DNA from: Clostridia bacterium
GTDB lineage: Bacteria; Bacillota; Clostridia; Oscillospirales; Butyricicoccaceae
DNA length: 64,000 nt
Assembly (NCBI GenBank): GCA_017441945.1
Contig: JAFSBG010000080.1
Span: 1-64,000, forward strand
Direction: 5' to 3'
In this document: positions 1 to 64,000 of the stretch, one piece after another
Layout: each line of letters starts with the position of its first letter
How positions within the stretch are numbered: position 1 is the first letter of the stretch
Made by a program: the position numbers and the translations under genes
The notes under the pieces: model-generated
Databases searched by the model: none
Told to the model about the DNA's origin: nothing
Seen by the model: only the letters and a program-made list of their open reading frames with translations

Positions 1-752
1 ACATAGGCTATGTCGATTTTTATGCTGTCTCCTGTGTAGCCACCGAGAGTTTTGTCCTCAAGCTTGCACACTTCGACAGGCACAGGCTTAACATCGAGCA
101 GGGATGCTTCCACATTTACAAGCACCTGCATAACTTCGGTCTTCTCCTCTGCCATCAGCTTTTCCCAGACAGGCTGAGCCAGTTTTATAAGCTGCTTTTC
201 CTGCTGTTTAACAAGATTTACAAAGGAATCTTCGTCATAGATGACAGCCTCTGCCGAGGGTCTGAGAGTCATCTGGTCGAGTCCATAAACCGCTATGCTC
301 ATAAACGATGGAATGATGAGCAGTATTGCAAGGATAAGGGCAGAAAGCCTTCTTCGCACCGTAAACGGCACACCGTCTTCCAGCTCTTCTGTGGTGAATG
401 AATCAAATTGATTTCTGAAAATAAAAATCAGCGCGATGTGAATGATGAGCCATATTGCAATGAGAATTATCGCCGTTACAAGATGAAACTGGGCGAAAAA
501 GATAAGGCAGGTAAGCTCTATCGGGATTATGCAGAATATCAGCTTCCAGAAAAACGGACCGAAGCTTCTTTCGATAAAGAGGATTATATTCCATATTACC
601 GTCGCCGCCATTATGGCTATCATAACGTATCCGTTGGGGATATAGAGATTTATCTGCTCGATATATACTGTCGGCTGAATGAAGAGCGCAAGCACCATCC
701 AGAATAACAGCGGCAGCATAAACATCGCGTGTTTTATGGCTTCTTTAAGCAT
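1..752 (-). CDS. Multi-pass membrane protein of unknown function (3' end outside window)
   Basis: A reading frame runs from an ATG at 752 with a GGGGG-type ribosome binding site at 759-764 to the window edge, giving 250 codons with no stop. The first 170 residues are strongly hydrophobic: a helix near residues 10-28, one near 38-58, a long stretch near 65-110 that could hold two helices, and one near 140-160. A more polar region with charged helices follows (KQQEKQLIKL, VWEKLMAEEK), probably outside the membrane. I recognise no family and see no catalytic motif in the visible part. It is separated from the next upstream gene by a terminator. Unknown function; coding status is fairly sure from the length, start site and codon use. 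Confidence 0.7.
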   Translation of the reverse strand, partial: MLKEAIKHAMFMLPLLFWMVLALFIQPTVYIEQINLYIPNGYVMIAIMAATVIWNIILFIERSFGPFFWKLIFCIIPIELTCLIFFAQFHLVTAIILIAIWLIIHIALIFIFRNQFDSFTTEELEDGVPFTVRRRLSALILAILLIIPSFMSIAVYGLDQMTLRPSAEAVIYDEDSFVNLVKQQEKQLIKLAQPVWEKLMAEEKTEVMQVLVNVEASLLDVKPVPVEVCKLEDKTLGGYTGDSIKIDIAY

Positions 753-811
753 TTTTATCCCCCTTTCGCGTAATACTATAATATTAACACGGAAAGCGAC
801 ATATTTCAAGG

Positions 812-846
812 CATAAAAAAGCTCCCTTTCGGGAGCAATTTTTTAT
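812..846 (-). terminator. Rho-independent terminator of the aldo/keto reductase gene
   Basis: GCTCCC-tttc-GGGAGC at 821-836, read on the minus strand, is followed by a run of six T. It lies directly after the stop codon at 843. Confidence 0.85.
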
Positions 847-1988
847 TTTCCGAAGATTTCTGCTGCTTTGACCATTCTGTCGGCGATTTTTACGCCGAAT
901 GGGCAGCGCGCTTCGCAGGCCTGGCATCCGATGCACTTGCTTGCTGTGTTTTCGAGAGCCTCATAGTGAGCCTTGACAGATGCAGGCATTTCAGGCTGCA
1001 TTGTAGCCAAATCATAGAGCTTATTGACCATTGCAATGTCGATGTCCATAGGACATGGCTTGCAATGACCGCAGTATGTGCACTGACCGCTGTAGGCGTG
1101 GCGAGGGGCCTTTGCAAGCACAGATGCATAGTCCTTTTCGGCTTCGCTTGCTGTTTCATAGCGGGCCACGTCATCTACCTGCTCAGGTGTATCAAAGCCT
1201 GCCATAACAGCAGTAACTGCAGGACGTGTAAGGCAATAGTGTACACACTGGATAGGTGTGAGAGCGACACCGAATGGCGAGCGCTTTTCATCGAAAAGTC
1301 TGCCACCGGCAAAGCCTTTCATAACTGTGATGCCCACATCATTCTGCTCGCAAAGCTTATAAAGCTCGGCTCTTTCAGGAGCGATACCGCCGAGAGAAGC
1401 ATCGTATTCATCGACGAAATATGCCTTGATATCTTCACTTGCAGGGAGAATATCGAAAGCAGGATTTATGCTGAAAAGAATCATCTCTACAATGCCGCTG
1501 AGGACAGCCTTCTTTGCAATTAACGGATTATGTGTACTCATGCCGATATGGCGGATGATGCCCTTGTTTTTAAGTTCTCTTACATATTCGATAAAAGGAC
1601 CGTTAATAATCTCATTCCAGTCGCTTTCCTGGTCGACGTAGTGAATCATACCGAGGTCGATGTAGTCGGTTTCAAGGCGTGTGAGCAGATCTTCAAAAGC
1701 TTCTTTAACCTTTTCCATCTGGCGTGTGCGCACATACTGGCCGTTCTGCCATGTGGAGCCGATGTGACCCTGAATGTACCACTTTTCGCGGCGCCCTCTC
1801 AGGGCAACGCCAAGATTTGTGCGTACATTCGGCTCACTCATCCAGCAATCGAGAATATTGATGCCGTTTCTTTCGCAGGCATCGATAACCTTGATACATT
1901 CCTCCTGAGTGTGGCGCTCCATCCACTCTGCGCCGAAGCCGATTTCGCTGACCATAAGACCTGTTTTTCCAAGACGTCTGTAATTCAT
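843..1988 (-). CDS. Aldo/keto reductase-fold protein with C-terminal 2x[4Fe-4S] ferredoxin domain
   Basis: 381 residues. An N-terminal aldo/keto reductase barrel (about 1-290) starts with the family signature RRLGKTGLMVSEIGFG and is followed by a ferredoxin-like tail with CxxCxxCxxCP (C302-C311) and CxxCxxCxxxCP (C351-C361). Such fusions are widespread in anaerobic Clostridia and are thought to pass electrons between iron-sulfur clusters and NAD(P)H or a substrate; none is assigned a substrate here. Of the usual Asp-Tyr-Lys-His tetrad, Asp47 and His116 are present, but Glu52 sits where Tyr is expected and no Lys is found near residues 73-78. It may therefore not be a classical reductase. The start has a GGAGGGG site at 1994-1999. 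A paralogue with a full tetrad lies at 13124-14056. Confidence 0.88.
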   Translation of the reverse strand: MNYRRLGKTGLMVSEIGFGAEWMERHTQEECIKVIDACERNGINILDCWMSEPNVRTNLGVALRGRREKWYIQGHIGSTWQNGQYVRTRQMEKVKEAFEDLLTRLETDYIDLGMIHYVDQESDWNEIINGPFIEYVRELKNKGIIRHIGMSTHNPLIAKKAVLSGIVEMILFSINPAFDILPASEDIKAYFVDEYDASLGGIAPERAELYKLCEQNDVGITVMKGFAGGRLFDEKRSPFGVALTPIQCVHYCLTRPAVTAVMAGFDTPEQVDDVARYETASEAEKDYASVLAKAPRHAYSGQCTYCGHCKPCPMDIDIAMVNKLYDLATMQPEMPASVKAHYEALENTASKCIGCQACEARCPFGVKIADRMVKAAEIFGK

Positions 1989-2016
1989 AATACCCCTCCA
2001 TACTCTTTTTCTTAAT

Positions 2017-2045
2017 TATATATCTTAAAGTCAGCTTTAAGTCAA
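2017..2045 (-). promoter_or_regulatory. Sigma-A-type promoter for the aldo/keto reductase gene
   Basis: Minus strand TTGACT (2040-2045), 17-bp spacer, TATATA (2017-2022), about 30 bp upstream of the start codon. Confidence 0.6.
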
Positions 2046-2157
2046 TACAAAAATGCTGATTTTAATAAATATTATTCTGTGAATTTGTTTACTATGCATA
2101 ATTTGTCACAAAATATTTAATTATTTGGTTTTATTTCATTTTTTGTTACCAAAACAC

Positions 2158-2186
2158 TTGATTTTCTGTGACATATACTATATAAT
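2158..2186 (+). promoter_or_regulatory. Sigma-A-type promoter for the EAL-domain gene
   Basis: TTGATT at 2158-2163, 17-bp spacer, perfect TATAAT at 2181-2186, ending 34 bp before the ATG. The intergenic region is very AT-rich. Confidence 0.75.
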
Positions 2187-2220
2187 ATATGGGTATAAAA
2201 AGATATGAAAGGTTATATAT

Positions 2221-4131
2221 ATGCATTATAATATAAATTATGAGATCTGCGCGCTGGTGTTTCTTTTCATCGTGTGCATCGACTTTCTCGGCAAACGAAG
2301 ACTGCCGACACGAACGAATAAATTTTTCGAAGCATTTATAATCATAGGAATCATCGATATTTCTCTCGACCTTATCACGGCATACACAGTGGAGTTTCCT
2401 CAAAGTGTGCCTGTCTGTCTCAACTTCCTGCTGCTGACTGCATTCTATATGATGCAGATATGTCTCATCGCCATGCTGATGCTGTATACATTTGCTCTTG
2501 CAGGACAGTTTGTCATTGAAAACAAGAAAACGATCATTCTTCTCATGATTCCGGCTGCCATTTTCGCCCTTCTCAATTTTTTCAATATTTTCACAGGGCA
2601 CATCTTCACAATCACAGAAAATGAATTTGTCCACGGTCCGCTTTTTATCCTTCTCTATGTGACAACTCTGTTCTATCTTATCATGGTAATGATATACACT
2701 CACAGATTCAAGCATAATCTCCGCCCTGTTGAATTGAGAACAGTCTATGTATTCGTCATCTTTATTTTTCTCACTGTAGGCATTCAGTTCTTCTTCCCGA
2801 ATTATCTGCTGACAGGTGTGGGTATTTCCATCGCCATAACCATGATGTATCTCACCCTTCAGAATCCGGACGAACTTTTAGACCTTATGACAGGCTCATT
2901 CAACCGAAACAGCCTTGTTGTATCGCTTAAAGAGCATCTGCTCTACAACAATTCCTGCTCTGTAATCGTTGTTGCAATCGATGAAATGAAGAGCATAAAC
3001 AACATTCTCGGCGTTGATATGGGCGATGCTATTATCAAAAAAGTTTTCAAAATCATCTCCGAATCGGCAGAAAAAGAAATGGTTTTCAGAATGTCAGGTG
3101 ATAAATTTGCTATTCTGCCGTCTTCCAAAATAATCTGCCGCCGCATTGCAAAGGAAATCCGCGAATCGCTCTGCCATGAGCACATTGTAAATGGTGCTGA
3201 AGTCCGAATTTCTGCCTGCATCTGCTACGGCACAGTCTCCGATGTTCACGATTATGACTACATAATCAAGCTGCTCGAATACGCTATCCCTGTTGCAAAG
3301 CAGAGCGGCAAGGGCACTCTGCTTGAAATCGACGATATGATGCTCAAGCGCTATCACCGCGAGCTCGACATCCAGAAGGCTCTCCACGAAGCTATCGACA
3401 ACGAATATCTCGATGTTTATCTCCAGCCTATCTATTCCGCAAAAGAAGGCAAGTTCACTCAGGCTGAAGCTCTCGTCCGCTTCCCTCATCCTAAAATGGG
3501 CATGATTTACCCTAACGAATTTATTCCTTACGCTGAAAAGAGCGGTCTTATCATCAAGGTCGGTGAACAGGTTTTAACCAAGGTCTGCCGCCTTATCAAG
3601 GAATATGATATTATAAACACAACCGATATCGAGCATATCGAGATAAATCTTTCGGCTATCGAAGCCCTACAGCACAGTTTCCCGGGCAAGGTAAAAAAGA
3701 TTCTCGAAACCTACGACATCGATTCAAAGCAAATCATCTTTGAAATGACCGAAACAGCGGCTTCCAACGCAAATAACATCGTTGCAGACTCGCTCCGCAC
3801 TCTGTGTGAACATGGCGTTTGCTTTGCGCTCGACGATTACGGCACAGGCTATGCCAATATCGACACTGTTATCCGTCTGCCGTTCTCCATTATCAAGCTG
3901 GACAAGAGCATGGTGCGCGCATACTTCCAGAATCCTAAAAATGCTCTCATCTTCCGCGATACTGTCAAAATGATGCACGACCTCGGTATCCAGACTCTCG
4001 CCGAAGGTGTTGAAACTAAGCAGCAGCTCGACGAAATGCTCCGTCTTGGCGTCGATTATATCCAGGGTTATTACTTTGCACGCCCTATGCCAATAGAAGA
4101 TCTGCTTAAATTTATCAATAATCCTGCTTAA
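2221..4131 (+). CDS. Membrane-bound c-di-GMP phosphodiesterase candidate (degenerate GGDEF + EAL)
   Basis: 636 residues in three parts: about seven hydrophobic segments in residues 1-212, a GGDEF-like domain (about 220-370) and an EAL domain (about 383-632). The GGDEF signature is SGDKF (292-296), so diguanylate cyclase activity is unlikely and the domain may be a GTP-binding or regulatory relic. The EAL domain keeps the residues expected for metal-dependent cleavage of c-di-GMP: EALVRF (416-421), Asn476 in EINLS, Glu508 and Glu511 in FEMTET, the Asp pair 538-539 in DDYGTGY, Lys559, and EGVET (595-599). The family role is to lower c-di-GMP at the membrane; the signal sensed is unknown. It is monocistronic, with its own promoter and an AAAGG site at 2208-2212. 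Confidence 0.9.
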   Translation: MHYNINYEICALVFLFIVCIDFLGKRRLPTRTNKFFEAFIIIGIIDISLDLITAYTVEFPQSVPVCLNFLLLTAFYMMQICLIAMLMLYTFALAGQFVIENKKTIILLMIPAAIFALLNFFNIFTGHIFTITENEFVHGPLFILLYVTTLFYLIMVMIYTHRFKHNLRPVELRTVYVFVIFIFLTVGIQFFFPNYLLTGVGISIAITMMYLTLQNPDELLDLMTGSFNRNSLVVSLKEHLLYNNSCSVIVVAIDEMKSINNILGVDMGDAIIKKVFKIISESAEKEMVFRMSGDKFAILPSSKIICRRIAKEIRESLCHEHIVNGAEVRISACICYGTVSDVHDYDYIIKLLEYAIPVAKQSGKGTLLEIDDMMLKRYHRELDIQKALHEAIDNEYLDVYLQPIYSAKEGKFTQAEALVRFPHPKMGMIYPNEFIPYAEKSGLIIKVGEQVLTKVCRLIKEYDIINTTDIEHIEINLSAIEALQHSFPGKVKKILETYDIDSKQIIFEMTETAASNANNIVADSLRTLCEHGVCFALDDYGTGYANIDTVIRLPFSIIKLDKSMVRAYFQNPKNALIFRDTVKMMHDLGIQTLAEGVETKQQLDEMLRLGVDYIQGYYFARPMPIEDLLKFINNPA

Positions 4132-4136
4132 AACTA

Positions 4137-4165
4137 TTGATTTTTAATGAGATTTGTGGTATAAA
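4137..4165 (+). promoter_or_regulatory. Sigma-A-type promoter for the pheST leader
   Basis: TTGATT (4137-4142), 17-bp spacer, TATAAA (4160-4165). Transcription would start near 4172, giving a leader of about 480 nt before pheS, roughly 200 nt longer than the T-box alone needs. Confidence 0.65.
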
Positions 4166-4171
4166 TATTTT

Positions 4172-4382
4172 TAGATGGTCTTTTGACCATGAGTATCTAT
4201 ATTATAAGTAACCACTGAATAAATCAGAGAATGTTCAGCGGTGAGATATTTTTTCATCAGGCTGACTAAAAGCCGCAGGCAAGGCTTTGTGCCTTAACGA
4301 GGATTTTTGGGCAGAAATGATGGAAAAAGAGCCACCGATGAGCGTGCTATTGATTTAAGAAGGGGTTACAAACTAAAAGGCG
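4172..4382 (+). ncRNA. Structured RNA segment of unknown class upstream of the T-box
   Basis: This stretch has no reading frame but can fold. ATGGTC-tttt-GACCAT lies at 4174-4189. ACCaCTGAA (4211-4219) can pair with TTCAGcGGT (4234-4242). A 10-bp helix TTTTTTCATC (4249-4258) with GATGGAAAAA (4319-4328) would enclose a GGC/GCC hairpin near 4260-4273 and AAGGC-tttgt-GCCTT (4281-4295). It does not match a riboswitch consensus I know. It could be an independent small RNA, a 5' domain of the pheST leader, or chance pairing. Confidence 0.4.
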
Positions 4383-4619
4383 TTGAAAAAGAGAGTAGCA
4401 TAAAAGGCGTGAAGCAGAGAGGGATTGAATGGTGTGATTTTCCCCATGGCCGCTATGTGAAGTTCACTTTGGAGCCCTGTTTTTGAAGTAACAGTAGAGA
4501 ACAGCGTATCCCCTGCGTTAAAGGGTCTGAGTGTCCTGTATTTTTACAGGAAACCAGGGTGGTACCACGGAAACTATGTTTTTTTCGCCCCTGTCTTATG
4601 ACAGGGGCTTATTTTTTAT
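4383..4619 (+). promoter_or_regulatory. T-box riboswitch, tRNA-Phe responsive, controlling pheST
   Basis: Stem I begins at the conserved GAGAGTAGCA (4391-4400) and closes after the specifier region, where TTC at 4463-4465 (a Phe codon) sits in the usual context before ACTTTGGAGC. The hallmark T-box sequence AGGGTGGTACCACGG is at 4556-4570. The competing terminator is the 11-bp hairpin 4587-4608 followed by a T-rich tract. Known mechanism: uncharged tRNA-Phe pairs with the specifier and the T-box, stabilises the antiterminator and turns on the operon. The specifier agrees with the genes downstream. Confidence 0.95.
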
Positions 4620-4652
4620 AAATAATTTATCTAAGTCATAAAGGAGAAACCA

Positions 4653-5672
4653 ATGAAAGAACAACTTACAAGTATCTTGGAAAAGACACTTAATGACATC
4701 AAAGCTGCCGAAAGCTTTGAAGCTCTTGATTCTATCAGAGTAAATGTTCTCGGCAAGAAGGGTGAGCTGACAGCTATCCTCAAGCAGATGGGCAAGCTTG
4801 ACCCTGAAATGCGCCCTGTTATCGGCGCTCTCGCTAACGAAGTACGCCAGACTCTCGAAACAGCTCTTGAAGAAGCAAAGGCTGTTATGACAGAAAAGGC
4901 TACAACAGCTAAGCTTGTACGCGAAGCTATCGACGTAACAATGCCTGGCACAGCTCCTGTTATCGGCAAGAAGCACCCAACATCCATCGTTCTCGATGAA
5001 ATCTGCGATATTTTCACAGGTATCGGCTTTACAATCGCTGACGGTCCTGAAGTTGAGCTCGACTACTACAACTTCGAAGCTCTCAACATTCCAAAGGGCC
5101 ACCCTGCAAGAGATGAACAGGATACATTCTATATTTCCGACAATATTGTTCTCAGAACTCAGACATCCCCAATGCAGATCAGAACAATGGAAAACAAGAA
5201 GCCTCCTATCCGCATTCTCGCTCCTGGCCGTGTTTTCCGTTCCGACGCTCTCGACGCAACACACTCCCCTGTTTTCCACCAGATCGAAGGTCTTGTAGTT
5301 GCAAAGGGCATCACAATGGGCGACCTTAAGGGCACACTTGAGCTTTTTGCAAAGCGTCTTTACGACGAAGACACAAAGGTTCGTTTCCGTCCTCACCACT
5401 TCCCATTCACAGAGCCATCTGCTGAAATGGACGTACAGTGCTTCAAGTGCGGCGGCAAGGGCTGTTCCTTGTGTAAGGGCGAAGGCTATATCGAAATCCT
5501 CGGCTGCGGCATGGTTCATCCAAAGGTTCTCGAAGTCTGCGGCATCGATCCTGATGAATACACAGGCTTTGCTTTCGGTATGGGTCTTGAACGTCTTGTT
5601 ATGAGAAAGTATAAGATCGACGATATCCGTCTCCTTTCTGAAAACGACGTAAGATTCTTGAACCAGTTCTAA
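4653..5672 (+). CDS. pheS: Phenylalanyl-tRNA synthetase alpha subunit
   Basis: 339 residues, the usual bacterial length. The catalytic subunit of the (alpha-beta)2 enzyme that attaches Phe to tRNA-Phe in the cytoplasm. The N-terminal 85 residues look like the tRNA-binding coiled coil. The class II core follows, with the family stretch [16 protein letters not shown], motif 2 ([18 protein letters not shown]) and motif 3 ([10 protein letters not shown]). The start has AAGGAG at 4641-4646. It lies directly after the T-box and 33 bp before pheT, forming one operon. Confidence 0.98.
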
Positions 5673-5705
5673 TCGCAGCGACTACTGAAACAGGAGGAAT
5701 AAATA

Positions 5706-8102
5706 ATGAAATTACCATATAAATGGATCAAAGAATATGTTGACGTAAATGTCGACCCTAAGACATACGCTCACAAGATGACTATGTCCGGTTCCAAGGT
5801 TGAAGGCTATGAATGCCTCGGCGACGTTTTCTCTAACGTTGTTATGGGCCGTGTTGAAGAAATCAAGCAGCATCCTGCCGCTGACAGACTTGTTGTATGC
5901 CAGGTTAACGTAGGCAAGGAAGAAAACATCCAGATTTGCACAGCAGCTACAAACCTCAAGACAGGCGACTACATCCCTGTTGCTATGCACGGCGCTAAGC
6001 TCCCAGGCGGCATCAGCATCAAGAAGACAAAGATGCGCGGCGAAGAATCCAACGGTATGTTCTGCTCCATCGCTGAACTCGGCGTTACACTCAACGACTT
6101 CCCTAACGCTATCGAAGACGGTATCCTCGTATTCGACGAACCAACAAACCTCGGCGAAGATGTAAAGCCTTACATGGGTCTTGATGAAATCATCTTCGAA
6201 TTTGAAATCACACCAAACCGTCCTGACTGTCTCTCCGCTATCGGCCTTGCAAAGGAAACAGCAGCTACATTCGGTCTCCCATTCAAGGGTCACGAACCGG
6301 AAATCAAGGAAACTGAAGGCGATATCAACGATTATATCTCCGTTAAGATTGAAAGCGACCTTTGCGCACGTTACACAGGTGCTCTCGTCAAGGATGTAAA
6401 GATTGAGCCATCTCCAATGTGGATGAGACAGCGTCTCCGTGACTGCGGCATCCGCCCAATCAACAACATCGTTGACATCACAAACTATGTAATGCTCGAA
6501 TACGGCCAGCCAATGCACGCATTTGACTATTCCTGCATCACAGATAAGGAAATCGTTGTTCGTACAGCAAAGCCAGGCGAACAGATCGAAACACTTGACG
6601 GCAATATGCGTGATCTTCCGGAAAACGCTCTCGTTATCGCTGACAAGGTACGCGCAATCGGCGTTGCAGGCGTAATGGGCGGTGCAAACTCTGAAATCAC
6701 AGAAAATACAAAGATGATCGCTTTCGAAGCTGGTAACTTCAACGGCGTTTCTGTAAGAAACACATCCCGCAAGCTCGGTATGCGTACAGAAGCTTCCGGC
6801 CGTTTCGAAAAGGGTCTCGATGCTGAAAAGACAATGCCAGCTATCAAGCGCGCTCTTGAGCTTGTTGAAATGCTCGGCGCAGGTAAGGTTGTAGGCGGTC
6901 TCACAGACGTATATCCAAATCCAAAGCAGCAGCGCGTTCTTCCTGTTGAATATGACAAGATCAACGCTCTCATCGGCATCGAACTTTCCAATGAAGAAAT
7001 CGACAAGTATCTTAACATGGTTGAATGCTTCGTTGAAAACGGTATGGCAAAGATTCCATTCTACCGTGACGATATCGAAAGAACAGCAGACCTTGCTGAA
7101 GAAGTTGCTCGTCTTTACGGCTACGATATGATTCCATCCACAATCAACGCAGGTGAAACAACACAGGGCGGCTACACAGATGCTCAGAAGTTTGAAAAGA
7201 ACATCAAGACTCTCTCCATGGGTCTCGGCTATTCCGAAATGATGACACTTTCCTTCATCGGTGAAAAGGTATTCGACAAGCTCCACCTTGCTGAAAACGA
7301 TGCAAAGCGTATCGCTACTGTTATCATGAACCCACTCGGCGAAGACCAGAAGCTTATGAGAACAACTTCTGTTCACTCTGCTCTTGAAATCGTTGCAAGA
7401 AACTACAACTTCAACGCACCTATGGTCAAGCTCTTTGAAATCGCAAAGACATATTCTCCAAAGCTTGACGAAAACGGCAAAGCTGATATGTCTGTTCTTC
7501 CTGATGAATACAAGATCCTCACAATGGCTAACTACGGCGCAGGCGACTTCTTTGCTATCAAGGGCGCTGTTGAAGCTCTCTTCAAGGCTCTTTCCATCAA
7601 GAACTTCACATTTGAACCATGCAAGGATAATGTGATGTATCATCCGGGCAGAACAGCTGTTATCATGACAGGTGACAAGGTATTCGGTACAATCGGCCAG
7701 ATTCACCCTGTTGTAGCTAAGGAATACGGCATCGACACAGAAGTTTACATGGCTGAAATCGATACAGCAGTTATGTTCCAGCTCCACGAAGGCGAAAAGG
7801 TTTACAAGGCACTTCCAAAGTTCCCTGCTGCAACTCGTGACCTTGCTCTTCTCGTTAACGAAGATGTTCCTGTAATCCACCTTGAAAACGCTATCCGTGA
7901 AGTTGGCGGCAAGATGCTTGAAGATGTAAAGCTCTTCGACGTATTCCGTCACGAAAAGCTTGGCGAAGGCAAGAAGAGCGTAGCATTCTCGCTCACACTC
8001 AGAAACTCCGACCACACAATCACAGACGAAGAAGTTGACAAGGTTATCAGAAAAGCACTTATCAACCTTGAAAAGAAGTGCGGCGCAGCTCTCAGAAGTT
8101 AA
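5706..8102 (+). CDS. pheT: Phenylalanyl-tRNA synthetase beta subunit
   Basis: 798 residues. Visible domains: an EMAP/OB-type tRNA-binding domain (about 40-150, starting near VVMGRVEEIKQHPAADRL), B3/B4 editing domain (about 210-390), B5 domain (about 400-470), a class II-like core without catalytic function, and a C-terminal FDX-ACB anticodon-binding domain beginning near KFPAATRDLALL. It pairs with PheS and provides tRNA binding and proofreading of Tyr-tRNA. AGGAGG lies at 5693-5698. The gene ends at a terminator, so pheST is a two-gene operon under T-box control. Confidence 0.98.
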   Translation: MKLPYKWIKEYVDVNVDPKTYAHKMTMSGSKVEGYECLGDVFSNVVMGRVEEIKQHPAADRLVVCQVNVGKEENIQICTAATNLKTGDYIPVAMHGAKLPGGISIKKTKMRGEESNGMFCSIAELGVTLNDFPNAIEDGILVFDEPTNLGEDVKPYMGLDEIIFEFEITPNRPDCLSAIGLAKETAATFGLPFKGHEPEIKETEGDINDYISVKIESDLCARYTGALVKDVKIEPSPMWMRQRLRDCGIRPINNIVDITNYVMLEYGQPMHAFDYSCITDKEIVVRTAKPGEQIETLDGNMRDLPENALVIADKVRAIGVAGVMGGANSEITENTKMIAFEAGNFNGVSVRNTSRKLGMRTEASGRFEKGLDAEKTMPAIKRALELVEMLGAGKVVGGLTDVYPNPKQQRVLPVEYDKINALIGIELSNEEIDKYLNMVECFVENGMAKIPFYRDDIERTADLAEEVARLYGYDMIPSTINAGETTQGGYTDAQKFEKNIKTLSMGLGYSEMMTLSFIGEKVFDKLHLAENDAKRIATVIMNPLGEDQKLMRTTSVHSALEIVARNYNFNAPMVKLFEIAKTYSPKLDENGKADMSVLPDEYKILTMANYGAGDFFAIKGAVEALFKALSIKNFTFEPCKDNVMYHPGRTAVIMTGDKVFGTIGQIHPVVAKEYGIDTEVYMAEIDTAVMFQLHEGEKVYKALPKFPAATRDLALLVNEDVPVIHLENAIREVGGKMLEDVKLFDVFRHEKLGEGKKSVAFSLTLRNSDHTITDEEVDKVIRKALINLEKKCGAALRS

Positions 8103-8120
8103 TTTTTGTAGAAATTGAAT

Positions 8121-8157
8121 AAAATGGGGGAGGTTAATTTCTCCCTCATTTTTTTAC
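8121..8157 (+). terminator. Terminator of pheST
   Basis: GGGAG (8128-8132) pairs with CTCCC (8141-8145), followed by a T-run at 8149-8155. Confidence 0.75.
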
Positions 8158-8166
8158 TCATTTTTC

Positions 8167-8195
8167 TTTACATTTTGGTCAAGTTAGGGTATAAT
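8167..8195 (+). promoter_or_regulatory. Sigma-A-type promoter for ireB
   Basis: TTTACA (8167-8172), 17-bp spacer, TATAAT (8190-8195), 33 bp before the ireB start. Confidence 0.8.
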
Positions 8196-8228
8196 AGTTA
8201 TATTGATTTATTCCACGGAGGTAATATT

Positions 8229-8474
8229 ATGTTCGAAGGAACAAGAAAGTTTTCTGTTGTAGATGAAGATAGTCTGGAAATGAAAAAGGTCCTGACTACT
8301 GTTTATGACGCCTTGCGTGAAAAAGGTTATAATCCTATAAATCAGATCGTCGGTTATATCCTGTCCGAAGACCCTACTTATATCACAAACCATATGGGCG
8401 CAAGAAGTCTTATCTGCAAGCTCGACAGAGATGAACTCCTTCAGGAGCTTGTAAGAAAGTATCTCGCAGACTAA
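8229..8474 (+). CDS. ireB: IreB family regulatory phosphoprotein (UPF0297)
   Basis: 81 residues from the ATG at 8229, chosen because GGAGG at 8217-8221 precedes it; an in-frame upstream start at 8115 would read through a terminator and a promoter. The family signature is clear: [19 protein letters not shown] and the [18 protein letters not shown] tail. In Enterococcus, IreB is a target of the Ser/Thr kinase IreK and a negative regulator of cephalosporin resistance; in other Firmicutes its role is less defined. It is often next to ruvX and mutS2-type genes, but here it stands alone between a promoter and a terminator. Confidence 0.93.
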
Positions 8475-8484
8475 CTAAATCCCC

Positions 8485-8513
8485 AAGCCACTCGTCATGA
8501 GTGGCTTTTTTGT
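8485..8513 (+). terminator. Terminator of ireB
   Basis: AGCCACTC (8486-8493) pairs with GAGTGGCT (8499-8506), followed by TTTTTT. Confidence 0.92.
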
Positions 8514-8912
8514 TGCGGACGAGCAATGCTCGCCCCTACATCTCTACTATGTCATTCTGAGGCATAGCCGAAGAATCTCCACCCTGCAGCGCATAATCCC
8601 GTAGGGGAGGGTCTCTGCGCCCTCCCGCATCCCGCGGTTTGCACGGTACCTGCTGAGACGACTGCCTCCCTTGCCTAATGGCCCAGGCCACCCTCTCTTG
8701 ACCTACGGTCAATTCACCTTGAGGGAGGGGGACCGCTTGCGGTGGAGGGATTTACAACATCCCGCAACCCACAATCTATGTAGGGAATGGTGTCCTCGAC
8801 ATTCCGCGGACGAGCAATGCTCGCCCCTGCAATGGTTTTTCCATGGACAATTTTGTAGGGGAGGGTCTCTGCGCCCTCCCGCATCCAGCCGCTCATACAA
8901 TTCCACACAAAA
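8512..8912. repeat. Cluster of intergenic hairpin repeats (no gene)
   Basis: No credible gene lies in this 400-bp gap; it is built of short palindromic repeat units. A GCGGACGAGCAATGCTCGCC unit is at 8515-8534 and again near 8810-8830. TGTCATTCTGA with GAAGAATCTCC is at 8549-8580. A GTAGGGGAGGG...CCCTCCCGC unit is at 8601-8628 and again at 8857-8883. A module with GAGGGAGGGGGACCGCTTGC is at 8716-8755. A GTAGGGAATG...CATTCCGC unit is near 8779-8807. The same units recur near 11.6, 16.7, 22.8, 29.6 and 31.5 kb. No transposase or target duplication was seen. Confidence 0.8.
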
Positions 8913-8913
8913 C

Positions 8914-8940
8914 AAAAAGGACGGAAATCCGTCCTTTTTC
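8914..8940 (-). terminator. Terminator of the PadR-DUF2812-PhzF operon
   Basis: AAAAAGGACGG-aaat-CCGTCCTTTTT at 8914-8939, immediately after the phzF stop codon. It is symmetric and could also stop transcription from the other side. Confidence 0.88.
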
Positions 8941-9773
8941 TATATGCTTCTTATTTCATTCACATAGCCTTTGCCGCCGACGAAAACCGCTGTTATTTCA
9001 TCACCCTCATTGGAAATATCAACTATAATCTCGCTCGGCGAGCCAAGCTCATAGCCCTGCTCAAAGATATATCTGTCCTTTTTTATGCCATATTTCCACA
9101 GATAGCCTGCAAGAGCGCAGTTTGATGTGCCCGTTGCCGATTCCTCATCAATATCATAAAGGGGCGCAAAATTGCGGCAAACAGCCGTTACACCGTCATT
9201 TTTCAGCGCAAAGGCATGGACTCCCACCACATTTTTCGCTCTGCTCAGCTCTGTCATTGCGGCAAAGTCAGGCTTGAGTCCTGACAAAGCCTTTTCATCT
9301 GCTATCGGCAGCATTATGTCGCGCAAACCTGTGGAAACTATCTGAATCGGGTAGTTTTTGCCGATATCACAGGTATTTATCATATCTGCAAAGTCATTTT
9401 CCCGAAATTTTTCCGAAAACTCAGGCAGATTCTGCTCCATGAAAATCATATCGCCCTGCAGTTTTATCCGCAGAATGCCCGCCCCTGTTTCGATGGTATA
9501 TTCTGTTTTATTCAGCTTGCCAAGCTGATGAAGCACGGTGAAAGTGGCTATCGTTGCGTAACCGCACAGCGGGACTTCCTCGGCAGGAGTAAAATATTCA
9601 AGCCTGAAGTCGGCACTCTCCGACCTGCCAACAAATGCCGTCTCGGAATACCCCATAATTTTGGCAACATTCAGCTTTTCGGCGGCGGTTTCAGGGATAT
9701 TTTCCACCATAACCCCAGCCTTGTTTCCGCCCTTGCCGTCCTTTGCAAAAGCGCTTGCAACATAAATATCCAT
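8940..9773 (-). CDS. PhzF family isomerase/epimerase
   Basis: 277 residues, the normal length for the PhzF fold (two diaminopimelate-epimerase-like halves). The N-terminal half has the catalytic-site context MGYSETAFV with Glu44, matching the PhzF general base. The usual CGHAT motif is CGYAT here (70-74), and the second-half DPATGS-like motif reads ESATGTS. The family isomerises trans-2,3-dihydro-3-hydroxyanthranilate in phenazine producers, but most members have unknown substrates; no phenazine genes are nearby. It is the last gene of an operon with the DUF2812 protein, one base downstream of that stop codon, with GGTGGAGG as ribosome binding site inside the upstream gene. Confidence 0.88.
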   Translation of the reverse strand: MDIYVASAFAKDGKGGNKAGVMVENIPETAAEKLNVAKIMGYSETAFVGRSESADFRLEYFTPAEEVPLCGYATIATFTVLHQLGKLNKTEYTIETGAGILRIKLQGDMIFMEQNLPEFSEKFRENDFADMINTCDIGKNYPIQIVSTGLRDIMLPIADEKALSGLKPDFAAMTELSRAKNVVGVHAFALKNDGVTAVCRNFAPLYDIDEESATGTSNCALAGYLWKYGIKKDRYIFEQGYELGSPSEIIVDISNEGDEITAVFVGGKGYVNEIRSI

Positions 9774-9774
9774 A

Positions 9775-10989
9775 CTATTCCTCCACCATCATTGCAATTT
9801 TGTCAAAATGCTGGCTTAAATCGGCATAGCCGCGGTAGAATACGCTGATAACACGATTGCCGTTACGAGCAAACACCCACGTTACATTCTCGTTATCGTT
9901 CTTCAGAATATATCCTTCTTCGATACCATCATAAGCAATTTCTATGCGGTTAAAGCCTTCAGGGGTGTCAAGATTTTCAATGCGGAAGGTCTGCTTATGC
10001 AGATCATCAAGCAGGGCATCCGCCATAAAGCCAAGACGGAGGTCGTAGTGCTTTATCTCCATCTGGGGCTCGTAAGGCTTTTCGTTGTGCTTCCAGAATT
10101 TGCCGAAAATCTCGCCGCCCGAGTGGATTTCATACCAGAAATTGGTCAGCGGCGACCAGTTTCGCACGCTGAAATTGGTGTAATCCTGTCCGTTATACTT
10201 ATATTTTGCGTTGTATTTAAAGCCCTTGCCTTCGATTTCATCCAGCTGCATAACATAGAAATCAGGGGCGTGGAGCTTATCGTGGACCGTGCTTCCCGAA
10301 CGGTAAATGCCGTAAAACGGCAGGAAATATGTGCATATCATTGCAGCTATCAGCAGAATGAAAATCAATACACGATAAAAATTGAAACGGGAATATTTCT
10401 TGTCGTGGGTGAGCTGCTCGCCAGACTGGAGACGGTTAAGCAATTTCTTTACCTTTATATAGTCCCAGATACAGTCAAACCACAGTATCGGATAAAGGGC
10501 GAAGATGAAAACAAGCGCAATGCTGCGGTCACTCTCCACCATATCAATGACAGGAGTATTGCCGCCAAACCACATAAAAATTATCAGCGCGCATATAAGA
10601 ATACCCGAAATAATCGAGAAAATCATATTTTTTCGGGCAGATTTCAGCACCTTTTTATAGACTTCGCTTTGAATTTCAGTATCAGTATGAATCTCGGCGG
10701 CATCTTCATCGGCACGCCATATAAAGGCATATTTAGAATAGCGACAGACGAAATCCCAGCCGAAGCTTTCATACATATCGCTGACATCCTGTTTAGGATA
10801 TTCCTGCTCCATATCTTCCTTAGGCTCAAGACGGTATTTCATACGCTTTGGCTCACACTTTTCAAACAGAGCGTAAAGGCTCCATATACCCTTGAGCGCC
10901 CAGCCTTTTTCAGCCATATCGGATGCCCAGTTTTCAAAAATCTCGGTATCAAACATACTGCAAGGGATGATTTTAAGCTTATATTTCAT
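9775..10989 (-). CDS. DUF2812 domain membrane protein
   Basis: 404 residues from the ATG at 10989, which follows AGGAGG; a start ten codons further upstream has no such site. The N-terminal 110 residues match the DUF2812 type (KYKLKIIPCSMFDTEIFENW and the WAxKGWAL pattern). Three hydrophobic segments follow: IFSIISGILICALIIFMWF, a stretch around ALVFIFALYPILWFD, and FYRVLIFILLIAAMICTYF. DUF2812 genes are commonly found next to PadR regulators in Firmicutes, as here, suggesting a regulated membrane stress or efflux-related protein, but no activity is known. It overlaps the padR 3' end by 11 bp, so translation is probably coupled. Confidence 0.85.
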   Translation of the reverse strand: MKYKLKIIPCSMFDTEIFENWASDMAEKGWALKGIWSLYALFEKCEPKRMKYRLEPKEDMEQEYPKQDVSDMYESFGWDFVCRYSKYAFIWRADEDAAEIHTDTEIQSEVYKKVLKSARKNMIFSIISGILICALIIFMWFGGNTPVIDMVESDRSIALVFIFALYPILWFDCIWDYIKVKKLLNRLQSGEQLTHDKKYSRFNFYRVLIFILLIAAMICTYFLPFYGIYRSGSTVHDKLHAPDFYVMQLDEIEGKGFKYNAKYKYNGQDYTNFSVRNWSPLTNFWYEIHSGGEIFGKFWKHNEKPYEPQMEIKHYDLRLGFMADALLDDLHKQTFRIENLDTPEGFNRIEIAYDGIEEGYILKNDNENVTWVFARNGNRVISVFYRGYADLSQHFDKIAMMVEE

Positions 10990-11299
10990 TATTTGCCTCC
11001 TTTTCTCCGTCGATGACACACATTCGCAAACGATTCCATTCGTCCTTGTACATCTGTCTGCCCTTTTCGGTGATTTTATAAATGCGTTTTCTGCCGATGA
11101 CCTCGGTTTCCTCTATCATTTTCTCCTCCTCAAACTTGGAAAGGAGGGTGTAAAGAGTGCCCGGACCGATGGTAATGCGCCCTTTGGTGCGCTCTTCGAT
11201 GAACTGGGCTATTTCTATGCCGCATTTTTCGCCAGAAATGAAGGACATCAGCACATAATACATTGTTTCTGAAAATACTTCAAAGGCTTTTTTCGCCAT
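10979..11299 (-). CDS. PadR family transcriptional regulator
   Basis: 106 residues from the ATG at 11299, chosen because AAAGGAGTG precedes it. It shows the PadR winged-helix pattern: GxxxAQFIEERTKGRITIGPGTLYTLLSKFEEEKMIEE, then RKRIYKITEKGRQM for the wing. PadR proteins repress nearby genes and are released by small ligands. This one heads the operon with DUF2812 and PhzF, and its promoter carries inverted repeats that are good candidates for autoregulation. Confidence 0.93.
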   Translation of the reverse strand: MAKKAFEVFSETMYYVLMSFISGEKCGIEIAQFIEERTKGRITIGPGTLYTLLSKFEEEKMIEETEVIGRKRIYKITEKGRQMYKDEWNRLRMCVIDGEKEANNEI

Positions 11300-11327
11300 G
11301 GGAACACTCCTTTCTTGTCGCTTCGCT

Positions 11328-11531
11328 CTCCCAATCAAGCTGGCTTGATTGGGGACCCATCAAAGATTCCCTCTCTTTATAAGATATCTTACTTTCAGCG
11401 AAATGAATTCGCAGAAAGCGGAGAGTGCGGTGCTTAATTTATTAAACAAAAACATACCATTCAAAGTAAGCCGGGAATATTTCTTTAATATCGTCTATCG
11501 ATATTATAACATCGAGTGTCGATATTGTCAA
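11328..11531 (-). promoter_or_regulatory. PadR operon promoter with candidate operator and hairpin-rich 5' UTR
   Basis: Perfect sigma-A promoter on the minus strand: TTGACA (11526-11531), 17-bp spacer, TATAAT (11503-11508). The spacer holds ATCGA-gtg-TCGAT (11511-11523) and the palindrome TATCGATA (11496-11503) overlaps the -10 and start site. These sit exactly where a repressor would block polymerase, so PadR binding is inferred. The about 200-nt 5' UTR has two hairpins: 11392-11418 (CTTTCAGCGAA with TTCGCAGAAAG) and 11330-11353 (CCCAATCAAG-ctgg-CTTGATTGGG). Confidence 0.75.
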
Positions 11532-11552
11532 GGGATAAACTTTTATGAGCAA

Positions 11553-11648
11553 TTACGTAGGGGCGGGATGACCCCGCCCGCGGGAGGCGGAACGCCTCCC
11601 CTACATACAGAAAGATTCTTCGAGCTACGCACTCAGAATGACATAATT
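11553..11648. repeat. Composite intergenic repeat (GTAGGGG hairpins plus TGTCATTCTGA unit)
   Basis: On the minus strand this reads TGTCATTCTGAG, a variable hairpin, CGAAGAATCT, then GTAGGGGAGG...GCCTCCCGC and GGGCGGGG...CCCGCCCCTAC. The same order of units is found at 8549-8628 and 22757-22830. No coding potential. Confidence 0.75.
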
Positions 11649-11654
11649 CAGCAA

Positions 11655-11716
11655 TACGAAAAAACGACCCATCCGGTGAGTACAAGTAATATTACCTAAT
11701 CACCAGATGAGCCGTT
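11655..11716 (-). terminator. Terminator of the NlpC/P60 gene
   Basis: A 17-bp stem (11663-11679 with 11700-11716, three G-T pairs) with a 20-nt loop, followed on the minus strand by TTTTTT. It lies 42 bp after the stop codon. Confidence 0.85.
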
Positions 11717-11757
11717 TAACTTTTCAATTTTAAGTGTGCAGCACTACGGCTGCCAGA

Positions 11758-12639
11758 TTAAAGTACGCGTCTTGCGCCCCAATAATATGTATTATAGTAG
11801 CCGGATGTCATTGTATCGATTTCAACAGCTCTGCCAGGCTTTACAGCGTGGATGAAGTTGCCGTTACCAATATAGATACCAACGTGACCGACAGACTTGC
11901 TGCCTGGGGATGAGAAGAACACGAGATCGCCAAGCTGGAGCTCGCTCTTGGAAACCTTATAGCCATTGGATGTCTGTGCGGAAGAGGAGCGGTTGAGCTT
12001 GATGCCGAACTGCTTATAAACATAGGATGTAAAGCCTGAACAGTCAAAGCCGCTTGGGGATGCGCCGCCGTATACATACTTTACGCCGAGATACTGCTTA
12101 GCCTTGTTTACAACCTGCTGACCCTTGCTTACTTCAGCTTCAGCCTTATCAGCCTCTGTGAGTTCAACAAATTCAACATAATCAGGGCTGATATAGCCTG
12201 TTGTGCCCTTGTACTTGACCTTGAGCCAGCCATTGTTGATGCCGATGATTTCAGCAACGCCGCCTTCGTAAATCTTGCCGATTACGTCGCCTTCAAGGCT
12301 TGGCTTATTTCTGATGTTGAGAGCGCTTGCTGTAACCTTTGCACCGCCGCCGTTGTCAACATTCCATACGTCCTTGAGTTCAACATAGTCCTTTGCAACG
12401 TAGCCGACTGTACCGGATGCGGAAACCTTATAGAAATCGTCCTTTTCATCGAAAACAGAGAGGTCTGTTGCCTCAGGGAGCTTCTTGAGAATATTGGACT
12501 GTGTTGTAGCTTCTGCTCTTAAATTGAGTACGCCAGCTGTTACAACGCCAGCCTTAAGAGAATCGAGAGCCGCTGAAGAGAAGATCAGCGACAGTGATAA
12601 AATACCTGCAGTAAGCAATGTTCTTGCCTTTTTAAACAT
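11758..12639 (-). CDS. Secreted NlpC/P60 peptidoglycan hydrolase with two SH3b domains
   Basis: 293 residues. A signal peptide (about 1-25, KKARTLLTAGILSLSLIFSS) is followed by two bacterial SH3 domains (about 30-88 and 100-158) and an NlpC/P60 catalytic domain (about 172-293). The catalytic triad is visible: Cys200 in GFDCSGF, His252 in GHVGIYIG and His264 in FIHAV. The family cleaves D-Glu-DAP (or D-Glu-Lys) bonds in cell-wall stem peptides outside the membrane, acting in daughter-cell separation or wall turnover. It is monocistronic with its own terminator. The upstream region contains AT-rich direct repeats (AGAAGTTT twice, 18 bp apart). Confidence 0.95.
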   Translation of the reverse strand: MFKKARTLLTAGILSLSLIFSSAALDSLKAGVVTAGVLNLRAEATTQSNILKKLPEATDLSVFDEKDDFYKVSASGTVGYVAKDYVELKDVWNVDNGGGAKVTASALNIRNKPSLEGDVIGKIYEGGVAEIIGINNGWLKVKYKGTTGYISPDYVEFVELTEADKAEAEVSKGQQVVNKAKQYLGVKYVYGGASPSGFDCSGFTSYVYKQFGIKLNRSSSAQTSNGYKVSKSELQLGDLVFFSSPGSKSVGHVGIYIGNGNFIHAVKPGRAVEIDTMTSGYYNTYYWGARRVL

Positions 12640-12718
12640 CTTTTCCTCCGAAATAATTACACGTGGGTTTGAAACTTCTTGTAACTTTTAAACTTCTTTT
12701 CGTGTGAATGATTACAGC

Positions 12719-12994
12719 CTACTTTAAAGCTTTATTGAGCCAGATATTGGCAATATCCATTGCTTCATAGAGGCTTGTTCTTGATGCTGACTTCTTGACT
12801 CTGTCCATCTCGCTGATGTCTGTGTCGTTGAGCTGAAGCTCGATTGTCAGCTTTGTTGCTGTCTTGATATCGTTCATATCCTTGGATTCGTGAATCTTGA
12901 TAACAATGATGTACTTGTTTTCAAGGCTTCCGTAATAGATAACGTCACCGCTTCTCATAAGAGGGTGACCTTTATATGTTAAAATGTTTTCCAT
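12719..12994 (-). CDS. Small hypothetical protein
   Basis: 91 residues from the ATG at 12994 with GAAAGG just upstream; a start 12 codons earlier lies inside the promoter. The sequence is cytosolic and mixed alpha/beta, with YKGHPLMRSGDVIYYG at the N-terminus and a repeat-rich hydrophobic strand (KYIIVIKIHES), then an acidic helix-rich C-terminus. I recognise no domain. A good sigma-A promoter lies at 13021-13049. It lies 80 bp upstream of the NlpC/P60 gene and both gene starts are surrounded by GTTAC/GTAAC motifs, so they may share a regulator. Confidence 0.75.
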   Translation of the reverse strand: MENILTYKGHPLMRSGDVIYYGSLENKYIIVIKIHESKDMNDIKTATKLTIELQLNDTDISEMDRVKKSASRTSLYEAMDIANIWLNKALK

Positions 12995-13020
12995 AGTACC
13001 AACCTTTCCATTATGATGAT

Positions 13021-13049
13021 AGTATAACACAAAAAGTTACAAAAGTCAA
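13021..13049 (-). promoter_or_regulatory. Sigma-A-type promoter for the small hypothetical gene
   Basis: TTGACT (13044-13049), 17-bp spacer, TATACT (13021-13026) on the minus strand. Confidence 0.75.
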
Positions 13050-13135
13050 ACAAAATAGTTACAAATTCCTGTAACTAATTTTTCCAATTTTTAATTTTTG
13101 GGGGATTTGGTTACAAAATGATGTTACAGAATCTT
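13031..13135. repeat. Cluster of GTTAC/GTAAC motifs
   Basis: Five copies of GTTACA-like sequence in both orientations (near 13035, 13057, 13070, 13109 and 13123), including the inverted pair GTTACaaattccTGTAAC. They cover the -35 region of the small gene and reach the 3' end of the reductase gene. They could be binding sites; the spacing is irregular. Confidence 0.45.
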
Positions 13136-14056
13136 AATTGCAAAGTCAGGGCAGGCGGCTGCGCAGTAGCCGCACAGAAGACATATCTCATTATTGCAGT
13201 TTGAACGTCCGTTTTCAATATAGAGTGCCTTCTGCGGGCAGCGCTGAGTGCATTTGCCACAGCCCGAGCAATAGTCCTCGATGTGGATATGCTTGCCCTG
13301 CACCGAATAATTTTCGGTAAAGCGTCTTTTTTCAAGGTACTCAAGATTATCTATTACCTCCTGCTCGCTCTTCATGCCGAGGGCAGTTGCCTGCTTGTAC
13401 GGGAAGTCAAAAATATAATCGAGGCACTCGGAAGCTCTCTTATAGAGGTTGCCGCCGCCGAAAGCTTTCATTGTATAAATACCGATGCCGGCATCATAAG
13501 CCTTTTTTATAGCCTTTTCCATATCCTCGCGGCCGCCGTCACAGATGCCGAGACCTGTCACATTGAGCATCGGATGGACGACGTCAAGATTATACTTTAT
13601 CGCACCTTCAACGCCAGCCACAAAATGTGTGGAAATGCCGACAGCGCGTATTATGCCCTTTGCTTTCATATCAAAAAGTGCATCAAGGGCAGGCTTGTGG
13701 CCGCGGAGAGTGTGCTCGCTCTCCTGCTCGTGGAGCATGAAAATATCGATGTAATCTCTGTCGATTTCGCGCCTTGCCTGCTCGACAGCCTGCACCGCCA
13801 TGTCGTATTCGTAGGCATAGCACTTCGATGTGAGAATAAGGTCGCACTTCGTTTTTTTAACCGCCGCACGCAGATGGTCATAATTGCGGTAATATTGGGC
13901 TGTATCAATGAAATTGATGCCCTTTTCGGCGGCAAATGCCATTACCTCCCCTGCTCTTTCTGCATCAAATCCGTACTGACAAGGGGACATTGTAAGGCTG
14001 CCGAAGCAAATCTCCGGCACTTCTATTCCTGTTTTTCCTAAAATATTTCTCTTCAT
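13124..14056 (-). CDS. Aldo/keto reductase with C-terminal 2x[4Fe-4S] ferredoxin domain
   Basis: 310 residues. The aldo/keto reductase barrel (about 1-240) keeps the full tetrad: Asp51, Tyr56 (in AQYYRNYD), Lys78 (TSKC) and His109 (MLHE). The C-terminal part binds two clusters through CSGCGKCTQRCP and CLLCGYCAAACP. It is likely an NAD(P)H-linked oxidoreductase that communicates with iron-sulfur clusters; the substrate is unknown. Its start codon overlaps the stop codon of the upstream GNAT fusion gene by one base (TAATG), so the two are translationally coupled. It is a paralogue of the protein at 843-1988, which lacks Tyr and Lys. Confidence 0.9.
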   Translation of the reverse strand: MKRNILGKTGIEVPEICFGSLTMSPCQYGFDAERAGEVMAFAAEKGINFIDTAQYYRNYDHLRAAVKKTKCDLILTSKCYAYEYDMAVQAVEQARREIDRDYIDIFMLHEQESEHTLRGHKPALDALFDMKAKGIIRAVGISTHFVAGVEGAIKYNLDVVHPMLNVTGLGICDGGREDMEKAIKKAYDAGIGIYTMKAFGGGNLYKRASECLDYIFDFPYKQATALGMKSEQEVIDNLEYLEKRRFTENYSVQGKHIHIEDYCSGCGKCTQRCPQKALYIENGRSNCNNEICLLCGYCAAACPDFAIKIL

Positions 14057-15519
14057 TATTTTATCCAGTATTCAACTATTTCAAGTGTGTTTCCGCTTAA
14101 ATTTACAACTTCATATTCCTTGACAAGCTGTCCGCCGTGCATTATCGGAATGCGTCGGCTTGGGTAATTTCGCTTGTCCACAGGGTATACTATATGGTCA
14201 TAAGGCAGAGCTTCACGGATATGGCTGATAAGGCGTGACACAGCTTCAAAGCCATAGCCATTGCCGTGGGATGCCTTTTTCGTCCAGATTCCGATTTCAG
14301 GAGAGCCTGACGGAATGTTGTGTATACCGCCAAGACCGATAAACTCATCATTTTCTTTAAGCCTTATGGCAAAAACAGTTTCCTTGCCCTTTTCCATTTT
14401 GGCAAGGGTGGTATTTACAAAGGCTTCGGTTTCGCTTATGTGCTTTGGCGCAGACGGAAACATATATGTTGTAACATCTTCGGTGAAGCTTTCAAAAACC
14501 TCAGGGATGTTGCTTTCATTCAGCGGAATAAGGTTAAGACGGGCGCTTTCAAGGGGAGCTATTGCGCCGTTTTCCTTGCTTTCTTCCCAGTTATGCGGCA
14601 GAAGGTCACGCAATGTTACGATTTCATTCTCACCCACCATAATTTCGGCATCGAGATTTTCTCTGCAAAGCTGACTCATAAACTCACGGCATCTTCCGCA
14701 AGGCGGATAAATCGTGCCTCGGTTATCAAGGGAAACAAGCTTTTTGATTTTATGCTCCCCTGCTGTCATCATAGCGGCAATCGCCGACTGAATGGCACAA
14801 AGCGAAGCTGAGCCAACGGCATCAATACAGACACCTGTGTAAATATTGTTATTATCGGTGAGAATCGCGGCGCCAACCGAGCCTGCGGCGGCATAGGGCG
14901 ACAATGTGCGGTAGCCTGTAACCGACTGAGCCGCCTTTTTAAGCTGGTCAAATCCGATAGTTTCACGATTGAAATACATATCGTCGGTGATGGCATAGAC
15001 CTTGCAGTCCATTATTTTACCCTCGCCTGTACGATAGGCTTTCTTCGCAATTCCTTCACATTTCATGCCTGATTTTTCCATAACTCTGCCCGAAGCAGGG
15101 TTATCGACAGCGTGGACAGCCGTTATCCGGTACATTCCGATGTCCTCAAAGCAATGCTTTATAATACGCCTGAGAGCCTCGGTAACGATACCCTTGCCCC
15201 AGTATTTTTCGCCGATGGCATATCCCGGCTCGCCCACATCGTCAGAGTTGATGCGCATATCCACCATGCCGACAAGGCTGTGAGTTTCTTTAAGCTCAAT
15301 ACCCCATGCAAGATATTTTTCATCGTTATAGTGAGGCAGAAAGAGGGTTTTCAGTATTTTTTCGCTTTCCGACACACTTTTATGAGGCATCCAGCGGAGA
15401 AAACGGGTGACTTTTTCGTCATTTGCCCAATTTTTATACATATCGCAGGCATCATCTGCAGTAAGCCTGCGTAAAATAAGTCTGTCTGTTTCAAGGGTTA
15501 CAGTACCCGTGAATTTCAT
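14056..15519 (-). CDS. Three-domain fusion: GNAT acetyltransferase - cytidine deaminase-like - GNAT
   Basis: 487 residues from the ATG at 15519, which has GGAG nine bases upstream; a GTG 29 codons earlier (15606) has no good site. Domain 1 (about 8-180) is a RimJ/RimL-like GNAT: ETDRLILRRLT, GEPGYAIGEKYWGKGI for acetyl-CoA binding, and NPASGRVMEKSGM. Domain 2 (about 190-312) resembles cytidine or blasticidin deaminase, with the zinc ligands Cys241 and PPCGRC (C274, C277), but the catalytic Glu of the CAE motif is Ile243 (CAIQSAI). Domain 3 (about 322-487) is a second, divergent GNAT (ESARLNLIPL). It may act on aminoacyl or nucleoside-type substrates, but the middle domain is probably binding-only. 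It is coupled to the downstream ferredoxin-type reductase. Confidence 0.82.
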   Translation of the reverse strand: MKFTGTVTLETDRLILRRLTADDACDMYKNWANDEKVTRFLRWMPHKSVSESEKILKTLFLPHYNDEKYLAWGIELKETHSLVGMVDMRINSDDVGEPGYAIGEKYWGKGIVTEALRRIIKHCFEDIGMYRITAVHAVDNPASGRVMEKSGMKCEGIAKKAYRTGEGKIMDCKVYAITDDMYFNRETIGFDQLKKAAQSVTGYRTLSPYAAAGSVGAAILTDNNNIYTGVCIDAVGSASLCAIQSAIAAMMTAGEHKIKKLVSLDNRGTIYPPCGRCREFMSQLCRENLDAEIMVGENEIVTLRDLLPHNWEESKENGAIAPLESARLNLIPLNESNIPEVFESFTEDVTTYMFPSAPKHISETEAFVNTTLAKMEKGKETVFAIRLKENDEFIGLGGIHNIPSGSPEIGIWTKKASHGNGYGFEAVSRLISHIREALPYDHIVYPVDKRNYPSRRIPIMHGGQLVKEYEVVNLSGNTLEIVEYWIK

Positions 15520-15698
15520 CTGAATCATCTCCATTGCTTTCGGAATATTTCGTTTTAAACGCTCATAGCTCCGATAATTCCGATTTTCTTCATGGTCATT
15601 CGACACTTTATAGATTTTTTCAATAAATGTGGTAAAAAATCAAAATATATGTTAATATAGATTTAATCAATAACTGCTCAAGGAGTTTTAAATATAAT

Positions 15699-16607
15699 AT
15701 GAATTTCGTACAACTTGAAGCATTTGTAGCAGTTATCCGCTACAGAAGCTTCTCCAAGGCTGCTGAAGCTATCTATCTTTCCCAGCCAACGATCAGCTCA
15801 CATATCCGCTCGCTGGAAAATGAGCTGGGCGTTCAGCTTCTCATCCGCTCCACAAAGGAAATTTATCCTTCTGCCACAGGCAGAATCTTCTACAATCACG
15901 CAACTGAGATCCTTGCTCAGCGTGACAGAGCTTTAAACGAAGTCCGTTCCTACTCCACACAGGTGCAGGGCTCATTGGAAATCGCAGCTTCCACGGTTCC
16001 TTCCCAGTATATTCTGCCGAAGGTACTTTCAAGGCTTGCAAAAAAGCATCCTGACCTTTTCTTTTCTGTCAAGCAGTATGACAGCGTACACGTTATCCAG
16101 AAAGTCATCAACATGGATGTTGAAATCGGCGTAACGGGCACTAAATTTGAAAAGAGCACCTGCGTTTTCGAGCCTTTCTTCCAGGACAGACTGGCTATCA
16201 TCACTCCTAACACTGAACTTTATCAGAATATGGACCAGATGATCAGCAAGAATGCAATTCTTTCTTCTCCGTTTATCGCTCGTGAGCCTGGTTCGGGCAC
16301 ACGAAAGGAATATGAAGACTTCCTCCGTGATATCGGCATCGACCCTAAGCAGATGCATACTGTGGCTCAGATGCAGGGTACAGAAAGTGTCAAGCAGGCT
16401 GTCAAGAACGGTCTTGGCATTGCCATTATCTCAAAGGTAGCGGCGCAGGACATCATCGACAGCGGCGAAGTGCTTGCCTTTGATTATGACAGCGACAAGC
16501 TGGACCGCAGTCTTTACTTTGTATATCTCAAGAACCGTCACCTTTCGGCTTCTGCCGAAGCATTTATGGAGGAGACAAGAAAGCTTGTCACCGTCACAAG
16601 GTTCTGA
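15699..16607 (+). CDS. LysR family transcriptional regulator
   Basis: 302 residues: an N-terminal winged helix-turn-helix (FSKAAEAIYLSQPTISSHIRSLENELGVQLL, given here only as a span at residues 18-48) and a periplasmic-binding-like effector domain (about 90-295). It resembles the CysL/selenium-associated subgroup of LysR proteins, but the effector cannot be read from the sequence. AAGGAG lies at 15680-15685. It is divergent from the GNAT fusion operon across a 180-bp region, so it may control it. A terminator follows. Confidence 0.93.
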   Translation: MNFVQLEAFVAVIRYRSFSKAAEAIYLSQPTISSHIRSLENELGVQLLIRSTKEIYPSATGRIFYNHATEILAQRDRALNEVRSYSTQVQGSLEIAASTVPSQYILPKVLSRLAKKHPDLFFSVKQYDSVHVIQKVINMDVEIGVTGTKFEKSTCVFEPFFQDRLAIITPNTELYQNMDQMISKNAILSSPFIAREPGSGTRKEYEDFLRDIGIDPKQMHTVAQMQGTESVKQAVKNGLGIAIISKVAAQDIIDSGEVLAFDYDSDKLDRSLYFVYLKNRHLSASAEAFMEETRKLVTVTRF

Positions 16608-16618
16608 TTGCCAGACGA

Positions 16619-16648
16619 CGAGGCACCCCGGGCGGGTGCCTTTTTTTA
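16619..16648 (+). terminator. Terminator of the LysR gene
   Basis: GGCACCC-cggg-CGGGTGCC at 16622-16640 followed by seven T. Confidence 0.93.
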
Positions 16649-16690
16649 TTGTCTTTTTTGGGGTTATTGGGTGGACGAGATGGTATCAAA

Positions 16691-16748
16691 CATAAATTTC
16701 TCTCCTTCCACCGCAAGCGGTCCCCCTCCCTCGTCATAGGGAGGCAGG
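16691..16748. repeat. Single CTCCCTC hairpin module
   Basis: ATAAATTTCTCTCC, then CCACCgcaaGCGGT-like hairpin, then CCCTCCCTCGTCATAGGGAGG. It matches the terminal module of the elements near 23, 24.5 and 29.5 kb, here without a hairpin-linker array. Confidence 0.7.
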
Positions 16749-16760
16749 AAACAATGTAAT

Positions 16761-17108
16761 TTACTTTCTTGTAAAGCCCAGATATTCATTGCCGCGGAAA
16801 CGGAGAATGCCGTTGTCGCCTTCCACCATCATGCCATAGTCTGTGCCCTGCACATGGAGCTCCATACGGTCGCCGCTGGGCACTTCAAATGTGACATAAT
16901 AATATGTATGGCTATGGTCGCCTCTTACTGCCATTCGCTTTGCAACGACCTTGGCTTCAACGTCAAGAACAGGCGAATTGCGGTTTATTTTGCTCTGTTT
17001 TGCCCCTTTGATAAATGTTGAGATAAACACGAACATCACAAGGGCGAAAACGCCGATGAACATAAACGGAAACAACGATGTAATAAGATTAAAACCTAAA
17101 CCTGACAT
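16761..17108 (-). CDS. DUF2500 family membrane-anchored protein
   Basis: 115 residues. One transmembrane segment (about 13-35) is followed by a small beta-rich domain typical of DUF2500: VEAKVVAKRMAVRG, HTYYYVTFEVPSGDRMEL and GDNGILRFRGNEYLGF. Its function is unknown. It is the third gene of a run with a paralogue (17112-17405) and a YcxB-like protein, with only 3 bp to the preceding gene. Confidence 0.85.
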   Translation of the reverse strand: MSGLGFNLITSLFPFMFIGVFALVMFVFISTFIKGAKQSKINRNSPVLDVEAKVVAKRMAVRGDHSHTYYYVTFEVPSGDRMELHVQGTDYGMMVEGDNGILRFRGNEYLGFTRK

Positions 17109-17111
17109 AAT

Positions 17112-17405
17112 TTATTTCTCCTTAAATGTTTCGTCTTCCAGGCAAAGCTCTCCGTCTTCGCCTTCTTCGATTTCGCTGTAACGGACGCTGTCCACCTCAA
17201 ACTCACGCTCCGCCCCGTCTTTACGGCGGAATGTGATGTAATAATGGACATCGCCCTCTATGACGGCAATTCTTTTGTCCATTACCCTGACCTCATTGAA
17301 CTCCAGCCCCTTATTTTTCTTTGCCATTATACGGGCATGGATTTCAAAGGCAATCTGCGCAATGGCAACGATGGCTGCCGCTGCATAAAAAACTGCCGAT
17401 ACCAT
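17112..17405 (-). CDS. DUF2500-like membrane-anchored protein
   Basis: 97 residues. One N-terminal transmembrane helix (about 4-24) and a domain parallel to its downstream neighbour: NEVRVMDKRIAVIEG, VHYYITFRRKDGAEREFEV, and a C-terminus EEGEDGELCLEDETF in place of the neighbour's EGDNGILRFRGNEYLGF. It is probably a duplicate of the DUF2500 gene. The start codon overlaps the stop of the YcxB gene by one base. Confidence 0.78.
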   Translation of the reverse strand: MVSAVFYAAAAIVAIAQIAFEIHARIMAKKNKGLEFNEVRVMDKRIAVIEGDVHYYITFRRKDGAEREFEVDSVRYSEIEEGEDGELCLEDETFKEK

Positions 17406-17932
17406 TACTTTCTGCCTCTGATCTGGAACTTCTTGCCGAAGGCATTTTTGAGAACTGTGCGGAAAGCTTCGATTTCATCAGGCTGCATATCGCGCTTTGT
17501 GATAACAAGACCTGATACCTTATCCATATAAAGGAGGAAGTAGCCGTTGATTTCATAAGCGTCGATGAACTGGTTGTAAGCATAGTTGTTCTTGACATGG
17601 TCGGAGCTTACAGTTGTGATGGACTTTTCGTCGATGATGAACTTTCTCTGCTTGTTAAGAAGAACTTTATCGTTTTTGACAAAGCTTCTGATGCTCATTC
17701 TCACCATGAAGTACATGAAAATAATGAGAGAAAGAAGGAAAACACTGCCGTAATAGGCGAATTTGTTGTGGATAAAGCCCGAATTGATTACTTCCATGAT
17801 CTGCAGAAGTGCAACAGGGATAGAGAAGCAGAGAACGAGAGGAAGAAGTCTGCTCTTTGTGAAGGCGCCGAACATGGTCACCTTTTCGTAGTCTTTGCCG
17901 TCAAGGGCGCTTTTTACTGTGATTTTTTCCAT
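17405..17932 (-). CDS. YcxB family membrane protein
   Basis: 175 residues. Two transmembrane helices (about 28-48 and 58-80) precede a C-terminal soluble domain with the YcxB-like pattern (KFIIDEKSITTVSSDHVKNNY, YFLLYMDKVSGLVITKRDM, FRTVLKNAFG). The function of the family is unknown; in other Firmicutes it is a small membrane protein with a PH-like domain. It leads a three-gene run with two DUF2500-type proteins. Confidence 0.85.
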   Translation of the reverse strand: MEKITVKSALDGKDYEKVTMFGAFTKSRLLPLVLCFSIPVALLQIMEVINSGFIHNKFAYYGSVFLLSLIIFMYFMVRMSIRSFVKNDKVLLNKQRKFIIDEKSITTVSSDHVKNNYAYNQFIDAYEINGYFLLYMDKVSGLVITKRDMQPDEIEAFRTVLKNAFGKKFQIRGRK

Positions 17933-17967
17933 AATTTATACTCCTTATGATTTTTATTTTTGATGAT

Positions 17968-18900
17968 TTATCGCCAGAGGCGGTTTTCGGTATTGTAGGT
18001 TTCCTTGCAGATATTTATGAAATCTCTGTGGAACTTATTTAAGTATTTGCCTCTGCGGTATGCCGCAACGAGAGTCGGCTCTGTGCCCACCTCTTTGATG
18101 GCAAAATAGCTGGCTCTGTCGTCGTCCTTGAACATCGGACTTAAATGGTTGAGGAACATTTCCGGGTAAACCGTAATGCCCATCTCCTTATGCGCCAGCG
18201 AAAGCACAGTCTCGATATTTTCGACCTCCATGCGGATATTTGCCTGCAAGCCGATTTTCGAGAAGAAATCGTCGATAACATGGCGGATAGTGTTACTTTT
18301 GGTCATCATAACAAAGGGAAAGCCGGAAAACCGCTTGATGTCCACATCCTGAATCTTGCGGAAGTTATCGCCGTAGACCTCACGCAGGAACTTGTTTGGG
18401 ATAACCCAATAGAGCCTTTCCTTGCGTATCGTTTCAAAGGCAAGGTCAGGATTTATAGGGGTTGTCTGGACGATTATATCGACACTGTCCGACATTATAG
18501 CCTTTTCAAGGTCGGCAGAGTTGCCCTCTGTCAGCTTGATATCAACCAGCGGATAACGCTTTGAAAACTCAGGGATAATATCAGGCAGAACAACTCGTCC
18601 TCGTGTATGTGAAATTCCCACCCGGATTTCGCCCTTTTCCTCACCTTTCATTTCCTCGATTTCGCGGCGCATCTGCTCCTCGGTGTCTAAAATCTGGCGT
18701 GAAAGACGATATACACGCTTGCCGGCGTATGTCAGCGAAAGATTCGGGCTTCGCTCAAAAAGCTTGACTCCAAGCCTGTCTTCAAGATTATTTATATGTG
18801 TACTCAGCGCCTGCTGGCTTATGAAAAGCTCTTTCGCTGTGTTTGTTATATTGAGGCTGTCGGCAACCAGCACGAAATATTTGAGATGATCTGTATTCAT
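17968..18900 (-). CDS. LysR family transcriptional regulator
   Basis: 310 residues from the ATG at 18900 (GAGG upstream), where the helix-turn-helix domain begins (MNTDHLKYFVLVADSLNITN, then AKELFISQQALSTHINNLE). The effector domain is about 90-300. It is divergent from the first yitT gene across a region with strong inverted repeats, so it may regulate the yitT pair. The inducer is unknown. It ends 35 bp upstream of the YcxB gene on the same strand without a clear terminator. Confidence 0.92.
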   Translation of the reverse strand: MNTDHLKYFVLVADSLNITNTAKELFISQQALSTHINNLEDRLGVKLFERSPNLSLTYAGKRVYRLSRQILDTEEQMRREIEEMKGEEKGEIRVGISHTRGRVVLPDIIPEFSKRYPLVDIKLTEGNSADLEKAIMSDSVDIIVQTTPINPDLAFETIRKERLYWVIPNKFLREVYGDNFRKIQDVDIKRFSGFPFVMMTKSNTIRHVIDDFFSKIGLQANIRMEVENIETVLSLAHKEMGITVYPEMFLNHLSPMFKDDDRASYFAIKEVGTEPTLVAAYRRGKYLNKFHRDFINICKETYNTENRLWR

Positions 18901-19025
18901 AAAAACCTCGCTTACATATTCTATCTCATTATATATTATAGCATAAAGCCGCAGGCTGTTGCTATAATAGTCATATTTTGCGGTTCTGTCTGTAAGACAG
19001 GAGCAAAATGACACTTATTTAATCA

Positions 19026-19110
19026 TTATAATATCTGCCTTTGCAGATATTATAACATAAATAGTTGTTTTACGCAATAGACAGCCACAACTATTTATTT
19101 GTAGCTGTGA
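19026..19110. promoter_or_regulatory. Inverted repeats between lysR and yitT
   Basis: A perfect 13-bp inverted repeat with a 4-nt loop at 19026-19055 (TTATAATATCTGC and its complement). A second pair, AAATAGTTG (19059-19067) with CAACTATTT, follows. AAATAGTTGTT recurs at 20088-20098 at the promoter of the second yitT gene, suggesting a shared operator. Confidence 0.5.
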
Positions 19111-19125
19111 CATAGAAAAAATTGT

Positions 19126-19154
19126 TTTACATTTAACGAAGATTGGTATATAAT
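19126..19154 (+). promoter_or_regulatory. Sigma-A-type promoter for yitT copy 1
   Basis: TTTACA (19126-19131), 17-bp spacer, TATAAT (19149-19154). Confidence 0.8.
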
Positions 19155-19198
19155 GTCAAAGCTTGTTAAAAATATATCTTTTAAGAAAGGATTATCAT

Positions 19199-20050
19199 AT
19201 GAACGAAAAAATCAAAAACTTCATCACAATGACTCTCGGCACACTTGTCACAGCCGCAGGCGTTTACTTTTTCAAATTTCCGAATAATTTCTCCACAGGC
19301 GGCGTTTCCGGTATTGCCGTGCTTCTGGCAAAAATTATGCCTGACATCTCCACATCACAGATTGTGCTCATTATCAATATAGCTCTGCTTGCTGTCGGCT
19401 TTCTCTTTTTAGGCAAGGGTTTCGGCGGCAAGACGGCTTACTGCAGTATGCTGCTTTCATTCTCGCTGACAATTCTCGAAAAGCTCTGCCCTATGTCTGC
19501 GCCTCTGACACATCAGCCTGTTATCGAGCTTGTTTTTGCAGTTCTTATCCCGTCTTTCGGCTCGGCGCTTCTCTTCCACAACAACGCAAGCACGGGCGGT
19601 ATGGAAATCATCGCTATGATTTTCCAGAAGTACACCAATATGAATATGGGCAAGGCACTTCTTTTCAGCGATGCTTTCATCGCCTGCTCCACAGTGTTTG
19701 TATTCGGCTTTGAGACAGGTCTTTTCTCCATTCTCGGCCTTCTCAGCAAGAGCCTTATCGTCGACCAGGTCATGAAGGGGCTCACACTTTCCAAGAGCTG
19801 TTTCATCATCACAGATGCCTCCTGCTGCGAAGCTGTATGCCAGTGCATCACAAAATCTCTCCACAGAGGGGCGACTATCATCAACTCCCGCGGCTATTTC
19901 TCGGGCGACGACAAGTGCGTTATCATCTCTGTGATCCGCAAAAATCAGGTACATGACCTGAGAAAGGAAATCAAGTCTATCGATGAAAATGCCTTCCTCA
20001 TCGTCAACGACACAAACCAGGCATTCGGCCGTGGATTTGCTACTATTTAG
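19199..20050 (+). CDS. YitT family membrane protein, copy 1
   Basis: 283 residues from the ATG at 19199 (AAAGGA upstream). About five to six transmembrane helices (DUF161/YitT membrane domain, residues 8-200) with the family core FPNNFSTGGVSGIAVLL and FGGKTAYCS, followed by a cytoplasmic DUF2179 domain (about 205-283) containing RGATIINSRGYFSGDDK. The DUF2179 domain may bind nucleotides in related proteins; transport activity is not proven for the family. It is followed by a paralogue 82 bp downstream that has its own promoter. Confidence 0.93.
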   Translation: MNEKIKNFITMTLGTLVTAAGVYFFKFPNNFSTGGVSGIAVLLAKIMPDISTSQIVLIINIALLAVGFLFLGKGFGGKTAYCSMLLSFSLTILEKLCPMSAPLTHQPVIELVFAVLIPSFGSALLFHNNASTGGMEIIAMIFQKYTNMNMGKALLFSDAFIACSTVFVFGFETGLFSILGLLSKSLIVDQVMKGLTLSKSCFIITDASCCEAVCQCITKSLHRGATIINSRGYFSGDDKCVIISVIRKNQVHDLRKEIKSIDENAFLIVNDTNQAFGRGFATI

Positions 20051-20062
20051 GCAAAGTTTCTC

Positions 20063-20091
20063 TTTACTTTTCCCTCGTTTGGGTATAAAAT
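20063..20091 (+). promoter_or_regulatory. Promoter for yitT copy 2
   Basis: TTTACT (20063-20068) with TAAAAT (20086-20091) at 17 bp, or TATAAA at 15 bp. The AAATAGTTGTT motif (20088-20098) overlaps the transcription start. Confidence 0.55.
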
Positions 20092-20132
20092 AGTTGTTAG
20101 TCAAAACAATTAAATAAGGAAGGTATGTTTTT

Positions 20133-20996
20133 ATGAACAGCAAAGTAAAAAGCATCATCAAAGACTACATAACCGTCACAATCGGCACACTTATTCTCTG
20201 CCTTGGCGTTTATTTCTTCAAGTTCCCGAACAACTTCTCCACAGGCGGTGTTTCCGGTCTTGCGGTTATTTTCTCAAAGGCATTTCCTGATTTTTCATCC
20301 GGTCAGCTTGTTTTCATCATGAACTTCTCCCTCATCATCGTCGGCTTCATCCTCTTAGGCAAAGACTTCGGCGGCAAGACTGTATATTGCAGCCTGCTGA
20401 TGTCCTTCTTCCTGACAGGCTTTGAAATCATCTGGCCTATGAGCGCACCGCTGACAGACCAGCCTCTTATGGAGCTTGTTTTCGCGGTTATCATCCCATC
20501 ATTGGGCTCTGCAATCCTCTTCCACAACAACGCAAGTACAGGCGGTATGGAAGTTATCGCAATGATGCTGAGAAAGTACACAAAGCTCAATATCGGCTCG
20601 GCGCTTCTCGTCACAGACGTGCTTATCGCCTCATCCACACTCTTTGTTTTCGGCATCAAGACAGGTATGTTCTCCATTCTCGGTCTCCTCAGCAAGTCCC
20701 TTGTTGTTGACCAGATTACAAACTCCCTGACACTTTCCAAGAACTGCATTATCATCACAGACCTTGCTCACTATGACGATGTATGTAAGCACATTACAGC
20801 CGTTCTCGGCAGGGGCGCAACAGTTATCGATGCAAAGGGTTACTACACAAACGACGACAAGAAGGCGATCATCTCTGTTGTCCGCAAGCGTCAGCTCGGC
20901 GACCTTCGCGATGAAATCAAGAAGATCGACCCTAATGCATTCCTCATCGTAACAGATACAAATCAGGCATTCGGCAGAGGCTTTGCATCCATTTAA
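20133..20996 (+). CDS. YitT family membrane protein, copy 2
   Basis: 287 residues with the same architecture as copy 1: YitT membrane domain with FPNNFSTGGVSGLAVIF and FGGKTVYCS, then DUF2179 with RGATVIDAKGYYTNDDKK and the identical C-terminal TNQAFGRGFA. A tandem duplication is clear. GGAAGG precedes the start. A terminator follows at 21045. Confidence 0.93.
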   Translation: MNSKVKSIIKDYITVTIGTLILCLGVYFFKFPNNFSTGGVSGLAVIFSKAFPDFSSGQLVFIMNFSLIIVGFILLGKDFGGKTVYCSLLMSFFLTGFEIIWPMSAPLTDQPLMELVFAVIIPSLGSAILFHNNASTGGMEVIAMMLRKYTKLNIGSALLVTDVLIASSTLFVFGIKTGMFSILGLLSKSLVVDQITNSLTLSKNCIIITDLAHYDDVCKHITAVLGRGATVIDAKGYYTNDDKKAIISVVRKRQLGDLRDEIKKIDPNAFLIVTDTNQAFGRGFASI

Positions 20997-21042
20997 TAAT
21001 CGCTTCACTCTCCCCATTTTCTGATGTATCTCTATTAAAGAT

Positions 21043-21071
21043 TAAGCCACCCATATCGGGTGGCTTTTTGT
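21043..21071 (+). terminator. Terminator of the yitT pair
   Basis: AGCCACCC (21045-21052) pairs with GGGTGGCT (21058-21065), followed by TTTTT. Confidence 0.92.
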
Positions 21072-21077
21072 ATGTAA

Positions 21078-22673
21078 TTATCTCATTCCCTCGATGGTGT
21101 CCCAGACATTCATACAGATATCTGCGCTGCCATTCGGTATTGCGCCGATACGCCAGATTGAAATATCTGTAACTCCGAACATCTTTGCCAGCTCGATTTT
21201 ATCGGCAATGCTTCGGGCATCTTCATACCACAATAAAATCTGCTGTCCGCTCTCCGTAGTATACCATGCATACGGATTGCGGTATGTGTCAGAGTAGATT
21301 ATCTCTGTATCAGCCTGCGAGAGGCGCTGTGCCACAGTTTCCATAGACGGGTGAATTACCCTGCCGTCTGTGATACGCTTGTTACGGGCGTTCCACGCGG
21401 CTGTATTTGTAGTGCTGAGGGCAAGAGTTATCTTTGATTCATCCACCTCAGTCGTTATCGCTTTAAGCGCCGTATAGACCTCACCGAAAGGCGTTACAGG
21501 TGTTGCGATAAAGTCGGTATTGAGAAGATTTGACGGCAGATTATTTGGGGCGTAATCGTGAGCCATAAGTATGATTTTATGGCAGATTTCACCTAATTTG
21601 CCGTAATCGTAGGCGCTGAAATAGTCGCCCTCCGACAGCACAGGATGAACTGCGATGTTGAGCTTTTTGCCACCCAGTGCATCCTTTAGTTCGGTCATAA
21701 ATGCGGTGAGGCCGTTTTTCAGCTCATCACCCTTCATGCCTTCAAAGTCTATCGTAACACCGTCAAACTCCTTGGCGGCAGAGACAATCTGCTTCACCGC
21801 GTCTTTGCGGTTGGCTTCGTCAAGAAGAATCGCCTGGCAATGGCTCTGGTCGGTCATTGTAACGGCAAGATTTATGGCGGTATTATTGTCACGCATAAGC
21901 GTGAGCGCGTCTTCATAGCCCTGTGGAAGCTTCCAGTCGTTGCCGTTTTTCGAGGTCTGGTTAAGGCTTACGCCGTTATCAAACTCAAGCCTTGCCCAGC
22001 CAAAGGAGACCTCGTCCATAGAGACGGCAATATCACGCTGATTCCATGAAGAAATGGCGTAAAAGCCGTGAATTTCGTCGATTTTTGCGTAATATTTGCG
22101 GTGTACGCGCATCATCATAGCCGCGCCCTGCTCTCTTGTTGCCGAGCCGTTTGGGTCAAACTTATCGCCCCCTGTGCCGTTGATTATGCCCAGATTGTAG
22201 GCGACGGAAATATAGCCCTTGTCAGCTGTCACATCGCTGAAAGGGTTTGTCTTTTCGCCCTTTGCAAGGTTATCGTATCCGAGAGCCTTGACAAGCATGA
22301 CAGCCATTTCACGGCGTGTTATGTAATCATCAGGGCGAAAGCTCCGAGAGTTTTCCACATCGTGTGCATAAAGGGTGTTGATATAGCCTGTAAACCATTG
22401 ATTCGGCTTGACATCATTGAAATTCGAGCTTTCGCCGCTTTCGACACCCCAGCCCATAAGGCGGGTCAGCATTGCGGCAAATTCACTTCGCATAATTTTA
22501 TCACCGTAGCCGAAAATGCCGTTGCCTCTGCCTTCCATAAGACCGACCGAATTGGCGGCGTTTATATCAGCAAGCGCCCAGCTGTTTTTCGGTACATCTG
22601 TAAAGCCTGCGCCCAGTGAGCACATCGGCAGACAGATGGCAAGGAGGAGAAATATTGATATGGTGCGTTTCAT
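21078..22673 (-). CDS. Secreted S-layer-homology protein with GH18 domain
   Basis: 531 residues. A signal peptide (about 1-22) is followed by three SLH repeats (about 24-80, 84-140 and 145-195: FTDVPKNSWALADI, FNDVKPNQWFTGYI, FSDVTADKGYISVA), which anchor proteins to cell-wall polymers. The C-terminal half (about 205-530) is a glycoside hydrolase family 18 barrel with the catalytic DGVTIDFE motif (304-311, acid Glu311). This arrangement resembles spore or cortex-type N-acetylglucosaminidases and wall hydrolases; the substrate is most likely peptidoglycan. AAAGGAG precedes the start. It stands alone, convergent with yitT. Confidence 0.92.
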   Translation of the reverse strand: MKRTISIFLLLAICLPMCSLGAGFTDVPKNSWALADINAANSVGLMEGRGNGIFGYGDKIMRSEFAAMLTRLMGWGVESGESSNFNDVKPNQWFTGYINTLYAHDVENSRSFRPDDYITRREMAVMLVKALGYDNLAKGEKTNPFSDVTADKGYISVAYNLGIINGTGGDKFDPNGSATREQGAAMMMRVHRKYYAKIDEIHGFYAISSWNQRDIAVSMDEVSFGWARLEFDNGVSLNQTSKNGNDWKLPQGYEDALTLMRDNNTAINLAVTMTDQSHCQAILLDEANRKDAVKQIVSAAKEFDGVTIDFEGMKGDELKNGLTAFMTELKDALGGKKLNIAVHPVLSEGDYFSAYDYGKLGEICHKIILMAHDYAPNNLPSNLLNTDFIATPVTPFGEVYTALKAITTEVDESKITLALSTTNTAAWNARNKRITDGRVIHPSMETVAQRLSQADTEIIYSDTYRNPYAWYTTESGQQILLWYEDARSIADKIELAKMFGVTDISIWRIGAIPNGSADICMNVWDTIEGMR

Positions 22674-22756
22674 TGAAGCTCCTTTCTTGTGAGTTGGGAG
22701 TTAAGGGTAGGTTGGTCAGGTTTTCGGGAGCAGCAAGCAGCCCATCTACAATTTAT

Positions 22757-22830
22757 ATGTCATTCTGAACGCAGTGAAGAATCTCCCACGGCTCGCAGAA
22801 TCCTGTAGGGCGGCGCCCCCGACGTCCCGC
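22757..22830. repeat. Composite intergenic repeat (TGTCATTCTGA + GTAGGG unit)
   Basis: TGTCATTCTGAACGCAGTGA, GAAGAATCTCCC, then a GCAGAATCC joint and GTAGGGCGG...GTCCCGC. The order and spacing match 8549-8628, and 11553-11648 on the other strand. Confidence 0.75.
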
Positions 22831-22872
22831 GTGGTAAAGTAATAAGTAATAGTGAAAAGTGAAAAAGTGTAG

Positions 22873-23018
22873 TGTGATAAATCACATTGAATAGGTTACA
22901 ACCCCTCCGACGGCTAACGCCGCCACCTCCCCTTGCACAGGGGAGGCTACAAGTTTTCTTGCCTCCCTCTGACGAGGGAGGGGGACCACGAAGTGGTGGA
23001 AGGAGAGAACTTATTTAA
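22873..23018. repeat. MITE-like element with inverted ends
   Basis: The palindrome TGTGATaaATCACA (22873-22886) is followed by TTGAATAGGTT (22887-22897), then hairpins in a CTCC/GAGG-rich body, ending GAACTTATTTAA (23007-23018), the reverse complement of TTAAATAAGTTC. It is about 130 bp with near-identical inverted ends and no reading frame. The body includes CCTCCCTCTGACGAGGGAGG and CCACgaaGTGG. Confidence 0.65.
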
Positions 23019-23021
23019 TTC

Positions 23022-23133
23022 GTGACGAAGTCACACCGCATCTGCGCAGCAGTATGTAATCACACGCAGTGTGTATGTAATCGCCTTGCGTATGGCATCA
23101 CCACAGGTGTATGTAATCTGTACCTGCAGTGCA
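23022..23133 (+). repeat. Hairpin-linker array with TATGTAAT linkers
   Basis: Order: GTGACgaaGTCAC (23022-23034), linker ACCGCAT, CTGCgcaGCAG (23042-23052), TATGTAAT, CACACgcaGTGTG (23061-23073), TATGTAAT, CGCcttGCG (23082-23090), TATGGCAT, CACCacaGGTG (23099-23109), TATGTAAT, CTGTACctgcaGTGCA (23118-23133). Palindromes differ in sequence while linkers are nearly constant at 8 nt. It joins a TTGGATAA-headed module at 23134. There is no coding potential. It belongs to the family described under 24388, 29303 and 57171. Confidence 0.75.
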
Positions 23134-23244
23134 TTGGATAAAATTCTCTCCCCCGTCAAAACCTGTGGTTTTGCCACCCCCCTCATCAGAGGGAGGCAAG
23201 GTCTTATGCGTAGGGGAGCTGCTTGCCTCTCCCGTATTATTCAA
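23134..23244. repeat. Short element between two hairpin-linker arrays
   Basis: It begins TTGGATAAAATTCTCTCC (23134), carries AAAACCtgtGGTTTT (23158-23172) and CCCCTCatcaGAGGGAGG, then a GTAGGGGAG...CTCTCCC unit (23210-23234), and ends ATTATTCAA (23236-23244), the complement of TTGAATAAT. The ends are inverted copies of each other. Confidence 0.6.
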
Positions 23245-23335
23245 TGCGCCGCAGGCACCATAATGTTGCACAGCAACAATTCATGCGTTTACGCAATTTA
23301 TGTACGCAGTACAATTCATGGCGCAGCCAATTTAT
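23245..23335 (-). repeat. Hairpin-linker array with ATGAATT/ATAAATT linkers
   Basis: Read on the minus strand from 23335: ATAAATT, GGCtgcGCC, ATGAATT, GTACtgcGTAC, ATAAATT, GCGTaaACGC, ATGAATT, GTTGCtgtGCAAC, ATTATGG, TGCCtgcGGCGCA, then TTGAATAAT. All linkers are exactly 7 nt. The array starts 3 bp after the stop codon of the P1-peptidase gene. Confidence 0.8.
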
Positions 23336-23338
23336 TTC

Positions 23339-24367
23339 CTACAAATCCATATATTCTGTCAGGGAGTGGGCAACTCTGCCGTTTCTGCCTGTGACAGTTT
23401 CGGCGTGAAGGAGAGAGCTGATAACAGCTTCCTCAACACCCTCTGTGACAGCTATAAACAGGCTGTTGATTTTGTCCTCATGGAGAGTTTTAGTCTCGAC
23501 AATCGCCTTTTCCTCGTAATGCTTGACCTTATTTGCAGTTGTGAAAGCATAGACAACATCGCCTGAGCCGTTGCCGTAATAGGAGCCTGTGCGGGCAAGA
23601 CCTGCAGGCACACGCTTGCAAAGGCGTTTAAGCTGACGCTCGTTGACAGGGATATCTGTTGCAAGAATAATTATAATCGAACCCTTGTCCTCCTCTGCCC
23701 ACTTGTCCTTGATTCGCTTGCCAAGCTTGTCGCCGTCGACGATAAGACGGTCTGTTGCGCCGAAATTGCTCATTACAAGAACACCAATTGTGTATTCTTC
23801 GCCGTCAAGCTCGACGATACGGGAGGCTGTACCGATGCCGCCCTTTAAGCCATAACACATCATGCCTGTGCCGCCTCCGACGTCACCTTCTTCAAAGTCC
23901 TCACTTGCATTTTTAAGGGCTTCAAAAACGTGCTCCTCCTTGATAAAAAGCTTGCGGATGCAGTTCAGGTTGCCGTCGTTGCACTCGCAGACGACAGGAT
24001 TTACTGTGCCTGTTGTGTCGCCGATATCCTCATTCTGCTCAAGCATATATTTAACGAGAGCTGTTGCCGCTGTGCCGACAGAAAGGGTATTTGTCAGCAC
24101 GATCGGGGTTTCAATAGTGCCAAGCTCGTCAATCTGGACTGTACCTATGCTCTTTCCAAAGCCGTTGATGACATAAGTTGCGGCAACCACCTTTTCTTTG
24201 AAAATATTGCCCTCATGAGGAAGAATTGCTGTAACGCCTGTGCGTGCATCCCCCTCTTTAAGGGTTACATGGCCGACCTTGACGCCCTTTACATCTGTGA
24301 TGGCGTTGCGTGCGCCCTTTTTCATAGTGCCGATGTTGATATTATATTTTGATGTATCAATACCCAT
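23339..24367 (-). CDS. P1 family (DmpA/S58-type) aminopeptidase-like protein
   Basis: 342 residues, typical of the self-processing S58 family. The N-terminus GARNAITDVKGVKVGHVTL is the family signature. The autocleavage site is Gly229-Ser230 in EEDKGSIIIILATDIP; Ser230 would become the nucleophile of the mature beta chain. Other conserved pieces are VGGGTGMMCYGLKGGIGTA and SNFGATDRL. Family members release N-terminal residues or cleave beta-peptides; the substrate here is not predictable. An AGGAG-type site precedes the start at 24367. It is flanked on both sides by hairpin-linker arrays. Confidence 0.92.
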   Translation of the reverse strand: MGIDTSKYNINIGTMKKGARNAITDVKGVKVGHVTLKEGDARTGVTAILPHEGNIFKEKVVAATYVINGFGKSIGTVQIDELGTIETPIVLTNTLSVGTAATALVKYMLEQNEDIGDTTGTVNPVVCECNDGNLNCIRKLFIKEEHVFEALKNASEDFEEGDVGGGTGMMCYGLKGGIGTASRIVELDGEEYTIGVLVMSNFGATDRLIVDGDKLGKRIKDKWAEEDKGSIIIILATDIPVNERQLKRLCKRVPAGLARTGSYYGNGSGDVVYAFTTANKVKHYEEKAIVETKTLHEDKINSLFIAVTEGVEEAVISSLLHAETVTGRNGRVAHSLTEYMDL

Positions 24368-24387
24368 TGTTGTTCTCCTTTATATGA

Positions 24388-24480
24388 ATGAATAGTGTAA
24401 ACACATGGATTATCTTGCGATATGAATTGCACTTTGTGCATGAATTGTTGCAAAGCAACATTGCGGTGTGATAAATCACA
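24388..24480 (+). repeat. Hairpin-linker array with ATGAATT linkers
   Basis: Order: linker ATGAATA, GTGTaaACAC (24395-24404), ATGGATT, ATCttgcGAT (24412-24421), ATGAATT, GCACtttGTGC (24429-24439), ATGAATT, GTTGCaaaGCAAC (24447-24459), ATTGCGG, TGTGATaaATCACA (24467-24480). Every linker is 7 nt and every unit a different palindrome. It begins about 20 bp upstream of the P1-peptidase start codon, so it may be part of that gene's 5' region. Confidence 0.82.
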
Positions 24481-24812
24481 TTGGATTGATTTCGCTCCCT
24501 CCGTCACTTCGTGACACCTCCCTCGACCCGAAGGAGGCAAAAAAGCTGTTAAGCCTCCCATTGTTAAGGGGAGGGGGCGCCGTAAACGGCACTAGCTCCG
24601 CGTCGCCACGAATGGTGGTGGAGGGGTGTAGGGCGTAGCCCGTCTGTTTAATCAAATGCATTGGATAAGTTTTATCTCTCCGTCACATTACACCCCAAAC
24701 AGCAGGCTGTTCGGGGACCCCACAAAATTAAATAGGTGCGGCGGCACTCGCCGCCAGTCGCGCACTTGCGCTCCGTGTGCCACCTCTCCTGAAATAGGAG
24801 AGGCGAGGGGAT
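24481..24812. repeat. CTCCCTC hairpin elements between the P1-peptidase and pucR-like genes
   Basis: No gene. A first element runs from TTGGATTGATTTC (24481) to TTTAATCAA (24647-24655) and includes GTCACttcGTGAC and CCTCC/GGAGG hairpins. After ATGCA a second begins TTGGATAAG (24661) and runs to the stop of the regulator gene; it contains CCCCaAACAG-cagg-CTGTTcGGGG with ACCC following, a form also seen at 11330-11358, and a CTCTCC-tgaaata-GGAGAG hairpin at its end. Confidence 0.65.
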
Positions 24813-24816
24813 TTCG

Positions 24817-26397
24817 CTATTTCTCTGTTCTTTCGAGCATACGGAGGATTTTGAGAGACAGCTGTATTTCAAGGCGGACGTCGCCTTCTATATTTTCAAG
24901 CTCCATAATTTCCTTGATTCTGTTTATACGATAAACAAGAGTTTTATAATGTACATCAAGCAGCTGTGCCGACTTATTGACATTGCAGTCGCATGACAGA
25001 TAGACATCAAGAGTGTCCACAAGCACATTTTTAGATGCGTTATCATATTCGATAAGCTTTTTCAATGAATGCGGAATGAACGAAACCAACTCATCTCTGC
25101 TGCCTATTTTACTGATGAATCGATATATACCAAGACCGCTTATATCATAAATATGATTTCCGCTGCCTGCCATATAGCCATATTTTATTGCGTTTGCCGC
25201 ATCGTCAAAGCTTTTCTTGATATTGAAAATATCAAAAGCTTCACTGCCGATGCCACCTGTGCAGCTTTCAACTTCTCGTTCTTTTCCGATCTCGTCAAAA
25301 AGCTCGGAAAGCACTTCTCTTATGACATCGCAGTTTCCACTGTAACTCTTTTCTGTGTCAAGCGGCCAGAGCACATTGACAGTATCGCCCGCTGCGCCGA
25401 TTATCCAGTTTTCATTTTTACCCAGTTTTTCATCCATAAGGCGCATCAGCGCTGTCTTAACCATACGATGAGCTGATATCAGGTCATTCCTGTTTTTATT
25501 GCCAACCATATTCAATCTGCACACCACTGCTACAGAAGGCTTTGTGATATTCCAGCCTAAATCTTCCGCTCTGACTATCATACTGCTTTCCGAGTTGATA
25601 TCCCCTGCAATAAGATCACTGAGCAACTCGTTTTTCATCTTCTGGTCGATTTCTGTGACGGCGAAATCTCTTGTTGTGGCAAGGGTGACAGCTGTCATCG
25701 CGCCCTTGATAAGATACCATTCGGGCTCAGTGATTTCATTGTCTGTCTGGACAAAAAGCCGGCCGTAAACTCTGTTGAGCACACGGAAAGGAATGATGAC
25801 GCCTTCCAGCTTTTTACCGTCAACTATGATAAACTTTTTACCGTTTTCCACGCCTTCTTCGATATGTCCGTCTGTGATTTCAATTCCGCCTGTACTGCCT
25901 ATCCGTCCTCCGGCATAATATGCTATAGCAACTTTATCCAGCATTTCAGAAAGCTGAACGATTATATCGTCCACATTACCGCTGTATTCCTCTGTATAGA
26001 AATTATTATAACAGGTACGGATGTAATTTTCACGTTTTATATATTTTTCAATGATGCATTGGTTTACATCCTGCATGATTTTAAGCTCACTTACATCTTC
26101 CGGCAGAGCTATAAGGCTGAGGCTTGCATTTTTGCAGGCGTTTATAAAGCCTTCGCCGGGATTTTTGGCAATCACACCGTAAGCCCCTGCGTCTTTCAGC
26201 CTTTTTATGCAGTTTTCAGGGTAGGAAATGTCGGCATTGACAACGAGGGCTACCATCTCCTTTTTATCGCCTATATCGGCAAAATTGTCGACAGCGGCAA
26301 TTCCTTTCACTATGTCCCTGTGATTTTCTCCTTCGGCAAGCACCTGGGCATTTTTCATTATTTCAAGCCCAAGAAGCTTTGGAATATTCAGTACCAT
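24817..26397 (-). CDS. PucR family transcriptional regulator
   Basis: 526 residues from the ATG at 26397 (AAAGGGGA upstream). The N-terminal 130 residues resemble the PucR purine-catabolism regulator domain (IPKLLGLEIMKNAQVLAEGE; DIVKGIAAVDN). A middle GGDEF-like or CdaR-type region follows, and the C-terminal about 60 residues are a PucR helix-turn-helix: LDVYLSCDCNVNKSAQLLDV, HYKTLVYRINRIKEIM. It is divergent from the TldD/TldE-like operon, so it may control it or the P1-peptidase gene. The signal is unknown. Confidence 0.88.
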   Translation of the reverse strand: MVLNIPKLLGLEIMKNAQVLAEGENHRDIVKGIAAVDNFADIGDKKEMVALVVNADISYPENCIKRLKDAGAYGVIAKNPGEGFINACKNASLSLIALPEDVSELKIMQDVNQCIIEKYIKRENYIRTCYNNFYTEEYSGNVDDIIVQLSEMLDKVAIAYYAGGRIGSTGGIEITDGHIEEGVENGKKFIIVDGKKLEGVIIPFRVLNRVYGRLFVQTDNEITEPEWYLIKGAMTAVTLATTRDFAVTEIDQKMKNELLSDLIAGDINSESSMIVRAEDLGWNITKPSVAVVCRLNMVGNKNRNDLISAHRMVKTALMRLMDEKLGKNENWIIGAAGDTVNVLWPLDTEKSYSGNCDVIREVLSELFDEIGKEREVESCTGGIGSEAFDIFNIKKSFDDAANAIKYGYMAGSGNHIYDISGLGIYRFISKIGSRDELVSFIPHSLKKLIEYDNASKNVLVDTLDVYLSCDCNVNKSAQLLDVHYKTLVYRINRIKEIMELENIEGDVRLEIQLSLKILRMLERTEK

Positions 26398-26565
26398 ATC
26401 ATATTTCCCCTTTCCCGGTCGACCGGATTTTCTCTTGTATATTATTATAGCACATATTGTCCTCATATAAAAGGGGTATTTATCCAAAACAGATAAATTA
26501 AAAAATTATCAATACATACCCCGCATATTATGTGACGGAATTTTTCACAATTTTGTTCTGCGGTA

Positions 26566-26594
26566 TTGCAATTTCTTTATGGAGAATATATAAT
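26566..26594 (+). promoter_or_regulatory. Sigma-A-type promoter for the tldDE-like operon
   Basis: TTGCAA (26566-26571), 17-bp spacer, TATAAT (26589-26594), 31 bp before the start. Confidence 0.75.
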
Positions 26595-26625
26595 AAAAGT
26601 ATCAAATAAACTTATAGGAGGAACT

Positions 26626-28005
26626 ATGAATATTGATATTTTAAAACCATATCTCAGTGGGTTTAATGCTCCAACAGAGCTGCGCGCCCACACAAACTAC
26701 GCTAACAATATTATGCTGACTCAGGGCAACATCATTGTCAACTCCCAGAGTGATATCTCCGGTATTTTTGCCCGCACATACAAGGACGGCATTTATGGCG
26801 CATCCTCCTGCCCTGGCTTTTCGGAAGATGCAATAAAGGCTGCTCTCAAGGGCGCACAGCAGAATGCTGACATTCTCGCTCTCACTTCCAAGAACAAGAA
26901 TTACAAGCTTCCTGACATTCCAAATGGCTTTATGCCTGCTCACACAAAGTTTGTAAAGCACCCTCAGAGCTATCTTTTGGACTTTGTAAGCCAGCTTGAC
27001 GCTCACATTGCAAACCGCTACAAGGACCTTGCCTCCCGCACAGTACATCTCATTGAACAGTGCACAACTGTTTCTCTCGCTGTGACAGAGGGCTACGATG
27101 TTGAAAGAGTTCTCCCTCGTGTACACATCAAGATCAAGCTTGTTGCAAAGGACGCAAACGGCGCTCCTGTCGACATCACAGGCACATTGGGCGGCGGCGG
27201 TCTTTTCGCTGACCATTTCAAGAATCCTTCCGACTTTGACGAACAGCTCGACACTCTTTACAATATGCTTATGGATAAGCGTGACGGCGTTTACGCAAAG
27301 GCAGGCGAGCACGACCTTATTCTTGACTCTGCTCTCGCTGGTATTCTCGCTCACGAAGCTGTCGGCCACACTGTTGAAAGTGATCTTATCCGCGGCGGCT
27401 CCATTGCAAAGTCCTGCCGCAACCAGAGAGTTGGCTCCGACCTTGTAACTCTCATCGACTTTGCACATACTGCACTTGGTGAAACTGTTCCTCTTCCAAT
27501 CTATGTCGACGATGAAGGCACAAAGGCTGAGGATGTTATCGTTATCAAAGACGGCATTTTGCTCGACTATATGTCAAACCGCTTTGACGCTCCGCTCATT
27601 AACACAACTCCAAAGGGCAACGGCAGAGCATTCAACTACAAGGATGAGCCTATCGTCCGTATGAGAAACACCTGCATCATGCCTGGCAAGGATAAGCTTG
27701 AAGACATGATCAAATCTACAGAAAACGGCTACTACCTCATTTCATGGGGCAACGGTCAGGCTGACGGCACAAGCGAGTTCATGTTCGGTATCACAATGGG
27801 ATACGAAATCAAGGACGGCAAGCTTGGCAAGGCTATCCGTGACACAACTCTTTCTGGCGTTGCATTTGATATGCTCAAGACTGTCACTATGATTGGCGAC
27901 GAAATCAAGTGGGCAGCCAACGGCACCTGCGGCAAGAAACAGCCGATGGGCAACGCAATGGGCGGCCCTGCTCTCAAGTGCCGCGCTACATTAGGAGGTA
28001 GATAA
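26626..28005 (+). CDS. TldD-like metalloprotease subunit
   Basis: 459 residues from the ATG at 26626 with AGGAGG upstream. It belongs to the TldD/PmbA family. The zinc motif HEAVGH (243-248) is present, marking it as the catalytic (TldD-type) partner. In E. coli TldD/TldE forms a heterodimer that degrades unfolded peptides and matures microcins; clostridial homologues are mostly uncharacterised. It is followed 2 bp later by the TldE-type gene, which lacks the motif, so a heterodimer is likely. Confidence 0.92.
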   Translation: MNIDILKPYLSGFNAPTELRAHTNYANNIMLTQGNIIVNSQSDISGIFARTYKDGIYGASSCPGFSEDAIKAALKGAQQNADILALTSKNKNYKLPDIPNGFMPAHTKFVKHPQSYLLDFVSQLDAHIANRYKDLASRTVHLIEQCTTVSLAVTEGYDVERVLPRVHIKIKLVAKDANGAPVDITGTLGGGGLFADHFKNPSDFDEQLDTLYNMLMDKRDGVYAKAGEHDLILDSALAGILAHEAVGHTVESDLIRGGSIAKSCRNQRVGSDLVTLIDFAHTALGETVPLPIYVDDEGTKAEDVIVIKDGILLDYMSNRFDAPLINTTPKGNGRAFNYKDEPIVRMRNTCIMPGKDKLEDMIKSTENGYYLISWGNGQADGTSEFMFGITMGYEIKDGKLGKAIRDTTLSGVAFDMLKTVTMIGDEIKWAANGTCGKKQPMGNAMGGPALKCRATLGGR

Positions 28006-28007
28006 TT

Positions 28008-29300
28008 ATGAAGAACTTCGAAATCGTAAATTACGCTCTTGATTCCCTTAAAAATAAAGGCGCCCAGAAGGCTCAGTGCATCGGCACATTCTCAACAACT
28101 TGGGAGCTTACAGCTCTTTCCGGCAATATCGAGCTTCTGAGAACAATAAATGACGAAACCTCCATCGATATGAAGGGCTACTTCGATAATAAGATGGGCG
28201 GTATCTCCATCAGCACATCGGATCTTTCGGTCATTGACGAGGCTGCACAGAGCTGTCTTGACAACTCCAAGGGTGCTAAAGCAGATGAAACTCCTGCAAT
28301 GAACGAAGAAGCTGTTGTCAAGGTATTCGGCACTCCTGCCAAGGAGCCTGACCTTGAAAAGCTCATCTTCCGCACAAATGAATTCCTCGATAAGGCTCGC
28401 GAAATGTATCCTAATGTGCTCATTCGCCAGATGATCGTGCTTTATACAGTTGAAGAAAGCATTTACAAGAACACATTCGGCGTTGACATCACAGAATACG
28501 AAGATGTTTACTCTGTAAACATCATGTTCTCCGGCTTTGATGGCGACCTTAACTCCTCTTTCAACACTTATGCATTCGCCCTCAAGGACCTTGAAACTCC
28601 AATTATGGACGTTGCTCTCGTTTCCAAGCGCCTCGCCGAAGCTGAAAAGATGGTACACACTCACAAGTATCCTGAAAAGGTTGTGGGTGCAATGATTGTC
28701 ACACCACACTGCCTCAAGGACTTCCTCGGTCAGCTTATGAATGCTTATGCTTCTCCTAACGCTCTCGTTGGCGGCGGCAGCAAGTGGCAGAATGCTTTGG
28801 ACACAAAGGTAGCCTGCGATAATTTCAGCCTTTACAGCAAGCCACTTGATGAAAATATGGCTTATAACAACCATTACACATCTGACGGCTTTATCGCAGA
28901 AAATCAGGCTATCATCGAAAACGGCGTGCTCAAGGGTATGTTTGCCGACCATTACACAGCAGCAAAGACAGGTCTTCCACGCAGAAAGTCGGGCGGACGC
29001 TTCTTTGTAATTCCAAAGGGCGACAAAACTCTGGACGAAATGATCGCATCTGTCGAAGACGGCATCATCATCAACCGCTTCTCGGGCGGTCACGCAGGTG
29101 CATCGGGCGACCTTTCGGGTATTTCCAAGAACAGCTTCTACATCAAGAACGGCAAGCTGGACGAGGCTGCAAGAGAAACTATGATTTCTGTCAACCTTTC
29201 CGACCTGCTTATGAACATTGATGCAATTTCTGTTGAAACTGTAAACGATGGTTCTTCCGATCTGCCATACATCGCAGTAAAGAACGTGACTATTCTTTAG
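28008..29300 (+). CDS. TldE/PmbA-like metalloprotease partner subunit
   Basis: 430 residues, no HExxxH motif, as expected for the non-catalytic TldE partner. Conserved parts include SSFNTYAFALKDLETPIMDV, the GGGSKWQNALD region and the C-terminal FSGGHAGASGDLSGISKNSF typical of the family. AGGAGG lies at the end of the tldD-like gene. No terminator follows; a hairpin-linker array begins 2 bp after the stop codon, which could serve as the mRNA 3' end. Confidence 0.92.
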   Translation: MKNFEIVNYALDSLKNKGAQKAQCIGTFSTTWELTALSGNIELLRTINDETSIDMKGYFDNKMGGISISTSDLSVIDEAAQSCLDNSKGAKADETPAMNEEAVVKVFGTPAKEPDLEKLIFRTNEFLDKAREMYPNVLIRQMIVLYTVEESIYKNTFGVDITEYEDVYSVNIMFSGFDGDLNSSFNTYAFALKDLETPIMDVALVSKRLAEAEKMVHTHKYPEKVVGAMIVTPHCLKDFLGQLMNAYASPNALVGGGSKWQNALDTKVACDNFSLYSKPLDENMAYNNHYTSDGFIAENQAIIENGVLKGMFADHYTAAKTGLPRRKSGGRFFVIPKGDKTLDEMIASVEDGIIINRFSGGHAGASGDLSGISKNSFYIKNGKLDEAARETMISVNLSDLLMNIDAISVETVNDGSSDLPYIAVKNVTIL

Positions 29301-29302
29301 TT

Positions 29303-29416
29303 GCACTATCGTGCGCGATATGTGCTTACGCACACGATATATTTGCTTTGCAAATTCGATATTCGGCACAGCCGAGCGATATGTTCCTGCGGAACGTTAA
29401 TGTGTGACAAGTCACA
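29303..29416 (+). repeat. Hairpin-linker array with NCGATAT linkers
   Basis: Order: GCACtatcGTGC (29303-29314), GCGATAT, GTGCttacGCAC (29322-29333), ACGATAT, ATTTGCtttGCAAAT (29341-29355), TCGATAT, TCGGCacaGCCGA (29363-29375), GCGATAT, GTTCCtgcGGAAC (29383-29395), GTTAATG, TGTGACaaGTCACA (29403-29416). Five linkers of exactly 7 nt and six unrelated perfect palindromes. Arm lengths vary from 4 to 6 bp, loops from 2 to 4 nt. Confidence 0.88.
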
Positions 29417-29572
29417 TTGATTAAAATCACTCCCTCAGTCACACTTTGTGTGCCAGCTCCCTCGTCTGATGGAGCCATGAAACAAATTAACGCAAATCTG
29501 CTTGCCTCCCTCTGCCGAGGGAGGTGGATTGCGTAGCAAGACGGGGGGAGAGATATTATATTCAATTGATTT
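29417..29572. repeat. MITE-like element with two inverted CTCCCTC modules
   Basis: It starts TTGATTAAAATCACTCCC (29417) and ends GGGAGAGATATTATATTCAA (to about 29565), so its ends are inverted repeats. The left module reads ACTCCCTCAGTC, ACACtttGTGT, GCCAGCTCCCTC...; the right module is the same design on the other strand (GCCTCCCTCtgccGAGGGAGG, GATTGCgtaGCAAGAC). About 150 bp, no reading frame. Confidence 0.7.
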
Positions 29573-29595
29573 TCACCTTGCAACGCACATATAAT
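29566..29595 (+). promoter_or_regulatory. Promoter for the M18 aminopeptidase gene, at the edge of the repeat element
   Basis: TTGATT (29566-29571), 18-bp spacer, TATAAT (29590-29595). The -35 lies at the end of the repeat element. A hairpin GGTGGGGAA-atc-TTCCCCACC (29612-29632) follows in the leader. Confidence 0.6.
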
Positions 29596-29642
29596 TATGA
29601 TAAAATTAAAGGGTGGGGAAATCTTCCCCACCTCAAAAATAT

Positions 29643-29698
29643 CGTAGGGGCGAGCATTGCTCGTCCGCAGGCAGTTCGTAAATTGCCCCTACATTCCC
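29643..29698. repeat. GTAGGGG-family hairpin repeat in the M18 gene leader
   Basis: GTAGGGGCGAGCATTGCTCG, then TCCGCAGGCAGTT...AATTGCCCCTAC. The first half is the reverse complement of the unit at 8515-8540. Confidence 0.75.
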
Positions 29699-29724
29699 AC
29701 TAAAATACAAAAGAGGATAAAACA

Positions 29725-31023
29725 ATGGATAAAAAAGCTTACGCTAAATCTATGCTTGAGTTTCTCAACGCAGCTCCAACACCTTTCCAGTCCATCGAGC
29801 TTCTCAAGGGTATGCTTAACAAGGCAGACGCTATTGAGCTTCAGGAAAACGGCGTATGGAACCTTGAAAAAGGCAAGCTCTACTATTTCGAAAAGGACGG
29901 CTCCCAGCTTGTAGCTTTCAGAATGGGTACAGAAAACCTTGCTGACACAGGTTTCAGAATGTCGGGCGCTCACCACGATTACCCAGGCTTCCGCATCAAG
30001 CCAGCAGGCTCCCAGATCGACGGCGGCATCGAAAGAATCGCAGTTGAGCCTTACGGCGGCATGATCGTTCGCGGCTGGTTTGACAGACCTCTCTCTGTTG
30101 CAGGCCGTCTCTGTGTCCGCGCAGACAAGGGCATCAAGACTGTCAATGTAAACATCCACGAGCCACTTCTCATCATTCCATCTCTTGCTATCCACCTTTC
30201 AAGAGAAGTAAATGATGCTCCAAAGATTTCCATGCAGACAGACGTTCTCCCATTCTTCTGCTTCAATGACGGCAATGAAAAGACATTCATCAAGTACATT
30301 GCTGACCGCGCAGGCGTAAAGCACGAAGACATTCTCAGCTTCGACCTTACAGCTTACGATTATCAGGACGGCTGCTTCATCGGCCCTAATGAAGATTTCA
30401 TCTCTACAGCTCGTCTCGACGATGCTTCCATGGTTCACGCTTCCTTCACAGCTCTTCTCGAAGCAAACTCCCCATACACTTGCATCGCTGTTGCTTACGA
30501 CCACGAAGAAATCGGCTCCAACTCCACACGCGGCGCTCGTTCCAACTCCCTCATGATGACTGTTGACAGAATCATCGAAAAGCTCGGTCTCTCTGTTGAA
30601 GACAAGTACAGAGCACTTGCAAACTCCGTAATGTTCTCTGCTGACATGGCTCACGCTGTTCACCCTGCTTATGTTTCCAAGATGGACCCTAACCACAAGC
30701 TTTACCTCAACAAGGGTCCTGTTCTCAAGACAGCTCAGTACCAGTCTTACGCAACATCTTCCCGCGGCTCCGCTATCTTCACATGGCTCTGTGAAAACAA
30801 TGATATTCCATATCAGGTATTCACAAACCACTCTGATGCACGCGGCGGCGGCACAATCGGTCCTATCATTGCATCTGCTCACGGCATCACAACTGTCGAT
30901 ATCGGCAACCCAATGATGTCCATGCACGCAATCCGCGAGCTTGCAGGCACAGACGACCAGTACTATATGACAAAGCTCTTCAAGGTTATGTTTGAAGCTG
31001 ACCTCAGAAACGCTATCTGCTAA
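29725..31023 (+). CDS. M18 family aminopeptidase
   Basis: 432 residues, normal for M18 (aspartyl aminopeptidase-like) enzymes, which form tetrahedral dodecamers in the cytoplasm and use two zinc ions. Visible metal-site regions: GAHHDYPGFRIKP, DDASMVHASF, DHEEIGSNSTRGA and the C-terminal TNHSDARGGGTIGPI. The N-terminal PTPFQ stretch is also typical. AGAGGA precedes the start. It probably forms an operon with ridA 26 bp downstream. Confidence 0.94.
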   Translation: MDKKAYAKSMLEFLNAAPTPFQSIELLKGMLNKADAIELQENGVWNLEKGKLYYFEKDGSQLVAFRMGTENLADTGFRMSGAHHDYPGFRIKPAGSQIDGGIERIAVEPYGGMIVRGWFDRPLSVAGRLCVRADKGIKTVNVNIHEPLLIIPSLAIHLSREVNDAPKISMQTDVLPFFCFNDGNEKTFIKYIADRAGVKHEDILSFDLTAYDYQDGCFIGPNEDFISTARLDDASMVHASFTALLEANSPYTCIAVAYDHEEIGSNSTRGARSNSLMMTVDRIIEKLGLSVEDKYRALANSVMFSADMAHAVHPAYVSKMDPNHKLYLNKGPVLKTAQYQSYATSSRGSAIFTWLCENNDIPYQVFTNHSDARGGGTIGPIIASAHGITTVDIGNPMMSMHAIRELAGTDDQYYMTKLFKVMFEADLRNAIC

Positions 31024-31049
31024 TTTTATTTGCGAAAGGAAATATACTT

Positions 31050-31400
31050 ATGAATATCGAAAGATTTGAAGGCACAGGCCGTATGAGCAAGGCTGTTCGT
31101 TTCGGTGGTATGCTTTATCTCTGCGGTCAGACAGACACAACTGCTGCTGATGTGCAGGGCCAGACAAAGGCTGTTCTCGCTAAGATCGAAGACCTTCTTA
31201 ACAAGTACGGCTCCGACAAGTATCACATCCTCACAGCTACAATCTATGTCAAGACAATGAACGATTTCGCAGCAATGAACGAAATCTGGGACGCTTGGGT
31301 AAATAACGGTCACGAACCAGCAAGAGCTTGTGTTCAGGCTGAAATGGCTCGTCCTGAAATCCTCGTTGAAATCGTTGTTGCAGCTGCTGTAAAAGAATAA
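31050..31400 (+). CDS. RidA family reactive intermediate deaminase
   Basis: 116 residues, a full-length RidA/YjgF fold. The substrate-binding Arg92 in the PARACVQ motif and Glu107 are present, as in active enzymes that hydrolyse 2-aminoacrylate and related enamines produced by PLP enzymes. It forms trimers in the family. GAAAGGA precedes the start. It is co-transcribed with the M18 peptidase and followed by a strong terminator. Confidence 0.92.
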   Translation: MNIERFEGTGRMSKAVRFGGMLYLCGQTDTTAADVQGQTKAVLAKIEDLLNKYGSDKYHILTATIYVKTMNDFAAMNEIWDAWVNNGHEPARACVQAEMARPEILVEIVVAAAVKE

Positions 31401-31418
31401 TTGCCTGTAATACACAGA

Positions 31419-31448
31419 AAACCCTCCCGATTTGGGAGGGTTTTTTTA
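31419..31448 (+). terminator. Terminator after ridA
   Basis: AACCCTCCC-gattt-GGGAGGGTT (to 31442) followed by a run of T. Confidence 0.93.
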
Positions 31449-31458
31449 GTGTCAGAAA

Positions 31459-31515
31459 TTCGTATGGACAATTCACGAATTGTCCGCAGAACGCCGAGGG
31501 CGTCGTCCCCTACAC
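31459..31515. repeat. GTAGGGG-family hairpin repeat
   Basis: GGACAATTcacgAATTGTCC, then CGCAGAACGCC...GGCGT and CCCCTAC. On the minus strand it starts GTAGGGGACGACGCC. Same family as 8512-8912 and 29643-29698. Confidence 0.65.
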
Positions 31516-31526
31516 AGAATATGCGG

Positions 31527-32345
31527 TTACTTTAAAATATCCTTTACGATTTCGTTTGGAATCTCAAACTCAGGCGAGCCTGTGCTGCCCGATGCGACCT
31601 CATATTCATCGAAGCAGATAACGATATTGCCAGCTTCATTGATATAGAACTTTGGCTCATTTCCGATGGTTTCAAAGCCGTTTTCGCCTATATCAAATGT
31701 GTCAGGATTTTCTGCATTTACTCTTTCCATTTCGGCCGTGATATATTCATCGATAACTGTAACGAAATCTATGCCATCTCTGAACAGGCTGTGGAATTCA
31801 ATCACCTTGCCTGCCTTCTTGTCGATGGTGTAAAAATCGTGGGTCACAGAGGCAGAGCCTTCCACACTTTCAACATAAAGGTCAACAGCGAGAATATTTT
31901 CGTTGTCTGTCTTTACTTCATAGCCGGCATAAGTGCCCCTGAAGCCTTCTTCCGCATTATTTTCAGCCGCTTCAATAAGTATTTTTGCATTTTCCCTGAA
32001 CTTTTTGTTGAGCTCCTCCTGCATATCCTCATCAATCATACCGCCAAGCTGCGGAGTTACAACATCAATTTCCTTGCCATTTTCAGACGAAGTATATCTT
32101 CCCAATGTGAACACCTTCACGATACCGCCCAGCACAGGCACATCCATCATTGCCTTTGCCGTGTCAGGCAGCATATTGAGAGAAATTGCAAAAACAAGCA
32201 CCAGCATAGCCGCTGTTTTGACCGCTCTGTTAATCATCATTCTCCGTCTTGCACGCTTTGCAATAAGCTCGCCCATTGCTTTATACATGCTCTGGGGCGC
32301 TTTGATTTCATTGTATTCTTCTTTCATTCTGTTTATCTTGTCCAT
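31527..32345 (-). CDS. RsiV-like anti-sigma factor with DUF3298-type domain
   Basis: 272 residues. A cytoplasmic N-terminal part (about 1-40, NRMKEEYNEIKAPQSMYKAM) that would bind sigma, one transmembrane helix (about 44-62), and an extracellular domain of about 190 residues similar to the DUF4163/DUF3298 region of RsiV. In Bacillus and Clostridioides RsiV binds lysozyme and is cleaved to release SigV; whether this one senses lysozyme is inference. Its start overlaps the sigma gene by 13 bp, the usual coupling for such pairs. Confidence 0.88.
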   Translation of the reverse strand: MDKINRMKEEYNEIKAPQSMYKAMGELIAKRARRRMMINRAVKTAAMLVLVFAISLNMLPDTAKAMMDVPVLGGIVKVFTLGRYTSSENGKEIDVVTPQLGGMIDEDMQEELNKKFRENAKILIEAAENNAEEGFRGTYAGYEVKTDNENILAVDLYVESVEGSASVTHDFYTIDKKAGKVIEFHSLFRDGIDFVTVIDEYITAEMERVNAENPDTFDIGENGFETIGNEPKFYINEAGNIVICFDEYEVASGSTGSPEFEIPNEIVKDILK

Positions 32346-32824
32346 AAGCTCTCCTTTTCCAGATCAATTTTAAGGATTTTGAGTGCCCTGTGAATACGGG
32401 TTTTGACAGTATTTTCGTTGAGGTCAAGCACGGTGGCCACTTCCGAAATACTCATATCCTCAAAATAACGAAGGACTATCACTTCCTTGTACCTTTCAGG
32501 CAATGTCTTAATCATATCGTGGAAGGAAGAATCGTCATATTTATCCTCGTGCACGTCCAGTCTTTCGAGCGCATCGTCTTCCACGGCAATGAAGGTACCT
32601 TTCTTCCGCAGATATGTGATGGCTGTGTTGCTGATTATCTTATAAAACCAGGTTTTCATGTACTTTTCTTCACGCAGCTCGCCGACAGCCTTCCATGCTT
32701 TCAGCATACTGTCATTGAGAATATCCTCAGCGTCCTCTTTATTTTTGGCGTACGAATACGCAAACCTGTAACACGAGTCCATGTTTTCCATTATGAACTT
32801 TTCAAAGCTGCTTTTCCTGCTCAT
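32333..32824 (-). CDS. ECF RNA polymerase sigma factor (SigV-like)
   Basis: 163 residues from the ATG at 32824, which follows AGGAGG. Sigma region 2 (about 8-75: CYRFAYSYAKNKEDAEDILN, then MKTWFYKIISNTA) and region 4 (about 105-155: LPERYKEVIVLRYFEDMSIS, NTVKTRIHRALKIL) are both intact. The gene is preceded by an ECF-type promoter of its own class, so autoregulation is likely. Its partner anti-sigma factor is next door. Confidence 0.95.
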   Translation of the reverse strand: MSRKSSFEKFIMENMDSCYRFAYSYAKNKEDAEDILNDSMLKAWKAVGELREEKYMKTWFYKIISNTAITYLRKKGTFIAVEDDALERLDVHEDKYDDSSFHDMIKTLPERYKEVIVLRYFEDMSISEVATVLDLNENTVKTRIHRALKILKIDLEKESLWTR

Positions 32825-32856
32825 TTTCTTCCTCCTTTCGTATGTTCTGCTTATTA

Positions 32857-32883
32857 GACAAATGATAACACAAAAAGGTTTCA
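32857..32883 (-). promoter_or_regulatory. ECF-type promoter for the sigma/anti-sigma operon
   Basis: TGAAAC (32878-32883), 17-bp spacer, TGTC (32857-32860) on the minus strand, close to the TGAAAC-n16-CGTC promoters of SigV/SigM-type factors. Confidence 0.6.
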
Positions 32884-32903
32884 CGCACAATAAACTTTTA
32901 CAA

Positions 32904-32928
32904 GGAACTTTTAAAAAAAATTACCGTC
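32904..32928 (+). promoter_or_regulatory. ECF-type promoter for the divergent small exported protein
   Basis: GGAAC (32904-32908), 16-bp spacer, CGTC (32925-32928), 24 bp before the start codon. It fits the ECF consensus better than any sigma-A match in this gap. Confidence 0.65.
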
Positions 32929-32952
32929 TATATTATTAAAGGAGGAAAGACT

Positions 32953-33234
32953 ATGAAAAAGGTAATTTCAGTTGTTCTTTGTGCGGTTTTAATATGGTCG
33001 GCTATGGCTGTAACAGATTTTCTTCTCGTCAGGAATTATCGCAAGCCGCTTTTCTGCATCGGAATTAACCTCGCTGACGACGGCGGAAGCGGAAAATATG
33101 CAGGAATTGGCTATTCGTTTTTCCTCGAGGGAGGCTTTATGCCTGACGATGATGAGCCTGATGTGACTTCTGGCTGGGGATATCTTTTCGGCAGAGAAGT
33201 AATGCGTGTTTTCTGGGAAAATATGATTGGATAA
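32953..33234 (+). CDS. Small membrane-anchored protein, probable ECF regulon member
   Basis: 93 residues. An N-terminal hydrophobic segment (KKVISVVLCAVLIWSAMAVT) is a signal anchor or signal peptide; the rest is outside. The LADDGGSGKYAGIGYSFFLE stretch resembles small Firmicute envelope proteins with a DGGS-xxY-xGxGY core, whose function is unknown. AGGAGG at 32940-32945 sets the start. It is divergent from the sigma gene and has its own ECF-type promoter, so it is likely a target of the same sigma factor. Confidence 0.8.
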   Translation: MKKVISVVLCAVLIWSAMAVTDFLLVRNYRKPLFCIGINLADDGGSGKYAGIGYSFFLEGGFMPDDDEPDVTSGWGYLFGREVMRVFWENMIG

Positions 33235-33248
33235 TATGAATAGACATA

Positions 33249-33281
33249 AAAAAGCACCCTCGTATGAGAGTGCTTTTTATT
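33249..33281. terminator. Bidirectional terminator
   Basis: AAAAAGCACcCTC-gtat-GAGaGTGCTTTTT between the convergent small exported gene and the HIRAN gene; A- and T-runs on both sides serve both strands. Confidence 0.88.
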
Positions 33282-33617
33282 TTACATCATTGTAAACTGA
33301 GCCTGCATCTGCTCTTCGATTTCCTTTTCGTCACCTTCGATGATTTCACAGATTACCTTTGTGTAGGTTGTGAATCTCACCTTGACGAAGAATCTGTCGC
33401 CCACCTTATCGTAGATACGGCTTGCGCTCAATGTGCCGCCTGCCACAGTATCTACGCTGTTTGCAACATAGGCAACTGTGCCGATGAGAGGAAGCATAGC
33501 CTTGATAGCATCGCTGTCGTAAGGATTATTCTGCTCCTTGACACACATCACGATGTTACCGATGGCAAAAGGCTTGAGCTTATAATAATTGTTAAATCCC
33601 GTGAGAGTTATATACAT
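33282..33617 (-). CDS. HIRAN domain protein
   Basis: 111 residues, almost entirely one HIRAN-type domain: YITLTGFNNYYKLKPFAIGN, CVKEQNNPYDSDAIKAMLP, then GTVAYVANSVDTVAGGTLSA. In SNF2-type proteins HIRAN binds 3'-OH DNA ends; free-standing bacterial HIRAN proteins are uncharacterised. It lies 9 bp downstream of the RNase J gene on the same strand and is probably co-transcribed with it. Confidence 0.88.
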   Translation of the reverse strand: MYITLTGFNNYYKLKPFAIGNIVMCVKEQNNPYDSDAIKAMLPLIGTVAYVANSVDTVAGGTLSASRIYDKVGDRFFVKVRFTTYTKVICEIIEGDEKEIEEQMQAQFTMM

Positions 33618-33626
33618 AAGATGCTC

Positions 33627-35567
33627 CTAAACCTTCATATTGATAGGAAGAATCATTGGATTGCGCTTTGTGTTCTTGTAGACATAGTCGGCAATATTTG
33701 TGCGAAGCTCCGATTTGATTGTCGCCCAGTCGTAAAGATTTCTGTCAAGACAGCTTTCGATGGTTTCGATAGCGAGATTTTTAACCTTATCGGAAATATC
33801 CTCTGTGTCCTTTGTAAGGTTTATACCGCGTGTGATGATGTCAGGGCCTGCCATAACTGTGCCGTAGTCGGCATCGAATGTTGTGACGATGATAATGAGA
33901 CCGTCTTGGGAGAGATGCTGTCTGTCACGGAGAACTGTCTGCCCCACATCTCCTACGCCGATACCGTCAACAAGCACCTTGCCCGATGGGACTGTGCCGC
34001 CAAGCTTTGCACCGTTTGCGCCGATTTCGAGAATCTTGCCGATTTCCGAAATAAAGATGTTGTCTGTCGGAATGCCGACAGCCTTCGCGTGCTCCTTATG
34101 AGCCACAAGATGACGGTATTCGCCGTGGACAGGCATGAAATACTTAGGCTTTGTAAGGGCAAGAATCATCTTGAGCTCTTCCGCGCAGGCGTGGCCGGAA
34201 ACATGAAGCTCTGCAAGCTTATCATAAACCACCTCTGCACCACGCTTTACAAGCTCGTTGATAAGGGTGTAAACCGCCTTTTCGTTGCCCGGAATCGGGG
34301 ACGCTGCCATGAGGATTTTATCCTCAGTTGAAATATGAATCTGCTTATGGCTGCCCATACTCATACGCATAAGCGCCGACATAGGCTCGCCCTGGCTGCC
34401 TGTTGTGATGACAGTCATCTTGTCCTTAGGGTATTTTTTCATAAGGGAAATATCGACAACGAGACCCTTTGGATATGTGAGATAGCCCAATTCTGTGCCG
34501 ATTTTCATAATATTTTCCATGCTCCTGCCCGAAACACAGACTTTTCTGCCGTATTTATTGGAAATATCTAAAATCTGCTGTATTCTGTGGACATTGGAGC
34601 TAAAGGATGCGATAATAATGCGTTTGTCGCAGTTTTTGAACTGGGCTTCAAGGCTCTTGCCCACCTTCTTTTCACTCATTGCCATGCCAGGTCTTTCGGC
34701 ATTCGTCGAGTCGCTCATCAGCATAAGCACGCCTTCGTTGCCAAGCTGACCGAAGCGTGCAAGGTCTGCCATTCTGCCGTCGATAGGAGTCGTATCTATC
34801 TTGAAGTCGCCCATGAAAATGCACTTGCCAAGCGGTGTGCCGATGCAGAGTGAAACGGCATCTGCGATAGAGTGGTTTATGTGAATCATTTCGATATCAA
34901 AAATGCCCAGCTTAAACTTGTCACCAGCCTTTTTGATGTGGATTTTTGCCTTTTTGATGTTCTTATGCTCTTCGAGCTTGCTGTTTATAATTGCTCCTGC
35001 AAGCGCTGTGCAGTAAATCGGAACATTGAGGTCGCGAAGAATATAAGGAATGCCTCCGATATGGTCCTCGTGGCCGTGAGTGATAACGATGCCCTTGACC
35101 TTGTCGATATTCTTCTTGAGGTATGTGATGTCAGGGATTACAAGGTCGACGCCAAGCATATCGTCATTCGGGAATGTCATGCCGCAGTCGACAACGATTA
35201 TATTGTTGTCATACTCGAAAACTGTCATATTCTTCCCGATTTCCTGCAGACCGCCGAGAGGAATAATCTTCAGCTTCTTGCCAGGGTCAACAGAATCTTT
35301 TGTCTTTTTGGACTTTGCAGTCTCCTTCTTTGGGTCTGACTTTTTTGCCGACTTTTTGCTTTCGCCCATGGACATGAAATTCTTAGCCTCACTGAAAATT
35401 TCCTCAGCAAGAGTTTTTTTGGACTTCTTGCCTGACGAAGGCTTTTTGTCATTTGTCTTTTTAGTTGTTTTACCCGATGATTTGGACTTGGAGGGCTTTT
35501 CTGCAAAGGTTTTAAGCCCTCTGATTTCCTCTTCGATCAAGTCGTCAAATATACTTTTTTTGCTCAT
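33627..35567 (-). CDS. rnj: Ribonuclease J with long lysine-rich N-terminal extension
   Basis: 646 residues; most RNase J proteins have about 555. The extra about 97 residues at the N-terminus are low-complexity Lys/Ser-rich. The metallo-beta-lactamase domain starts at KLKIIPLGGLQEIGKNM (98-114) with the zinc motif HGHEDH (164-169), then the beta-CASP domain and the C-terminal domain ending in TKRNPMILPINM. The enzyme is the 5'-3' exonuclease and endonuclease central to mRNA decay and 16S rRNA maturation in Firmicutes. The start has AAGGAGA at 35573-35579. The extension may bind RNA or partners. A structured leader of about 240 nt lies upstream. Confidence 0.95.
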   Translation of the reverse strand: MSKKSIFDDLIEEEIRGLKTFAEKPSKSKSSGKTTKKTNDKKPSSGKKSKKTLAEEIFSEAKNFMSMGESKKSAKKSDPKKETAKSKKTKDSVDPGKKLKIIPLGGLQEIGKNMTVFEYDNNIIVVDCGMTFPNDDMLGVDLVIPDITYLKKNIDKVKGIVITHGHEDHIGGIPYILRDLNVPIYCTALAGAIINSKLEEHKNIKKAKIHIKKAGDKFKLGIFDIEMIHINHSIADAVSLCIGTPLGKCIFMGDFKIDTTPIDGRMADLARFGQLGNEGVLMLMSDSTNAERPGMAMSEKKVGKSLEAQFKNCDKRIIIASFSSNVHRIQQILDISNKYGRKVCVSGRSMENIMKIGTELGYLTYPKGLVVDISLMKKYPKDKMTVITTGSQGEPMSALMRMSMGSHKQIHISTEDKILMAASPIPGNEKAVYTLINELVKRGAEVVYDKLAELHVSGHACAEELKMILALTKPKYFMPVHGEYRHLVAHKEHAKAVGIPTDNIFISEIGKILEIGANGAKLGGTVPSGKVLVDGIGVGDVGQTVLRDRQHLSQDGLIIIVTTFDADYGTVMAGPDIITRGINLTKDTEDISDKVKNLAIETIESCLDRNLYDWATIKSELRTNIADYVYKNTKRNPMILPINMKV

Positions 35568-35840
35568 ATATCTCCTTTTCTGATAATGGTGTGCCGAAAA
35601 AGGGCAAATTTACCCCTGTATGTAAGTGGAATCAAAAAATCGACACAGAAAACTTAGCCATACCATTGTACAGCTTTATTTAGTTGTAATTTATAAACAA
35701 AGACTATATAGCGCAATGCTCATGATAGTCTTTAAAATTCAAAGTTCAGTAGCGGATTTTTCTGACTAAAATCCGTAAAAAATTGAAACCATAATTTCCT
35801 ATTATAACTAAATTATACCAAAAATATATATTAAAGTCAA
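35568..35840 (-). promoter_or_regulatory. RNase J promoter and structured 5' UTR
   Basis: Minus strand promoter TTGACT (35835-35840), 17-bp spacer, TATAAT (35812-35817). The transcript begins near 35805, leaving about 238 nt before the start codon. Two hairpins: CGGATTTT with AAAATCCG (35753-35775) and AAGACTAT with ATAGTCTT (35700-35732). The leader could be a target for feedback by the enzyme itself, which is only inferred. Confidence 0.65.
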
Positions 35841-35918
35841 TCTGCTTACACCTATAGTTTATTCATAAGTGTAAAAAAATATTCAGAATTAAGTAAAAAT
35901 AAGTTTCCGAATATGTGA

Positions 35919-36013
35919 TGAATCCCTCCACCGCCATTGGGCGCTCCCCCTCCCTTTAGGCAAGAGAGGCTTTATAGCTGCATCAGCAAATATGCCTTCC
36001 CTGCAGGAAGGCA
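35919..36013. repeat. Degraded CTCCCTC module and hairpin upstream of the RNase J promoter
   Basis: TGAATCCCTCCACCGCCATT, then GGCGCTCCCCCTCCC, matching the 16691-16748 module with changes. A separate hairpin GCCTTCC-ctgca-GGAAGGC is at 35994-36012. No gene between 35568 and 36094. Confidence 0.55.
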
Positions 36014-36073
36014 AAAAAGAAACAGGACAGAAAGTGTCTGAAAAATTGTTCAGCCTCAATTTCTGCCCTGTTT
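36014..36073 (-). terminator. Terminator of the alpha/ribosomal superoperon
   Basis: AAACAGGGCAGAAA (36060-36073) pairs with TTTCTGTCCTGTTT (36020-36033) with one G-T pair, then CTTTTTT on the minus strand. About 20 bp after the rplQ stop. Confidence 0.88.
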
Positions 36074-36094
36074 TATTATACTTAAATGATCAAA

Positions 36095-36436
36095 TTAGAC
36101 CAATTCGATAATAGCCATTTCAGCGTTGTCACCGCGACGAACACCGATACGAACGATACGTGTGTAACCGCCGTTACGTTCTGCATACTTTGGTGCGATT
36201 TCGTCGAAGAGCTTCTTAACTACGTCTTCCTTTGTAATGAAAGCGAGAGCCTGACGCTTGGATGCTAATGTATTTTTCTTGCCAAGAGTGATCATCTTTT
36301 CAGCGAGTGGACGAACCTCCTTAGCACGAGTAACAGTTGTTTCGATCTTGCCGTTTTCCAACAAATATGTTACCATCGCACGGAGCATAGCCATACGGTG
36401 GTCTGTTGGTCTGCCGAGTTTACGTGTACCTGGCAT
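36095..36436 (-). CDS. rplQ: 50S ribosomal protein L17
   Basis: 113 residues, the short bacterial form. Signature [20 protein letters not shown] at the N-terminus and the C-terminal [20 protein letters not shown]. It lines the polypeptide exit region of the large subunit. Last gene of the superoperon, directly after rpoA and before the terminator. Start preceded by AGGAGG. Confidence 0.98.
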
Positions 36437-36485
36437 ACTGATTACCTCCTTGTTTAGGTTAATTAGGGAGCTTTAGGGCTCCCTT

Positions 36486-37433
36486 TTAATTATCGCCTTT
36501 TGAAAGCAGAAGATTTAAATCTGCCATTTTCTTTATAACTTCTTCGAGAGACTTTCTACCAAGGTTTCTAACCTTCATCATCTCTTCTTCTGTTGTGTTC
36601 ATGAGATCGCCAACTGTGTTGATGCCGGCTCTCTTGAGACAGTTGAAGGAACGAACGGAAAGGTCGAGTTCTTCGATAGTCATATCGAGGACCTTATTCT
36701 TTTCCTTTTCTGTTGTCTCTACAACAGTGGACTTGATACCGATTTCTTCGGAAAGGTCAACAAACAGAGCCAGATGGTCTGTGAGAACCTTTGCAGAAAG
36801 AGAAACTGCATCTCTTACAGAAATAGTCTTGTCAGTCCAGATTTCCAATGTGAGTTTATCATAATCTGTCATATTTCCGACACGTGTGTTTTCAACTGTA
36901 TAGTTGACCTTGTACACAGGTGTGTATGTGGAATCGACAGGGATCAAACCAATGATCGGTGTCTGTGGCTTGTTGCGTTCAGCTGGAACATAGCCGCGGC
37001 CATGGGAGAATGTGATCTCCATGTTGAACTTCGCGTCAGGCATAATGTAAGCAATATGGTGTTCTGGATTGAGAATCTCAATATCAGCATCACACTTGAT
37101 ATCGCCTGCAGTGATTTCGCTCTGACCGTTAGCTTCGATATATACAGTCTTTGTTCCTTCTGAATGGATCTTGGAAATAATACCCTTGATGTTGAGTACG
37201 ATTTCGGCAACATCTTCCTTTACCCCAGGCATAACACCGAACTCATGCTGAACGCCTTCGATCTTGATTCCGATTGGCGCTGTGCCAGGAAGCGAAGAAA
37301 GAAGAATTCTGCGCAATGAATTGCCGAGTGTGGTACCGTATCCACGTTCCAATGGCTCTACGACAAACTTACCATAAGAACCATCTTCTGTCATGTCTAC
37401 ACAATCAATACGTGGTTTTTCTATTGCTATCAT
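36486..37433 (-). CDS. rpoA: RNA polymerase alpha subunit
   Basis: 315 residues, normal for Firmicutes. The N-terminal dimerisation domain (about 1-230: [20 protein letters not shown]) scaffolds polymerase assembly. The C-terminal domain (about 250-315: [37 protein letters not shown]) binds UP elements and activators. In the usual place between rpsD and rplQ. Confidence 0.98.
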
Positions 37434-37493
37434 CTGTTGCCCTCCTTAATATAATATGTTAAAACTGGGCTTTAAACAAAATAATATCAATTA

Positions 37494-38093
37494 TTACTTG
37501 GAGTAAAGCTCAACGATGAGATGTTCTTCTACTTCGTAGTCAATATCTTCACGCTTTGGCATAGCAGCTACTGTAGCAACACCCTTTGTGCTGTCAACAG
37601 AAAGCCATGCTGGAGCTGTGAGGGAAGCGTTAGCTTCAAGGAGACCCTTGAACTTAACGGAAGACATGCTCTTTTCGGAGATAGCGATTACATCGCCAGC
37701 CTTTACGAGGTAAGAAGGAATGTTAACTTTCTTGCCGTTGACTGTGAAATGTGCGTGAGAAACAAGCTGTCTTGCTTCACGGCGTGTTGTAGCAAAGCCT
37801 GCTCTGAATGCTACGTTATCAAGGCGACGTTCGCAGAGGATGAGGAGGTTTTCACCTGTGATGCCTTCCATCTTCATAGCCTTTTCGTAGTACTTACGGA
37901 ATGGCTTTTCGAGGACACCGTAAATTGTCTTTACCTTCTGCTTTTCTGTGAGCTGAAGACCGTATTCGCTCTTCTTCTTTCTCATCTGACCGCCAGGATT
38001 ACGATTTGTTTCTTTCTTAGCATAGCCCATAGCTGCTGGGGAAATGCCCAGAGCCTTATAGCGCTTTGCAATAGGCTGTGTGTTCTTAGCCAT
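37494..38093 (-). CDS. rpsD: 30S ribosomal protein S4 (cysteine-free type)
   Basis: 199 residues. The N-terminus lacks the zinc-binding cysteines seen in many S4 proteins. The S4 RNA-binding domain is visible as [20 protein letters not shown] and [20 protein letters not shown]. It is a primary 16S binder that starts small-subunit assembly and in Bacillus represses its own synthesis. GGAGGAATT precedes the start; it lies between rpsK and rpoA. Confidence 0.97.
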
Positions 38094-38112
38094 AATCTAT
38101 AATTCCTCCCGA

Positions 38113-38520
38113 TTAAACTCTTCTTCTCTTTGGTGGACGGCAACCATTGTGTGGGATTGGTGTTACGTCCTTGATCATTGTTACTTCGAGACCAGCTGCC
38201 TGAAGTGCACGGATTGCAGCTTCACGACCAGCACCTGGGCCCTTTACGAATACTTCAACTGTCTTAAGACCGTGTTCCATAGCAGCCTTTGCAGCTGTTT
38301 CGGAAGCTGTCTGTGCAGCGAATGGTGTGCTCTTTCTGGAGCCGCGGAAGCCGAGACCACCTGCGGATGCCCAGGAAAGTGCGTTACCCTTTGTGTCTGT
38401 GATTGTTACGATTGTGTTGTTGAAGGACGCATGGATGTGAGCAGCGCCCTTTTCAATGTTCTTACGTTCGCGGCGCTTCTTTGTAACAACAGCGCCCTTC
38501 TTAGCCTGAACCTTAGCCAT
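38113..38520 (-). CDS. rpsK: 30S ribosomal protein S11
   Basis: 135 residues with an N-terminal Lys-rich segment and the conserved core [20 protein letters not shown] and [20 protein letters not shown]. It sits on the platform of the small subunit near the E site. GGAGGG precedes the start; it follows rpsM by 17 bp. Confidence 0.98.
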
Positions 38521-38537
38521 TATGTCGCCCTCCTTCT

Positions 38538-38906
38538 TTACTTCTTCTTATTAGCAATTGTCTTCTTTGGACCCTTACGTGTTCTTGCGTTTGTCTTGGA
38601 ACGCTGACCACGAACTGGGAGACCCTTACGATGTCTGAGACCACGGTAAGAACCGATTTCAACAAGTCTCTTGATGTTGAGAGCAACATCACGGCGAAGG
38701 TCGCCTTCTACAACGTAAGATCTTTCAATTGTTTCACGGAGAGCAGCAACCTGTTCTTCTGTAAGGTCGCGAACTCTGATATCTGGGTTAATGCCTGTTT
38801 CCTTCAGGATATCGTTAGAGAGCTTTCTACCGATACCATAGATATATGTGAGGCCGATTTCTACTCTTTTCTCACGAGGAATGTCTACACCTGCTATACG
38901 AGCCAT
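38538..38906 (-). CDS. rpsM: 30S ribosomal protein S13
   Basis: 122 residues: [20 protein letters not shown], a helix-two-turns-helix region and the basic tail [20 protein letters not shown] that contacts the P-site tRNA. It bridges the subunits. AGGAGG-type site upstream; 37 bp after rpmJ. Confidence 0.98.
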
Positions 38907-38943
38907 AGTATTTTAAGCACCTCCTGCTTTCTTCTATAATAAA

Positions 38944-39057
38944 TTAACCTTGCTTCTGCTTATGCTTTGGGTTGGAGCAGATAACCATAACATTGCCCTT
39001 ACGGCGAATGATCTTGCACTTTTCGCAAATTGGCTTAACTGATGGTTTAACTTTCAT
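38944..39057 (-). CDS. rpmJ: 50S ribosomal protein L36
   Basis: 37 residues, starting [20 protein letters not shown] and ending KHKQKQG. The zinc ligands are C11, C14, C27 and H32, so this is the zinc-binding (C+) form. The ATG at 39057 has AGGAGG upstream. Too short for most gene calls but in the expected place between infA and rpsM. Confidence 0.97.
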
Positions 39058-39084
39058 TTTGTTTTCCTCCTGTTTCCACAAAAG

Positions 39085-39303
39085 TTACTTTGAACGCCAG
39101 GTAATTCTACCCTGTGTCAAATCGTATGGTGAAAGCTGTAATGTAACCTTATCACCTGGTAAAATGCGGATGAAGTTCATGCGGAGCTTACCGGAAAGAT
39201 GAGCTAAAACCACATGTCCGCCTGTTATTTCTACTTTGAATGTAGCATTTGGCAGCGCCTCTATAACGGTACCTTCTACTTCAATCATATCTTCTTTTGC
39301 CAA
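39085..39303 (-). CDS. infA: Translation initiation factor IF-1
   Basis: 72 residues, a single S1/OB-fold domain: [20 protein letters not shown], then [20 protein letters not shown]. It occupies the A site during initiation. AGGAGG precedes the start. Between map and rpmJ, the usual Firmicute order. Confidence 0.98.
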
Positions 39304-39354
39304 ACGAAATTACCTCCTGGTCAGATTCTCTTTGATTCTCTTTAATTTCGTCTT

Positions 39355-40113
39355 CTAATCTTCCAGCGGACGAGTCAGGATAATAGGTTCGCCGTCTGTG
39401 ATGACGAATGTATTCTCATAATGAGCCGAAAGACCACCGTCGACAGTTTTTACTGTCCAGCCATCTTTCAAAATCTTGACACCGAATGCCTTCTGATTAA
39501 CCATAGGCTCAACAGCAAGTGTCATACCCTTTGTCAAGCGAGGACCTCTGCCCGGCTTGCCGCAATAGTTCGGAACTTCAGGTGCCTCATGCATCTGTCT
39601 GCCGATGCCGTGACCAACGAAGTCACGCACGACACTGAATCCGTTTGCTTCGACATAAGTCTGGATAGCTTTTGAGATATCCGAGATTCTATTGCCTACA
39701 ACTGCTTGCTTGATACCTTCATAGAAGCTCTGTCTGGTCACATCAATAAGACGCTGCGCTTCCGGAGCGATGATGCCGGCAGCAAATGTGTCAGCATTGT
39801 CGCCATGGTAACCACGGTAAAACGCACCGACATCGATGGAAACGATGTCACCCTCTCTGATCTTGTCCTTGCCCGGAATACCGTGGATGACAGTATCATT
39901 GATGGAGCAGCAAATCGCTGCCGGGTAACCTTGGTAACCTAAAAAGGAAGGTGTGGCGCCGCACTGCTTGATTACCTTTCTTGCGATTTCATCAAGCTCT
40001 CTTGTTGTGACACCAGGTGCCACCGCCTTGCCGCACTCGATGAGTGCCAGCTTGGCGATAGCTCCTGCTTCTCTCATAATTTTAAGTTCCTGAGTTGACT
40101 TAATTGTTATCAT
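39355..40113 (-). CDS. map: Methionine aminopeptidase, type I
   Basis: 252 residues from the ATG at 40113, where type I enzymes normally begin (MITIKSTQELKIMREAG); an earlier in-frame start would lie deeper in adk. Metal ligands are in the expected contexts: IDVGAFYRGYHGDNADTF, GHGIGRQMHEAP and AVEPMV, with the final Glu in HYENTFVITDGEP. It removes the initiator Met from new proteins. It overlaps the adk 3' end by 14 bp. Confidence 0.96.
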   Translation of the reverse strand: MITIKSTQELKIMREAGAIAKLALIECGKAVAPGVTTRELDEIARKVIKQCGATPSFLGYQGYPAAICCSINDTVIHGIPGKDKIREGDIVSIDVGAFYRGYHGDNADTFAAGIIAPEAQRLIDVTRQSFYEGIKQAVVGNRISDISKAIQTYVEANGFSVVRDFVGHGIGRQMHEAPEVPNYCGKPGRGPRLTKGMTLAVEPMVNQKAFGVKILKDGWTVKTVDGGLSAHYENTFVITDGEPIILTRPLED

Positions 40114-40744
40114 ATTTAACACCAACTGCTTCAGCAACAAGTCTCTGTGTATCAGCGACTTCTCTCTGACCGACTACCTTCTTGAGCTTGCCCAAGTTTT
40201 CATAGTACTTTTTAACAGGTTCTGTTTCTTTGTGATATACAACCAGTCTTTCTTTCACAATCTCACGGTCATCGTCATTACGTCTTGTAATCAGAGCACC
40301 GCATCTGTCGCACACACCCGGCACGGATGTCGGATTATATTCAACATGATATGTTGCCTGACACTTTGTGCAGATTTCTCTGCCTGTAAGACGGCTGATG
40401 ATTTCTTCATCAGGCACTTCAATGGAGAGTGCGAAATCAACAGGGAAAATCTTGTCAATAGCTTCTGCCTGGAACAAAGTTCTTGGGAAGCCATCGAGGA
40501 TAGCACCGTTTTTGCAGTCTTCCTCAGCAAGTCTCTTTGATACAAGATCCACGATCAGATCATCAGGAACAAGGTGACCTGAGTTCATAGCGACCTTTAT
40601 CGACTTGCCCAGCTCTGTTTCTGCCTTCATGGCATCACGGAGAAGATTTCCTGTAGCGATTATCGGAACACCAAGCTTTTCCTTGAGGAAGAGAGCCTGT
40701 GTACCTTTACCGGCGCCAGGAGCGCCTAAGATTGTGCAAAGCAT
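40100..40744 (-). CDS. adk: Adenylate kinase
   Basis: 214 residues. P-loop GAPGAGKGTQ (7-16), NMP-binding helix, and a zinc-binding LID with CTKC and CDRC (Gram-positive form). It interconverts ATP + AMP and 2 ADP in the cytoplasm. Sits between secY and map as in most Firmicutes. Confidence 0.98.
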   Translation of the reverse strand: MLCTILGAPGAGKGTQALFLKEKLGVPIIATGNLLRDAMKAETELGKSIKVAMNSGHLVPDDLIVDLVSKRLAEEDCKNGAILDGFPRTLFQAEAIDKIFPVDFALSIEVPDEEIISRLTGREICTKCQATYHVEYNPTSVPGVCDRCGALITRRNDDDREIVKERLVVYHKETEPVKKYYENLGKLKKVVGQREVADTQRLVAEAVGVKYDNN

Positions 40745-40757
40745 TTTAATTTACCAC

Positions 40758-42038
40758 CTATTCGAGGAAGCCCTTATAGTGACGCATGAGCATCTGAGCT
40801 TCAATTGCCTTAACTGTTTCAATAGCTACGCCAACGAGGATGAGGACGGATGTACCGCCGACAGCCAGACCGCCGAGACCATTGATATTACTCAACACCT
40901 GAGGGAGGAGAGCAATAAAGCCGAGGAAGATAGCACCCATAAGTGTGATCTTGTTAAGAACGCGAGTGATGAAATCACTTGTTGGTCTGCCTGGGCGGAA
41001 GCCTGGGATGAAGCCGCCGTTCTTACGAAGATTATTGGAAACCTCGATTGGGTTGAACTGGATTGTTGAATAGAAATATGCAAAACCTACGATGAGGAGT
41101 GCATATACGATCATGTAAGGGATGGAACCCTGTGTGAAGGACTGCTGGAAGTTATACCAGAAGGAGCCTTCTGCTGGCTGCAAGAATGCGATGATTGTTG
41201 CAGGCAGTGTTACGATGGAGGATGCAAAGATAACTGGCATAACACCGGACATATTGACCTTCATCGGAATGTTTGTGGACTGGCCGCCGTAGATCTTTCT
41301 GCCGATAACGCGCTTTGCGTACTGGACAGGGATACGACGTTCAGCGTTTGTAACAAATACTGTAAGAGCGATAAGAGCAATAGCTACGATTACGATAACG
41401 ATAGCTGCGATGATGTTCATAGAACCACCGATGATACCGCTGATCATGGAGATAGCTGTCTGTGGGAGACTGCTTACAATACCTGTGAAGATGATGAGGG
41501 ATGTACCGTTGCCGATACCCTTTTCAGTCATCTGTTCACCGAGCCACATTACGAAAGCAGAACCTGCTGCGAATGTGAGAACGATTACGATCATGCTCCA
41601 TGCGTCTGTTCTTGTAAGAGCACCGGAGCTCTTAAGAAGAACATAGTATGTGTAACCCATAATAACGGAGAGGCCGATTGTCACATAACGTGTGATAGAA
41701 GCGAGCTTCTTTCTGCCTTCTTCGCCGCCTTCCTTTACCATTCTTTCAAGAGCTGGAATAGCTACCTGAAGGAGCTGCATGATAATGGAAGCGTTAATAT
41801 ATGGATAAATGGAAAGTGCGAAAATAGATGCCTGGCTGAAGCCGCCGCCGACGAGCACGTTCATGAAACCGAGAACTGTGCCGCTGTAGGCATCGAATAC
41901 TGTCTTAAGCATATCGAGGTCTACAAATGGGACGAAGATGGAGTAACCAAAACGGAAAACTACCATACAGCCGAGGACGAAGAGAATCTTCTTACGAAGC
42001 TCTGGGATTTTCCATGCGTTCTTGAGTGTTTGTATCAT
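40758..42038 (-). CDS. secY: Protein translocase subunit SecY
   Basis: 426 residues from the ATG at 42038 (GGAGG upstream); an ATG six codons earlier overlaps the rplO stop. About ten transmembrane helices, with FRFGYSIFVPFVDLDML, LLQVAIPALERMVKEGGEEG (cytosolic loop) and the C-terminal NLRKNGGFIPGFRPGRPTSD loop that contacts the ribosome and SecA. The central channel of the Sec translocon. Directly after rplO. Confidence 0.97.
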   Translation of the reverse strand: MIQTLKNAWKIPELRKKILFVLGCMVVFRFGYSIFVPFVDLDMLKTVFDAYSGTVLGFMNVLVGGGFSQASIFALSIYPYINASIIMQLLQVAIPALERMVKEGGEEGRKKLASITRYVTIGLSVIMGYTYYVLLKSSGALTRTDAWSMIVIVLTFAAGSAFVMWLGEQMTEKGIGNGTSLIIFTGIVSSLPQTAISMISGIIGGSMNIIAAIVIVIVAIALIALTVFVTNAERRIPVQYAKRVIGRKIYGGQSTNIPMKVNMSGVMPVIFASSIVTLPATIIAFLQPAEGSFWYNFQQSFTQGSIPYMIVYALLIVGFAYFYSTIQFNPIEVSNNLRKNGGFIPGFRPGRPTSDFITRVLNKITLMGAIFLGFIALLPQVLSNINGLGGLAVGGTSVLILVGVAIETVKAIEAQMLMRHYKGFLE

Positions 42039-42039
42039 A

Positions 42040-42480
42040 TTACAAAACCTCCGCACTTCCTCCGACAGCTTCGATCTTTGCCTTAGCGGATGCTGTGATA
42101 CCAGCAGCCTTTACAGTGAGCTTCTTTGTGAGTTCACCGTTGCCGAGGACTCTGATGCCATCGTACTTCTTCTGTGCGAGACCGAGTTCGCAAAGAGCTT
42201 CGAAAGTTACTACTGCACCGTCTTCAAAAATGTTGAGAGAACCTACGTTGATCTCTGCATAGTTCTTAGCAAAAACATTGTGGAAGCCGCGCTTTGGAAG
42301 ACGACGAGCGAGCATTGTCTGACCGCCTTCAAAACCTGGGCGAACACCGCCGCCGCTTCTAGCCCACTGGCCCTTGTGACCGCGACCAGCTGTCTTGCCG
42401 TTACCGGAACCAATACCACGGCCCTTGCGCTTACCAACATGTGTGGAGCCAAAAGCTGGGGACAATTCATGAATCTTCAT
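42040..42480 (-). CDS. rplO: 50S ribosomal protein L15
   Basis: 146 residues. Glycine-rich N-terminal extension ([20 protein letters not shown]) threads into 23S rRNA; globular C-terminal half follows. AGGAGG upstream, 11 bp after rpmD. Confidence 0.98.
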
Positions 42481-42491
42481 TATTTTACCTC

Positions 42492-42674
42492 CTACTTAAC
42501 CACTTCAACTTCGATAAGATAGCCGATCTTAGCGATCTTACCAGCTGTAGATGGATTTTCAGGCTGTACAGTTACGTCACCGATACGACGAAGACCGAGA
42601 GCGTGAGCAGTTGCAATGTGCTTTGCGTTTCTGCCGTTGAGGCTCTTCTTGAGAGTAATCTTGATGTTGTTCAT
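42492..42674 (-). CDS. rpmD: 50S ribosomal protein L30
   Basis: 60 residues, the short bacterial form: [20 protein letters not shown] and [18 protein letters not shown]. Between rpsE and rplO; a GGAGGG-type site upstream. Confidence 0.97.
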
Positions 42675-42688
42675 TTTCGTTTACCCTC

Positions 42689-43192
42689 CTACTTCATGAT
42701 CTGTTCAGTTGTAAGGCCACGAACCTTAGCAACTTCTTCAACTGTTCTGAGTGCCTTCAAGCCTTCGAATGTAGCTGCAACAACGTTCTGTGGGTTGTTG
42801 GATCTGAGGCACTTTGTACGAATGTCATGAATACCGACTGCTTCAAGAACTGCACGAACGGAACCACCAGCGATAACGCCAGTACCCTTTGCAGCAGGCT
42901 TGAGAAGAACGCGGCCTGCGCCGAATTCGCCGATAACTTCATGTGGAATTGTTGTATCCTTAAGAGAAACCTTTACGAGGTTCTTCTTAGCATCTTCAAT
43001 ACCCTTGCGGATTGCTTCTGGAACTTCAGAAGCCTTACCAAGGCCGTAGCCAACTGTACCATTCTGGTCGCCAACTACTACGAGAGCTGCGAACTTGAAG
43101 ATACGGCCACCCTTTACTGTCTTGGAAACACGATTGAGGGCAACGACTGTTTCTTTAAGGTCGAGCGCTGCTGCATCAATAATATGAGCCAT
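42689..43192 (-). CDS. rpsE: 30S ribosomal protein S5
   Basis: 167 residues. Double-stranded RNA-binding N-terminal domain with [20 protein letters not shown] and a C-terminal S5 fold ([20 protein letters not shown]). It helps maintain decoding accuracy at the mRNA entry site. GGAGG upstream. Confidence 0.98.
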
Positions 43193-43209
43193 AATTCTTT
43201 CTCCTCCTC

Positions 43210-43569
43210 TTAGAACTTAAGTCCGCCCTCGCGAGCTGCGTCTGCCAAAGCCTTTACACGGCCGTGGTAGAGATAGCCACCGCGATCGAAGACAACGTTT
43301 TCAATGCCCTTTTCCAAACAAACCTGGGCAATCTTCTTACCAACCATAGCTGCAGCTTCGCAGTTGCCGCCGTACTGGTTGAATTCCTTTTCGAGTGTGG
43401 ATGCGGAGCAAAGTGTAACACCTGCTACGTCATCAATAACCTGTGCGTAGATGTTCTTAGCGCTGCGGAATACGTTGAGACGTGGGCATTCAGCAGTACC
43501 GGAAATCTTAGCACGTACGCGAGCATGTCTCTGCAAGCGCTTAGCATTAGAATTAAACTTCTTAACCAT
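43210..43569 (-). CDS. rplR: 50S ribosomal protein L18
   Basis: 119 residues: [38 protein letters not shown], and C-terminal [20 protein letters not shown]. It binds 5S rRNA with L5 and L25. In normal position between rplF and rpsE. Confidence 0.98.
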
Positions 43570-43584
43570 TTAGCCAAAACCTCC

Positions 43585-44130
43585 TTATTTCTTCTTACCG
43601 CCGGCCTTGCCTTCTTTACGGCGAATGACCTCGTCAACGTACTTGATACCCTTGCCCTTATATGGCTCAGGTGGTCTCTTGGAACGAACTTCAGCTGCGA
43701 ACTGACCAACCTTCTGCTTGTCGATACCGGAGATAACGAGCTTGTTTGGGGATGGAACTTCGATTGTGATGTCTGCATTGTCAGAAACGATAACTGGGTG
43801 GGAGTAACCAAGTGTGAGAGTTACATCCTTGCCAGCCTTAGCAGCACGGTAACCAACACCGTTGATTTCGAGCTCCTTGGAGTAGCCCTTTGTTACACCG
43901 ATGATCATGTTGTTGATGAGTGTACGTGTAAGACCGTGGAGAGCTCTGTGGTTTTTATTGTCAGAAGGACGTGTTACGTTGATAACATTGCCTTCCATTG
44001 CGATCTTGATATCAGGATGGAATTCCTGTGTGAGTGTACCCTTAGCACCCTTAACTTCAACAACGTTACCGTTGATTGTTACTGTAACGTCTGCTGGAAC
44101 AGTTATAGGAGCACGACCAATTCTTGACAT
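43585..44130 (-). CDS. rplF: 50S ribosomal protein L6
   Basis: 181 residues with the two repeated L6 folds and C-terminal [20 protein letters not shown]. Binds 23S rRNA near the sarcin-ricin loop. AGGAGGT-type site upstream, 16 bp after rpsH. Confidence 0.98.
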
Positions 44131-44146
44131 ATTCTCCTACCTCCTA

Positions 44147-44545
44147 TTACCATACGAATGCAAGGACTTCGCCGCCGACATTGAGCTTTCTAGCTTCCTT
44201 GTCAGTCATAACGCCCTTGGATGTTGAAACGATTGCGATACCGAGGCCCTTGAGAACCTTTGGAAGGTTTTCCTTGGATGCGTAAACGCGGAGACCTGGC
44301 TTGGATACACGACGGAGACCCTGGATTGTGTGGGACTTGTCAGCGTTGTACTTGAGTGTGATGCGAATGATGCCCTGTGTGTTGCCTTCTACGATTTCGA
44401 AAGACTTGATATAGCCGTTTTCCAAAAGGATCTGCGCTATAGCTTTCTTTACGGAAGATGCAGGAACGTCAACTGTTGCGTGACGTGCAGCGCCTGCGTT
44501 GCGAACACGTGTGAGCATATCTGCGATTGGATCTGTGATATGCAT
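44147..44545 (-). CDS. rpsH: 30S ribosomal protein S8
   Basis: 132 residues: [20 protein letters not shown] and the C-terminal [20 protein letters not shown]. Binds the central domain of 16S rRNA and in E. coli represses the spc operon. Unusually, 180 bp containing a promoter separate it from rpsN. AAGGAGG precedes the start. Confidence 0.98.
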
Positions 44546-44725
44546 TTCTTTTTCCTCCTTGAAGTTAGAGGGTTTCTCCCTCCACTTTTCTCGTTAGTTT
44601 TTATGGCGAATTATTTTCGCCCGAACACATTATATTATATCACACTTTTTTAAAGGACGCAATAGCGTCCTTCAAAAAAGTTAGATTTTTTTATATTTTT
44701 TTGCCAGATTTCTCTGACTTTCAGA
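44546..44725 (-). promoter_or_regulatory. Internal promoter and structured gap between rpsN and rpsH
   Basis: On the minus strand AAGGACGC-tatt-GCGTCCTT (44653-44672) forms a stem that can be extended by flanking T and A runs. The -35 TTGCGT (44657-44662) lies in its 3' arm, followed by a 17-bp spacer and TATAAT (44634-44639). The new 5' UTR has GGCGAA-aata-ATTCGCC-type and GAGGG-agaaa-CCCTC hairpins before the rpsH ribosome binding site. This gives rpsH and later genes a second transcription start. Confidence 0.6.
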
Positions 44726-44911
44726 TTACCAGGAAGCCTTCTTAACGCCTGGGATCTGACCCTTGTGAGCAAGCTCACGGAAGCAGATACGGCAGATGCC
44801 GTAGTTGCGAAGGTAAGCGTGAGGACGGCCACAGATCTTACATCTGTTGTAAGCTCTTGTGGAGAACTTTGGCTCAGCCTGCTGCTTCAAAATCATTGCC
44901 TTCTTAGCCAT
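44726..44911 (-). CDS. rpsN: 30S ribosomal protein S14, zinc type
   Basis: 61 residues, the short zinc-binding form (S14p/S29e) with [20 protein letters not shown], giving CxxC and CxxC zinc ligands. Starts 15 bp after the true end of the rplE frame. GGAGGAAAG upstream. Confidence 0.98.
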
Positions 44912-44926
44912 TTATCTTTCCTCCTA

Positions 44927-45484
44927 TTATGCCTTCATGAATGGAGCGCCCAAAAGTGTGAGGAGCTCTTTTGCTTCTTCGTCTGTGTTAGCAGATGTTG
45001 TGAATACGATGTCCATACCGCGGATAGCGTCGATTTTGTCGTATTAGATTTATGGGAAGATAAGCTGTTCCTTGAGACCGAAAGCATAGTTGCCGCGGCC
45101 GTCGAAACCGTTTGGATTGATACCACGGAAGTCACGAACTCTTGGAAGTGCGAGGTTGAAGAGTCTGTCGAGGAACTCCCACATTCTGTCTGCGCGGAGT
45201 GTTACCTTAGCGCCAACAGCCTGGCCTTCACGGAGCTTAAAGTTAGCAACGGACTTTCTAGCCTTTGTAACTACTGGCTTCTGGCCTGTGATCTTCATGA
45301 GGTCGCCTACGATAGCTTCAACCATCTTGGAGTTGTCACGTGCTTCGCCGCAGCCGATGTTAACTGTAATCTTATCGAGCTTTGGAATCTGCATTACGTT
45401 TTCGTAACCAAACTTCTTCATAAGAGCAGGAGCAACTTCTTCAAGATACTTTGTCTTAAGTCTTGGGATGTATTTTTCAGACAT
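44927..45484 (-). pseudogene. rplE: 50S ribosomal protein L5, interrupted by two in-frame TAA codons
   Basis: The frame from 45484 encodes a normal L5: [70 protein letters not shown]. Then come TAA (45050-45052), ATC and TAA (45044-45046), after which the same frame goes on with the conserved L5 C-terminus ([20 protein letters not shown], ending in GAPFMKA and a TAA at 44927-44929). Family L5 reads FPEI(E/N)YDK here, so the first stop replaces a Glu codon (GAA to TAA, one G-to-T change) and the second replaces the next acidic or Asn codon. L5 is essential and binds 5S rRNA. A sequencing or assembly error is the simplest cause; true nonsense codons or readthrough are the alternatives. Without the stops the protein would be about 185 residues. 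Confidence 0.85.
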
Positions 45485-45502
45485 TTCTATTTCCTCCTAC
45501 CC

Positions 45503-45820
45503 TTAGATTGTTTCGTTGCAGTGCATGCAAACGCGAACCTTTTCGCCGTTAGCGAGAATGTTGTGCTTTACGCGTGTTGGCTTATCGCACTTTGGGCAAA
45601 TGCGCATAACCTTGCAAGCGCGGAGAGCGATTTCCTGCTTGATGATGCCGCCTGTTTCGCCCTGACGACGAGCCTTCTGGTGCTTAGTTGCGAAGTTGAT
45701 GCCTTCAACAATAACAGCACCCTTGGAAGGATCACAGCTAAGAACCTTACCCTTCTTGCCCTTATCCTTACCGGAAAGAACGATTACAGTATCACCTGTC
45801 TTAATGTGAAGTGTATTCAT
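45503..45820 (-). CDS. rplX: 50S ribosomal protein L24
   Basis: 105 residues with the KOW motif (GDTVIVLSGKDKGKKGKVLS) and C-terminal zinc-ribbon-like CPKCDKPTRVKHNIL...CMHC. An assembly initiator protein of the large subunit. GGAGG upstream. Confidence 0.98.
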   Translation of the reverse strand: MNTLHIKTGDTVIVLSGKDKGKKGKVLSCDPSKGAVIVEGINFATKHQKARRQGETGGIIKQEIALRACKVMRICPKCDKPTRVKHNILANGEKVRVCMHCNETI

Positions 45821-45837
45821 CTTGTGGTGTCCTCCTA

Positions 45838-46206
45838 TTACAATACTTCCGGTGCGAGGGAGAGAATCTTCATGTAGTTCTTATCACGAAGTTCACGAGC
45901 AACCGGGCCAAAAATACGTGTACCTCTTGGGTTCTGGTCATCACGGATGATAACAGCTGCGTTTTCGTCGAAACGAACGTAGCTGCCGTCAGCACGGCGG
46001 AGACCCTTGCGTGAACGCACGATAACTGCCTTCACAACGTCACCCTTCTTTACAACACCGCCTGGTGTTGCCTTACGGACAGAAGCAACGATTACGTCGC
46101 CAATGTTACCGTATCTACGTGTAGAGCCGCCAAGAACGCGGATACACTTAAGTTCCTTAGCTCCTGTGTTGTCGGCAACACGGAGATATGATTCAGCCTG
46201 TACCAT
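45838..46206 (-). CDS. rplN: 50S ribosomal protein L14
   Basis: 122 residues: [40 protein letters not shown] and [14 protein letters not shown] at the end. It forms an intersubunit bridge. GGAGG upstream, 15 bp after rpsQ. Confidence 0.98.
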
Positions 46207-46221
46207 TCTTTAGGCTCCTCC

Positions 46222-46479
46222 TTACTTAGCTTTTTCAATGATGCGAACAAGTCTCCATCTCTTATCCTTGGAGAGTGGTCTTGTTTCCATTACTTCTACT
46301 GTATCACCAACACCAGCTTCGTTGTTTTCGTCATGTGCCTTAAGCTTGTATGTTGTGGACATGATCTTCTTATAAAGCGGATGCTGTACTCTATCTTCAA
46401 TTGCGACTACGATAGTCTTGTCCATCTTATCAGATGTAACCTTACCTACACGTGTCTTGCGGAAAGCTCTTTCACTCAC
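46222..46479 (-). CDS. rpsQ: 30S ribosomal protein S17 (GTG start)
   Basis: 85 residues from a GTG at 46479. An in-frame ATG at 46500 overlaps the rpmC stop, but AGGGAGG lies between it and the GTG at the right distance (8 nt), and S17 proteins begin with a MSER-like sequence exactly as (V)SERAFRKTR does here. Core: [35 protein letters not shown] primary 16S rRNA binder. Confidence 0.96.
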
Positions 46480-46499
46480 TGTTTTTACCTCCCTATACA

Positions 46500-46700
46500 T
46501 TATGCCTTATTCGCCATGTTCTTCTGGCGAATAATTGTGTTTACACGAGCGATGTCCTTCTTGACCTCGGCGATTTTAAGAGGATTATCCAGCTGGTTGA
46601 TAGCATGCTGAAGTCTGAGATTAAAAAGATCCTTCTTGAGATCTGCAAGCTTTGTGTTGAGCTCTTCTACAGAGAGCTGACGGATTTCTGCTGCCTTCAT
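46500..46700 (-). CDS. rpmC: 50S ribosomal protein L29
   Basis: 66 residues: [40 protein letters not shown]. Two-helix protein at the exit tunnel, docking site for trigger factor and SRP with L23. Its start overlaps the rplP stop by one base (TAATG). Confidence 0.97.
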
Positions 46701-47137
46701 TATGCTTCACCCCCTACTTTCTCTTCCATTTTTTCAGCCTTAACGAACTTAGTCTTGAGTGGGAGCTTGTGAGAAGCGAGACGGAGCGCTTCACGAGCTA
46801 CTTCTTCAGAAACACCTGCGATTTCGAAGAGAACTCTGCCTGGCTTAACAACTGCTACCCAATATTCTGGAGAACCCTTACCGGAACCCATACGAGTTTC
46901 AGCAGGCTTCTGTGTTACTGGCTTGTCAGGGAAGATCTTGATCCAAACCTGACCGCCACGCTTGATATAACGAGTCATAGCGATACGAGCTGCTTCGATC
47001 TGGTTGGATGTGATCCAAGCTGGCTCTGTAGCCATGATACCATATTCACCATTTGATACTGTATTGCCGCGTGTTGCAACACCTGTCATACGACCGCGGT
47101 GTACTCTGCGGTACTTAACTCTCTTAGGCAGAAGCAT
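46700..47137 (-). CDS. rplP: 50S ribosomal protein L16
   Basis: 145 residues: [40 protein letters not shown] and [20 protein letters not shown]. Contacts A-site tRNA. Overlaps rpsC at the TAATG junction at 47137. Confidence 0.98.
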
Positions 47138-47943
47138 TACTTAACCTCCTGTTCCTTACGTGGACCATTGTTACGTGGACCGTTGTTGTGTCTGTTGTTG
47201 TTACGGTTGTAGCCACGGTTGTCACCATCGCGACGTGGTCTACGATCAGAACGTTCATTTCTGCCATCGCGGCGATCGCGGCGTGGAGCCTGAACTTCTG
47301 TTGTACGAGGGCCGCCTGTGAGAACTTCGCCCTTGTAGAGCCAAACCTTAACACCGATGATACCGAATGTTGTGTTAGCTTCTGCAAAGCCGTAGTCGAT
47401 GTCTGCACGGAGTGTCTGGAGTGGAATTGTACCCTCGTGATAGTGCTCTGTACGAGCGATTTCTGCGCCACCGAGACGACCGGAGCAGTTTGTCTTGATG
47501 CCCTTAGCACCAAGCTTCATAGCTCTTGCCATAGCCTGCTTCATAGCGCGGCGGAAAGAGATACGCTTTTCGAGCTGTGCTGCGATGTTTTCAGCGATGA
47601 GCTGAGCGTTGAGGTCTGGCTGACGAACTTCAACGATTGTGATGTTGACAACCTTGCCGATCATCTTCTGCACTCTTTCCTTGAGTGCTTCGATTTCAGC
47701 GCCGCCCTTACCAACGATAACACCTGGACGTGCACAGTGGATAAAAATGCGAACACGGTCACCGCTTCTTTCGATTTCGATCTTTGCGATACCTGCTGCA
47801 TAGAGTGTCTTCTTGAGATACTTACGGATGTTGTAGTCTTCTACCAAAAGGTCGCCGAAGGCATTATCATTTGCAAACCAGCGGGAATCCCAATTCTTGA
47901 TGACGCCTACACGCAAACCGTGTGGATTAATTTTCTGGCCCAT
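47137..47943 (-). CDS. rpsC: 30S ribosomal protein S3 with Arg/Asn-rich C-terminal extension
   Basis: 268 residues; most S3 proteins have about 210-225. The KH domain ([20 protein letters not shown]) and the S3 C-terminal domain ([32 protein letters not shown]) are intact. A tail of about 45 residues follows, rich in Arg, Asn, Asp and Gly ([20 protein letters not shown]), probably disordered and RNA-binding. Such tails occur in several Clostridia. Confidence 0.97.
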
Positions 47944-47961
47944 TATATTACCTCCTTAACC

Positions 47962-48297
47962 TTATTCTTTTTCTCTGAGAACCATTGTTACATGGGATGT
48001 TCTCTTGAGGATTCTGAATGCACGGCCCTGAGCACGTGGCATAACTCTCTTCATTACAGGACCTGGGCAAGCGAAAACTTCTGCAACATAGAGGTTTTCT
48101 GGGTTCATGCCATGGTTGTTCTCTGCATTAGCCATTGCGCTCTTGAGGAGCTTCATCATTGGCTCGGAAGAGGACTTGTTTGTATTGAGCAGGATACCTG
48201 CTGCCTGCTGAACGCTCTTTCCACGGATAAGGTCACAAACGATCTGAACCTTACGAGGGGAAATGCGGATGTGTCTGAGATAAGCTCTTGCTTCCAT
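47962..48297 (-). CDS. rplV: 50S ribosomal protein L22
   Basis: 111 residues: ARAYLRHIRISPRKVQIVCD, NAENNHGMNPENLYVAEVFA, and the beta-hairpin region ending PRAQGRAFRILKRTSHVTM, which lines the exit tunnel near the macrolide site. GGAGGAAA upstream. Confidence 0.98.
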   Translation of the reverse strand: MEARAYLRHIRISPRKVQIVCDLIRGKSVQQAAGILLNTNKSSSEPMMKLLKSAMANAENNHGMNPENLYVAEVFACPGPVMKRVMPRAQGRAFRILKRTSHVTMVLREKE

Positions 48298-48316
48298 TGT
48301 TTATTTCCTCCTCTGA

Positions 48317-48598
48317 TTACTTACCGTTGTTGGATGTCTTGCTACCTGCGTGACCCTTGAAAGTACGTGTAGGTGCGAATTCACCGAATTTGTGGCCAAC
48401 CATGTCTTCTGTTACATAAACAGGAACATGCTTACGACCATCGTGTACTGCTACTGTATGACCAACGAAATCTGGGAAAATAACGGATGCTCTGGACCAA
48501 GTCTTGAGAACCTTCTTTTCGCCCTTTTCGTTAAGCTCTTCTACTCTCTTGAGGAGTTCAGGAGCTATAAAAGGTCCTTTTTTAATGCTTCTACCCAT
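48317..48598 (-). CDS. rpsS: 30S ribosomal protein S19
   Basis: 93 residues: [60 protein letters not shown]. Head protein that forms a bridge with S13. AGGAGC-type site upstream. Confidence 0.98.
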
Positions 48599-48614
48599 TG
48601 TTTATGCTCCTTTC

Positions 48615-49448
48615 TTACTTGTCGTTGCGACGCTTAACAATCTGCTTGTCTGTGCGTGCATTCTGCTTACGTGTCTTATAACCGAGTGCTGGCTTGCCCC
48701 ATGGTGTAACAGGACCTGGACGGCCGATTGGGGACTTACCTTCACCACCACCGTGTGGATGGTCGTTAGGGTTCATAACAGAACCACGAACTGTTGGGCG
48801 GATGCCGAGGTGGCGTGTTCTACCAGCCTTACCGATCTGAACGTTTTCGTGATCTACGTTGCCGATCTGGCCGATTGTTGCCTTACAGTTGAGCTTGATG
48901 TAACGAACTTCACCGGATGGGAGACGAACCTGAGCAGCTGCGCCTTCCTTAGCCATGAGCTGAGCGAAGGAACCTGCGGAACGAACGAGCTGAGCGCCCT
49001 TGCCTGGGTAGAGCTCAATGTTGTGGATAACTGTACCGAGTGGGATGTTTGCGATTGGGAGGCAGTTACCTGGCTTGATGTCAGCGTTTGCAGAGGAAAT
49101 AACCTGTGCGCCAACTTCAAGGCCTACTGGAGCGATGATGTAACGCTTTTCACCGTCTTCGTACTGAACGAGAGCGATGTGAGCGGAACGGTTTGGATCG
49201 TATTCGAGTGTGAGAACTGTTGCAGCCATATCCATCTTATCGCGCTTGAAGTCGATAATACGGTACTTCTGCTTGTTGCCGCCACCGTGGTGACGAACTG
49301 TGATTCTGCCGTAGCTGTTGCGGCCAGCTGTCTTCTTCTTGGATTCAAGAAGGGACTTTTCTGGCTTAACACGGCTCAAAACCGAGTAATCAGTTACTGT
49401 CATGTTACGACGAGAAGCTGTTGTCGGCTTAAATGTCTTGATTGCCAT
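48615..49448 (-). CDS. rplB: 50S ribosomal protein L2
   Basis: 277 residues with the C-terminal [20 protein letters not shown] region that contains the conserved His near the peptidyl transferase centre. Needed for subunit joining. AAGGAGAAAG upstream. Confidence 0.98.
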
Positions 49449-49550
49449 TTTAGTGCTTTCTCCTTATCTTTGTGTTTTGCACTGCCAATTTTTCATGCAG
49501 TATACTTTCAGGCGGTTTATGTTTACCGCCAACCCTTTGTCAGGGATTGA
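49449..49550 (-). other. rplW-rplB gap with a hairpin
   Basis: 102 bp, wider than other gaps in the S10 part. It contains the inverted repeat GGCGGTttatgtttACCGCC (49511-49530) and CCCTGacaAAGGG near the rplW stop. It has no T-run, so it may be a processing or stability site. Confidence 0.4.
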
Positions 49551-49844
49551 TTAGAACATACCCTCAAAGAGTTCAATTTCCTTGGAGTCTTCTGTGAGTG
49601 TGATAATAGCCTTCTTGGAAGCAGCTGTCTTACCAACGTGAACGCCCATTCTCTTGTTCTTGCCGCGAACGTTCATTGTGTTAACAGACTTAACCTTTAC
49701 CTTGAAGATTTCTTCCATAGCCTTCTTGATTTCGATCTTGCCAGCGTCTGTAGCAACTTCGAAAACGTATACCTTGTTAGCCACGCCCATCATGGATTCT
49801 TCTGTGATGATTGGCTTTCTGATGATATCGTAAACAGATTTCAT
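49551..49844 (-). CDS. rplW: 50S ribosomal protein L23
   Basis: 97 residues: [40 protein letters not shown] and [20 protein letters not shown]. Main chaperone and SRP docking site at the tunnel exit. Start overlaps the rplD stop by one base. Confidence 0.98.
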
Positions 49845-50467
49845 TATGCGTATACCTCCTGGATCTTCTCAACAGCTACCTTATCAACAACGAGCTTGTC
49901 AGCCTTGAGGATTTCGTAAGTTGAGATGATGCTGGAAATTGTTGTTGTAACGTTAGGAATGTTTCTTGCAGAGAGAACAACGTTCTTTCTTACTTCTGGT
50001 GTGATAACAAGAGCCTTGCAGTTAGCATTGATATTGTTGAGGAAGCCAACGAAAGACTTTGTCTTGATTTCGTTCATTTCGATGTTTTCAACAACGATCA
50101 TGTTGCCGGACTGGAACTTAGCAGCGAGAGCAGACTTGATAGCGAGCTGACGTGCCTTCTTGTTCATGCTGTTTTCAAAGTGTCTTGGCTTAGGACCAAA
50201 TGCGATACCACCGTGTGTCCACTGTGGAGCGCGGATGGAACCCTGGCGAGCACGGCCTGTGCCCTTCTGTCTCCAAGGCTTGCGGCCACCGCCAGAAACT
50301 TCTGCGCGTGTGAGTGTGGACTGTGTGCCCTGTCTCTTGTTAACGAGGTGGTTCTTAACAGCTTCGTGCATAACAACCTTGTTAGGTTCGATACCGAAAA
50401 CGCTGTCGAGAAGTTCGATTTCGCCGACTACCTTGCCGTTCATATCATAAAGATTAGTTTTAGCCAT
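49844..50467 (-). CDS. rplD: 50S ribosomal protein L4
   Basis: 207 residues from the ATG at 50467 (AGGAGG upstream); an ATG nine codons earlier lies before that site. Core: [44 protein letters not shown]-equivalent [14 protein letters not shown]. Reaches into the exit tunnel and, in gamma-proteobacteria, regulates the S10 operon. Confidence 0.97.
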
Positions 50468-50493
50468 TTTTAATTTCCTCCTCTCTAGCGTCA

Positions 50494-51129
50494 TTAAGCG
50501 TTCTTAACTGTGCTCTTGATGAACACGATAGAACCCTTTGGACCTGGAACTGCACCGCGGATAGCGATGAGGTTTTCGTTAGCGTCTACGTAAGCGATGT
50601 CGAGGTTCTGAACAGTAACCTGTTCTGCACCGAGGTGACCTGCCATCTTCTTACCAGGCATAACTCTGGATGGGTCTGTGTTAGCACCCATGGAACCTAC
50701 AGAGCGGTGAACAGGGCCAACACCGTGAGTTGCTTCCTGTTCGTGAGCGTTCCAGCGCTTGATAACGCCAGCGTAGCCCTTACCCTTGGATGTGCCTGTT
50801 ACGTCAACCTTGTCGCCCTTAGCGAATACATCTGCGAGGATGATATCGCCAACATTCATTTCAGCTGCGTTATTGAGCTTGAATTCCTTGAGGAACTTCT
50901 TAGCTGCAACGTTAGCCTTCTTGAAGTGGCCAGCCATTGGCTTGTTTACCTTCTTTTCAGCGAGGTCCATGAAACCGAGCTGAACTGCGTCATAGCCTTC
51001 CTTGTCAGCTGTCTTCTTCTGAACAACTGTACATGGGCCTGCTTCGATAACTGTTACTGGAATTACCTTGCCAGCTTCATCGAAGATCTGAGTCATACCG
51101 ACTTTCTTGCCGATAATTGCTTTTTCCAT
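50494..51129 (-). CDS. rplC: 50S ribosomal protein L3
   Basis: 211 residues: KAIIGKKVGMTQIFDEAGKV, GTSKGKGYAGVIKRWNAHEQ, and the loop GSMGANTDPSRVMPGKKMAG near the peptidyl transferase centre. One of two assembly initiators of the large subunit. AGGAGG upstream; a 126-bp gap with GTTGGG-gaaa-CCCAAC separates it from rpsJ. Confidence 0.98.
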   Translation of the reverse strand: MEKAIIGKKVGMTQIFDEAGKVIPVTVIEAGPCTVVQKKTADKEGYDAVQLGFMDLAEKKVNKPMAGHFKKANVAAKKFLKEFKLNNAAEMNVGDIILADVFAKGDKVDVTGTSKGKGYAGVIKRWNAHEQEATHGVGPVHRSVGSMGANTDPSRVMPGKKMAGHLGAEQVTVQNLDIAYVDANENLIAIRGAVPGPKGSIVFIKSTVKNA

Positions 51130-51255
51130 TTTGTTTATTTCCTCCTAAAGGTTATTGGTTGGGTTTCCCCAACATGACCCGCCCGCTGTTTATTCGGGCC
51201 TGGTTGTTTATATTTAAATACACATTATAGAATGTATAGATAAACGTCTTATTTA

Positions 51256-51564
51256 TTAGAGCTTGATGTCAATGTCAACGCCTGCTGGCATTTCGAGGTT
51301 TGTGAGAGCTTCGATTGTCTTCTGGGATGGGGAGATGATATCGATAAGTCTCTTGTGTGTGCGTCTTTCAAACTGTTCTCTGCTGTCCTTATACTTGTGC
51401 ACAGCACGAAGAATTGTGATGATTTCCTTTTCTGTTGGAAGTGGGATTGGACCGGAAACTGTAGCGCCTGTGCGCTTAGCTGTTTCTACGATTTTTTCTG
51501 CAGCCTGATCGATAACCTGATGATCATAAGCCTTGAGTCTGATTCTGATCTTTGAATCTGCCAT
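51256..51564 (-). CDS. rpsJ: 30S ribosomal protein S10
   Basis: 102 residues from the ATG at 51564 (GGAGG upstream). Core: [60 protein letters not shown]. Part of the small-subunit head and of the NusB antitermination complex. First gene of the superoperon, with a 5' UTR of about 335 nt. Confidence 0.97.
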
Positions 51565-51900
51565 GGTATTCCTCCATAATGTTTTTCGTTGTTTTTTATT
51601 TATTGCGACACCATACATGGCGGAAAATCTGCAACGCTTCCGTGTGTATCACGGTCTGGGCATAAATCAAGCCGCATAATATCATACTGATACTGTCGGC
51701 TTTCACAAATTACGCAGGTTGGTCTCTTGTTCAGTTATGTGGCTTAAGGACATAGTCATCAGTTCCACAAGGTTTTTATAAGGTACTCTTTGCGTTCAAT
51801 TTTCCAGCCGCCCGATTGTCGGACCTACTCCGTCGAAGTTACCTGCTTTAAGCAGCAATCTCCGACTTCATCGCATTTTTCTTGCGCCTTTCTTTAGCGC
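51565..51900 (-). promoter_or_regulatory. Long structured leader of the S10 superoperon
   Basis: About 335 nt between the promoter and rpsJ. Visible hairpins: CTGCTTTAAGCAG (51843-51855) and an AAGCCG...CGGCTT stem with inner TATCA/TGATA pairing (51669-51702). No T-box or known riboswitch motif. In E. coli L4 controls this operon through its leader; here the class of leader is not identified, so autoregulation is inferred only from length and position. Confidence 0.5.
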
Positions 51901-51906
51901 TCCTAT

Positions 51907-51935
51907 ATAATACTACATTTTTTCCCGAATGTCAA
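51907..51935 (-). promoter_or_regulatory. S10 superoperon promoter P1
   Basis: TTGACA (51930-51935), 17-bp spacer, TATTAT (51907-51912). Confidence 0.8.
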
Positions 51936-52149
51936 TAGTTTTTTGTGAAAATATTTCAATTTTTTCTCGCAATTTTTGGTGCATATTACCAAGAGAAATT
52001 CGGGGTGGATTTTTTGTCTATTCTGTACATAAGGGATATTTCAGCCTCGCTTTTGTGTTGGTGAAATTTACCCGTCTGCACATTTTGTAGTGAAGTCTGC
52101 ACTCCAAACCACAATGAATTGTGTTTCTTCATCGCGCCGACCTTTGTTA

Positions 52150-52178
52150 TAATACCACATCATGAAATAAATTTCAAG
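52150..52178 (-). promoter_or_regulatory. Second upstream promoter P2
   Basis: TTGAAA (52173-52178), 17-bp spacer, TATTAT (52150-52155), about 240 bp upstream of P1 and in the same direction. It would add a longer leader to the S10 transcript or make a separate short RNA. Between P2 and P1 I see only a doubtful 48-codon frame. Confidence 0.6.
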
Positions 52179-52295
52179 TCTTTTTCAATATTTTTCACTA
52201 CGATGTTTTGTGTGTTTTATCAGAGATGTACATCGTCTTTGTGCATTCCGTCATCGCTCTGTCATTGTAAGGTAAGCAAAAATAACTATGTATTT

Positions 52296-52349
52296 ATATA
52301 TATTATATAATGTAAGAAAACCCACGCTCTTACATTATATAATATATAT
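52296..52349. repeat. Perfect 22-bp inverted repeat
   Basis: Arms 52296-52317 and 52328-52349 are exact complements, very AT-rich except TGTAAGA/TCTTACA at the loop side; the loop is AAACCCACGC. Together they form a 54-bp hairpin or cruciform between the pspC terminator and promoter P2. No T-run follows in either direction. The 52179-52295 stretch holds nothing I recognise. Confidence 0.75.
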
Positions 52350-52367
52350 GTCTCTGCAGATTGGGCA

Positions 52368-52400
52368 AAAGAAAAAGCTCCCCATACGGAGAGCTTAATA
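52368..52400 (-). terminator. Terminator of the minD-pspC operon
   Basis: AAGCTC-tccgtatggg-GAGCTT with further inner pairing, followed by TTTC TTTT on the minus strand. Just after the pspC stop. Confidence 0.85.
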
Positions 52401-52407
52401 TCTGATT

Positions 52408-52692
52408 TTAGTTCCAGCCATTTTTGCCTGTGCCGTCGGACTTCATTTCATTGTCATCCTTTGGCGCGCAGTTATGCTTGATCTGATATTCGCCGCGGAT
52501 TATACCGTCATCTTCAGGAATGATAAGAGCGCAGGCAATATAAACAAGGAGACCTACCGAAGCAAAGATGGAAAGAACCACGAAGCCGACTCTGACCAAT
52601 GTCGGGTCCAGGTCAAAATACTTTGCTATACCACCGCATACGCCAGCTAGCTTTCTTTCATTACCAACTGTTCTTCTGAGCTGTTTTGTCAT
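52408..52692 (-). CDS. PspC domain membrane protein
   Basis: 94 residues from the ATG at 52692 with AGGAGG eight bases upstream. The PspC domain (about 5-62) has KLAGVCGGIAKYFDLDPTLV and one transmembrane helix, then IPEDD. The C-terminus is polar. PspC proteins sense membrane stress in other bacteria; a stand-alone PspC in Firmicutes is often tied to envelope stress systems. It lies 22 bp after gyrB. Confidence 0.92.
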   Translation of the reverse strand: MTKQLRRTVGNERKLAGVCGGIAKYFDLDPTLVRVGFVVLSIFASVGLLVYIACALIIPEDDGIIRGEYQIKHNCAPKDDNEMKSDGTGKNGWN

Positions 52693-52714
52693 AATATCCA
52701 CCTCCTGTGGGTAA

Positions 52715-55932
<3,218 letters not shown>

Positions 55933-55956
55933 GTTTTACCACCTTTATATATAAAA

Positions 55957-56358
55957 TTAGTTAGATTTCAAAATTTCACGCCATGCCAGATCGCCTCTCG
56001 AGAGACCGAGGATAAGGACTTCGGCTGTGGCAAGATTTGTTGCGACAGGAATGCTGTTCATATCGCACAGACGCATGAGCTCGATAAGCTCAGGCTTTTC
56101 TATATATTTTTCTGTATGGTCGCGGAAGACGAGGACAAGGTCGATCTCATCGTAGGAAACCCTTGCTGAGATCTGTTCAATGCCGCCCGATGTACCCGAG
56201 AGCAGGCTTTCGATCTTGAGTCCTGTGGCATCACTGACGATCTTCGCTGTGGAAGATGTTGCACAGAGGCTGTGCTCAGACAAAATACCGCGGTATGCAA
56301 TGCAGAACTGAGCCATAAGCTCTTTCTTACGATTCTGTGCGATCAAAGCAATTTTCAT
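55957..56358 (-). CDS. Methylglyoxal synthase-like protein lacking catalytic residues
   Basis: 133 residues with the MGS fold and clear likeness to clostridial MgsA: MKIALIAQNRKKELMAQFCI, IDLVLVFRDHTEKYIEKPEL, IPVATNLATAEVLI and GLSRGDLAWREIL. But residues needed for catalysis in MgsA are changed: the AHD at the start is AQN (7-9), GGD of the Asp71 site is GGI (58-60), and the PHDPDV His is absent (YIEKPEL). Only Asp80 of the FWD/FRD motif is kept. It is therefore probably not an active methylglyoxal synthase, but a binding protein or a relic. It follows minD by 38 bp and precedes hisS by 24 bp, keeping the minD-mgsA neighbourhood of other Clostridia. Confidence 0.82.
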   Translation of the reverse strand: MKIALIAQNRKKELMAQFCIAYRGILSEHSLCATSSTAKIVSDATGLKIESLLSGTSGGIEQISARVSYDEIDLVLVFRDHTEKYIEKPELIELMRLCDMNSIPVATNLATAEVLILGLSRGDLAWREILKSN

Positions 56359-56396
56359 ATTTCCTCCTTTTTTCGGCCTTTGGCCTGTCTGTATTA

Positions 56397-57146
56397 TTAT
56401 ATGTGAAGAAGGCGAACTTTTTCGCCCATCAGTCTTTTCGCAATGTTATTGTATGCTTTAACTGCCTTTCCGTCTGAATAGAGAAGCAGTATTTTCTGTG
56501 CATTGGCACAACGCGGAATGTCCTTGTCCTCAGGCACAATGCCGAGAAGCCCAAGACCTGCTGTGTCCATCGCCTTATCGATATCAGGGCTGTGGCCCTT
56601 TTCGATAGTGCCTTTCTTTACGCGGTTGACCACAAGCTTTATCTCTTCGCAGCCCGCTTCAAAAAGCTTGTCAGCCATAATCTGGCCGCCGCGGAGAGCT
56701 GTTTCATCGGGAGTTGAAACTATAATGCACTTGTCGGATGAGCCGCCGAAGGCAACATTTGCGCCGCCCAAACCTGCGGCACAATCTATTATAATGTAAG
56801 AGAAGTGTCTTCTTGCATAACGCAGGAAGGCATTGATATTTTTCTGGCTGAAGGCTTCCTTTTCATCAAAGCTTGCAGGAGCTGTCAGCAAATAAAGATT
56901 TTTAACTATCGGATGTGTTACAGCCGCCTGTTTTAAAGTGGCTCTGCCGCAAATCACATCGCCGTATGAAAAGAGGACGTAGCTCGACATACCGAGGACG
57001 ATATCAAGACATCTCAATCCGATATCGGCATCGATAAGCAGGACCTTTTCGCCGTAAGCGCACAGTGCCACCGCTATGTTTGCCGCGGTACTTGTCTTTC
57101 CTGTGCCGCCCTTGCCTGATGCAATTGTTATGACCTGACCAAGCAT
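56397..57146 (-). CDS. minD: MinD-like ParA family ATPase
   Basis: 249 residues from the ATG at 57146 (AAAGGA upstream); frames reaching further upstream are repeat DNA. Deviant Walker A GKGGTGKTS (11-19) with the ParA-type signature lysine, switch I VLLIDADIGLRCLDIVLGM, Walker B FSYIIIDCAAGLG. The C-terminus KRLMGEKVRLLHI could be the membrane-targeting helix. MinD positions the division septum with MinC and MinE, but neither is nearby, so another ParA-type role is possible. Heads the operon with mgsA-like, hisS, gyrB and pspC. Confidence 0.87.
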   Translation of the reverse strand: MLGQVITIASGKGGTGKTSTAANIAVALCAYGEKVLLIDADIGLRCLDIVLGMSSYVLFSYGDVICGRATLKQAAVTHPIVKNLYLLTAPASFDEKEAFSQKNINAFLRYARRHFSYIIIDCAAGLGGANVAFGGSSDKCIIVSTPDETALRGGQIMADKLFEAGCEEIKLVVNRVKKGTIEKGHSPDIDKAMDTAGLGLLGIVPEDKDIPRCANAQKILLLYSDGKAVKAYNNIAKRLMGEKVRLLHI

Positions 57147-57170
57147 TGGCTGTCCGTCCTTTCTTGTTGA

Positions 57171-57264
57171 ATGAATTGACTTCGTCATGAATTGGCAAAG
57201 CCATGAATTGCATAAATGCATGAATTGTTTGCCGTCAGCAAACATTATGGTGTGACACGTCACA
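57171..57264 (+). repeat. Hairpin-linker array with ATGAATT linkers
   Basis: Order: ATGAATT, GACttcGTC (57178-57186), ATGAATT, GGCaaaGCC (57194-57202), ATGAATT, GCATaaATGC (57210-57219), ATGAATT, GTTTGCcgtcaGCAAAC (57227-57243), ATTATGG, TGTGACacGTCACA (57251-57264). Four identical 7-nt linkers and five different palindromes. It starts 25 bp upstream of the minD start codon and runs away from the gene. Confidence 0.88.
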
Positions 57265-57330
57265 TTAAATAAGTTCACTCCCTCAGTCAAAACCTCTGGT
57301 TTTGCCAGCTCCCTCGTCTGAGGGAGCCAG
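57265..57330 (+). repeat. CTCCCTC hairpin module following the array
   Basis: TTAAATAAGTTCACTCCC (57265), AGTC, AAAACCtctGGTTTT (57289-57303), GCCAGCTCCCTCGTC, then TGAGGGAGCCAG. The layout is the same as at 23134, 24481 and 29417, with different hairpin arms. No right-hand inverted end was found. Confidence 0.75.
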
Positions 57331-57353
57331 GGGATTGTGCTTTTACACATATA

Positions 57354-57380
57354 CCGGGCGGAAGGGATTCTCCCGCCCGG
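57354..57380. terminator. Hairpin after ppdK, possible terminator
   Basis: CCGGGCGG (57354-57361) pairs with CCGCCCGG (57373-57380). Stable and placed 47 bp after the ppdK stop, but with no strong T-run on the minus strand. Confidence 0.55.
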
Positions 57381-57426
57381 ATATGCTTTGTATATGTTTT
57401 AAGTCTTAAACCGAACTTAAATCAAA

Positions 57427-60054
57427 TTACTTCTTCATGTCAGCCTTGATCTTAGCGTGAGCTGCTGCAAGACGTGCGATTGGAACACGGTATGGAGAGC
57501 AGGAAACGTAGTTAAGACCAACATTGTGGCAGAATTCGATGGAAGATGGGTCACCGCCGTGTTCGCCGCAGATACCGAGCTTGATGTTTGGACGTACGGA
57601 ACGGCCCTTTTCAGCAGCCATCTTAACGAGGGAACCAACACCTGTCTGGTCGAGACGTGCGAATGGGTCGGATTCGAGAATCTTTTCTTCGTAGTAAGCG
57701 TTGAGGATCTTACCAACGTCGTCACGGGAGAAGCCGAAGGACATCTGTGTGAGGTCGTTTGTACCGAAGGAGAAGAATTCTGCTTCACCAGCGATAGCAT
57801 CAGCTGTTACGCAAGCACGTGGGATTTCGATCATTGTACCAACCATGTACTTCATTTCGATGCCGGACTTTGCGATGATTTCGTCAGCAACACGTGTTAC
57901 GATGTTCTTAACGAACTTGAGTTCCTTAACTTCGCCAACGAGTGGGATCATGATTTCAGGAACGATATCAAAGCCTGTCTGCTTCTTTACGTTGATAGCA
58001 GCTTCGATAACAGCTGTTGTCTGCATTTCAGCGATTTCTGGATATGTGATAGCAAGACGGCAGCCACGGTGACCGAGCATTGGGTTGAATTCATGGAGGT
58101 CAGCAATGATTGTCTTGATTGCATCAACTTCCATGTTCATTTCGTTAGCAAGTTCAACGATGTCTTCTTCTGCTGTTGGAACGAACTCATGGAGAGGTGG
58201 ATCGAGGAAGCGGATTGTAACTGGGCGACCACCCATAGCCATGAAGAGACCTTCAAAGTCGCCTCTCTGCATTGGGAGGAGCTTTGCGAGAGCTGCCTTA
58301 CGCTGTTCAACAGTGGAAGAGCAGATCATTTCACGAATAGCCTTGATTCTTTCGCCTTCGAAGAACATATGCTCTGTACGGCAGAGACCGATACCTTCAG
58401 CGCCGAAGCGAACAGCCTGTTCAGCATCACGTGGTGTATCAGCATTTGTACGGATCATAAGTGTTCTAACTTCGTCAGCCCAGCCCATGAATGTGCCGAA
58501 GTCGCCAACGAGTTCAGCGTCAACTGTCTTGATTTCGCCGAGGTAAACATTACCTGTGGAACCATCGATGGAGATGTATTCGCCTTCGTTAACGCGGATG
58601 TCACCGATCATGAAGTAGCCTTCTTCTTCGTGCATCTTGATGTCGCCGCAGCCAGCAACACAGCATGTACCCATACCACGTGCAACAACAGCTGCGTGAG
58701 ATGTCATACCGCCGCGAACTGTGAGAACGCCCTGAGCAGCATCCATACCTTCGATATCTTCTGGGGATGTTTCGAGACGAACGAGAACAACCTTACCGTT
58801 CTTAGCTTCTTCCTTAACCTTTTCAGCTGTGAAGTATGCACGGCCTGTTGCAGCACCTGGGGATGCTGGGAGACCCTTTGCTACTGGCTTAGCAGCCTTG
58901 AGGGATTCAGCGTCGAACTGTGGGTGGAGAAGTGCGTCGAGCTGCTTTGGATCAACCTTGAGAAGAGCTTCTTCCTTAGTTGCCATACCTTCGTTAACGA
59001 GATCAACAGCGATCTTAAGAGCAGCGTGAGCTGTTCTCTTACCGTTACGAGTCTGGAGCATGTAGAGCTTGCCTTCTTCGATTGTGAATTCCATATCCTG
59101 CATATCGCCGTAGTGCTTTTCGAGCTTGTCAGCGATTTCTACGAACTGAGCATAAACAGCTGGGTTTGTGTCAGCGAGCTGCTGGATGGACTGTGGTGTA
59201 CGGATACCAGCAACAACGTCTTCGCCCTGTGCGTTCATGAGGAACTCACCGTAGAGCTTCTTTTCACCTGTGGATGGGTTACGTGTGAATGCAACACCTG
59301 TACCGGATGTTTCACCCATGTTACCGAATACCATAGCCTGTACGTTAACAGCTGTGCCCCAGTCGCCAGGAATATCGTTCATACGACGATATACGATAGC
59401 ACGTGGGTTGTTCCAGGAACGGAAAACAGCCTTAACAGCGCCCATGAGCTGTTCCTTAGCATCGCTTGGGAAGTCTACGCCGAGCTTTGCCTTGTATTCA
59501 GCCTTGAACTGGTTAGCAAGTTCCTTAAGGTCTTCAGCTGTGAGTTCTGTATCGAGCTTTACGCCCTTCTTTTCCTTCATTTCGTCGATGAGTGCTTCGA
59601 AGTACTTCTTACCAACTTCCATAACAACGTCAGAGTACATCTGAATGAAACGTCTGTAGGAGTCGTATGCGAAGCGTGGGTTGCCTGTCTTCTTAGCAAA
59701 AGCTTCAACAACTTCGTCGTTAAGACCGAGGTTGAGGATTGTGTCCATCATACCTGGCATGGAAGCTCTGGAACCGGAACGAACAGAAACGAGAAGTGGG
59801 TTTTCGAGGTCACCGAACTTCTTGCCTGTGATGCTTTCCATTTCCTTAAGGCCTTCCATGATTTCTTCTACGAGTTCTGGTGCGATAACTTCGCCATCTT
59901 CGAAGTACTTTGTGCAAGCCTCAGTTGTGATTGTAAAACCCTGTGGAACAGGCATACCGAGGTTTGTCATTTCAGCAAGGTTTGCGCCCTTACCGCCGAG
60001 AAGTTCACGCATTGTGCCGTTGCCTTCTCTGAACTGATAAACAAATTTTGGCAT
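57427..60054 (-). CDS. ppdK: Pyruvate, phosphate dikinase
   Basis: 875 residues, full length. Order: N-terminal nucleotide-binding domain (FREGNGTMRELLGGKGANLA), swivelling phospho-His domain with GGMTSHAAVVARGMGTCC (the His in TSHA carries phosphate), and C-terminal TIM-barrel with GTNDLTQMSFGFSRDD and GICGEHGGDPSSI. It interconverts pyruvate + ATP + Pi and PEP + AMP + PPi, central to glycolysis or gluconeogenesis in anaerobes. AAGGAG upstream, single gene with a strong promoter. Confidence 0.98.
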   Translation of the reverse strand: MPKFVYQFREGNGTMRELLGGKGANLAEMTNLGMPVPQGFTITTEACTKYFEDGEVIAPELVEEIMEGLKEMESITGKKFGDLENPLLVSVRSGSRASMPGMMDTILNLGLNDEVVEAFAKKTGNPRFAYDSYRRFIQMYSDVVMEVGKKYFEALIDEMKEKKGVKLDTELTAEDLKELANQFKAEYKAKLGVDFPSDAKEQLMGAVKAVFRSWNNPRAIVYRRMNDIPGDWGTAVNVQAMVFGNMGETSGTGVAFTRNPSTGEKKLYGEFLMNAQGEDVVAGIRTPQSIQQLADTNPAVYAQFVEIADKLEKHYGDMQDMEFTIEEGKLYMLQTRNGKRTAHAALKIAVDLVNEGMATKEEALLKVDPKQLDALLHPQFDAESLKAAKPVAKGLPASPGAATGRAYFTAEKVKEEAKNGKVVLVRLETSPEDIEGMDAAQGVLTVRGGMTSHAAVVARGMGTCCVAGCGDIKMHEEEGYFMIGDIRVNEGEYISIDGSTGNVYLGEIKTVDAELVGDFGTFMGWADEVRTLMIRTNADTPRDAEQAVRFGAEGIGLCRTEHMFFEGERIKAIREMICSSTVEQRKAALAKLLPMQRGDFEGLFMAMGGRPVTIRFLDPPLHEFVPTAEEDIVELANEMNMEVDAIKTIIADLHEFNPMLGHRGCRLAITYPEIAEMQTTAVIEAAINVKKQTGFDIVPEIMIPLVGEVKELKFVKNIVTRVADEIIAKSGIEMKYMVGTMIEIPRACVTADAIAGEAEFFSFGTNDLTQMSFGFSRDDVGKILNAYYEEKILESDPFARLDQTGVGSLVKMAAEKGRSVRPNIKLGICGEHGGDPSSIEFCHNVGLNYVSCSPYRVPIARLAAAHAKIKADMKK

Positions 60055-60108
60055 TGGTTTTATCTCCTTTTGTTGTATTTACGTTTTTATGCATTTAAGT
60101 CATCTGTT

Positions 60109-60137
60109 ATTATACCATATACAAAAAGAAAAAACAA
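60109..60137 (-). promoter_or_regulatory. ppdK promoter
   Basis: TTGTTT (60132-60137), 17-bp spacer, TATAAT (60109-60114) on the minus strand. Confidence 0.75.
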
Positions 60138-60212
60138 CACATTTATGCTAAAAATTGCTTTATTTTTCTTTTTTATTATATTGTATATTATATTTTCAGG
60201 CGTATTTTAACA

Positions 60213-60252
60213 AAACAAAAGGGCAGAACTCATCCATTCTGCCCTTTTCTGT
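60213..60252 (-). terminator. Terminator of the DegV gene
   Basis: AAAAGGGCAGAA (60217-60228) with TTCTGCCCTTTT (60237-60248), followed by GTTTTG on the minus strand. Symmetric. Confidence 0.85.
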
Positions 60253-60266
60253 AAATTTCTGTAATT

Positions 60267-61127
60267 TTATTTACCAGCGCGCATAAGAACACCCACAGAG
60301 CCGATGCCCAGATGAGCCGAAATTGCAGGACCGAGCTGATAAAGGTGAGTTTCCTTCACGCCGCCGTCGAGAAGCTTCTGCTCAACCTGTTTGCCCGCAT
60401 CTTCACAGCCGACATGAAGAATGTGGACAACACCTGAGCCTTCACCGTACTTTTCAAGAGCCATCTTAACAATCTCGTTGATGGCGTTATTTCTGCCGCG
60501 GACCTTTCCTATGGCTTCAAGCTTGCCTTCTTTGGACATATGAAGCACAGGCTTGATGCCAATGAGTGTGCCCATAACAGCGCTCGTTGCAGAAAGACGT
60601 CCGCCGCGCTTGAGGTGCATAAGGTCATCAACTGTGAAGAAGTGATAGATGTTTTCTCTTTCGACTTCGAGGAAGTCTGCTGTTTCGTCGACGCTCTTAC
60701 CTTCGTCGCGCATCTTCACTGCCATCTGCACAAGAATGCCCTGTCCCTGGCTTGCACAGCGTGTATCGACAACACGCATCTTACGTCCCGGATACTTTTC
60801 CATAAGGTCTGCCGCAACCATGGAAGCCACATTGAATGTGCCTGAAAGCTGAGCTGAGAAGCTGATGTACATAGCATCCTTGCCTTCCCTGAAAGCCGCT
60901 TCAGCGCGCTCTTCCATGAGGGCCATTTCAGGCATCGAAGTTGTTACTGCCGCACCATTTTTGAGAGCCGCACAATAGTCTTCCTTGCTCATAGTTGTCC
61001 AGAAAATGTCTCTATATTCCTTGCCTTCAAGGACAAAGCCGTGAGGATGGTGGAAAACACCTGTTTCATCGTAAAAGCTCTTCTCGAAGTCAGTTGTACT
61101 GTCTGTCATGATAATGAAGTTGCTCAT
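60267..61127 (-). CDS. DegV family fatty-acid-binding protein
   Basis: 286 residues from the ATG at 61127 (AAAGGAG upstream), where DegV proteins begin (FIIMTDSTTDF). The pattern TTSMPEMALMEERAEAAF, ISFSAQLSGTFNVASMVA, VDTRCASQGQGILVQMA and GTLIGIKPVLHMSKEGKLEA is typical. Related FakB proteins deliver exogenous fatty acids to the kinase FakA; no FakA partner is nearby, so the role is open. Confidence 0.93.
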   Translation of the reverse strand: MSNFIIMTDSTTDFEKSFYDETGVFHHPHGFVLEGKEYRDIFWTTMSKEDYCAALKNGAAVTTSMPEMALMEERAEAAFREGKDAMYISFSAQLSGTFNVASMVAADLMEKYPGRKMRVVDTRCASQGQGILVQMAVKMRDEGKSVDETADFLEVERENIYHFFTVDDLMHLKRGGRLSATSAVMGTLIGIKPVLHMSKEGKLEAIGKVRGRNNAINEIVKMALEKYGEGSGVVHILHVGCEDAGKQVEQKLLDGGVKETHLYQLGPAISAHLGIGSVGVLMRAGK

Positions 61128-61242
61128 TTTCGTTCTCCTTTGTGAGATATAAAGTAAAACGGCATACCGTACACACGATATGCCGCTGAAATTACAAACG
61201 TGTGTTTTTTGGACACTTTTATAAAAATGTCCCATTAAATGT

Positions 61243-61271
61243 ATTATACCACACTCTTTACCGTTTGTCAC
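61243..61271 (-). promoter_or_regulatory. Promoter of the DegV gene
   Basis: GTGACA (61266-61271), 17-bp spacer, TATAAT (61243-61248) on the minus strand, giving a 5' UTR of about 110 nt. Confidence 0.7.
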
Positions 61272-61298
61272 TATTTGTTTTGAAATTCAAAATAATTT

Positions 61299-62321
61299 TT
61301 ATTTTATATCCTGGAGCTTCATATCACTGCCCTTGACAAAGCCAGCTCTTCTCATCACATTGTCGATAGCAAGAGAAAGCACTGCCGGAAGAAGGAAGTG
61401 AAGAATCGCAATATAAATAATCGTCACAGCGCCGCCAACATTCGGAGCCATTGTGATATATGTAGTCACCTGTCCTACAAGGCCGGATGTACCCATACCT
61501 GCGCCTGCTGCCACATTTTCCATGCCGAGAAGTGCAGAAATTATGCCGACGATGCCGCCTGCCAGAGTCGGAGCAACCCAGATAGCAGGCTTTTTGAGAA
61601 TGTTAGGCACCTGAAGCATAGACGTGCCGATACCCTGAGCCATAAAACCGCCGAAACCGTTTTCCTTGTAGCTGATGACAGCAAAGCCTATCATCTGAGC
61701 ACAGCAGCCTGCCGTTGCGGCGCCCGCTGCAAGTCCGTCAAGACCGAGCATAATGCAGAGAGCGGCAGATGAGATAGGCAGAGTAAGCACCATACCGACG
61801 AGAGCGCCGAGAGCAAAGCCCATAGGCACCTTTGCCATAAGTGTAGCTTCGTTGATTACAGAACCGAGCCATGTCATAAAATTGCTTACATAAGGGCCGA
61901 CAAAATTGCCCACAAGACCGCCTGCGACAAGGGTTACAAATGGTGTAAGAAGGATGTCAACAGGAGTTTTCTTGGAAACAAGCTGTCCCATTTCCGCACC
62001 AACAACGGAAGCAAGATATGCGCCTACAGGACCGCCGAGAGCATAGCCGACAGCACCCACGCCTGCCGATGAAAAGAGCACCAATGGGTCACACTTCATA
62101 CCGTAAGCAATAGCAACACCGATAGCTGCACCGCAGACAGGAGAGCTTGCTCCGATCTGAGATGCCGCGACAGCGAGAAATTCCAGACCAGGCAGCTTTG
62201 CAAGCTGTGAAATTATGAGACCGATGATGAGTGAACTGAAAAGACCCATCGCCATAGCACTCATTGCATCAATGAAATATCTCTTGAAAAAATTGGAAAA
62301 TGCGTTATTTTTCTTAGCCAT
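61299..62321 (-). CDS. PTS EIIC_2-type membrane transporter
   Basis: 340 residues, about eight to ten transmembrane segments rich in Gly and Ala (GLFSSLIIGLIISQLAKLPG, GVGAVGYALGGPVGAYLASV, FVTLVAGGLVGNFVGPYVSN, GGIVGIISALLGMENVAAGA). It matches the stand-alone EIIC-like family found in Firmicutes (PF13303 type). No EIIA or EIIB domain is attached and none is nearby, so phosphotransferase coupling is uncertain. AGGAGA upstream. Confidence 0.82.
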   Translation of the reverse strand: MAKKNNAFSNFFKRYFIDAMSAMAMGLFSSLIIGLIISQLAKLPGLEFLAVAASQIGASSPVCGAAIGVAIAYGMKCDPLVLFSSAGVGAVGYALGGPVGAYLASVVGAEMGQLVSKKTPVDILLTPFVTLVAGGLVGNFVGPYVSNFMTWLGSVINEATLMAKVPMGFALGALVGMVLTLPISSAALCIMLGLDGLAAGAATAGCCAQMIGFAVISYKENGFGGFMAQGIGTSMLQVPNILKKPAIWVAPTLAGGIVGIISALLGMENVAAGAGMGTSGLVGQVTTYITMAPNVGGAVTIIYIAILHFLLPAVLSLAIDNVMRRAGFVKGSDMKLQDIK

Positions 62322-62359
62322 TATTCTTTCTCCTATAACATATTTTCATTATCATAGCA

Positions 62360-62386
62360 GAACGGCTCCCACGAAAGAGAGCCGTC
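62360..62386. terminator. Hairpin after the asparaginase gene
   Basis: ACGGCTC (62362-62368) pairs with GAGCCGT (62378-62384). The T-run is weak, so it may be a terminator or only a stabilising hairpin. Confidence 0.45.
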
Positions 62387-62396
62387 AATAACATAA

Positions 62397-63386
62397 TTAA
62401 AGTGTAACTTCACCTGCGTAGTTTGTTTCGAAAATAAAGCGTACTTTTTCCATATCATCTGTCTGGCCAAGAGCCCACATAAGCTTTGTGACAGCAGCTT
62501 CGGAAGTCATATCGAATGCCTGAATAGCGCCTGTCTGCATAACCTTCTGACCAACCTGATAGAGGCTGAAGTCGGAGCGTTCATAGAGACACTGGGAGCA
62601 TACAACGATAGCAACGCCGTTTGCTCTTGCTCTTTCAAGCTTTGCGATAAAGTCACGGCGCATGAACTGGATACCACCGAGACCGAATGCTTCGATAACA
62701 ATGCCCTTATAACCCATATCAATGAGCTTATCGATAATGGATGGGTCTGTTGCAGGTGTCAGCTTGAGAAGGAATACGTCGGAGGAATAGTTGTCTTCCA
62801 ATGTATAAGCACCTTCAGGAGCAACGAGGATATCGTAGTCGATATGAAGACCGGAAGCGTCGATAACGCCTGCGTTTGGAGCATTGATGGATTCAAAAGC
62901 GTTGAAGCCTGTTGTTCTTACCTTAACAGCACGTGTGCCGAGAATGATCTTTCTGTCGAATGCGATAAACACGCCCGGAGCGGAAGATGCCGCCATAGCG
63001 AATGCGCAGCAGAGGTTAGGAATAGCATCGGAGAATGGCTGACCGACAGGAACCTGAGAACCTGTGAGAACTACAGGGATAGGGAGGTTTCTCAGCATGA
63101 ATGAAAGCATAGCCGCTGTGTAGCTCATTGTGTCTGTGCCATGAACGACAACGATACCGTCATAGAGTGTGCCTGCGTTGTATACTTCCTGAGCGATGAT
63201 CTTCCATTCTTCAGGCTGGATATTACTGCTGTCGAGACGGAGGATTTCCTTGACTGTTACATGATAATCCTTTGCAACATCACCCATCTGGCTGAGAAGC
63301 ACTTCAGGAGCTGCAGGAGCATAGCCTTCCTCTGTCTGAGTCGACATGATAGTACCGCCTGTTGTAAGCATCAAAATATTATACAT
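62397..63386 (-). CDS. ansA: L-asparaginase, type I
   Basis: 329 residues. The two catalytic threonine regions are intact: TTGGTIMS (Thr12) and VHGTDTMSYT (Thr84-Asp85), with KVRTTGFNAFES for the Lys. No signal peptide, so it is cytoplasmic. Hydrolyses Asn to Asp and ammonia. Divergent from the formiminotransferase gene. Confidence 0.95.
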   Translation of the reverse strand: MYNILMLTTGGTIMSTQTEEGYAPAAPEVLLSQMGDVAKDYHVTVKEILRLDSSNIQPEEWKIIAQEVYNAGTLYDGIVVVHGTDTMSYTAAMLSFMLRNLPIPVVLTGSQVPVGQPFSDAIPNLCCAFAMAASSAPGVFIAFDRKIILGTRAVKVRTTGFNAFESINAPNAGVIDASGLHIDYDILVAPEGAYTLEDNYSSDVFLLKLTPATDPSIIDKLIDMGYKGIVIEAFGLGGIQFMRRDFIAKLERARANGVAIVVCSQCLYERSDFSLYQVGQKVMQTGAIQAFDMTSEAAVTKLMWALGQTDDMEKVRFIFETNYAGEVTL

Positions 63387-63405
63387 AATTATCTACTCCC
63401 TGTTA

Positions 63406-63434
63406 TTGAAAAAATATTTTTTATGTGTTATACT
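63406..63434 (+). promoter_or_regulatory. Promoter for the formiminotransferase gene
   Basis: TTGAAA (63406-63411), 17-bp spacer, TATACT (63429-63434). 84 bp before the start codon. Confidence 0.7.
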
Positions 63435-63518
63435 GAAACCATATAAGGGACACAAATCGCCCCATATATAAATATAATAACAAATATTTTATAAAAATAC
63501 AATAGGAGAAATCGACTT

Positions 63519-64000
63519 ATGGCTAAAATTATTCAGTGCGTTCCTAACATTTCCGAAGGCCGCCGTCCAGAAATCGTTGAAGCAGTTATCAACGAAGTAC
63601 GTTCCACAGCAGGTGTAACACTTATCGACTACTCTTCCGACGCTTCCCACAACCGTACAGTTATCACATTCCTCGGCGACGAAAATTCCGTTGGCGAAGC
63701 TGCTTTCAAGCTTGCAAAGAAGGCTGTTGAGCTTATCGACCTCCGCGTTCACGAAGGCGAACACCCACGCATGGGCGCTGTTGACGTTATCCCATTCATT
63801 CCAATCAAGGAAACAACACTTGACGAATGTGATGAAATCGCAAAGGCTGTCGGCGCAAGAATCTGGAACGAATGCCAGATGCCTGTTTTTCTTTACGAAC
63901 ACTCCGCAAGCACACCAAAGCGTGAAAACCTCGCAACAATCCGCAAGGGTCAGTTTGAAGGCATGGCTGAAAAGATGGCTAAGCCTGAATGGACAGCAGA
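63519..64000 (+). CDS. ftcD: Glutamate formiminotransferase (5' part, continues beyond the window)
   Basis: 160 codons from the ATG at 63519 (AGGAGA at 63504-63509) to the window edge with no stop. Starts AKIIQCVPNISEGRRPEIVE and contains SSDASHNRTVITFLG and HEGEHPRMGAVDVIPFIP, the hallmark of the formiminotransferase N-terminal domain. It transfers the formimino group from formiminoglutamate to tetrahydrofolate in histidine breakdown. Whether a cyclodeaminase domain is fused cannot be seen. Confidence 0.95.
   Translation, partial: MAKIIQCVPNISEGRRPEIVEAVINEVRSTAGVTLIDYSSDASHNRTVITFLGDENSVGEAAFKLAKKAVELIDLRVHEGEHPRMGAVDVIPFIPIKETTLDECDEIAKAVGARIWNECQMPVFLYEHSASTPKRENLATIRKGQFEGMAEKMAKPEWTA

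Follow-up and report, generated by a model that had tools for sequence, protein, structure and literature searches.

A hairpin-linker array between two bacterial genes

The window, the whole 64,000-nucleotide stretch that was analysed, comes from a genome of 2.26 Mb in 184 contigs and carries a hairpin-linker array at positions 23042-23117, in a short intergenic stretch between two bacterial genes. Read from its sequence, the array consists of unrelated stems joined by three copies of TATGTAAT and one of TATGGCAT. An earlier note had described an array with an 8-nt linker and one variant lying between two inverted modules, and both points hold: the variant precedes the fourth hairpin, and the modules are of TTRAATAA type, with TTATTTAAT on the left and TTGGATAA on the right. 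The sequence TATGTAATC occurs three times within 66 bases at the array, against 0.39 occurrences expected in the whole 64 kb window. The array, its borders and the other arrays in the window are as follows.

23011-23019, + strand: left boundary module TTATTTAAT, read directly; conserved at the left edge of dispersed copies
23022-23037, + strand: end hairpin GTGACgaaGTCAC and conserved ACC; among copies the hairpin sequence varies and ACC is constant
23042-23052, + strand: hairpin 1, CTGCgcaGCAG; CTGCgaaGCAG in the sister species G340
23053-23060, + strand: linker 1, TATGTAAT, read directly
23061-23073, + strand: hairpin 2, CACACgcaGTGTG; other copies have CACCgcaGGTG, CACCgaaGGTG, CGCCgaaGGCG and CACACaaaGTGTG
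23074-23081, + strand: linker 2, TATGTAAT, read directly
23082-23090, + strand: hairpin 3, CGCcttGCG; TGCataGCG in G340 (T.G wobble)
23091-23098, + strand: linker 3, TATGGCAT, a position-specific variant; TATGTCAT or TATGGCAT in other bacterial families
23099-23109, + strand: hairpin 4, CACCacaGGTG, read directly
23110-23117, + strand: linker 4, TATGTAAT, read directly
23118-23141, + strand: right end CTGTACctgcaGTGCATTGGATAA, which mirrors the left boundary in inverted orientation
23134-23141: outer right motif TTGGATAA, inverted, read directly
23039-23113, + strand: match to covariance model R1 (52.0 bits, E 5.8e-8), a model built only from other bacterial families
23256-23346, + strand: neighbouring family III array, linker AATTCAT/AATTTAT; no array at the same place in G340
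24395-24480, − strand: family III array with linker AATTCAT that lies upstream of the gene at 23339-24367 and persists in G340
29298-29416, − strand: family II array, linker ATATCGC; retained in G340
57171-57264, − strand: family III array, linker AATTCAT

Between the arrays lie modules of the form CTCCGTC-hairpin-CCACCTCCC...GGGAGGCAAG (22903-23009, 23143-23200 and 24491-24660), bounded by TTGAATAA/TTATTCAA; in G340 the loop of one such module has taken up a 38-nt hairpin insertion. Elsewhere in the window, an Rfam search identified a T-box leader (4374-4595, + strand) and an S10-Clostridia ribosomal protein leader (51816-51879, − strand).

Linkers, not stems, are shared within arrays

Two copies of TATGTAAT separated by 6 to 20 nucleotides were found at 17 places in the source genome, compared to one place for the reversed pattern. 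A de novo search of the same genome for hairpins with recurrent short linkers yielded two additional families, with linkers ATATCGC (II) and AATTCAT (III), and a family with the Gut-1-like linker GTGAAAT is present as well. In 474 kb of this genome we counted 220 hairpin chains versus 61 in shuffled DNA. There, 19.6% of linker pairs within an array shared at least 5 nt, compared to 2.8% of pairs between arrays, while stem pairs sharing at least 4 nt were about as frequent within arrays (2.4%) as between them (3.0%), bearing out the view that palindromes within one array are unlike each other. The companion view, that each array has its own linker, is confirmed by the presence of a single linker class in 61 of the 63 arrays with a classifiable linker, the two exceptions being classification artefacts; free mixing of linkers within arrays, which the earlier note had named as the observation that would count against it, is not what these 61 chains display.

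Linker type follows element family, with several families sharing one genome. Family II (ATATCGC) is nearly limited to one genus, and the TATGNNAT family occurs in many bacterial families of the order. A set of near-identical TGTAATcagATTACA palindromes with linker TACGTTG in a Prevotella MAG (L191, 5046-5130) is an unrelated ordinary tandem repeat.

One among many copies of a dispersed element

Comparison of about 17 copies revealed that most TATGTAAT arrays of the source genome are copies of one element of fixed order, running from TTATTTAAT through a hairpin, ACC, hairpin 1, TATGTAAT, hairpin 2, TATGTAAT and hairpin 3 to TATGGCAT, hairpin 4, TATGTAAT, GGT, a further hairpin and ATTGAATAA. 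Stems at each position differ between copies, yet they pair. The same linker pair joins very different, perfectly palindromic stems in other bacterial families of the order. In a named genome collection, TATGTAAT linker pairs were found mainly in uncultured Clostridia and Oscillospiraceae of ruminant guts, with a few chance matches elsewhere, and 87 of the 113 spacers between them were perfect palindromes whose stems had 4 bp or more (versus 8% in shuffled sequence).

Forty-eight elements of other bacterial families have a hairpin 0 (CCAATCCgaaGGATTGG) in common and repeat one linker order at the same positions: TATGTAAT, TATGTAAT, TATG(T/G)CAT. Linker 1 is TATGTAAT in 46/48 and linker 2 is TATGTAAT in 41/47, and linker 3 is TATGTCAT or TATGGCAT, i.e. 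TATGKCAT. Loop length is likewise tied to position in these elements, with four bases in hairpin 1 (32/47) and three in hairpin 2 (37/42), and hairpins 1 and 2 are each represented by 15-16 different stems. These stems are nonetheless paired almost throughout (452 Watson-Crick pairs, 6 G.T and 1 A.C among 466), and across 33 aligned elements 99% of cells were paired and 82 changes were compensatory, altering both sides of a pair, compared to 25 in shuffles; this covariation signal was lost when the pairing partner was slid along.

The covariance model R1, built from these 33 aligned elements, none of them from the source genome, recovered 18 copies in the source genome and matched 43 of 245 genomes of the order, indicating that elements across the order are homologous. 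It found no match in the other listed members of the source genome's bacterial family, and among 299 sampled genomes of the phylum the source genome was the sole match. The array in the window is thus one copy of a dispersed element present at least 18 times in its genome.

Linkers are near-frozen between sister species

G340, a sister species, keeps the window array with identical linkers and with changes in the loops and one stem base. The neighbouring AATTCAT array (23256-23346) is absent from G340, and other orthologous loci hold an ATATCGC array in one species and an AATTCAT array in the other, a rapid gain and loss of arrays between close relatives. At one orthologous locus a single hairpin has been replaced while the linkers around it are unchanged. 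Over 15 orthologous arrays, changes affected 1 of 263 linker positions (0.38%) and 2 of 170 stem positions (1.2%), compared to 4 of 66 loop positions (6.1%) and 206 of 3656 flanking positions (5.6%); because an array had to have intact linkers in one species to be recognised, the linker rate is biased downward by up to about two-fold, and the contrast remains. At orthologous loci, which differ by several nested repeats at once and where neighbouring repeats turn over as well, the comparison revealed neither a clean empty site nor a target duplication.

The proposal that linkers are homogenised within an array is therefore upheld in its descriptive half, as linkers do match within arrays, and not in its mechanism, since neither their positional order nor the near-frozen orthologues support local homogenisation. 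Recurring by position and scarcely changing between sister species, the linkers look like inherited, constrained parts of a fixed element.

Two inverted arms behind terminators and tRNA genes

Outside the source genus, the intact element has two inverted arms. A terminator-like hairpin precedes hairpin 0 in 44 of 54 intact elements, compared to 5.5% of random positions, and most often ends 2 nt before it; these terminators are bidirectional. In 29 of the 54 (54%), representing ten tRNA types, a tRNA gene ends at most 60 nt upstream. Similar terminator stems reappear at different tRNA genes, and the terminator may therefore be part of the element. In 54 of 55 elements, the first arm and loop of hairpin 0 have a complementary segment about 82-102 nt further downstream, and CCAAGCC variants of hairpin 0 are matched by CTTG variants in this mid-segment; such pairing would close hairpins 1-3 into a cloverleaf. 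Pairing between the linkers of the two arms was also considered and rejected, as first-arm and second-arm linker variants are unmatched.

On contig C117, a unit of tRNA-Gln, terminator and two-armed TATGTAAT array is tandemly duplicated with a spacing of 505 nt (locus L054, positions 4448 and 4953). Two loci of another genome (L075 and L077 of G010) share the two-armed architecture with the linker GTGATAT/ATATCAC.

The same architecture at Gut-1 loci

Gut-1 (RF01706) is an orphan Rfam family that was listed as a non-coding RNA from the human gut only (Weinberg et al. 2010, PMC2864571). In window positions 22600-24800 the Gut-1 model found no match even at E 5, and an Rfam search with the window array itself likewise returned none. 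Among the stretches scanned, other arrays of the source genome scored 26.8-49.6 bits against Gut-1, below the 50-bit Rfam gathering cut-off. Across the order, the model matched 105 of 245 genomes, often with at least 15 copies, and Gut-1 co-occurs with the TATGTAAT element in 41 of the 43 genomes that carry the latter (p = 1e-15). Eight of the best Gut-1 loci (L308-L315) display a tRNA gene, a terminator, a hairpin 0 and GTGAAAT-linked hairpins, followed, where the sequence reaches, by a segment at mid-element that complements hairpin 0 and by a second arm in inverted orientation. Gut-1 is thus not limited to the human gut: it is a high-copy repeat behind tRNA terminators, and its frequent position at contig ends is typical of repeats that break assemblies.

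Loops and strand polarity

Loops had been described as often gca, aca or tgc. Their identity depends on the strand that is read, and on the linker strand they are mostly G-N-A instead. C(GNA)G or C(GNNA)G loops are found in 100 of 241 distinct hairpins on the linker strand versus 4 on the opposite strand; GNNA loops show no preference for a purine as third base, i.e. there is no GNRA bias. In DNA, C(GNA)G and C(GNNA)G loops are unusually stable, while the loops favoured by RNA are GNRA and UUCG. Among the adjoining terminators, whose hairpins work at the RNA level, UUCG and GAAA loops occur and GNA triloops are absent. G.T mismatches exceed A.C mismatches on the linker strand (30 versus 13, p = 0.014), which points to the linker strand as the folding strand. 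For families II and III, the median distance from array end to gene edge is 21-32 nt, whatever the gene direction, and in the arm nearest the tRNA the GNA loops lie on the tRNA sense strand in the TATGTAAT family and on the antisense strand in Gut-1. The distinction between DNA and RNA depends on this bias and orientation because GNA loops are tolerated in RNA too; taken together, the loop and orientation data appear to favour folded DNA over RNA.

Weighing the explanations

The main rival, which we consider unlikely, is a structured non-coding RNA, as Weinberg et al. (PMC2864571) proposed for Gut-1: the arrays would be transcribed as sRNA or UTR structures whose linkers and loops bind protein or RNA. 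Covarying stems with conserved single-stranded linkers, the architecture shared with Rfam's Gut-1 and the excess of G.T wobbles over A.C on one strand all speak for it. However, the intact element starts behind a terminator, and with its arms inverted any transcript would hold one arm in each polarity. An RNA would also have to accommodate tRNA-proximal GNA loops that are sense in the TATGTAAT family and antisense in Gut-1, indifference of orientation to genes, and loops without GNRA or UUCG bias.

More improbable still is a backup terminator or insulator, in which hairpin clusters behind highly transcribed units would stop read-through or antisense transcription and would have spread as useful cassettes. 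The position 2 nt behind bidirectional terminators, the tRNA genes upstream and the similar terminator stems at different tRNA genes would suit such a role, but the array hairpins lack T-runs, many of their stems measure just 3-5 bp, and numerous arrays of the source genus are found upstream of gene starts, oriented like the gene; conserved linkers and position-specific loops would be left unexplained. We disfavour, as very improbable, a neutral product of replication in which tandem linker duplication and template-switch repair keep palindromes perfect with no selected function. Palindrome correction could indeed keep stems paired, and one source-genome array (L046, at 7414) has three tandem copies of the same hairpin, yet linkers and stems evolve far more slowly than flanks, linker variants and loop lengths keep to their positions across bacterial families, and homologous elements occur across the order.

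The explanation that we place above these, with confidence that is about even, is a folded-DNA, REP/MITE-like element, dispersed, non-coding, strand-polar, multi-hairpin and native to this order of Clostridia. We infer that its active form is folded DNA, extruded or single-stranded, and not RNA, that a protein reads the linkers and loops, and that the element has spread as a non-autonomous mobile element through a putative enzyme. On this model the conserved parts would be the single-stranded linkers and the loop types, while stems would serve as generic rods of any sequence provided that pairing holds. The intact form has its two inverted arms immediately after a bidirectional terminator, which often belongs to a tRNA gene, and base-pairing of the mid-element segment with the first hairpin can fold three hairpins into the cloverleaf. 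In the source genus one arm would have become a boundary-tagged element of about 130 bp (TTATTTAAT...ATTGAATAA), spread among REP-like repeats. Against this model, the near-frozen linkers suggest a host function for which pure parasitism would not account. A broader version, possible but held with distinctly less than even confidence, is an order-wide class of DNA elements in which the linker and loop code is inherited and stems are free, a folded structure (cloverleaf or cruciform) is read where tRNA and other transcription units end, the Gut-1 'RNA' is a misread member, and each linker type is a separate recognition specificity.

These results link an orphan Rfam family to a large set of intergenic hairpin arrays of uncultured gut Clostridia and give the arrays one shared anatomy, whose conserved parts are linker, loop and position. 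They caution that covariation alone is no proof of RNA, and they raise two testable questions: whether 'RNAs' called by covariation alone may turn out to be DNA elements, and what recognises an array of DNA hairpins when its stems are uninformative in sequence.

Comparison with known systems

A literature search returned nothing related beyond the Gut-1 and REP papers. The array resembles the GTAG- and CGTC-tagged repeats of the REP/BIME kind (Di Nocera et al. 2013, PMC3733652) in being a short, multi-copy, intergenic palindrome that occurs in clusters, with strand polarity and a gene-edge location, and such tagged repeats adjoin the arrays. Unlike them, it has no GTAG or CGTC tag (its linkers are TATGTAAT/TATGGCAT), its stem sequence is unconserved, it strings many hairpins on a constant linker, and a Y1/RAYT transposase is not required. 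Y1/RAYT was rejected as the mover, being present in the source genome and absent from three array-bearing genomes (G059, G089 and G154), two of which are 98-99% complete. The source genome has four Y1_Tnp (RAYT-like) genes (L060 1462-1962, − strand; L061 1264-1779, + strand; L062 about 1337-1842, + strand; L063 1231-1797, + strand). All four ORFs contain GTAG/CTAC-type palindromes at two similar positions, for example GTAGGGGAGGG...CCCTCCC and GGCGGGC...GCCCGCCCCTAC, and this palindromic repeat is also scattered between genes.

Like MITEs (RUP, NEMIS, ERIC and similar), copies of about 130 bp are dispersed and gained or lost between species, and copies in the source genome have terminal inverted repeats, TTATTTAAT/ATTGAATAA, which are short and imperfect; unlike in MITEs, what is conserved internally is a program of linkers and loops, not a sequence. 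An autonomous element with a gene between arrays was rejected, with no recognisable transposase in L140 or L180 (translations judged by eye), as was viral spread, the linker pattern occurring in only 11 stretches of 2.9 million viral contigs. A CRISPR array was rejected too: CRISPR arrays have identical repeats of 24-48 bp and unique non-palindromic spacers, whereas here only 7-8 nt are constant and the spacers form perfect palindromes. Integron attC sites are DNA hairpins that are conserved in structure, variable in sequence and strand-specific, a likeness in principle only.

The closest counterpart is Gut-1, which likewise has three hairpins in a row on a constant linker (GUGAAAU in Gut-1), covarying stems, strand-biased loops, and two inverted arms behind a tRNA terminator with a mid-segment complementary to the first hairpin; the window element differs in having another linker and loop program. 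We propose that the window array and Rfam's Gut-1 are of one kind, known yet unexplained, and that the same design accounts for Gut-1 at tRNA gene ends in gut Clostridia.

Follow-up and report, generated by a model that had tools for sequence, protein, structure and literature searches.

What is the array of short hairpins that stands just upstream of the Shine-Dalgarno region of a putative P1-peptidase gene in a 64-kb stretch of DNA from a Clostridia bacterium (the window, by which we mean the whole stretch analysed)? An earlier note on this DNA had described the array, called array B, as five palindromes alternating with four 7-nt linkers, all of which we found (Table 1). Palindromes cover 74% of its 93 nt, compared with an average of 30% in dinucleotide shuffles; this coverage was reached by 3 of 2000 such shuffles and by 1 of 2062 segments of the same size within the 64 kb. 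The same note had placed an array at both ends of the P1-peptidase gene, and a similar array in reverse orientation does lie at the other end, at 23250-23335; orthologues of the gene occur in 9 of 30 relatives. Ordinary regulatory RNAs are also present in the window, namely a T-box leader (4374-4595) and an S10-Clostridia leader (51816-51879).

Table 1. Positions of the hairpin arrays, their parts and neighbouring features in the window, and of RAYT-like matches elsewhere in its genome (G000).
Feature	Position	Strand	Basis or comparison
Array B: ATGAATT subfamily, left arm, with five hairpins and four 7-nt linkers	24388..24480	+	Window sequence, G001/G002 comparison
Array B palindrome GTGTaaACAC	24395-24404		
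Array B palindrome ATCttgcGAT	24412-24421		
Array B palindrome GCACtttGTGC	24429-24439		
Array B palindrome GTTGCaaaGCAAC	24447-24459		
Array B palindrome TGTGATaaATCACA	24467-24480		
Array B 7-nt linkers	24405-24411; 24422-24428; 24440-24446; 24460-24466		
Element-centre remnant TTGGATTGATTT	24481..24492	+	Cf. CTATTAAATAR centre (complete G008 copies), TTGAATAGATTT in G001
Nested CTCCCTC repeat ("module 1"), inserted in element centre	24493..24668	.	Absent from same G001 site (L036/L005 vs L037)
Array A, right arm of ATGAATT-subfamily element (AATTCAT/AATTTAT linkers), 3' end of putative P1-peptidase gene	23239..23335	-	Window sequence
Arm of TATGTAAT (ATTACATA) subfamily	23010..23128	+	Matching IVP gene in same genome, G000:C110:3867-4166
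Array C, left arm of GCGATAT subfamily	29298..29416	+	Window sequence, subfamily survey
Array D, left arm of ATGAATT subfamily	57170..57262	+	Window sequence, genome-wide pattern count
Putative P1-peptidase gene between arms A and B (host gene, outside element)	23339..24367	-	Product name from earlier note
RAYT-like matches, G000	C180:25017-25508; C162:11661-12155; C30:29508-29984; C102:2007-2498; C151; C11		

In the window's own genome (2.26 Mb in 184 contigs, the window being contig 71) we counted 48 occurrences of ATGAATT-N7-20-ATGAATT, compared with one of the reversed control pattern; the counts in two congeners were 109 and 69. The inserts between the linkers in the window's own genome are nearly all palindromic and differ in sequence. 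Complete copies were clearest in a genome of a sister genus (G008), where the left arm reads ATGAATT-h1-ATGAATT-h2-ATGAATT-h3-ATGAATT-h4, followed by a related linker, h5 and a CTATTAAATAR centre, and the right half is an inverted arm with AATTCAT linkers and hairpins different from those of the left arm. In outline, the element has about four 7-nt linkers, perfect hairpins of differing sequence between them, a TATTAAATA-like centre and an inverted second arm; compared as terminal repeats of the MITE type, the inverted arms share their linkers only. Among the clusters tested, the arms were in outward order (+-) in 38 and in the order -+ in one, and most copies in the window have had one arm lost or replaced. 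The linkers were also considered as target-site duplications, which was ruled out by a linker-agnostic scan that returned few linker families, common to loci and genera.

Arrays A to D had been said to follow a rule by which the hairpin side of each faces the nearest gene. Their orientation is consistent, but it is not tied to the gene: the arms point away from the centre of the element, single arms face the 5' ends of genes in 34 cases and the 3' ends in 32, and gene orientation at array-bearing gaps showed no difference from that at other gaps (p = 0.24). Because the element has two outward-pointing arms, the apparent rule reflects its own symmetry and not a relation to genes. The suggestion that hairpin array and "module" form one unit did not hold up, since a near-identical orthologue of array B in G001 (L037) lacks module 1; the module is a separate repeat, inserted later within the centre. 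Looking for an empty site, as had been proposed, we found one in G002 (L038), where a gap of 53 bp separates the two genes at the position at which G000 and G001 carry the array. Repeats of the form CTCCCTC...GAGGGAG recur in the centres of hairpin arrays (22890-23232, 24493-24668, 29428-29540 and 57275-57330), as though insertions favoured the centre. Between 23005 and 23335, two arms are placed back to back around CTCCCTC modules, one of the TATGTAAT subfamily and the other an ATGAATT right arm, an arrangement resembling a chimera of two elements.

Our surveys were based on pattern and profile searches and on selected stretches, and most of the genomes are fragmented metagenome assemblies. 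Within one named collection, Clostridia, Oscillospiraceae and a small number of other gut metagenome-assembled genomes had palindromic inserts in the pattern; matches in unrelated bacteria were non-palindromic chance matches. Of the 15 genera of the family, 2 carry the ATGAATT subfamily, as do 27 of the 169 genera sampled in the order, with controls near zero. At the level of the class, 18 of 223 genera have the GCGATAT subfamily, with 75-bp arms that are identical between different families. The distribution across Clostridia is patchy. Five GCGATAT elements (L256, L257, L259, L260 and L261) are bordered by a TTGCATCTAAACCTTATGnnTCGCAA repeat, which may be a preferred target or an outer end. 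Searching for carriage by plasmids or phages, we found no match among known members of either; 103 stretches of viral contigs fit the linker pattern, as pattern matches only. In the literature we searched on hairpin arrays, Clostridia MITEs, Gut-1 RNA and IVP repeats, with subscription journals mostly outside its coverage, the element is not described.

At one locus, seen in two orthologous stretches (L167/L172), the gene for a PF05635 four-helix-bundle protein (IVP, S23p) lies between the arms. The L167 protein matches PF05635 at 91.2 bits (cut-off 33.8), and its nearest solved structure is PDB 2rld (3e-26). Matches to PF05635 above the cut-off were found in 27 of 28 array-bearing genomes, in up to nine copies, compared with 8 of 28 genomes of an unmatched array-free set (p = 1.3e-7). 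When the flanks of about 90 IVP genes were read, a two-armed hairpin array, usually with four linkers each way, lay directly upstream of most; a complete +- array was directly upstream in 44 of 66, with a median of 24 bp from the last linker to the start codon. To our knowledge, PF05635 proteins have been known for decades from within 23S rRNA insertions and have no assigned function.

The linkers define at least 11 subfamilies. Those at IVP genes are GCGATAT, TCGATAT, RTGAAAT, ATGAATT, GCTAAAT, GTGATAT, xTGATG, ATGAAGC, GTGAAGT, ATGATAT and TGAATAAT, the last of which may be a different kind of repeat; a further class, ATGTAAT, stands at an IVP gene in the window's own genome. Linker and protein go together: the nearest-neighbour IVP carried the same linker in 64 of 70 cases, compared with 6.2 after shuffling (maximum 14 in 500), and in 41 of 70, compared with 6.5, when pairs more than 70% identical were left out, kinship being ignored in both tests. 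Up to six linker-IVP pairs occur in one genome, each class is found in 2 to 7 host families, and GCGATAT-class IVP genes share up to 86% DNA identity between families. The single IVP found in the window's own genome (on contig C110) has the same linker as the window array at 23010-23128, and no ATGAATT-class IVP was found in the fragmented metagenome assemblies of the window's genus. The sequences suggest that a cognate member of the IVP/S23p family recognises the element. A second IVP lineage, of the FAVRIV type (L435, L437 and L431), is without hairpin arrays. Two of these array-less genes (L435 and L437) adjoin tRNA genes and have short flanking CAACTTTCAACT-type repeats, and may belong to another small mobile element.

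Interspersed, multi-copy, intergenic and nested, with inverted halves and an empty site, these arrays could also be read as ordinary MITEs, or as repeats of the REP kind that a transposase mobilises, with the IVP gene carried along as a passenger. Divergent RAYT-like proteins, first met in array-rich genomes, initially looked a promising partner, and the window's own genome has about eight such Y1/HUH matches, several of them intact and single-copy. These have no flanking hairpin arrays, however, and none of the RAYT flanks inspected was a pair of arms. A profile search of 80 genomes found no association: among 30 array-bearing genomes 11 had RAYT-like HUH proteins, and among 50 array-free ones 12 did (p = 0.31). 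The array-rich genomes that lack them include G105, G320, G206 and G279. Beside IVP-array units no transposase gene was recognised, IVP being the sole recurrent gene, and a mere passenger would leave the matching of linker and IVP unexplained. We therefore consider a transposase-driven origin of this kind quite unlikely.

The arrays might instead serve the host, as transcription terminators or as landmarks for replication or supercoiling, with IVP as a host DNA-binding protein. Their intergenic position would suit such a role, and many sites are occupied in both of two species whose flanks are about 80% identical (G008 and G084); the stems of these orthologous copies are conserved and their loops variable, which could mean a long-term host function. 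Yet the arrays are patchy across genera and absent from close ones, they prefer neither gene end nor gene orientation, and a genome may hold many linker-IVP pairs. In congeneric sister species, moreover, the same intergenic site can hold wholly different hairpin sets (L200/L241, L024/L242), through either repeated insertion or whole replacement at one site; in one array the first hairpin was kept and the remaining hairpins were replaced. We regard a host-serving structure as very improbable.

One subfamily already has a name. The (G/A)TGAAAT subfamily corresponds to Rfam RF01706, "Gut-1 RNA", with full-score matches. Of 40 genomes searched, 27 had full-score matches, and these were almost all array-bearing; every one of the 28 array-bearing genomes had 2 to 47 copies, compared with one match in the 12 array-free genomes (p = 5e-9). 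The ATGAATT arm of locus L262 scored 29.4 against the RF01706 covariance model, below the gathering cut-off of 50, and nothing in the 64-kb window reaches that cut-off, whereas the TGAAAT subfamily of the same genomes does. The Gut-1 consensus nevertheless aligns to the ATGAATT arm, with hairpins and conserved 7-nt linkers in the same order, and complete Gut-1 copies are two-armed. Gut-1 was rated "certainly RNA" and was found only in human-gut sequence (Weinberg et al. 2010, PMC2864571). This rating and the full-score matches favour an alternative, in line with Rfam's proposal for Gut-1, in which every arm acts as a small RNA, non-coding or cis-regulatory: at IVP genes it would be a 5'-UTR operator for their own mRNA, and elsewhere a regulatory RNA or IVP sponge. 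The position of arrays directly before IVP start codons fits an RNA operator, and the hairpins would form in RNA too. A purely regulatory role, with IVP controlling its own mRNA through the array, is the main rival to the interpretation that we favour.

The loops bear on which strand and which molecule would fold. Read along the outward strand, which leads away from the centre, the loops of three subfamilies include 95 triloops of the form C(GNA)G and 10 of the complementary C(TNC)G, with 61 tetraloops C(GNNA)G and one C(TNNC)G, making 156 against 11 (p = 7e-21, 5e-7 and 3e-8). Seven further linker classes, found later and independently, gave 34:0 and 21:0, or 55 against 0 in sum (p = 6e-17). 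Published DNA selections place d(cGNAg) and d(cGNNAg) among the hairpin loops of highest stability in DNA. The third base of the tetraloop is R or Y alike (GNRA in 34 of 61) and C(UUCG)G is absent, so that the loop preferences fit single-stranded DNA better than RNA, and the outward strand is favoured more clearly by DNA than by RNA folding energies. Mismatches among 526 units were equally rare for G.T (9) and A.C (10), with no excess on either strand; nothing thus points to one RNA strand tolerating G.U pairs, and choosing an RNA strand by G.U pairs was ruled out. Judged from sequence, loop chemistry marks the outward strand as the folded one, and as DNA. Because the arms are inverted, a single transcript could have the preferred loops in only one of them; copies occur in every gene orientation, and the strand modelled as Gut-1 is the one with the poorer loops. 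Weighing these points, we hold a structured RNA to be unlikely, and the results suggest that the Rfam non-coding RNA family Gut-1 is really a DNA element.

Array B is probably an arm of an interspersed selfish element that is widespread in gut Clostridia, in a copy that is truncated, nested and without a gene; the parental unit would be a two-armed array with an IVP gene. Such a unit would comprise about 4+4 seven-nucleotide linkers with their hairpins, inverted about an A+T-rich centre, and a PF05635 gene starting some 24 bp after the array. We infer that the outward, 3'-ending strand becomes single-stranded; its hairpins would then form and, irrespective of their own sequence or length, keep the 7-nt linkers between them exposed and evenly spaced. 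In Xanthomonas, the S23p homologue forms a pentameric ring (PMC4990558), and by analogy an IVP ring might bind several exposed linkers, in which case the linker would be the IVP recognition site. IVP could then protect the 3' strands or pass them to host enzymes of replication or recombination, which would copy them into further intergenic sites, and gene-less copies may be moved in trans by the same IVP, much as REPs are by RAYTs. We know of no catalytic domain in IVP, which counts against IVP-driven movement and makes host replication or recombination the simplest assumption. Only tentatively do we propose a class of mobile DNA that would spread although it encodes no transposase, recombinase or reverse transcriptase, its sole protein being a pentameric, single-stranded-DNA-binding IVP that would read a 7-nt code between hairpins and recruit host replication for insertion. 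If true, this would give the PF05635 family its first function and would reclassify Gut-1 RNA as DNA. The pairing of linker and IVP would amount to a ready-made recognition code, in which eleven or more proteins have predicted seven-nucleotide sites that could be exchanged, and since each repeat subfamily has its matching IVP, the role of the IVP/S23p family becomes testable. The element would also be a case in which loop sequences by themselves reveal selection on single-stranded DNA hairpins.

Several known systems share parts of this design. Avd, the accessory protein of diversity-generating retroelements, is a homologous four-helix-bundle pentamer that binds nucleic acid; it is needed by these retroelements and works with a reverse transcriptase, whereas no reverse transcriptase was seen with the elements here. 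The 23S rRNA IVS of Leptospira and Coxiella is likewise a small element with a protein of the same family, and in Coxiella, where the IVS has been called selfish, the S23p ORF follows three tandem heptamer repeats (PMC4990558). The IVS lies inside the 23S rRNA gene, however (helix 45 in Coxiella), whereas the elements described here are intergenic, between protein genes, with no rRNA family match at the arrays; they are present in many copies, are mostly gene-less and carry their hairpin arrays in two inverted arms. REP/BIME sequences with RAYT, or REPtrons (PMC3733652), resemble them in their palindromic intergenic repeats, inverted pairs and surplus of gene-less copies, and in a repeat-specific protein, encoded beside the parental copy, that recognises single-stranded DNA. 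They differ in that our elements have no GTAG/CGTC tag at the foot of the palindrome, that linkers and not stems are constant while hairpins vary within an array, and that the partner is IVP and not an HUH transposase. Gut-1, with its three hairpins and the 7-nt linkers between them, is one subfamily of the element. Its published description is that of a non-coding RNA, but in the present analysis it is a single arm of a multi-copy DNA element that has two arms, related subfamilies and a cognate protein. Finally, the 3' overhangs of Streptomyces telomeres (PMC4513846) likewise have tandem hairpins on a 3'-ending strand, GCA loops with sheared G:A closure and a dedicated binding protein, but those hairpins stand at chromosome ends with a terminal protein, whereas ours belong to internal, interspersed elements.

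What the first reader, a model, noticed from the sequence alone, without database searches (positions are those of the whole stretch)
29303..29416. Hairpin-linker array C: six unrelated palindromes in register with a fixed 7-nt NCGATAT linker
Seen directly: every linker is exactly 7 nt (GCGATAT, ACGATAT, TCGATAT, GCGATAT, GTTAATG) while the palindromes between them share no sequence (GCACtatcGTGC, GTGCttacGCAC, ATTTGCtttGCAAAT, TCGGCacaGCCGA, GTTCCtgcGGAAC, TGTGACaaGTCACA). This is the reverse of a CRISPR layout: the spacers are self-complementary and the repeats are tiny. It suggests selection on, or a mechanism that makes, hairpins at fixed spacing rather than a given sequence. It begins 2 bp after the TldE-like stop codon, so it could shape the mRNA 3' end. 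I know of no named element with this design.
Basis: partly seen in the sequence, partly recalled or inferred. Interest (0 to 1): 0.85.

Follow-up and report, generated by a model that had tools for sequence, protein, structure and literature searches.

The report
Hairpin arrays paired with IVP genes
The six little hairpins behind the tldE-like gene are one of dozens of gene-less copies, in this genome, of a widespread repeat in gut bacteria whose fixed 7-letter spacer is matched to a small protein of unknown function (the 23S rRNA 'IVP' or S23 family), which gives this orphan protein family a testable nucleic-acid partner.

Summary
In detail: six perfect hairpins with unrelated stems stand in register on 7-nt linkers at 29303-29416. 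It is a complete copy of a repeat with about 33 copies in this genome and relatives across the order; hits outside Clostridia lack the hairpins. Within a unit the outer four stem bases pair in 76% of cases, against 4% when arms of different units are combined. Loops are C-TNC-G or C-TNNC-G on the linker strand, so C-GNA-G or C-GNNA-G on the other strand (250 against 1), the rule for exceptionally stable DNA mini-hairpins. The key result is the partner. Full copies carry a gene for a four-helix-bundle 'IVP' protein (PF05635). 49 of 70 IVP loci have a hairpin array within 600 nt (47 upstream of the gene); 42 control loci have none. Linker sequence follows IVP clade (6 changes on the tree against 24 shuffled) across many host families. 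Outside the order IVP genes are flanked by plain 7-nt tandem repeats. This genome's own IVP gene has the linker of another array in the window. Best reading: a gene-less copy of a horizontally spreading IVP element whose 7-mer is the recognition unit. Binding and the movement mechanism are inferred.

The parts
29303..29314 (+). hairpin 1 GCACtatcGTGC, starting 2 nt after the tldE-like stop codon
29315..29321 (+). linker GCGATAT
   Evidence: GCGATAT in all four places in the orthologous array of a sister species
29322..29333 (+). hairpin 2 GTGCttacGCAC
29334..29340 (+). linker ACGATAT (GCGATAT in sister species G002)
29341..29355 (+). hairpin 3 ATTTGCtttGCAAAT
29356..29362 (+). linker TCGATAT (GCGATAT in G002)
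29363..29375 (+). hairpin 4 TCGGCacaGCCGA (TCAGCataGCCGA in G002)
29376..29382 (+). linker GCGATAT
29383..29395 (+). hairpin 5 GTTCCtgcGGAAC, a common stem type at this position in the genome
29396..29402 (+). fifth linker GTTAATG, member of a position-specific set (TTGTGG, TTGCGG, TAAAGG, CTGATG)
29403..29423 (+). terminal module: hairpin 6 TGTGACaaGTCACA plus TTGATTA, a type shared by copies of all three linker classes
29424..29555 (+). adjacent MITE-like repeat (CTCCCTCaGTC ... GACGGGGGGAG), one of several kinds that follow arrays
   Evidence: many DNA hits in sister genomes; limits approximate
23011..23118 (-). array with linker GATTACATA (TATGTAATC on + strand), the linker of this genome's own IVP gene at G000:C110:3867-4166; limits approximate
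23238..23335 (-). array with linker ATGAATT; limits approximate
24395..24487 (+). array with linker ATGAATT, ending TTGCGG-TGTGATaaATCACA-TTGGATT; limits approximate
57171..57271 (+). array with linker ATGAATT, ending TTATGG-TGTGACacGTCACA-TTAAATA; limits approximate

Best explanation
The array is a gene-less (non-autonomous) copy of a horizontally spreading repetitive element whose fuller copies consist of a hairpin array plus a gene for an IVP (23S rRNA intervening sequence, S23) four-helix-bundle protein. The 7-nt linker is the sequence-specific unit: each IVP clade goes with its own linker, and the protein most likely binds repeated 7-mers. The hairpins are interchangeable spacers that hold successive 7-mers apart. 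Any stem serves if it folds with a tight C-GNA-G or C-GNNA-G turn on the ATATCGC strand, which points to single-stranded DNA (less surely RNA) as the active form. Hairpins change by single substitutions, some compensated, and by replacement, gain or loss of whole units at the linkers, as expected of template switching or gene conversion between copies. Shown: the family, the arm pairing, the strand-specific loop rule, the IVP adjacency, the clade-linker match, the spread across host families and into phage-like contigs. Inferred: binding of the linker by IVP, the DNA level, the copying mechanism, absence of a host function.
For: About 33 arrays in the genome. Arms pair within units 76% against 4%. 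Loops T..C against G..A: 151:1 (3 nt) and 99:0 (4 nt), background hairpins 162:157; GNA/GNNA are the loops of exceptionally stable DNA mini-hairpins (PMC4686876); other-strand tetraloops are GNRA 58 and GNYA 41, no strong RNA-type GNRA preference. IVP identity: PF05635 E 5e-22, TIGR02436 E 1e-24, AlphaFold pLDDT 90 matching 2rld, 2gsc and the DGR protein Avd. Arrays within 600 nt of 49/70 IVP genes, 47 of them upstream of the gene, and 16/20 in a separate PF05635 search, against 0/42 control loci. Linker class on the IVP tree: 6 changes against shuffled mean 24.4, 0 of 200 as low, clades spanning many host families. Own IVP gene carries the GATTACATA linker found in the window; sister species G002 carries a GCGATAT IVP between arrays, absent at the matching place in this genome. 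Outside the order IVP genes are flanked by plain 7-nt tandem repeats: period 7 best in 18/25 and 8/9 loci against 3/38 controls.
Against: No binding or movement was measured. 21 of 70 IVP loci showed no array by this scan (some, such as L439 and L448, have imperfect ones). No GCGATAT-class IVP gene was found in this 92%-complete assembly, so the copies here may be relics. In sister species stems drift about as fast as flanks (3.8% against 3.5%), with 8 of 11 changed pairs altered on one side only. IVP has no catalytic domain, so it cannot move DNA alone. Arrays sit mainly upstream of IVP genes, as an RNA leader would. Clear target duplications are few (19% of flank pairs share 9 nt or more against 3.4%, and some of those are tandem copies).
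Confidence: 0.7

Rival explanations
1. The arrays are RNA elements: leader sequences through which IVP proteins regulate their own mRNA, dispersed copies being sponges or mRNA-end structures. IVP is an RNA-binding protein and the 7-mers are its unpaired RNA sites between hairpins.
For: 47 of 49 IVP-linked arrays lie upstream of the gene, often with the ribosome site just after the last linker. The IVP fold resembles Avd, which is part of the DGR reverse-transcriptase RNP. rRNA IVS are excised as RNA (PMC4990558).
Against: Dispersed arrays have nearly random orientation to neighbouring genes. Tetraloops show no strong GNRA preference and triloops dominate. Outside the order the arrays are plain heptamer repeats on both sides of the gene.
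Confidence: 0.3
2. The elements are copied by a reverse transcriptase in trans, IVP acting like Avd as the adaptor that brings structured element RNA to the enzyme (a SINE-like arrangement).
For: Structural match of IVP to Avd (4dwl) and to DGR RNP subunits (8ub7, 8ube); PF05635 resembles Avd (PMC10053308); IVP has no catalytic domain of its own.
Against: No reverse transcriptase was seen next to the arrays looked at; association with RT genes was not tested genome-wide.
Confidence: 0.15
3. A REP/BIME-like system: arrays are substrates of REP-associated tyrosine (Y1/RAYT) transposases.
For: Strand-specific hairpins with a constant tag recall REPs; the genome has several RAYT-like genes (NF047646 E 7e-17).
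Against: 0 of 42 RAYT/Y1 loci have an array. RAYT presence does not go with arrays across 295 genomes. 10 of 16 further array-bearing genomes have no Y1 gene. No GTAG-like tag.
Confidence: 0.05
4. A purely mutational product: template switching at quasi-palindromes keeps making and mending hairpins, with no protein partner and no selection.
For: Template switching can create and mend perfect stems (PMC8794818). Three base pairs changed on both sides and stayed paired, about 0.1 expected. Whole-hairpin replacement occurs.
Against: Does not explain the constant linker, the match of linker to IVP clade, the IVP adjacency or the spread across host families. It may well be the way hairpins turn over inside the element.
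Confidence: 0.07

Closest known systems
23S rRNA intervening sequences (IVS) encoding S23p/IVP (Coxiella, Leptospira)
   Same: Same protein family (PF05635); small element with inverted ends, described as selfish and horizontally acquired, mechanism unknown (PMC4990558)
   Different: The elements here lie between protein genes, hold multi-hairpin arrays on class-specific 7-mers, and most copies lack the gene
Heptamer tandem repeats (cyanobacterial STRRs; TAACTGA repeats of Beggiatoaceae, PMC4679880)
   Same: 7-nt intergenic unit; patchy, apparently horizontal distribution; IVP genes on Nostoc, Planktothrix, Treponema and Bernardetia plasmids are flanked by such repeats
   Different: There the 7-mers touch; here a hairpin stands between them. 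The TAACTGA paper does not mention IVP or S23
REP/BIME/REPIN with RAYT
   Same: Many intergenic palindromes with a constant tag; strand asymmetry
   Different: No link to Y1 genes; stems unrelated between units; 7-nt tag on both sides of each hairpin; IVP partner instead
Avd of diversity-generating retroelements
   Same: Same fold as the IVP partner
   Different: Only about 14% identical; no DGR next to the loci examined
CRISPR arrays
   Same: Regular alternation of constant and variable parts
   Different: Variable parts are self-complementary, repeats are 7 nt

Membership tests
23S rRNA IVS | Encodes a PF05635 (IVP/S23) protein | tested here: met
   Met by the fuller copies; the window copy itself has no gene
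23S rRNA IVS | Located inside a 23S rRNA gene | tested here: not met
   Window copy follows a tldE-like gene; other copies lie between protein genes
23S rRNA IVS | Excised from RNA by RNase III | not testable with these tools
   Needs RNA data
REP/RAYT | RAYT or Y1 transposase gene flanked by the repeats | tested here: not met
   0/42 loci; no genome-level association
REP/RAYT | GTAG/GTGG or CGTC tag at hairpin foot | tested here: not met
   Tag is NCGATAT, ATGAATT, GATTACATA and others
STRR-type heptamer repeat | Directly adjacent 7-nt tandem units | tested here: not met
   Hairpins separate the 7-mers in Oscillospirales-type loci; period 7 best in only 3/66 loci there against 26/34 IVP loci elsewhere
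STRR-type heptamer repeat | 7-nt repeat unit (association with IVP genes is new here, not part of the published definition) | tested here: met
CRISPR | Repeats of 23-50 nt and non-palindromic spacers | tested here: not met
Known Rfam RNA | Match above a family's gathering score | tested here: not met
   Only a T-box and an S10 leader elsewhere in the window
MITE | Terminal inverted repeats and target site duplication | tested here: inconclusive
   Double copies have inverted halves (about 181 nt); 9-nt or longer flank repeats in 19% against 3.4%; half copies such as this one lack inverted ends

The most novel reading that the evidence does not exclude
IVP proteins are sequence-specific 7-mer binders that drive a new class of mobile DNA without a catalytic transposase, using host replication or repair. 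Insertion copies a stretch of the target back on itself, so each outer hairpin is a folded-back copy of the insertion site. A phage-like copy (L310) fits: its outer hairpin's 5' arm belongs to an 18-nt direct repeat flanking the element, and the 3' arm is its reverse complement. Arrays would then record past insertions, which would explain why no two hairpins are alike.
Probability: 0.2. Interest if true: 0.95.

Novelty: categorically new. Interest (0 to 1): 0.86.

Why it matters
IVP/S23 proteins have had a solved fold and no function for years, and heptamer repeats have had no partner. The data tie the two together and predict, clade by clade, which 7-mer each protein should recognise, so the question becomes a simple binding assay. 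It may also explain why IVP genes turn up in cas loci (PMC3936711) and in a CRISPR-association screen (PMC10910872): they insert between genes, for example between cas2 and cas1 on an Anabaena plasmid, and their arrays look regular; that last point is inference. Free hairpins on fixed spacers are also a natural record of how palindromes arise and are repaired. The library searched is open-access only, so earlier notice elsewhere cannot be excluded.

Tried and rejected
(1) RAYT/Y1 transposases as partners: first attractive because several RAYT-like genes sit in this genome, rejected on proximity and co-occurrence. (2) Rfam families: none. (4) Pattern hits outside Clostridia and most viral hits: no hairpins between the 7-mers, many with a 21-nt period as in coding repeats; an archaeal hit (L223) is a plain repeat, not hairpins. 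(5) RNA 3'-end role: weakened by near-random gene orientation. (6) Linker more constrained than stems: 1.8% against 3.8%, but counts are small (7 and 14 changes), so not claimed. (7) Gene calls around arrays were crude ORF picks; 10 of 41 arrays fell inside long ORFs, spurious or real, and were left out. (8) Literature on IVP with hairpin arrays: none found.

Full report
CHECKING THE OBSERVATION. The sequence at 29303-29416 is as described: GCACtatcGTGC, GTGCttacGCAC, ATTTGCtttGCAAAT, TCGGCacaGCCGA, GTTCCtgcGGAAC, TGTGACaaGTCACA, separated by GCGATAT, ACGATAT, TCGATAT, GCGATAT, GTTAATG. The tldE-like ORF ends at 29300. Forty first-order Markov versions of the window gave chains of at most 4 hairpins spaced 5-8 nt; the window has 6.

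A GENOME-WIDE FAMILY. A three-linker pattern finds 59 matches in the 2.26-Mb genome and none for the reversed control. Aligned, these are about 33 arrays with one plan: hairpin 1, then three more hairpins each after GCGATAT, a fourth GCGATAT and hairpin 5, a fifth linker of the type TTGTGG, TTAATG or TAAAGG, a terminal hairpin such as TGTGAC..GTCACA, and TTTAATA or TTGATTA. The window array is a full copy. Arrays with linker ATGAATT (at least 12 in the genome) and GATTACATA share the same 3' module. Double copies of about 181 nt, in which a GCGATAT half faces an ATATCGC half so that linkers can pair, are common in other families of the order.

DISTRIBUTION. The pattern is in 12 of 60 relatives and 35 of 295 genomes over the order, patchily, with no control match. 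In a named genome collection 85 of 118 stretches passed a hairpin test, nearly all from gut or rumen Clostridia; matches from other phyla were mostly without hairpins. Two phage-like contigs carry arrays between genes (L310, L342).

THE HAIRPINS. In this genome the outer four bases of an inter-linker segment pair in 76% of cases, against 4.0% when arms come from different units; figures for sister species and other families are alike. The loop is mostly 3 nt, closed by C-G. On the linker strand it is T..C in 151 and G..A in 1 (3 nt), 99 and 0 (4 nt); hairpins in general in the same loci are symmetric, 162 to 157. So the other strand carries C-GNA-G and C-GNNA-G turns, the motifs of exceptionally stable DNA mini-hairpins (PMC4686876). 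The near equality of GNRA (58) and GNYA (41) fits DNA better than RNA (inference).

TURNOVER. Orthologous arrays in two sister species differ by 1.8% in linkers, 3.8% in stems, 3.0% in loops and 3.5% in nearby flank; three stem pairs changed on both sides and stayed paired, eight changed on one side. At one locus two adjacent hairpins are wholly replaced while linkers and the other hairpins are kept (L024 against L055: GTGCttacGCAC to AACGCttcGCGTT, ACTGCtgaGCAGT to GTCCataGGAC). Whole units are lost or gained (L016/L401, L066/L077). At three loci the array belongs to another linker class in the sister species (L064/L412, L009/L406, L024/L405). The window array is shared with G002, nearly unchanged, and survives as a truncated remnant in G001.

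THE PARTNER. Transposases were tried first. RAYT-like Y1 genes exist here but do not go with arrays. Full-length copies in other families, however, are in several cases followed by a small gene of the IVP family: PF05635 E 5e-22, TIGR02436 E 1e-24, solved relative 2rld. Its predicted structure (mean pLDDT 89.7) matches 2rld, 2gsc and, more weakly, Avd of diversity-generating retroelements. An order-wide search found IVP genes in 128 of 295 genomes. Of the best-scoring loci the first 13 all have NCGATAT hairpin units beside the gene. Over 70 loci, 49 have a tandem hairpin array with a repeated 6-mer within 600 nt, 47 of them upstream of the gene; 42 RAYT and IS200-type loci, scanned alike, have none. 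The seeds of that search were chosen because they touch arrays. This bias is met by the lower-ranked hits with other linkers and by an independent PF05635 search in five genomes (16 of 20).

PROTEIN AND LINKER MATCH. Linkers read CGATAT, GTGATAT, TGAAAT, ATGAATT, CTAAAT and others, with loops T..C in 83 and G..A in 0 cases (the orientation was chosen partly by this loop rule, so the figure is not independent). On a tree of 72 IVP proteins the five main linker classes need 6 changes (least possible 4) against 24.4 when shuffled (0 of 200 as low). The ATGAATT clade is one side of a branch, and clades mix host families. The tree has few columns and many weak forks. This genome's one detected IVP gene (C110:3867-4166) has upstream arrays with GTATGTAATC/GATTACATA, the linker of the window array at about 23011-23118. 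In sister species G002 a GCGATAT-class IVP gene stands between arrays at a place where this genome has an array but no gene.

BEYOND THE ORDER. IVP genes on plasmids of Nostoc, Planktothrix, Treponema and Bernardetia are flanked on both sides by plain 7-nt tandem repeats. Period 7 is the best period in 8 of 9 of these and in 18 of 25 IVP loci of the same phylum outside the order, against 3 of 38 controls. Hence the 7-mer is the common part; the hairpins between the 7-mers are the feature of the clostridial elements.

HOW IT MOST LIKELY WORKS. Shown: a repeat family with free hairpins on fixed 7-mers, strand-specific tight loops, an IVP gene in fuller copies, linker matched to IVP clade, horizontal spread. 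Inferred: IVP binds its 7-mer; hairpins act as rigid spacers in single-stranded DNA; copies spread with help of IVP and host enzymes or a reverse transcriptase in trans; hairpins turn over by template switching or conversion between copies. Template switching is known to make and mend hairpins (PMC8794818). Flanking direct repeats of 9 nt or more occur in 19% of double copies against 3.4% for mismatched flanks. In phage-like copy L310 an 18-nt direct repeat flanks the element, and the outer hairpin looks like a fold-back copy of that target; this is a lead only.

COMPARISON WITH WHAT IS KNOWN. rRNA IVS are called selfish elements with an S23p ORF of unknown function (PMC4990558). Heptamer repeats are known without a partner (PMC4679880). 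IVP genes have been counted in cas loci (PMC3936711) and named in a CRISPR-association screen (PMC10910872). No paper found here joins IVP with heptamers or hairpin arrays, but the library is open-access only.

VERDICT. The element family and the IVP-linker match are well supported; binding, the acting nucleic acid and the way of movement are open. Limits: draft genomes, semi-automatic linker calls, 21 of 70 IVP loci without a detected array, few target duplications.

Noticed in passing
window 29424-29555; 8480-8890: Abundant MITE-like repeats (CTCCCTC.GTC...; GTAGGGGCGAGCATTGCTCGCCCGC...) follow arrays or fill other intergenic regions; arrays are followed by several different kinds of them.
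   Followed up: partly
window 4374-4595 (+); 51816-51879 (-): T-box leader (E 1.2e-25) and S10-Clostridia ribosomal protein leader (E 3.2e-5) by Rfam.
   Followed up: no
L136, L137, L140-L142 (G000, G002): RAYT-like Y1 transposase genes sit directly after or between intrinsic-terminator-like hairpins, in L136 with nearly the same terminator sequence on both sides.
   Followed up: partly
L030, L061, L067, L068 (G000): A recurring unit GCGATAT-ATAAAT-GCGATAT in which a hairpin is replaced by the six bases ATAAAT, at different positions of different arrays.
   Followed up: no
L457, L446: IVP gene flanked by direct repeats of a half-array, as if it could excise or duplicate by recombination.
   Followed up: no
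L538 (Anabaena plasmid), L531 (Planktothrix plasmid), L535 (Monoglobus plasmid): IVP genes lie between cas2 and cas1, between a DISARM gene and an MmeI-type gene, and between hsdS and hsdR.
   Followed up: partly
L553, L555 (same phylum): IVP loci with an 11-nt instead of a 7-nt tandem period in the flank.
   Followed up: no
L418, L420-L422, L092 (several families): Similar double arrays across host families share about 45 nt after the last linker (such as GGCATCTAAATCGTTCACTGATTTTATAATG); a promoter-like TATAATG also precedes several copies.
   Followed up: partly
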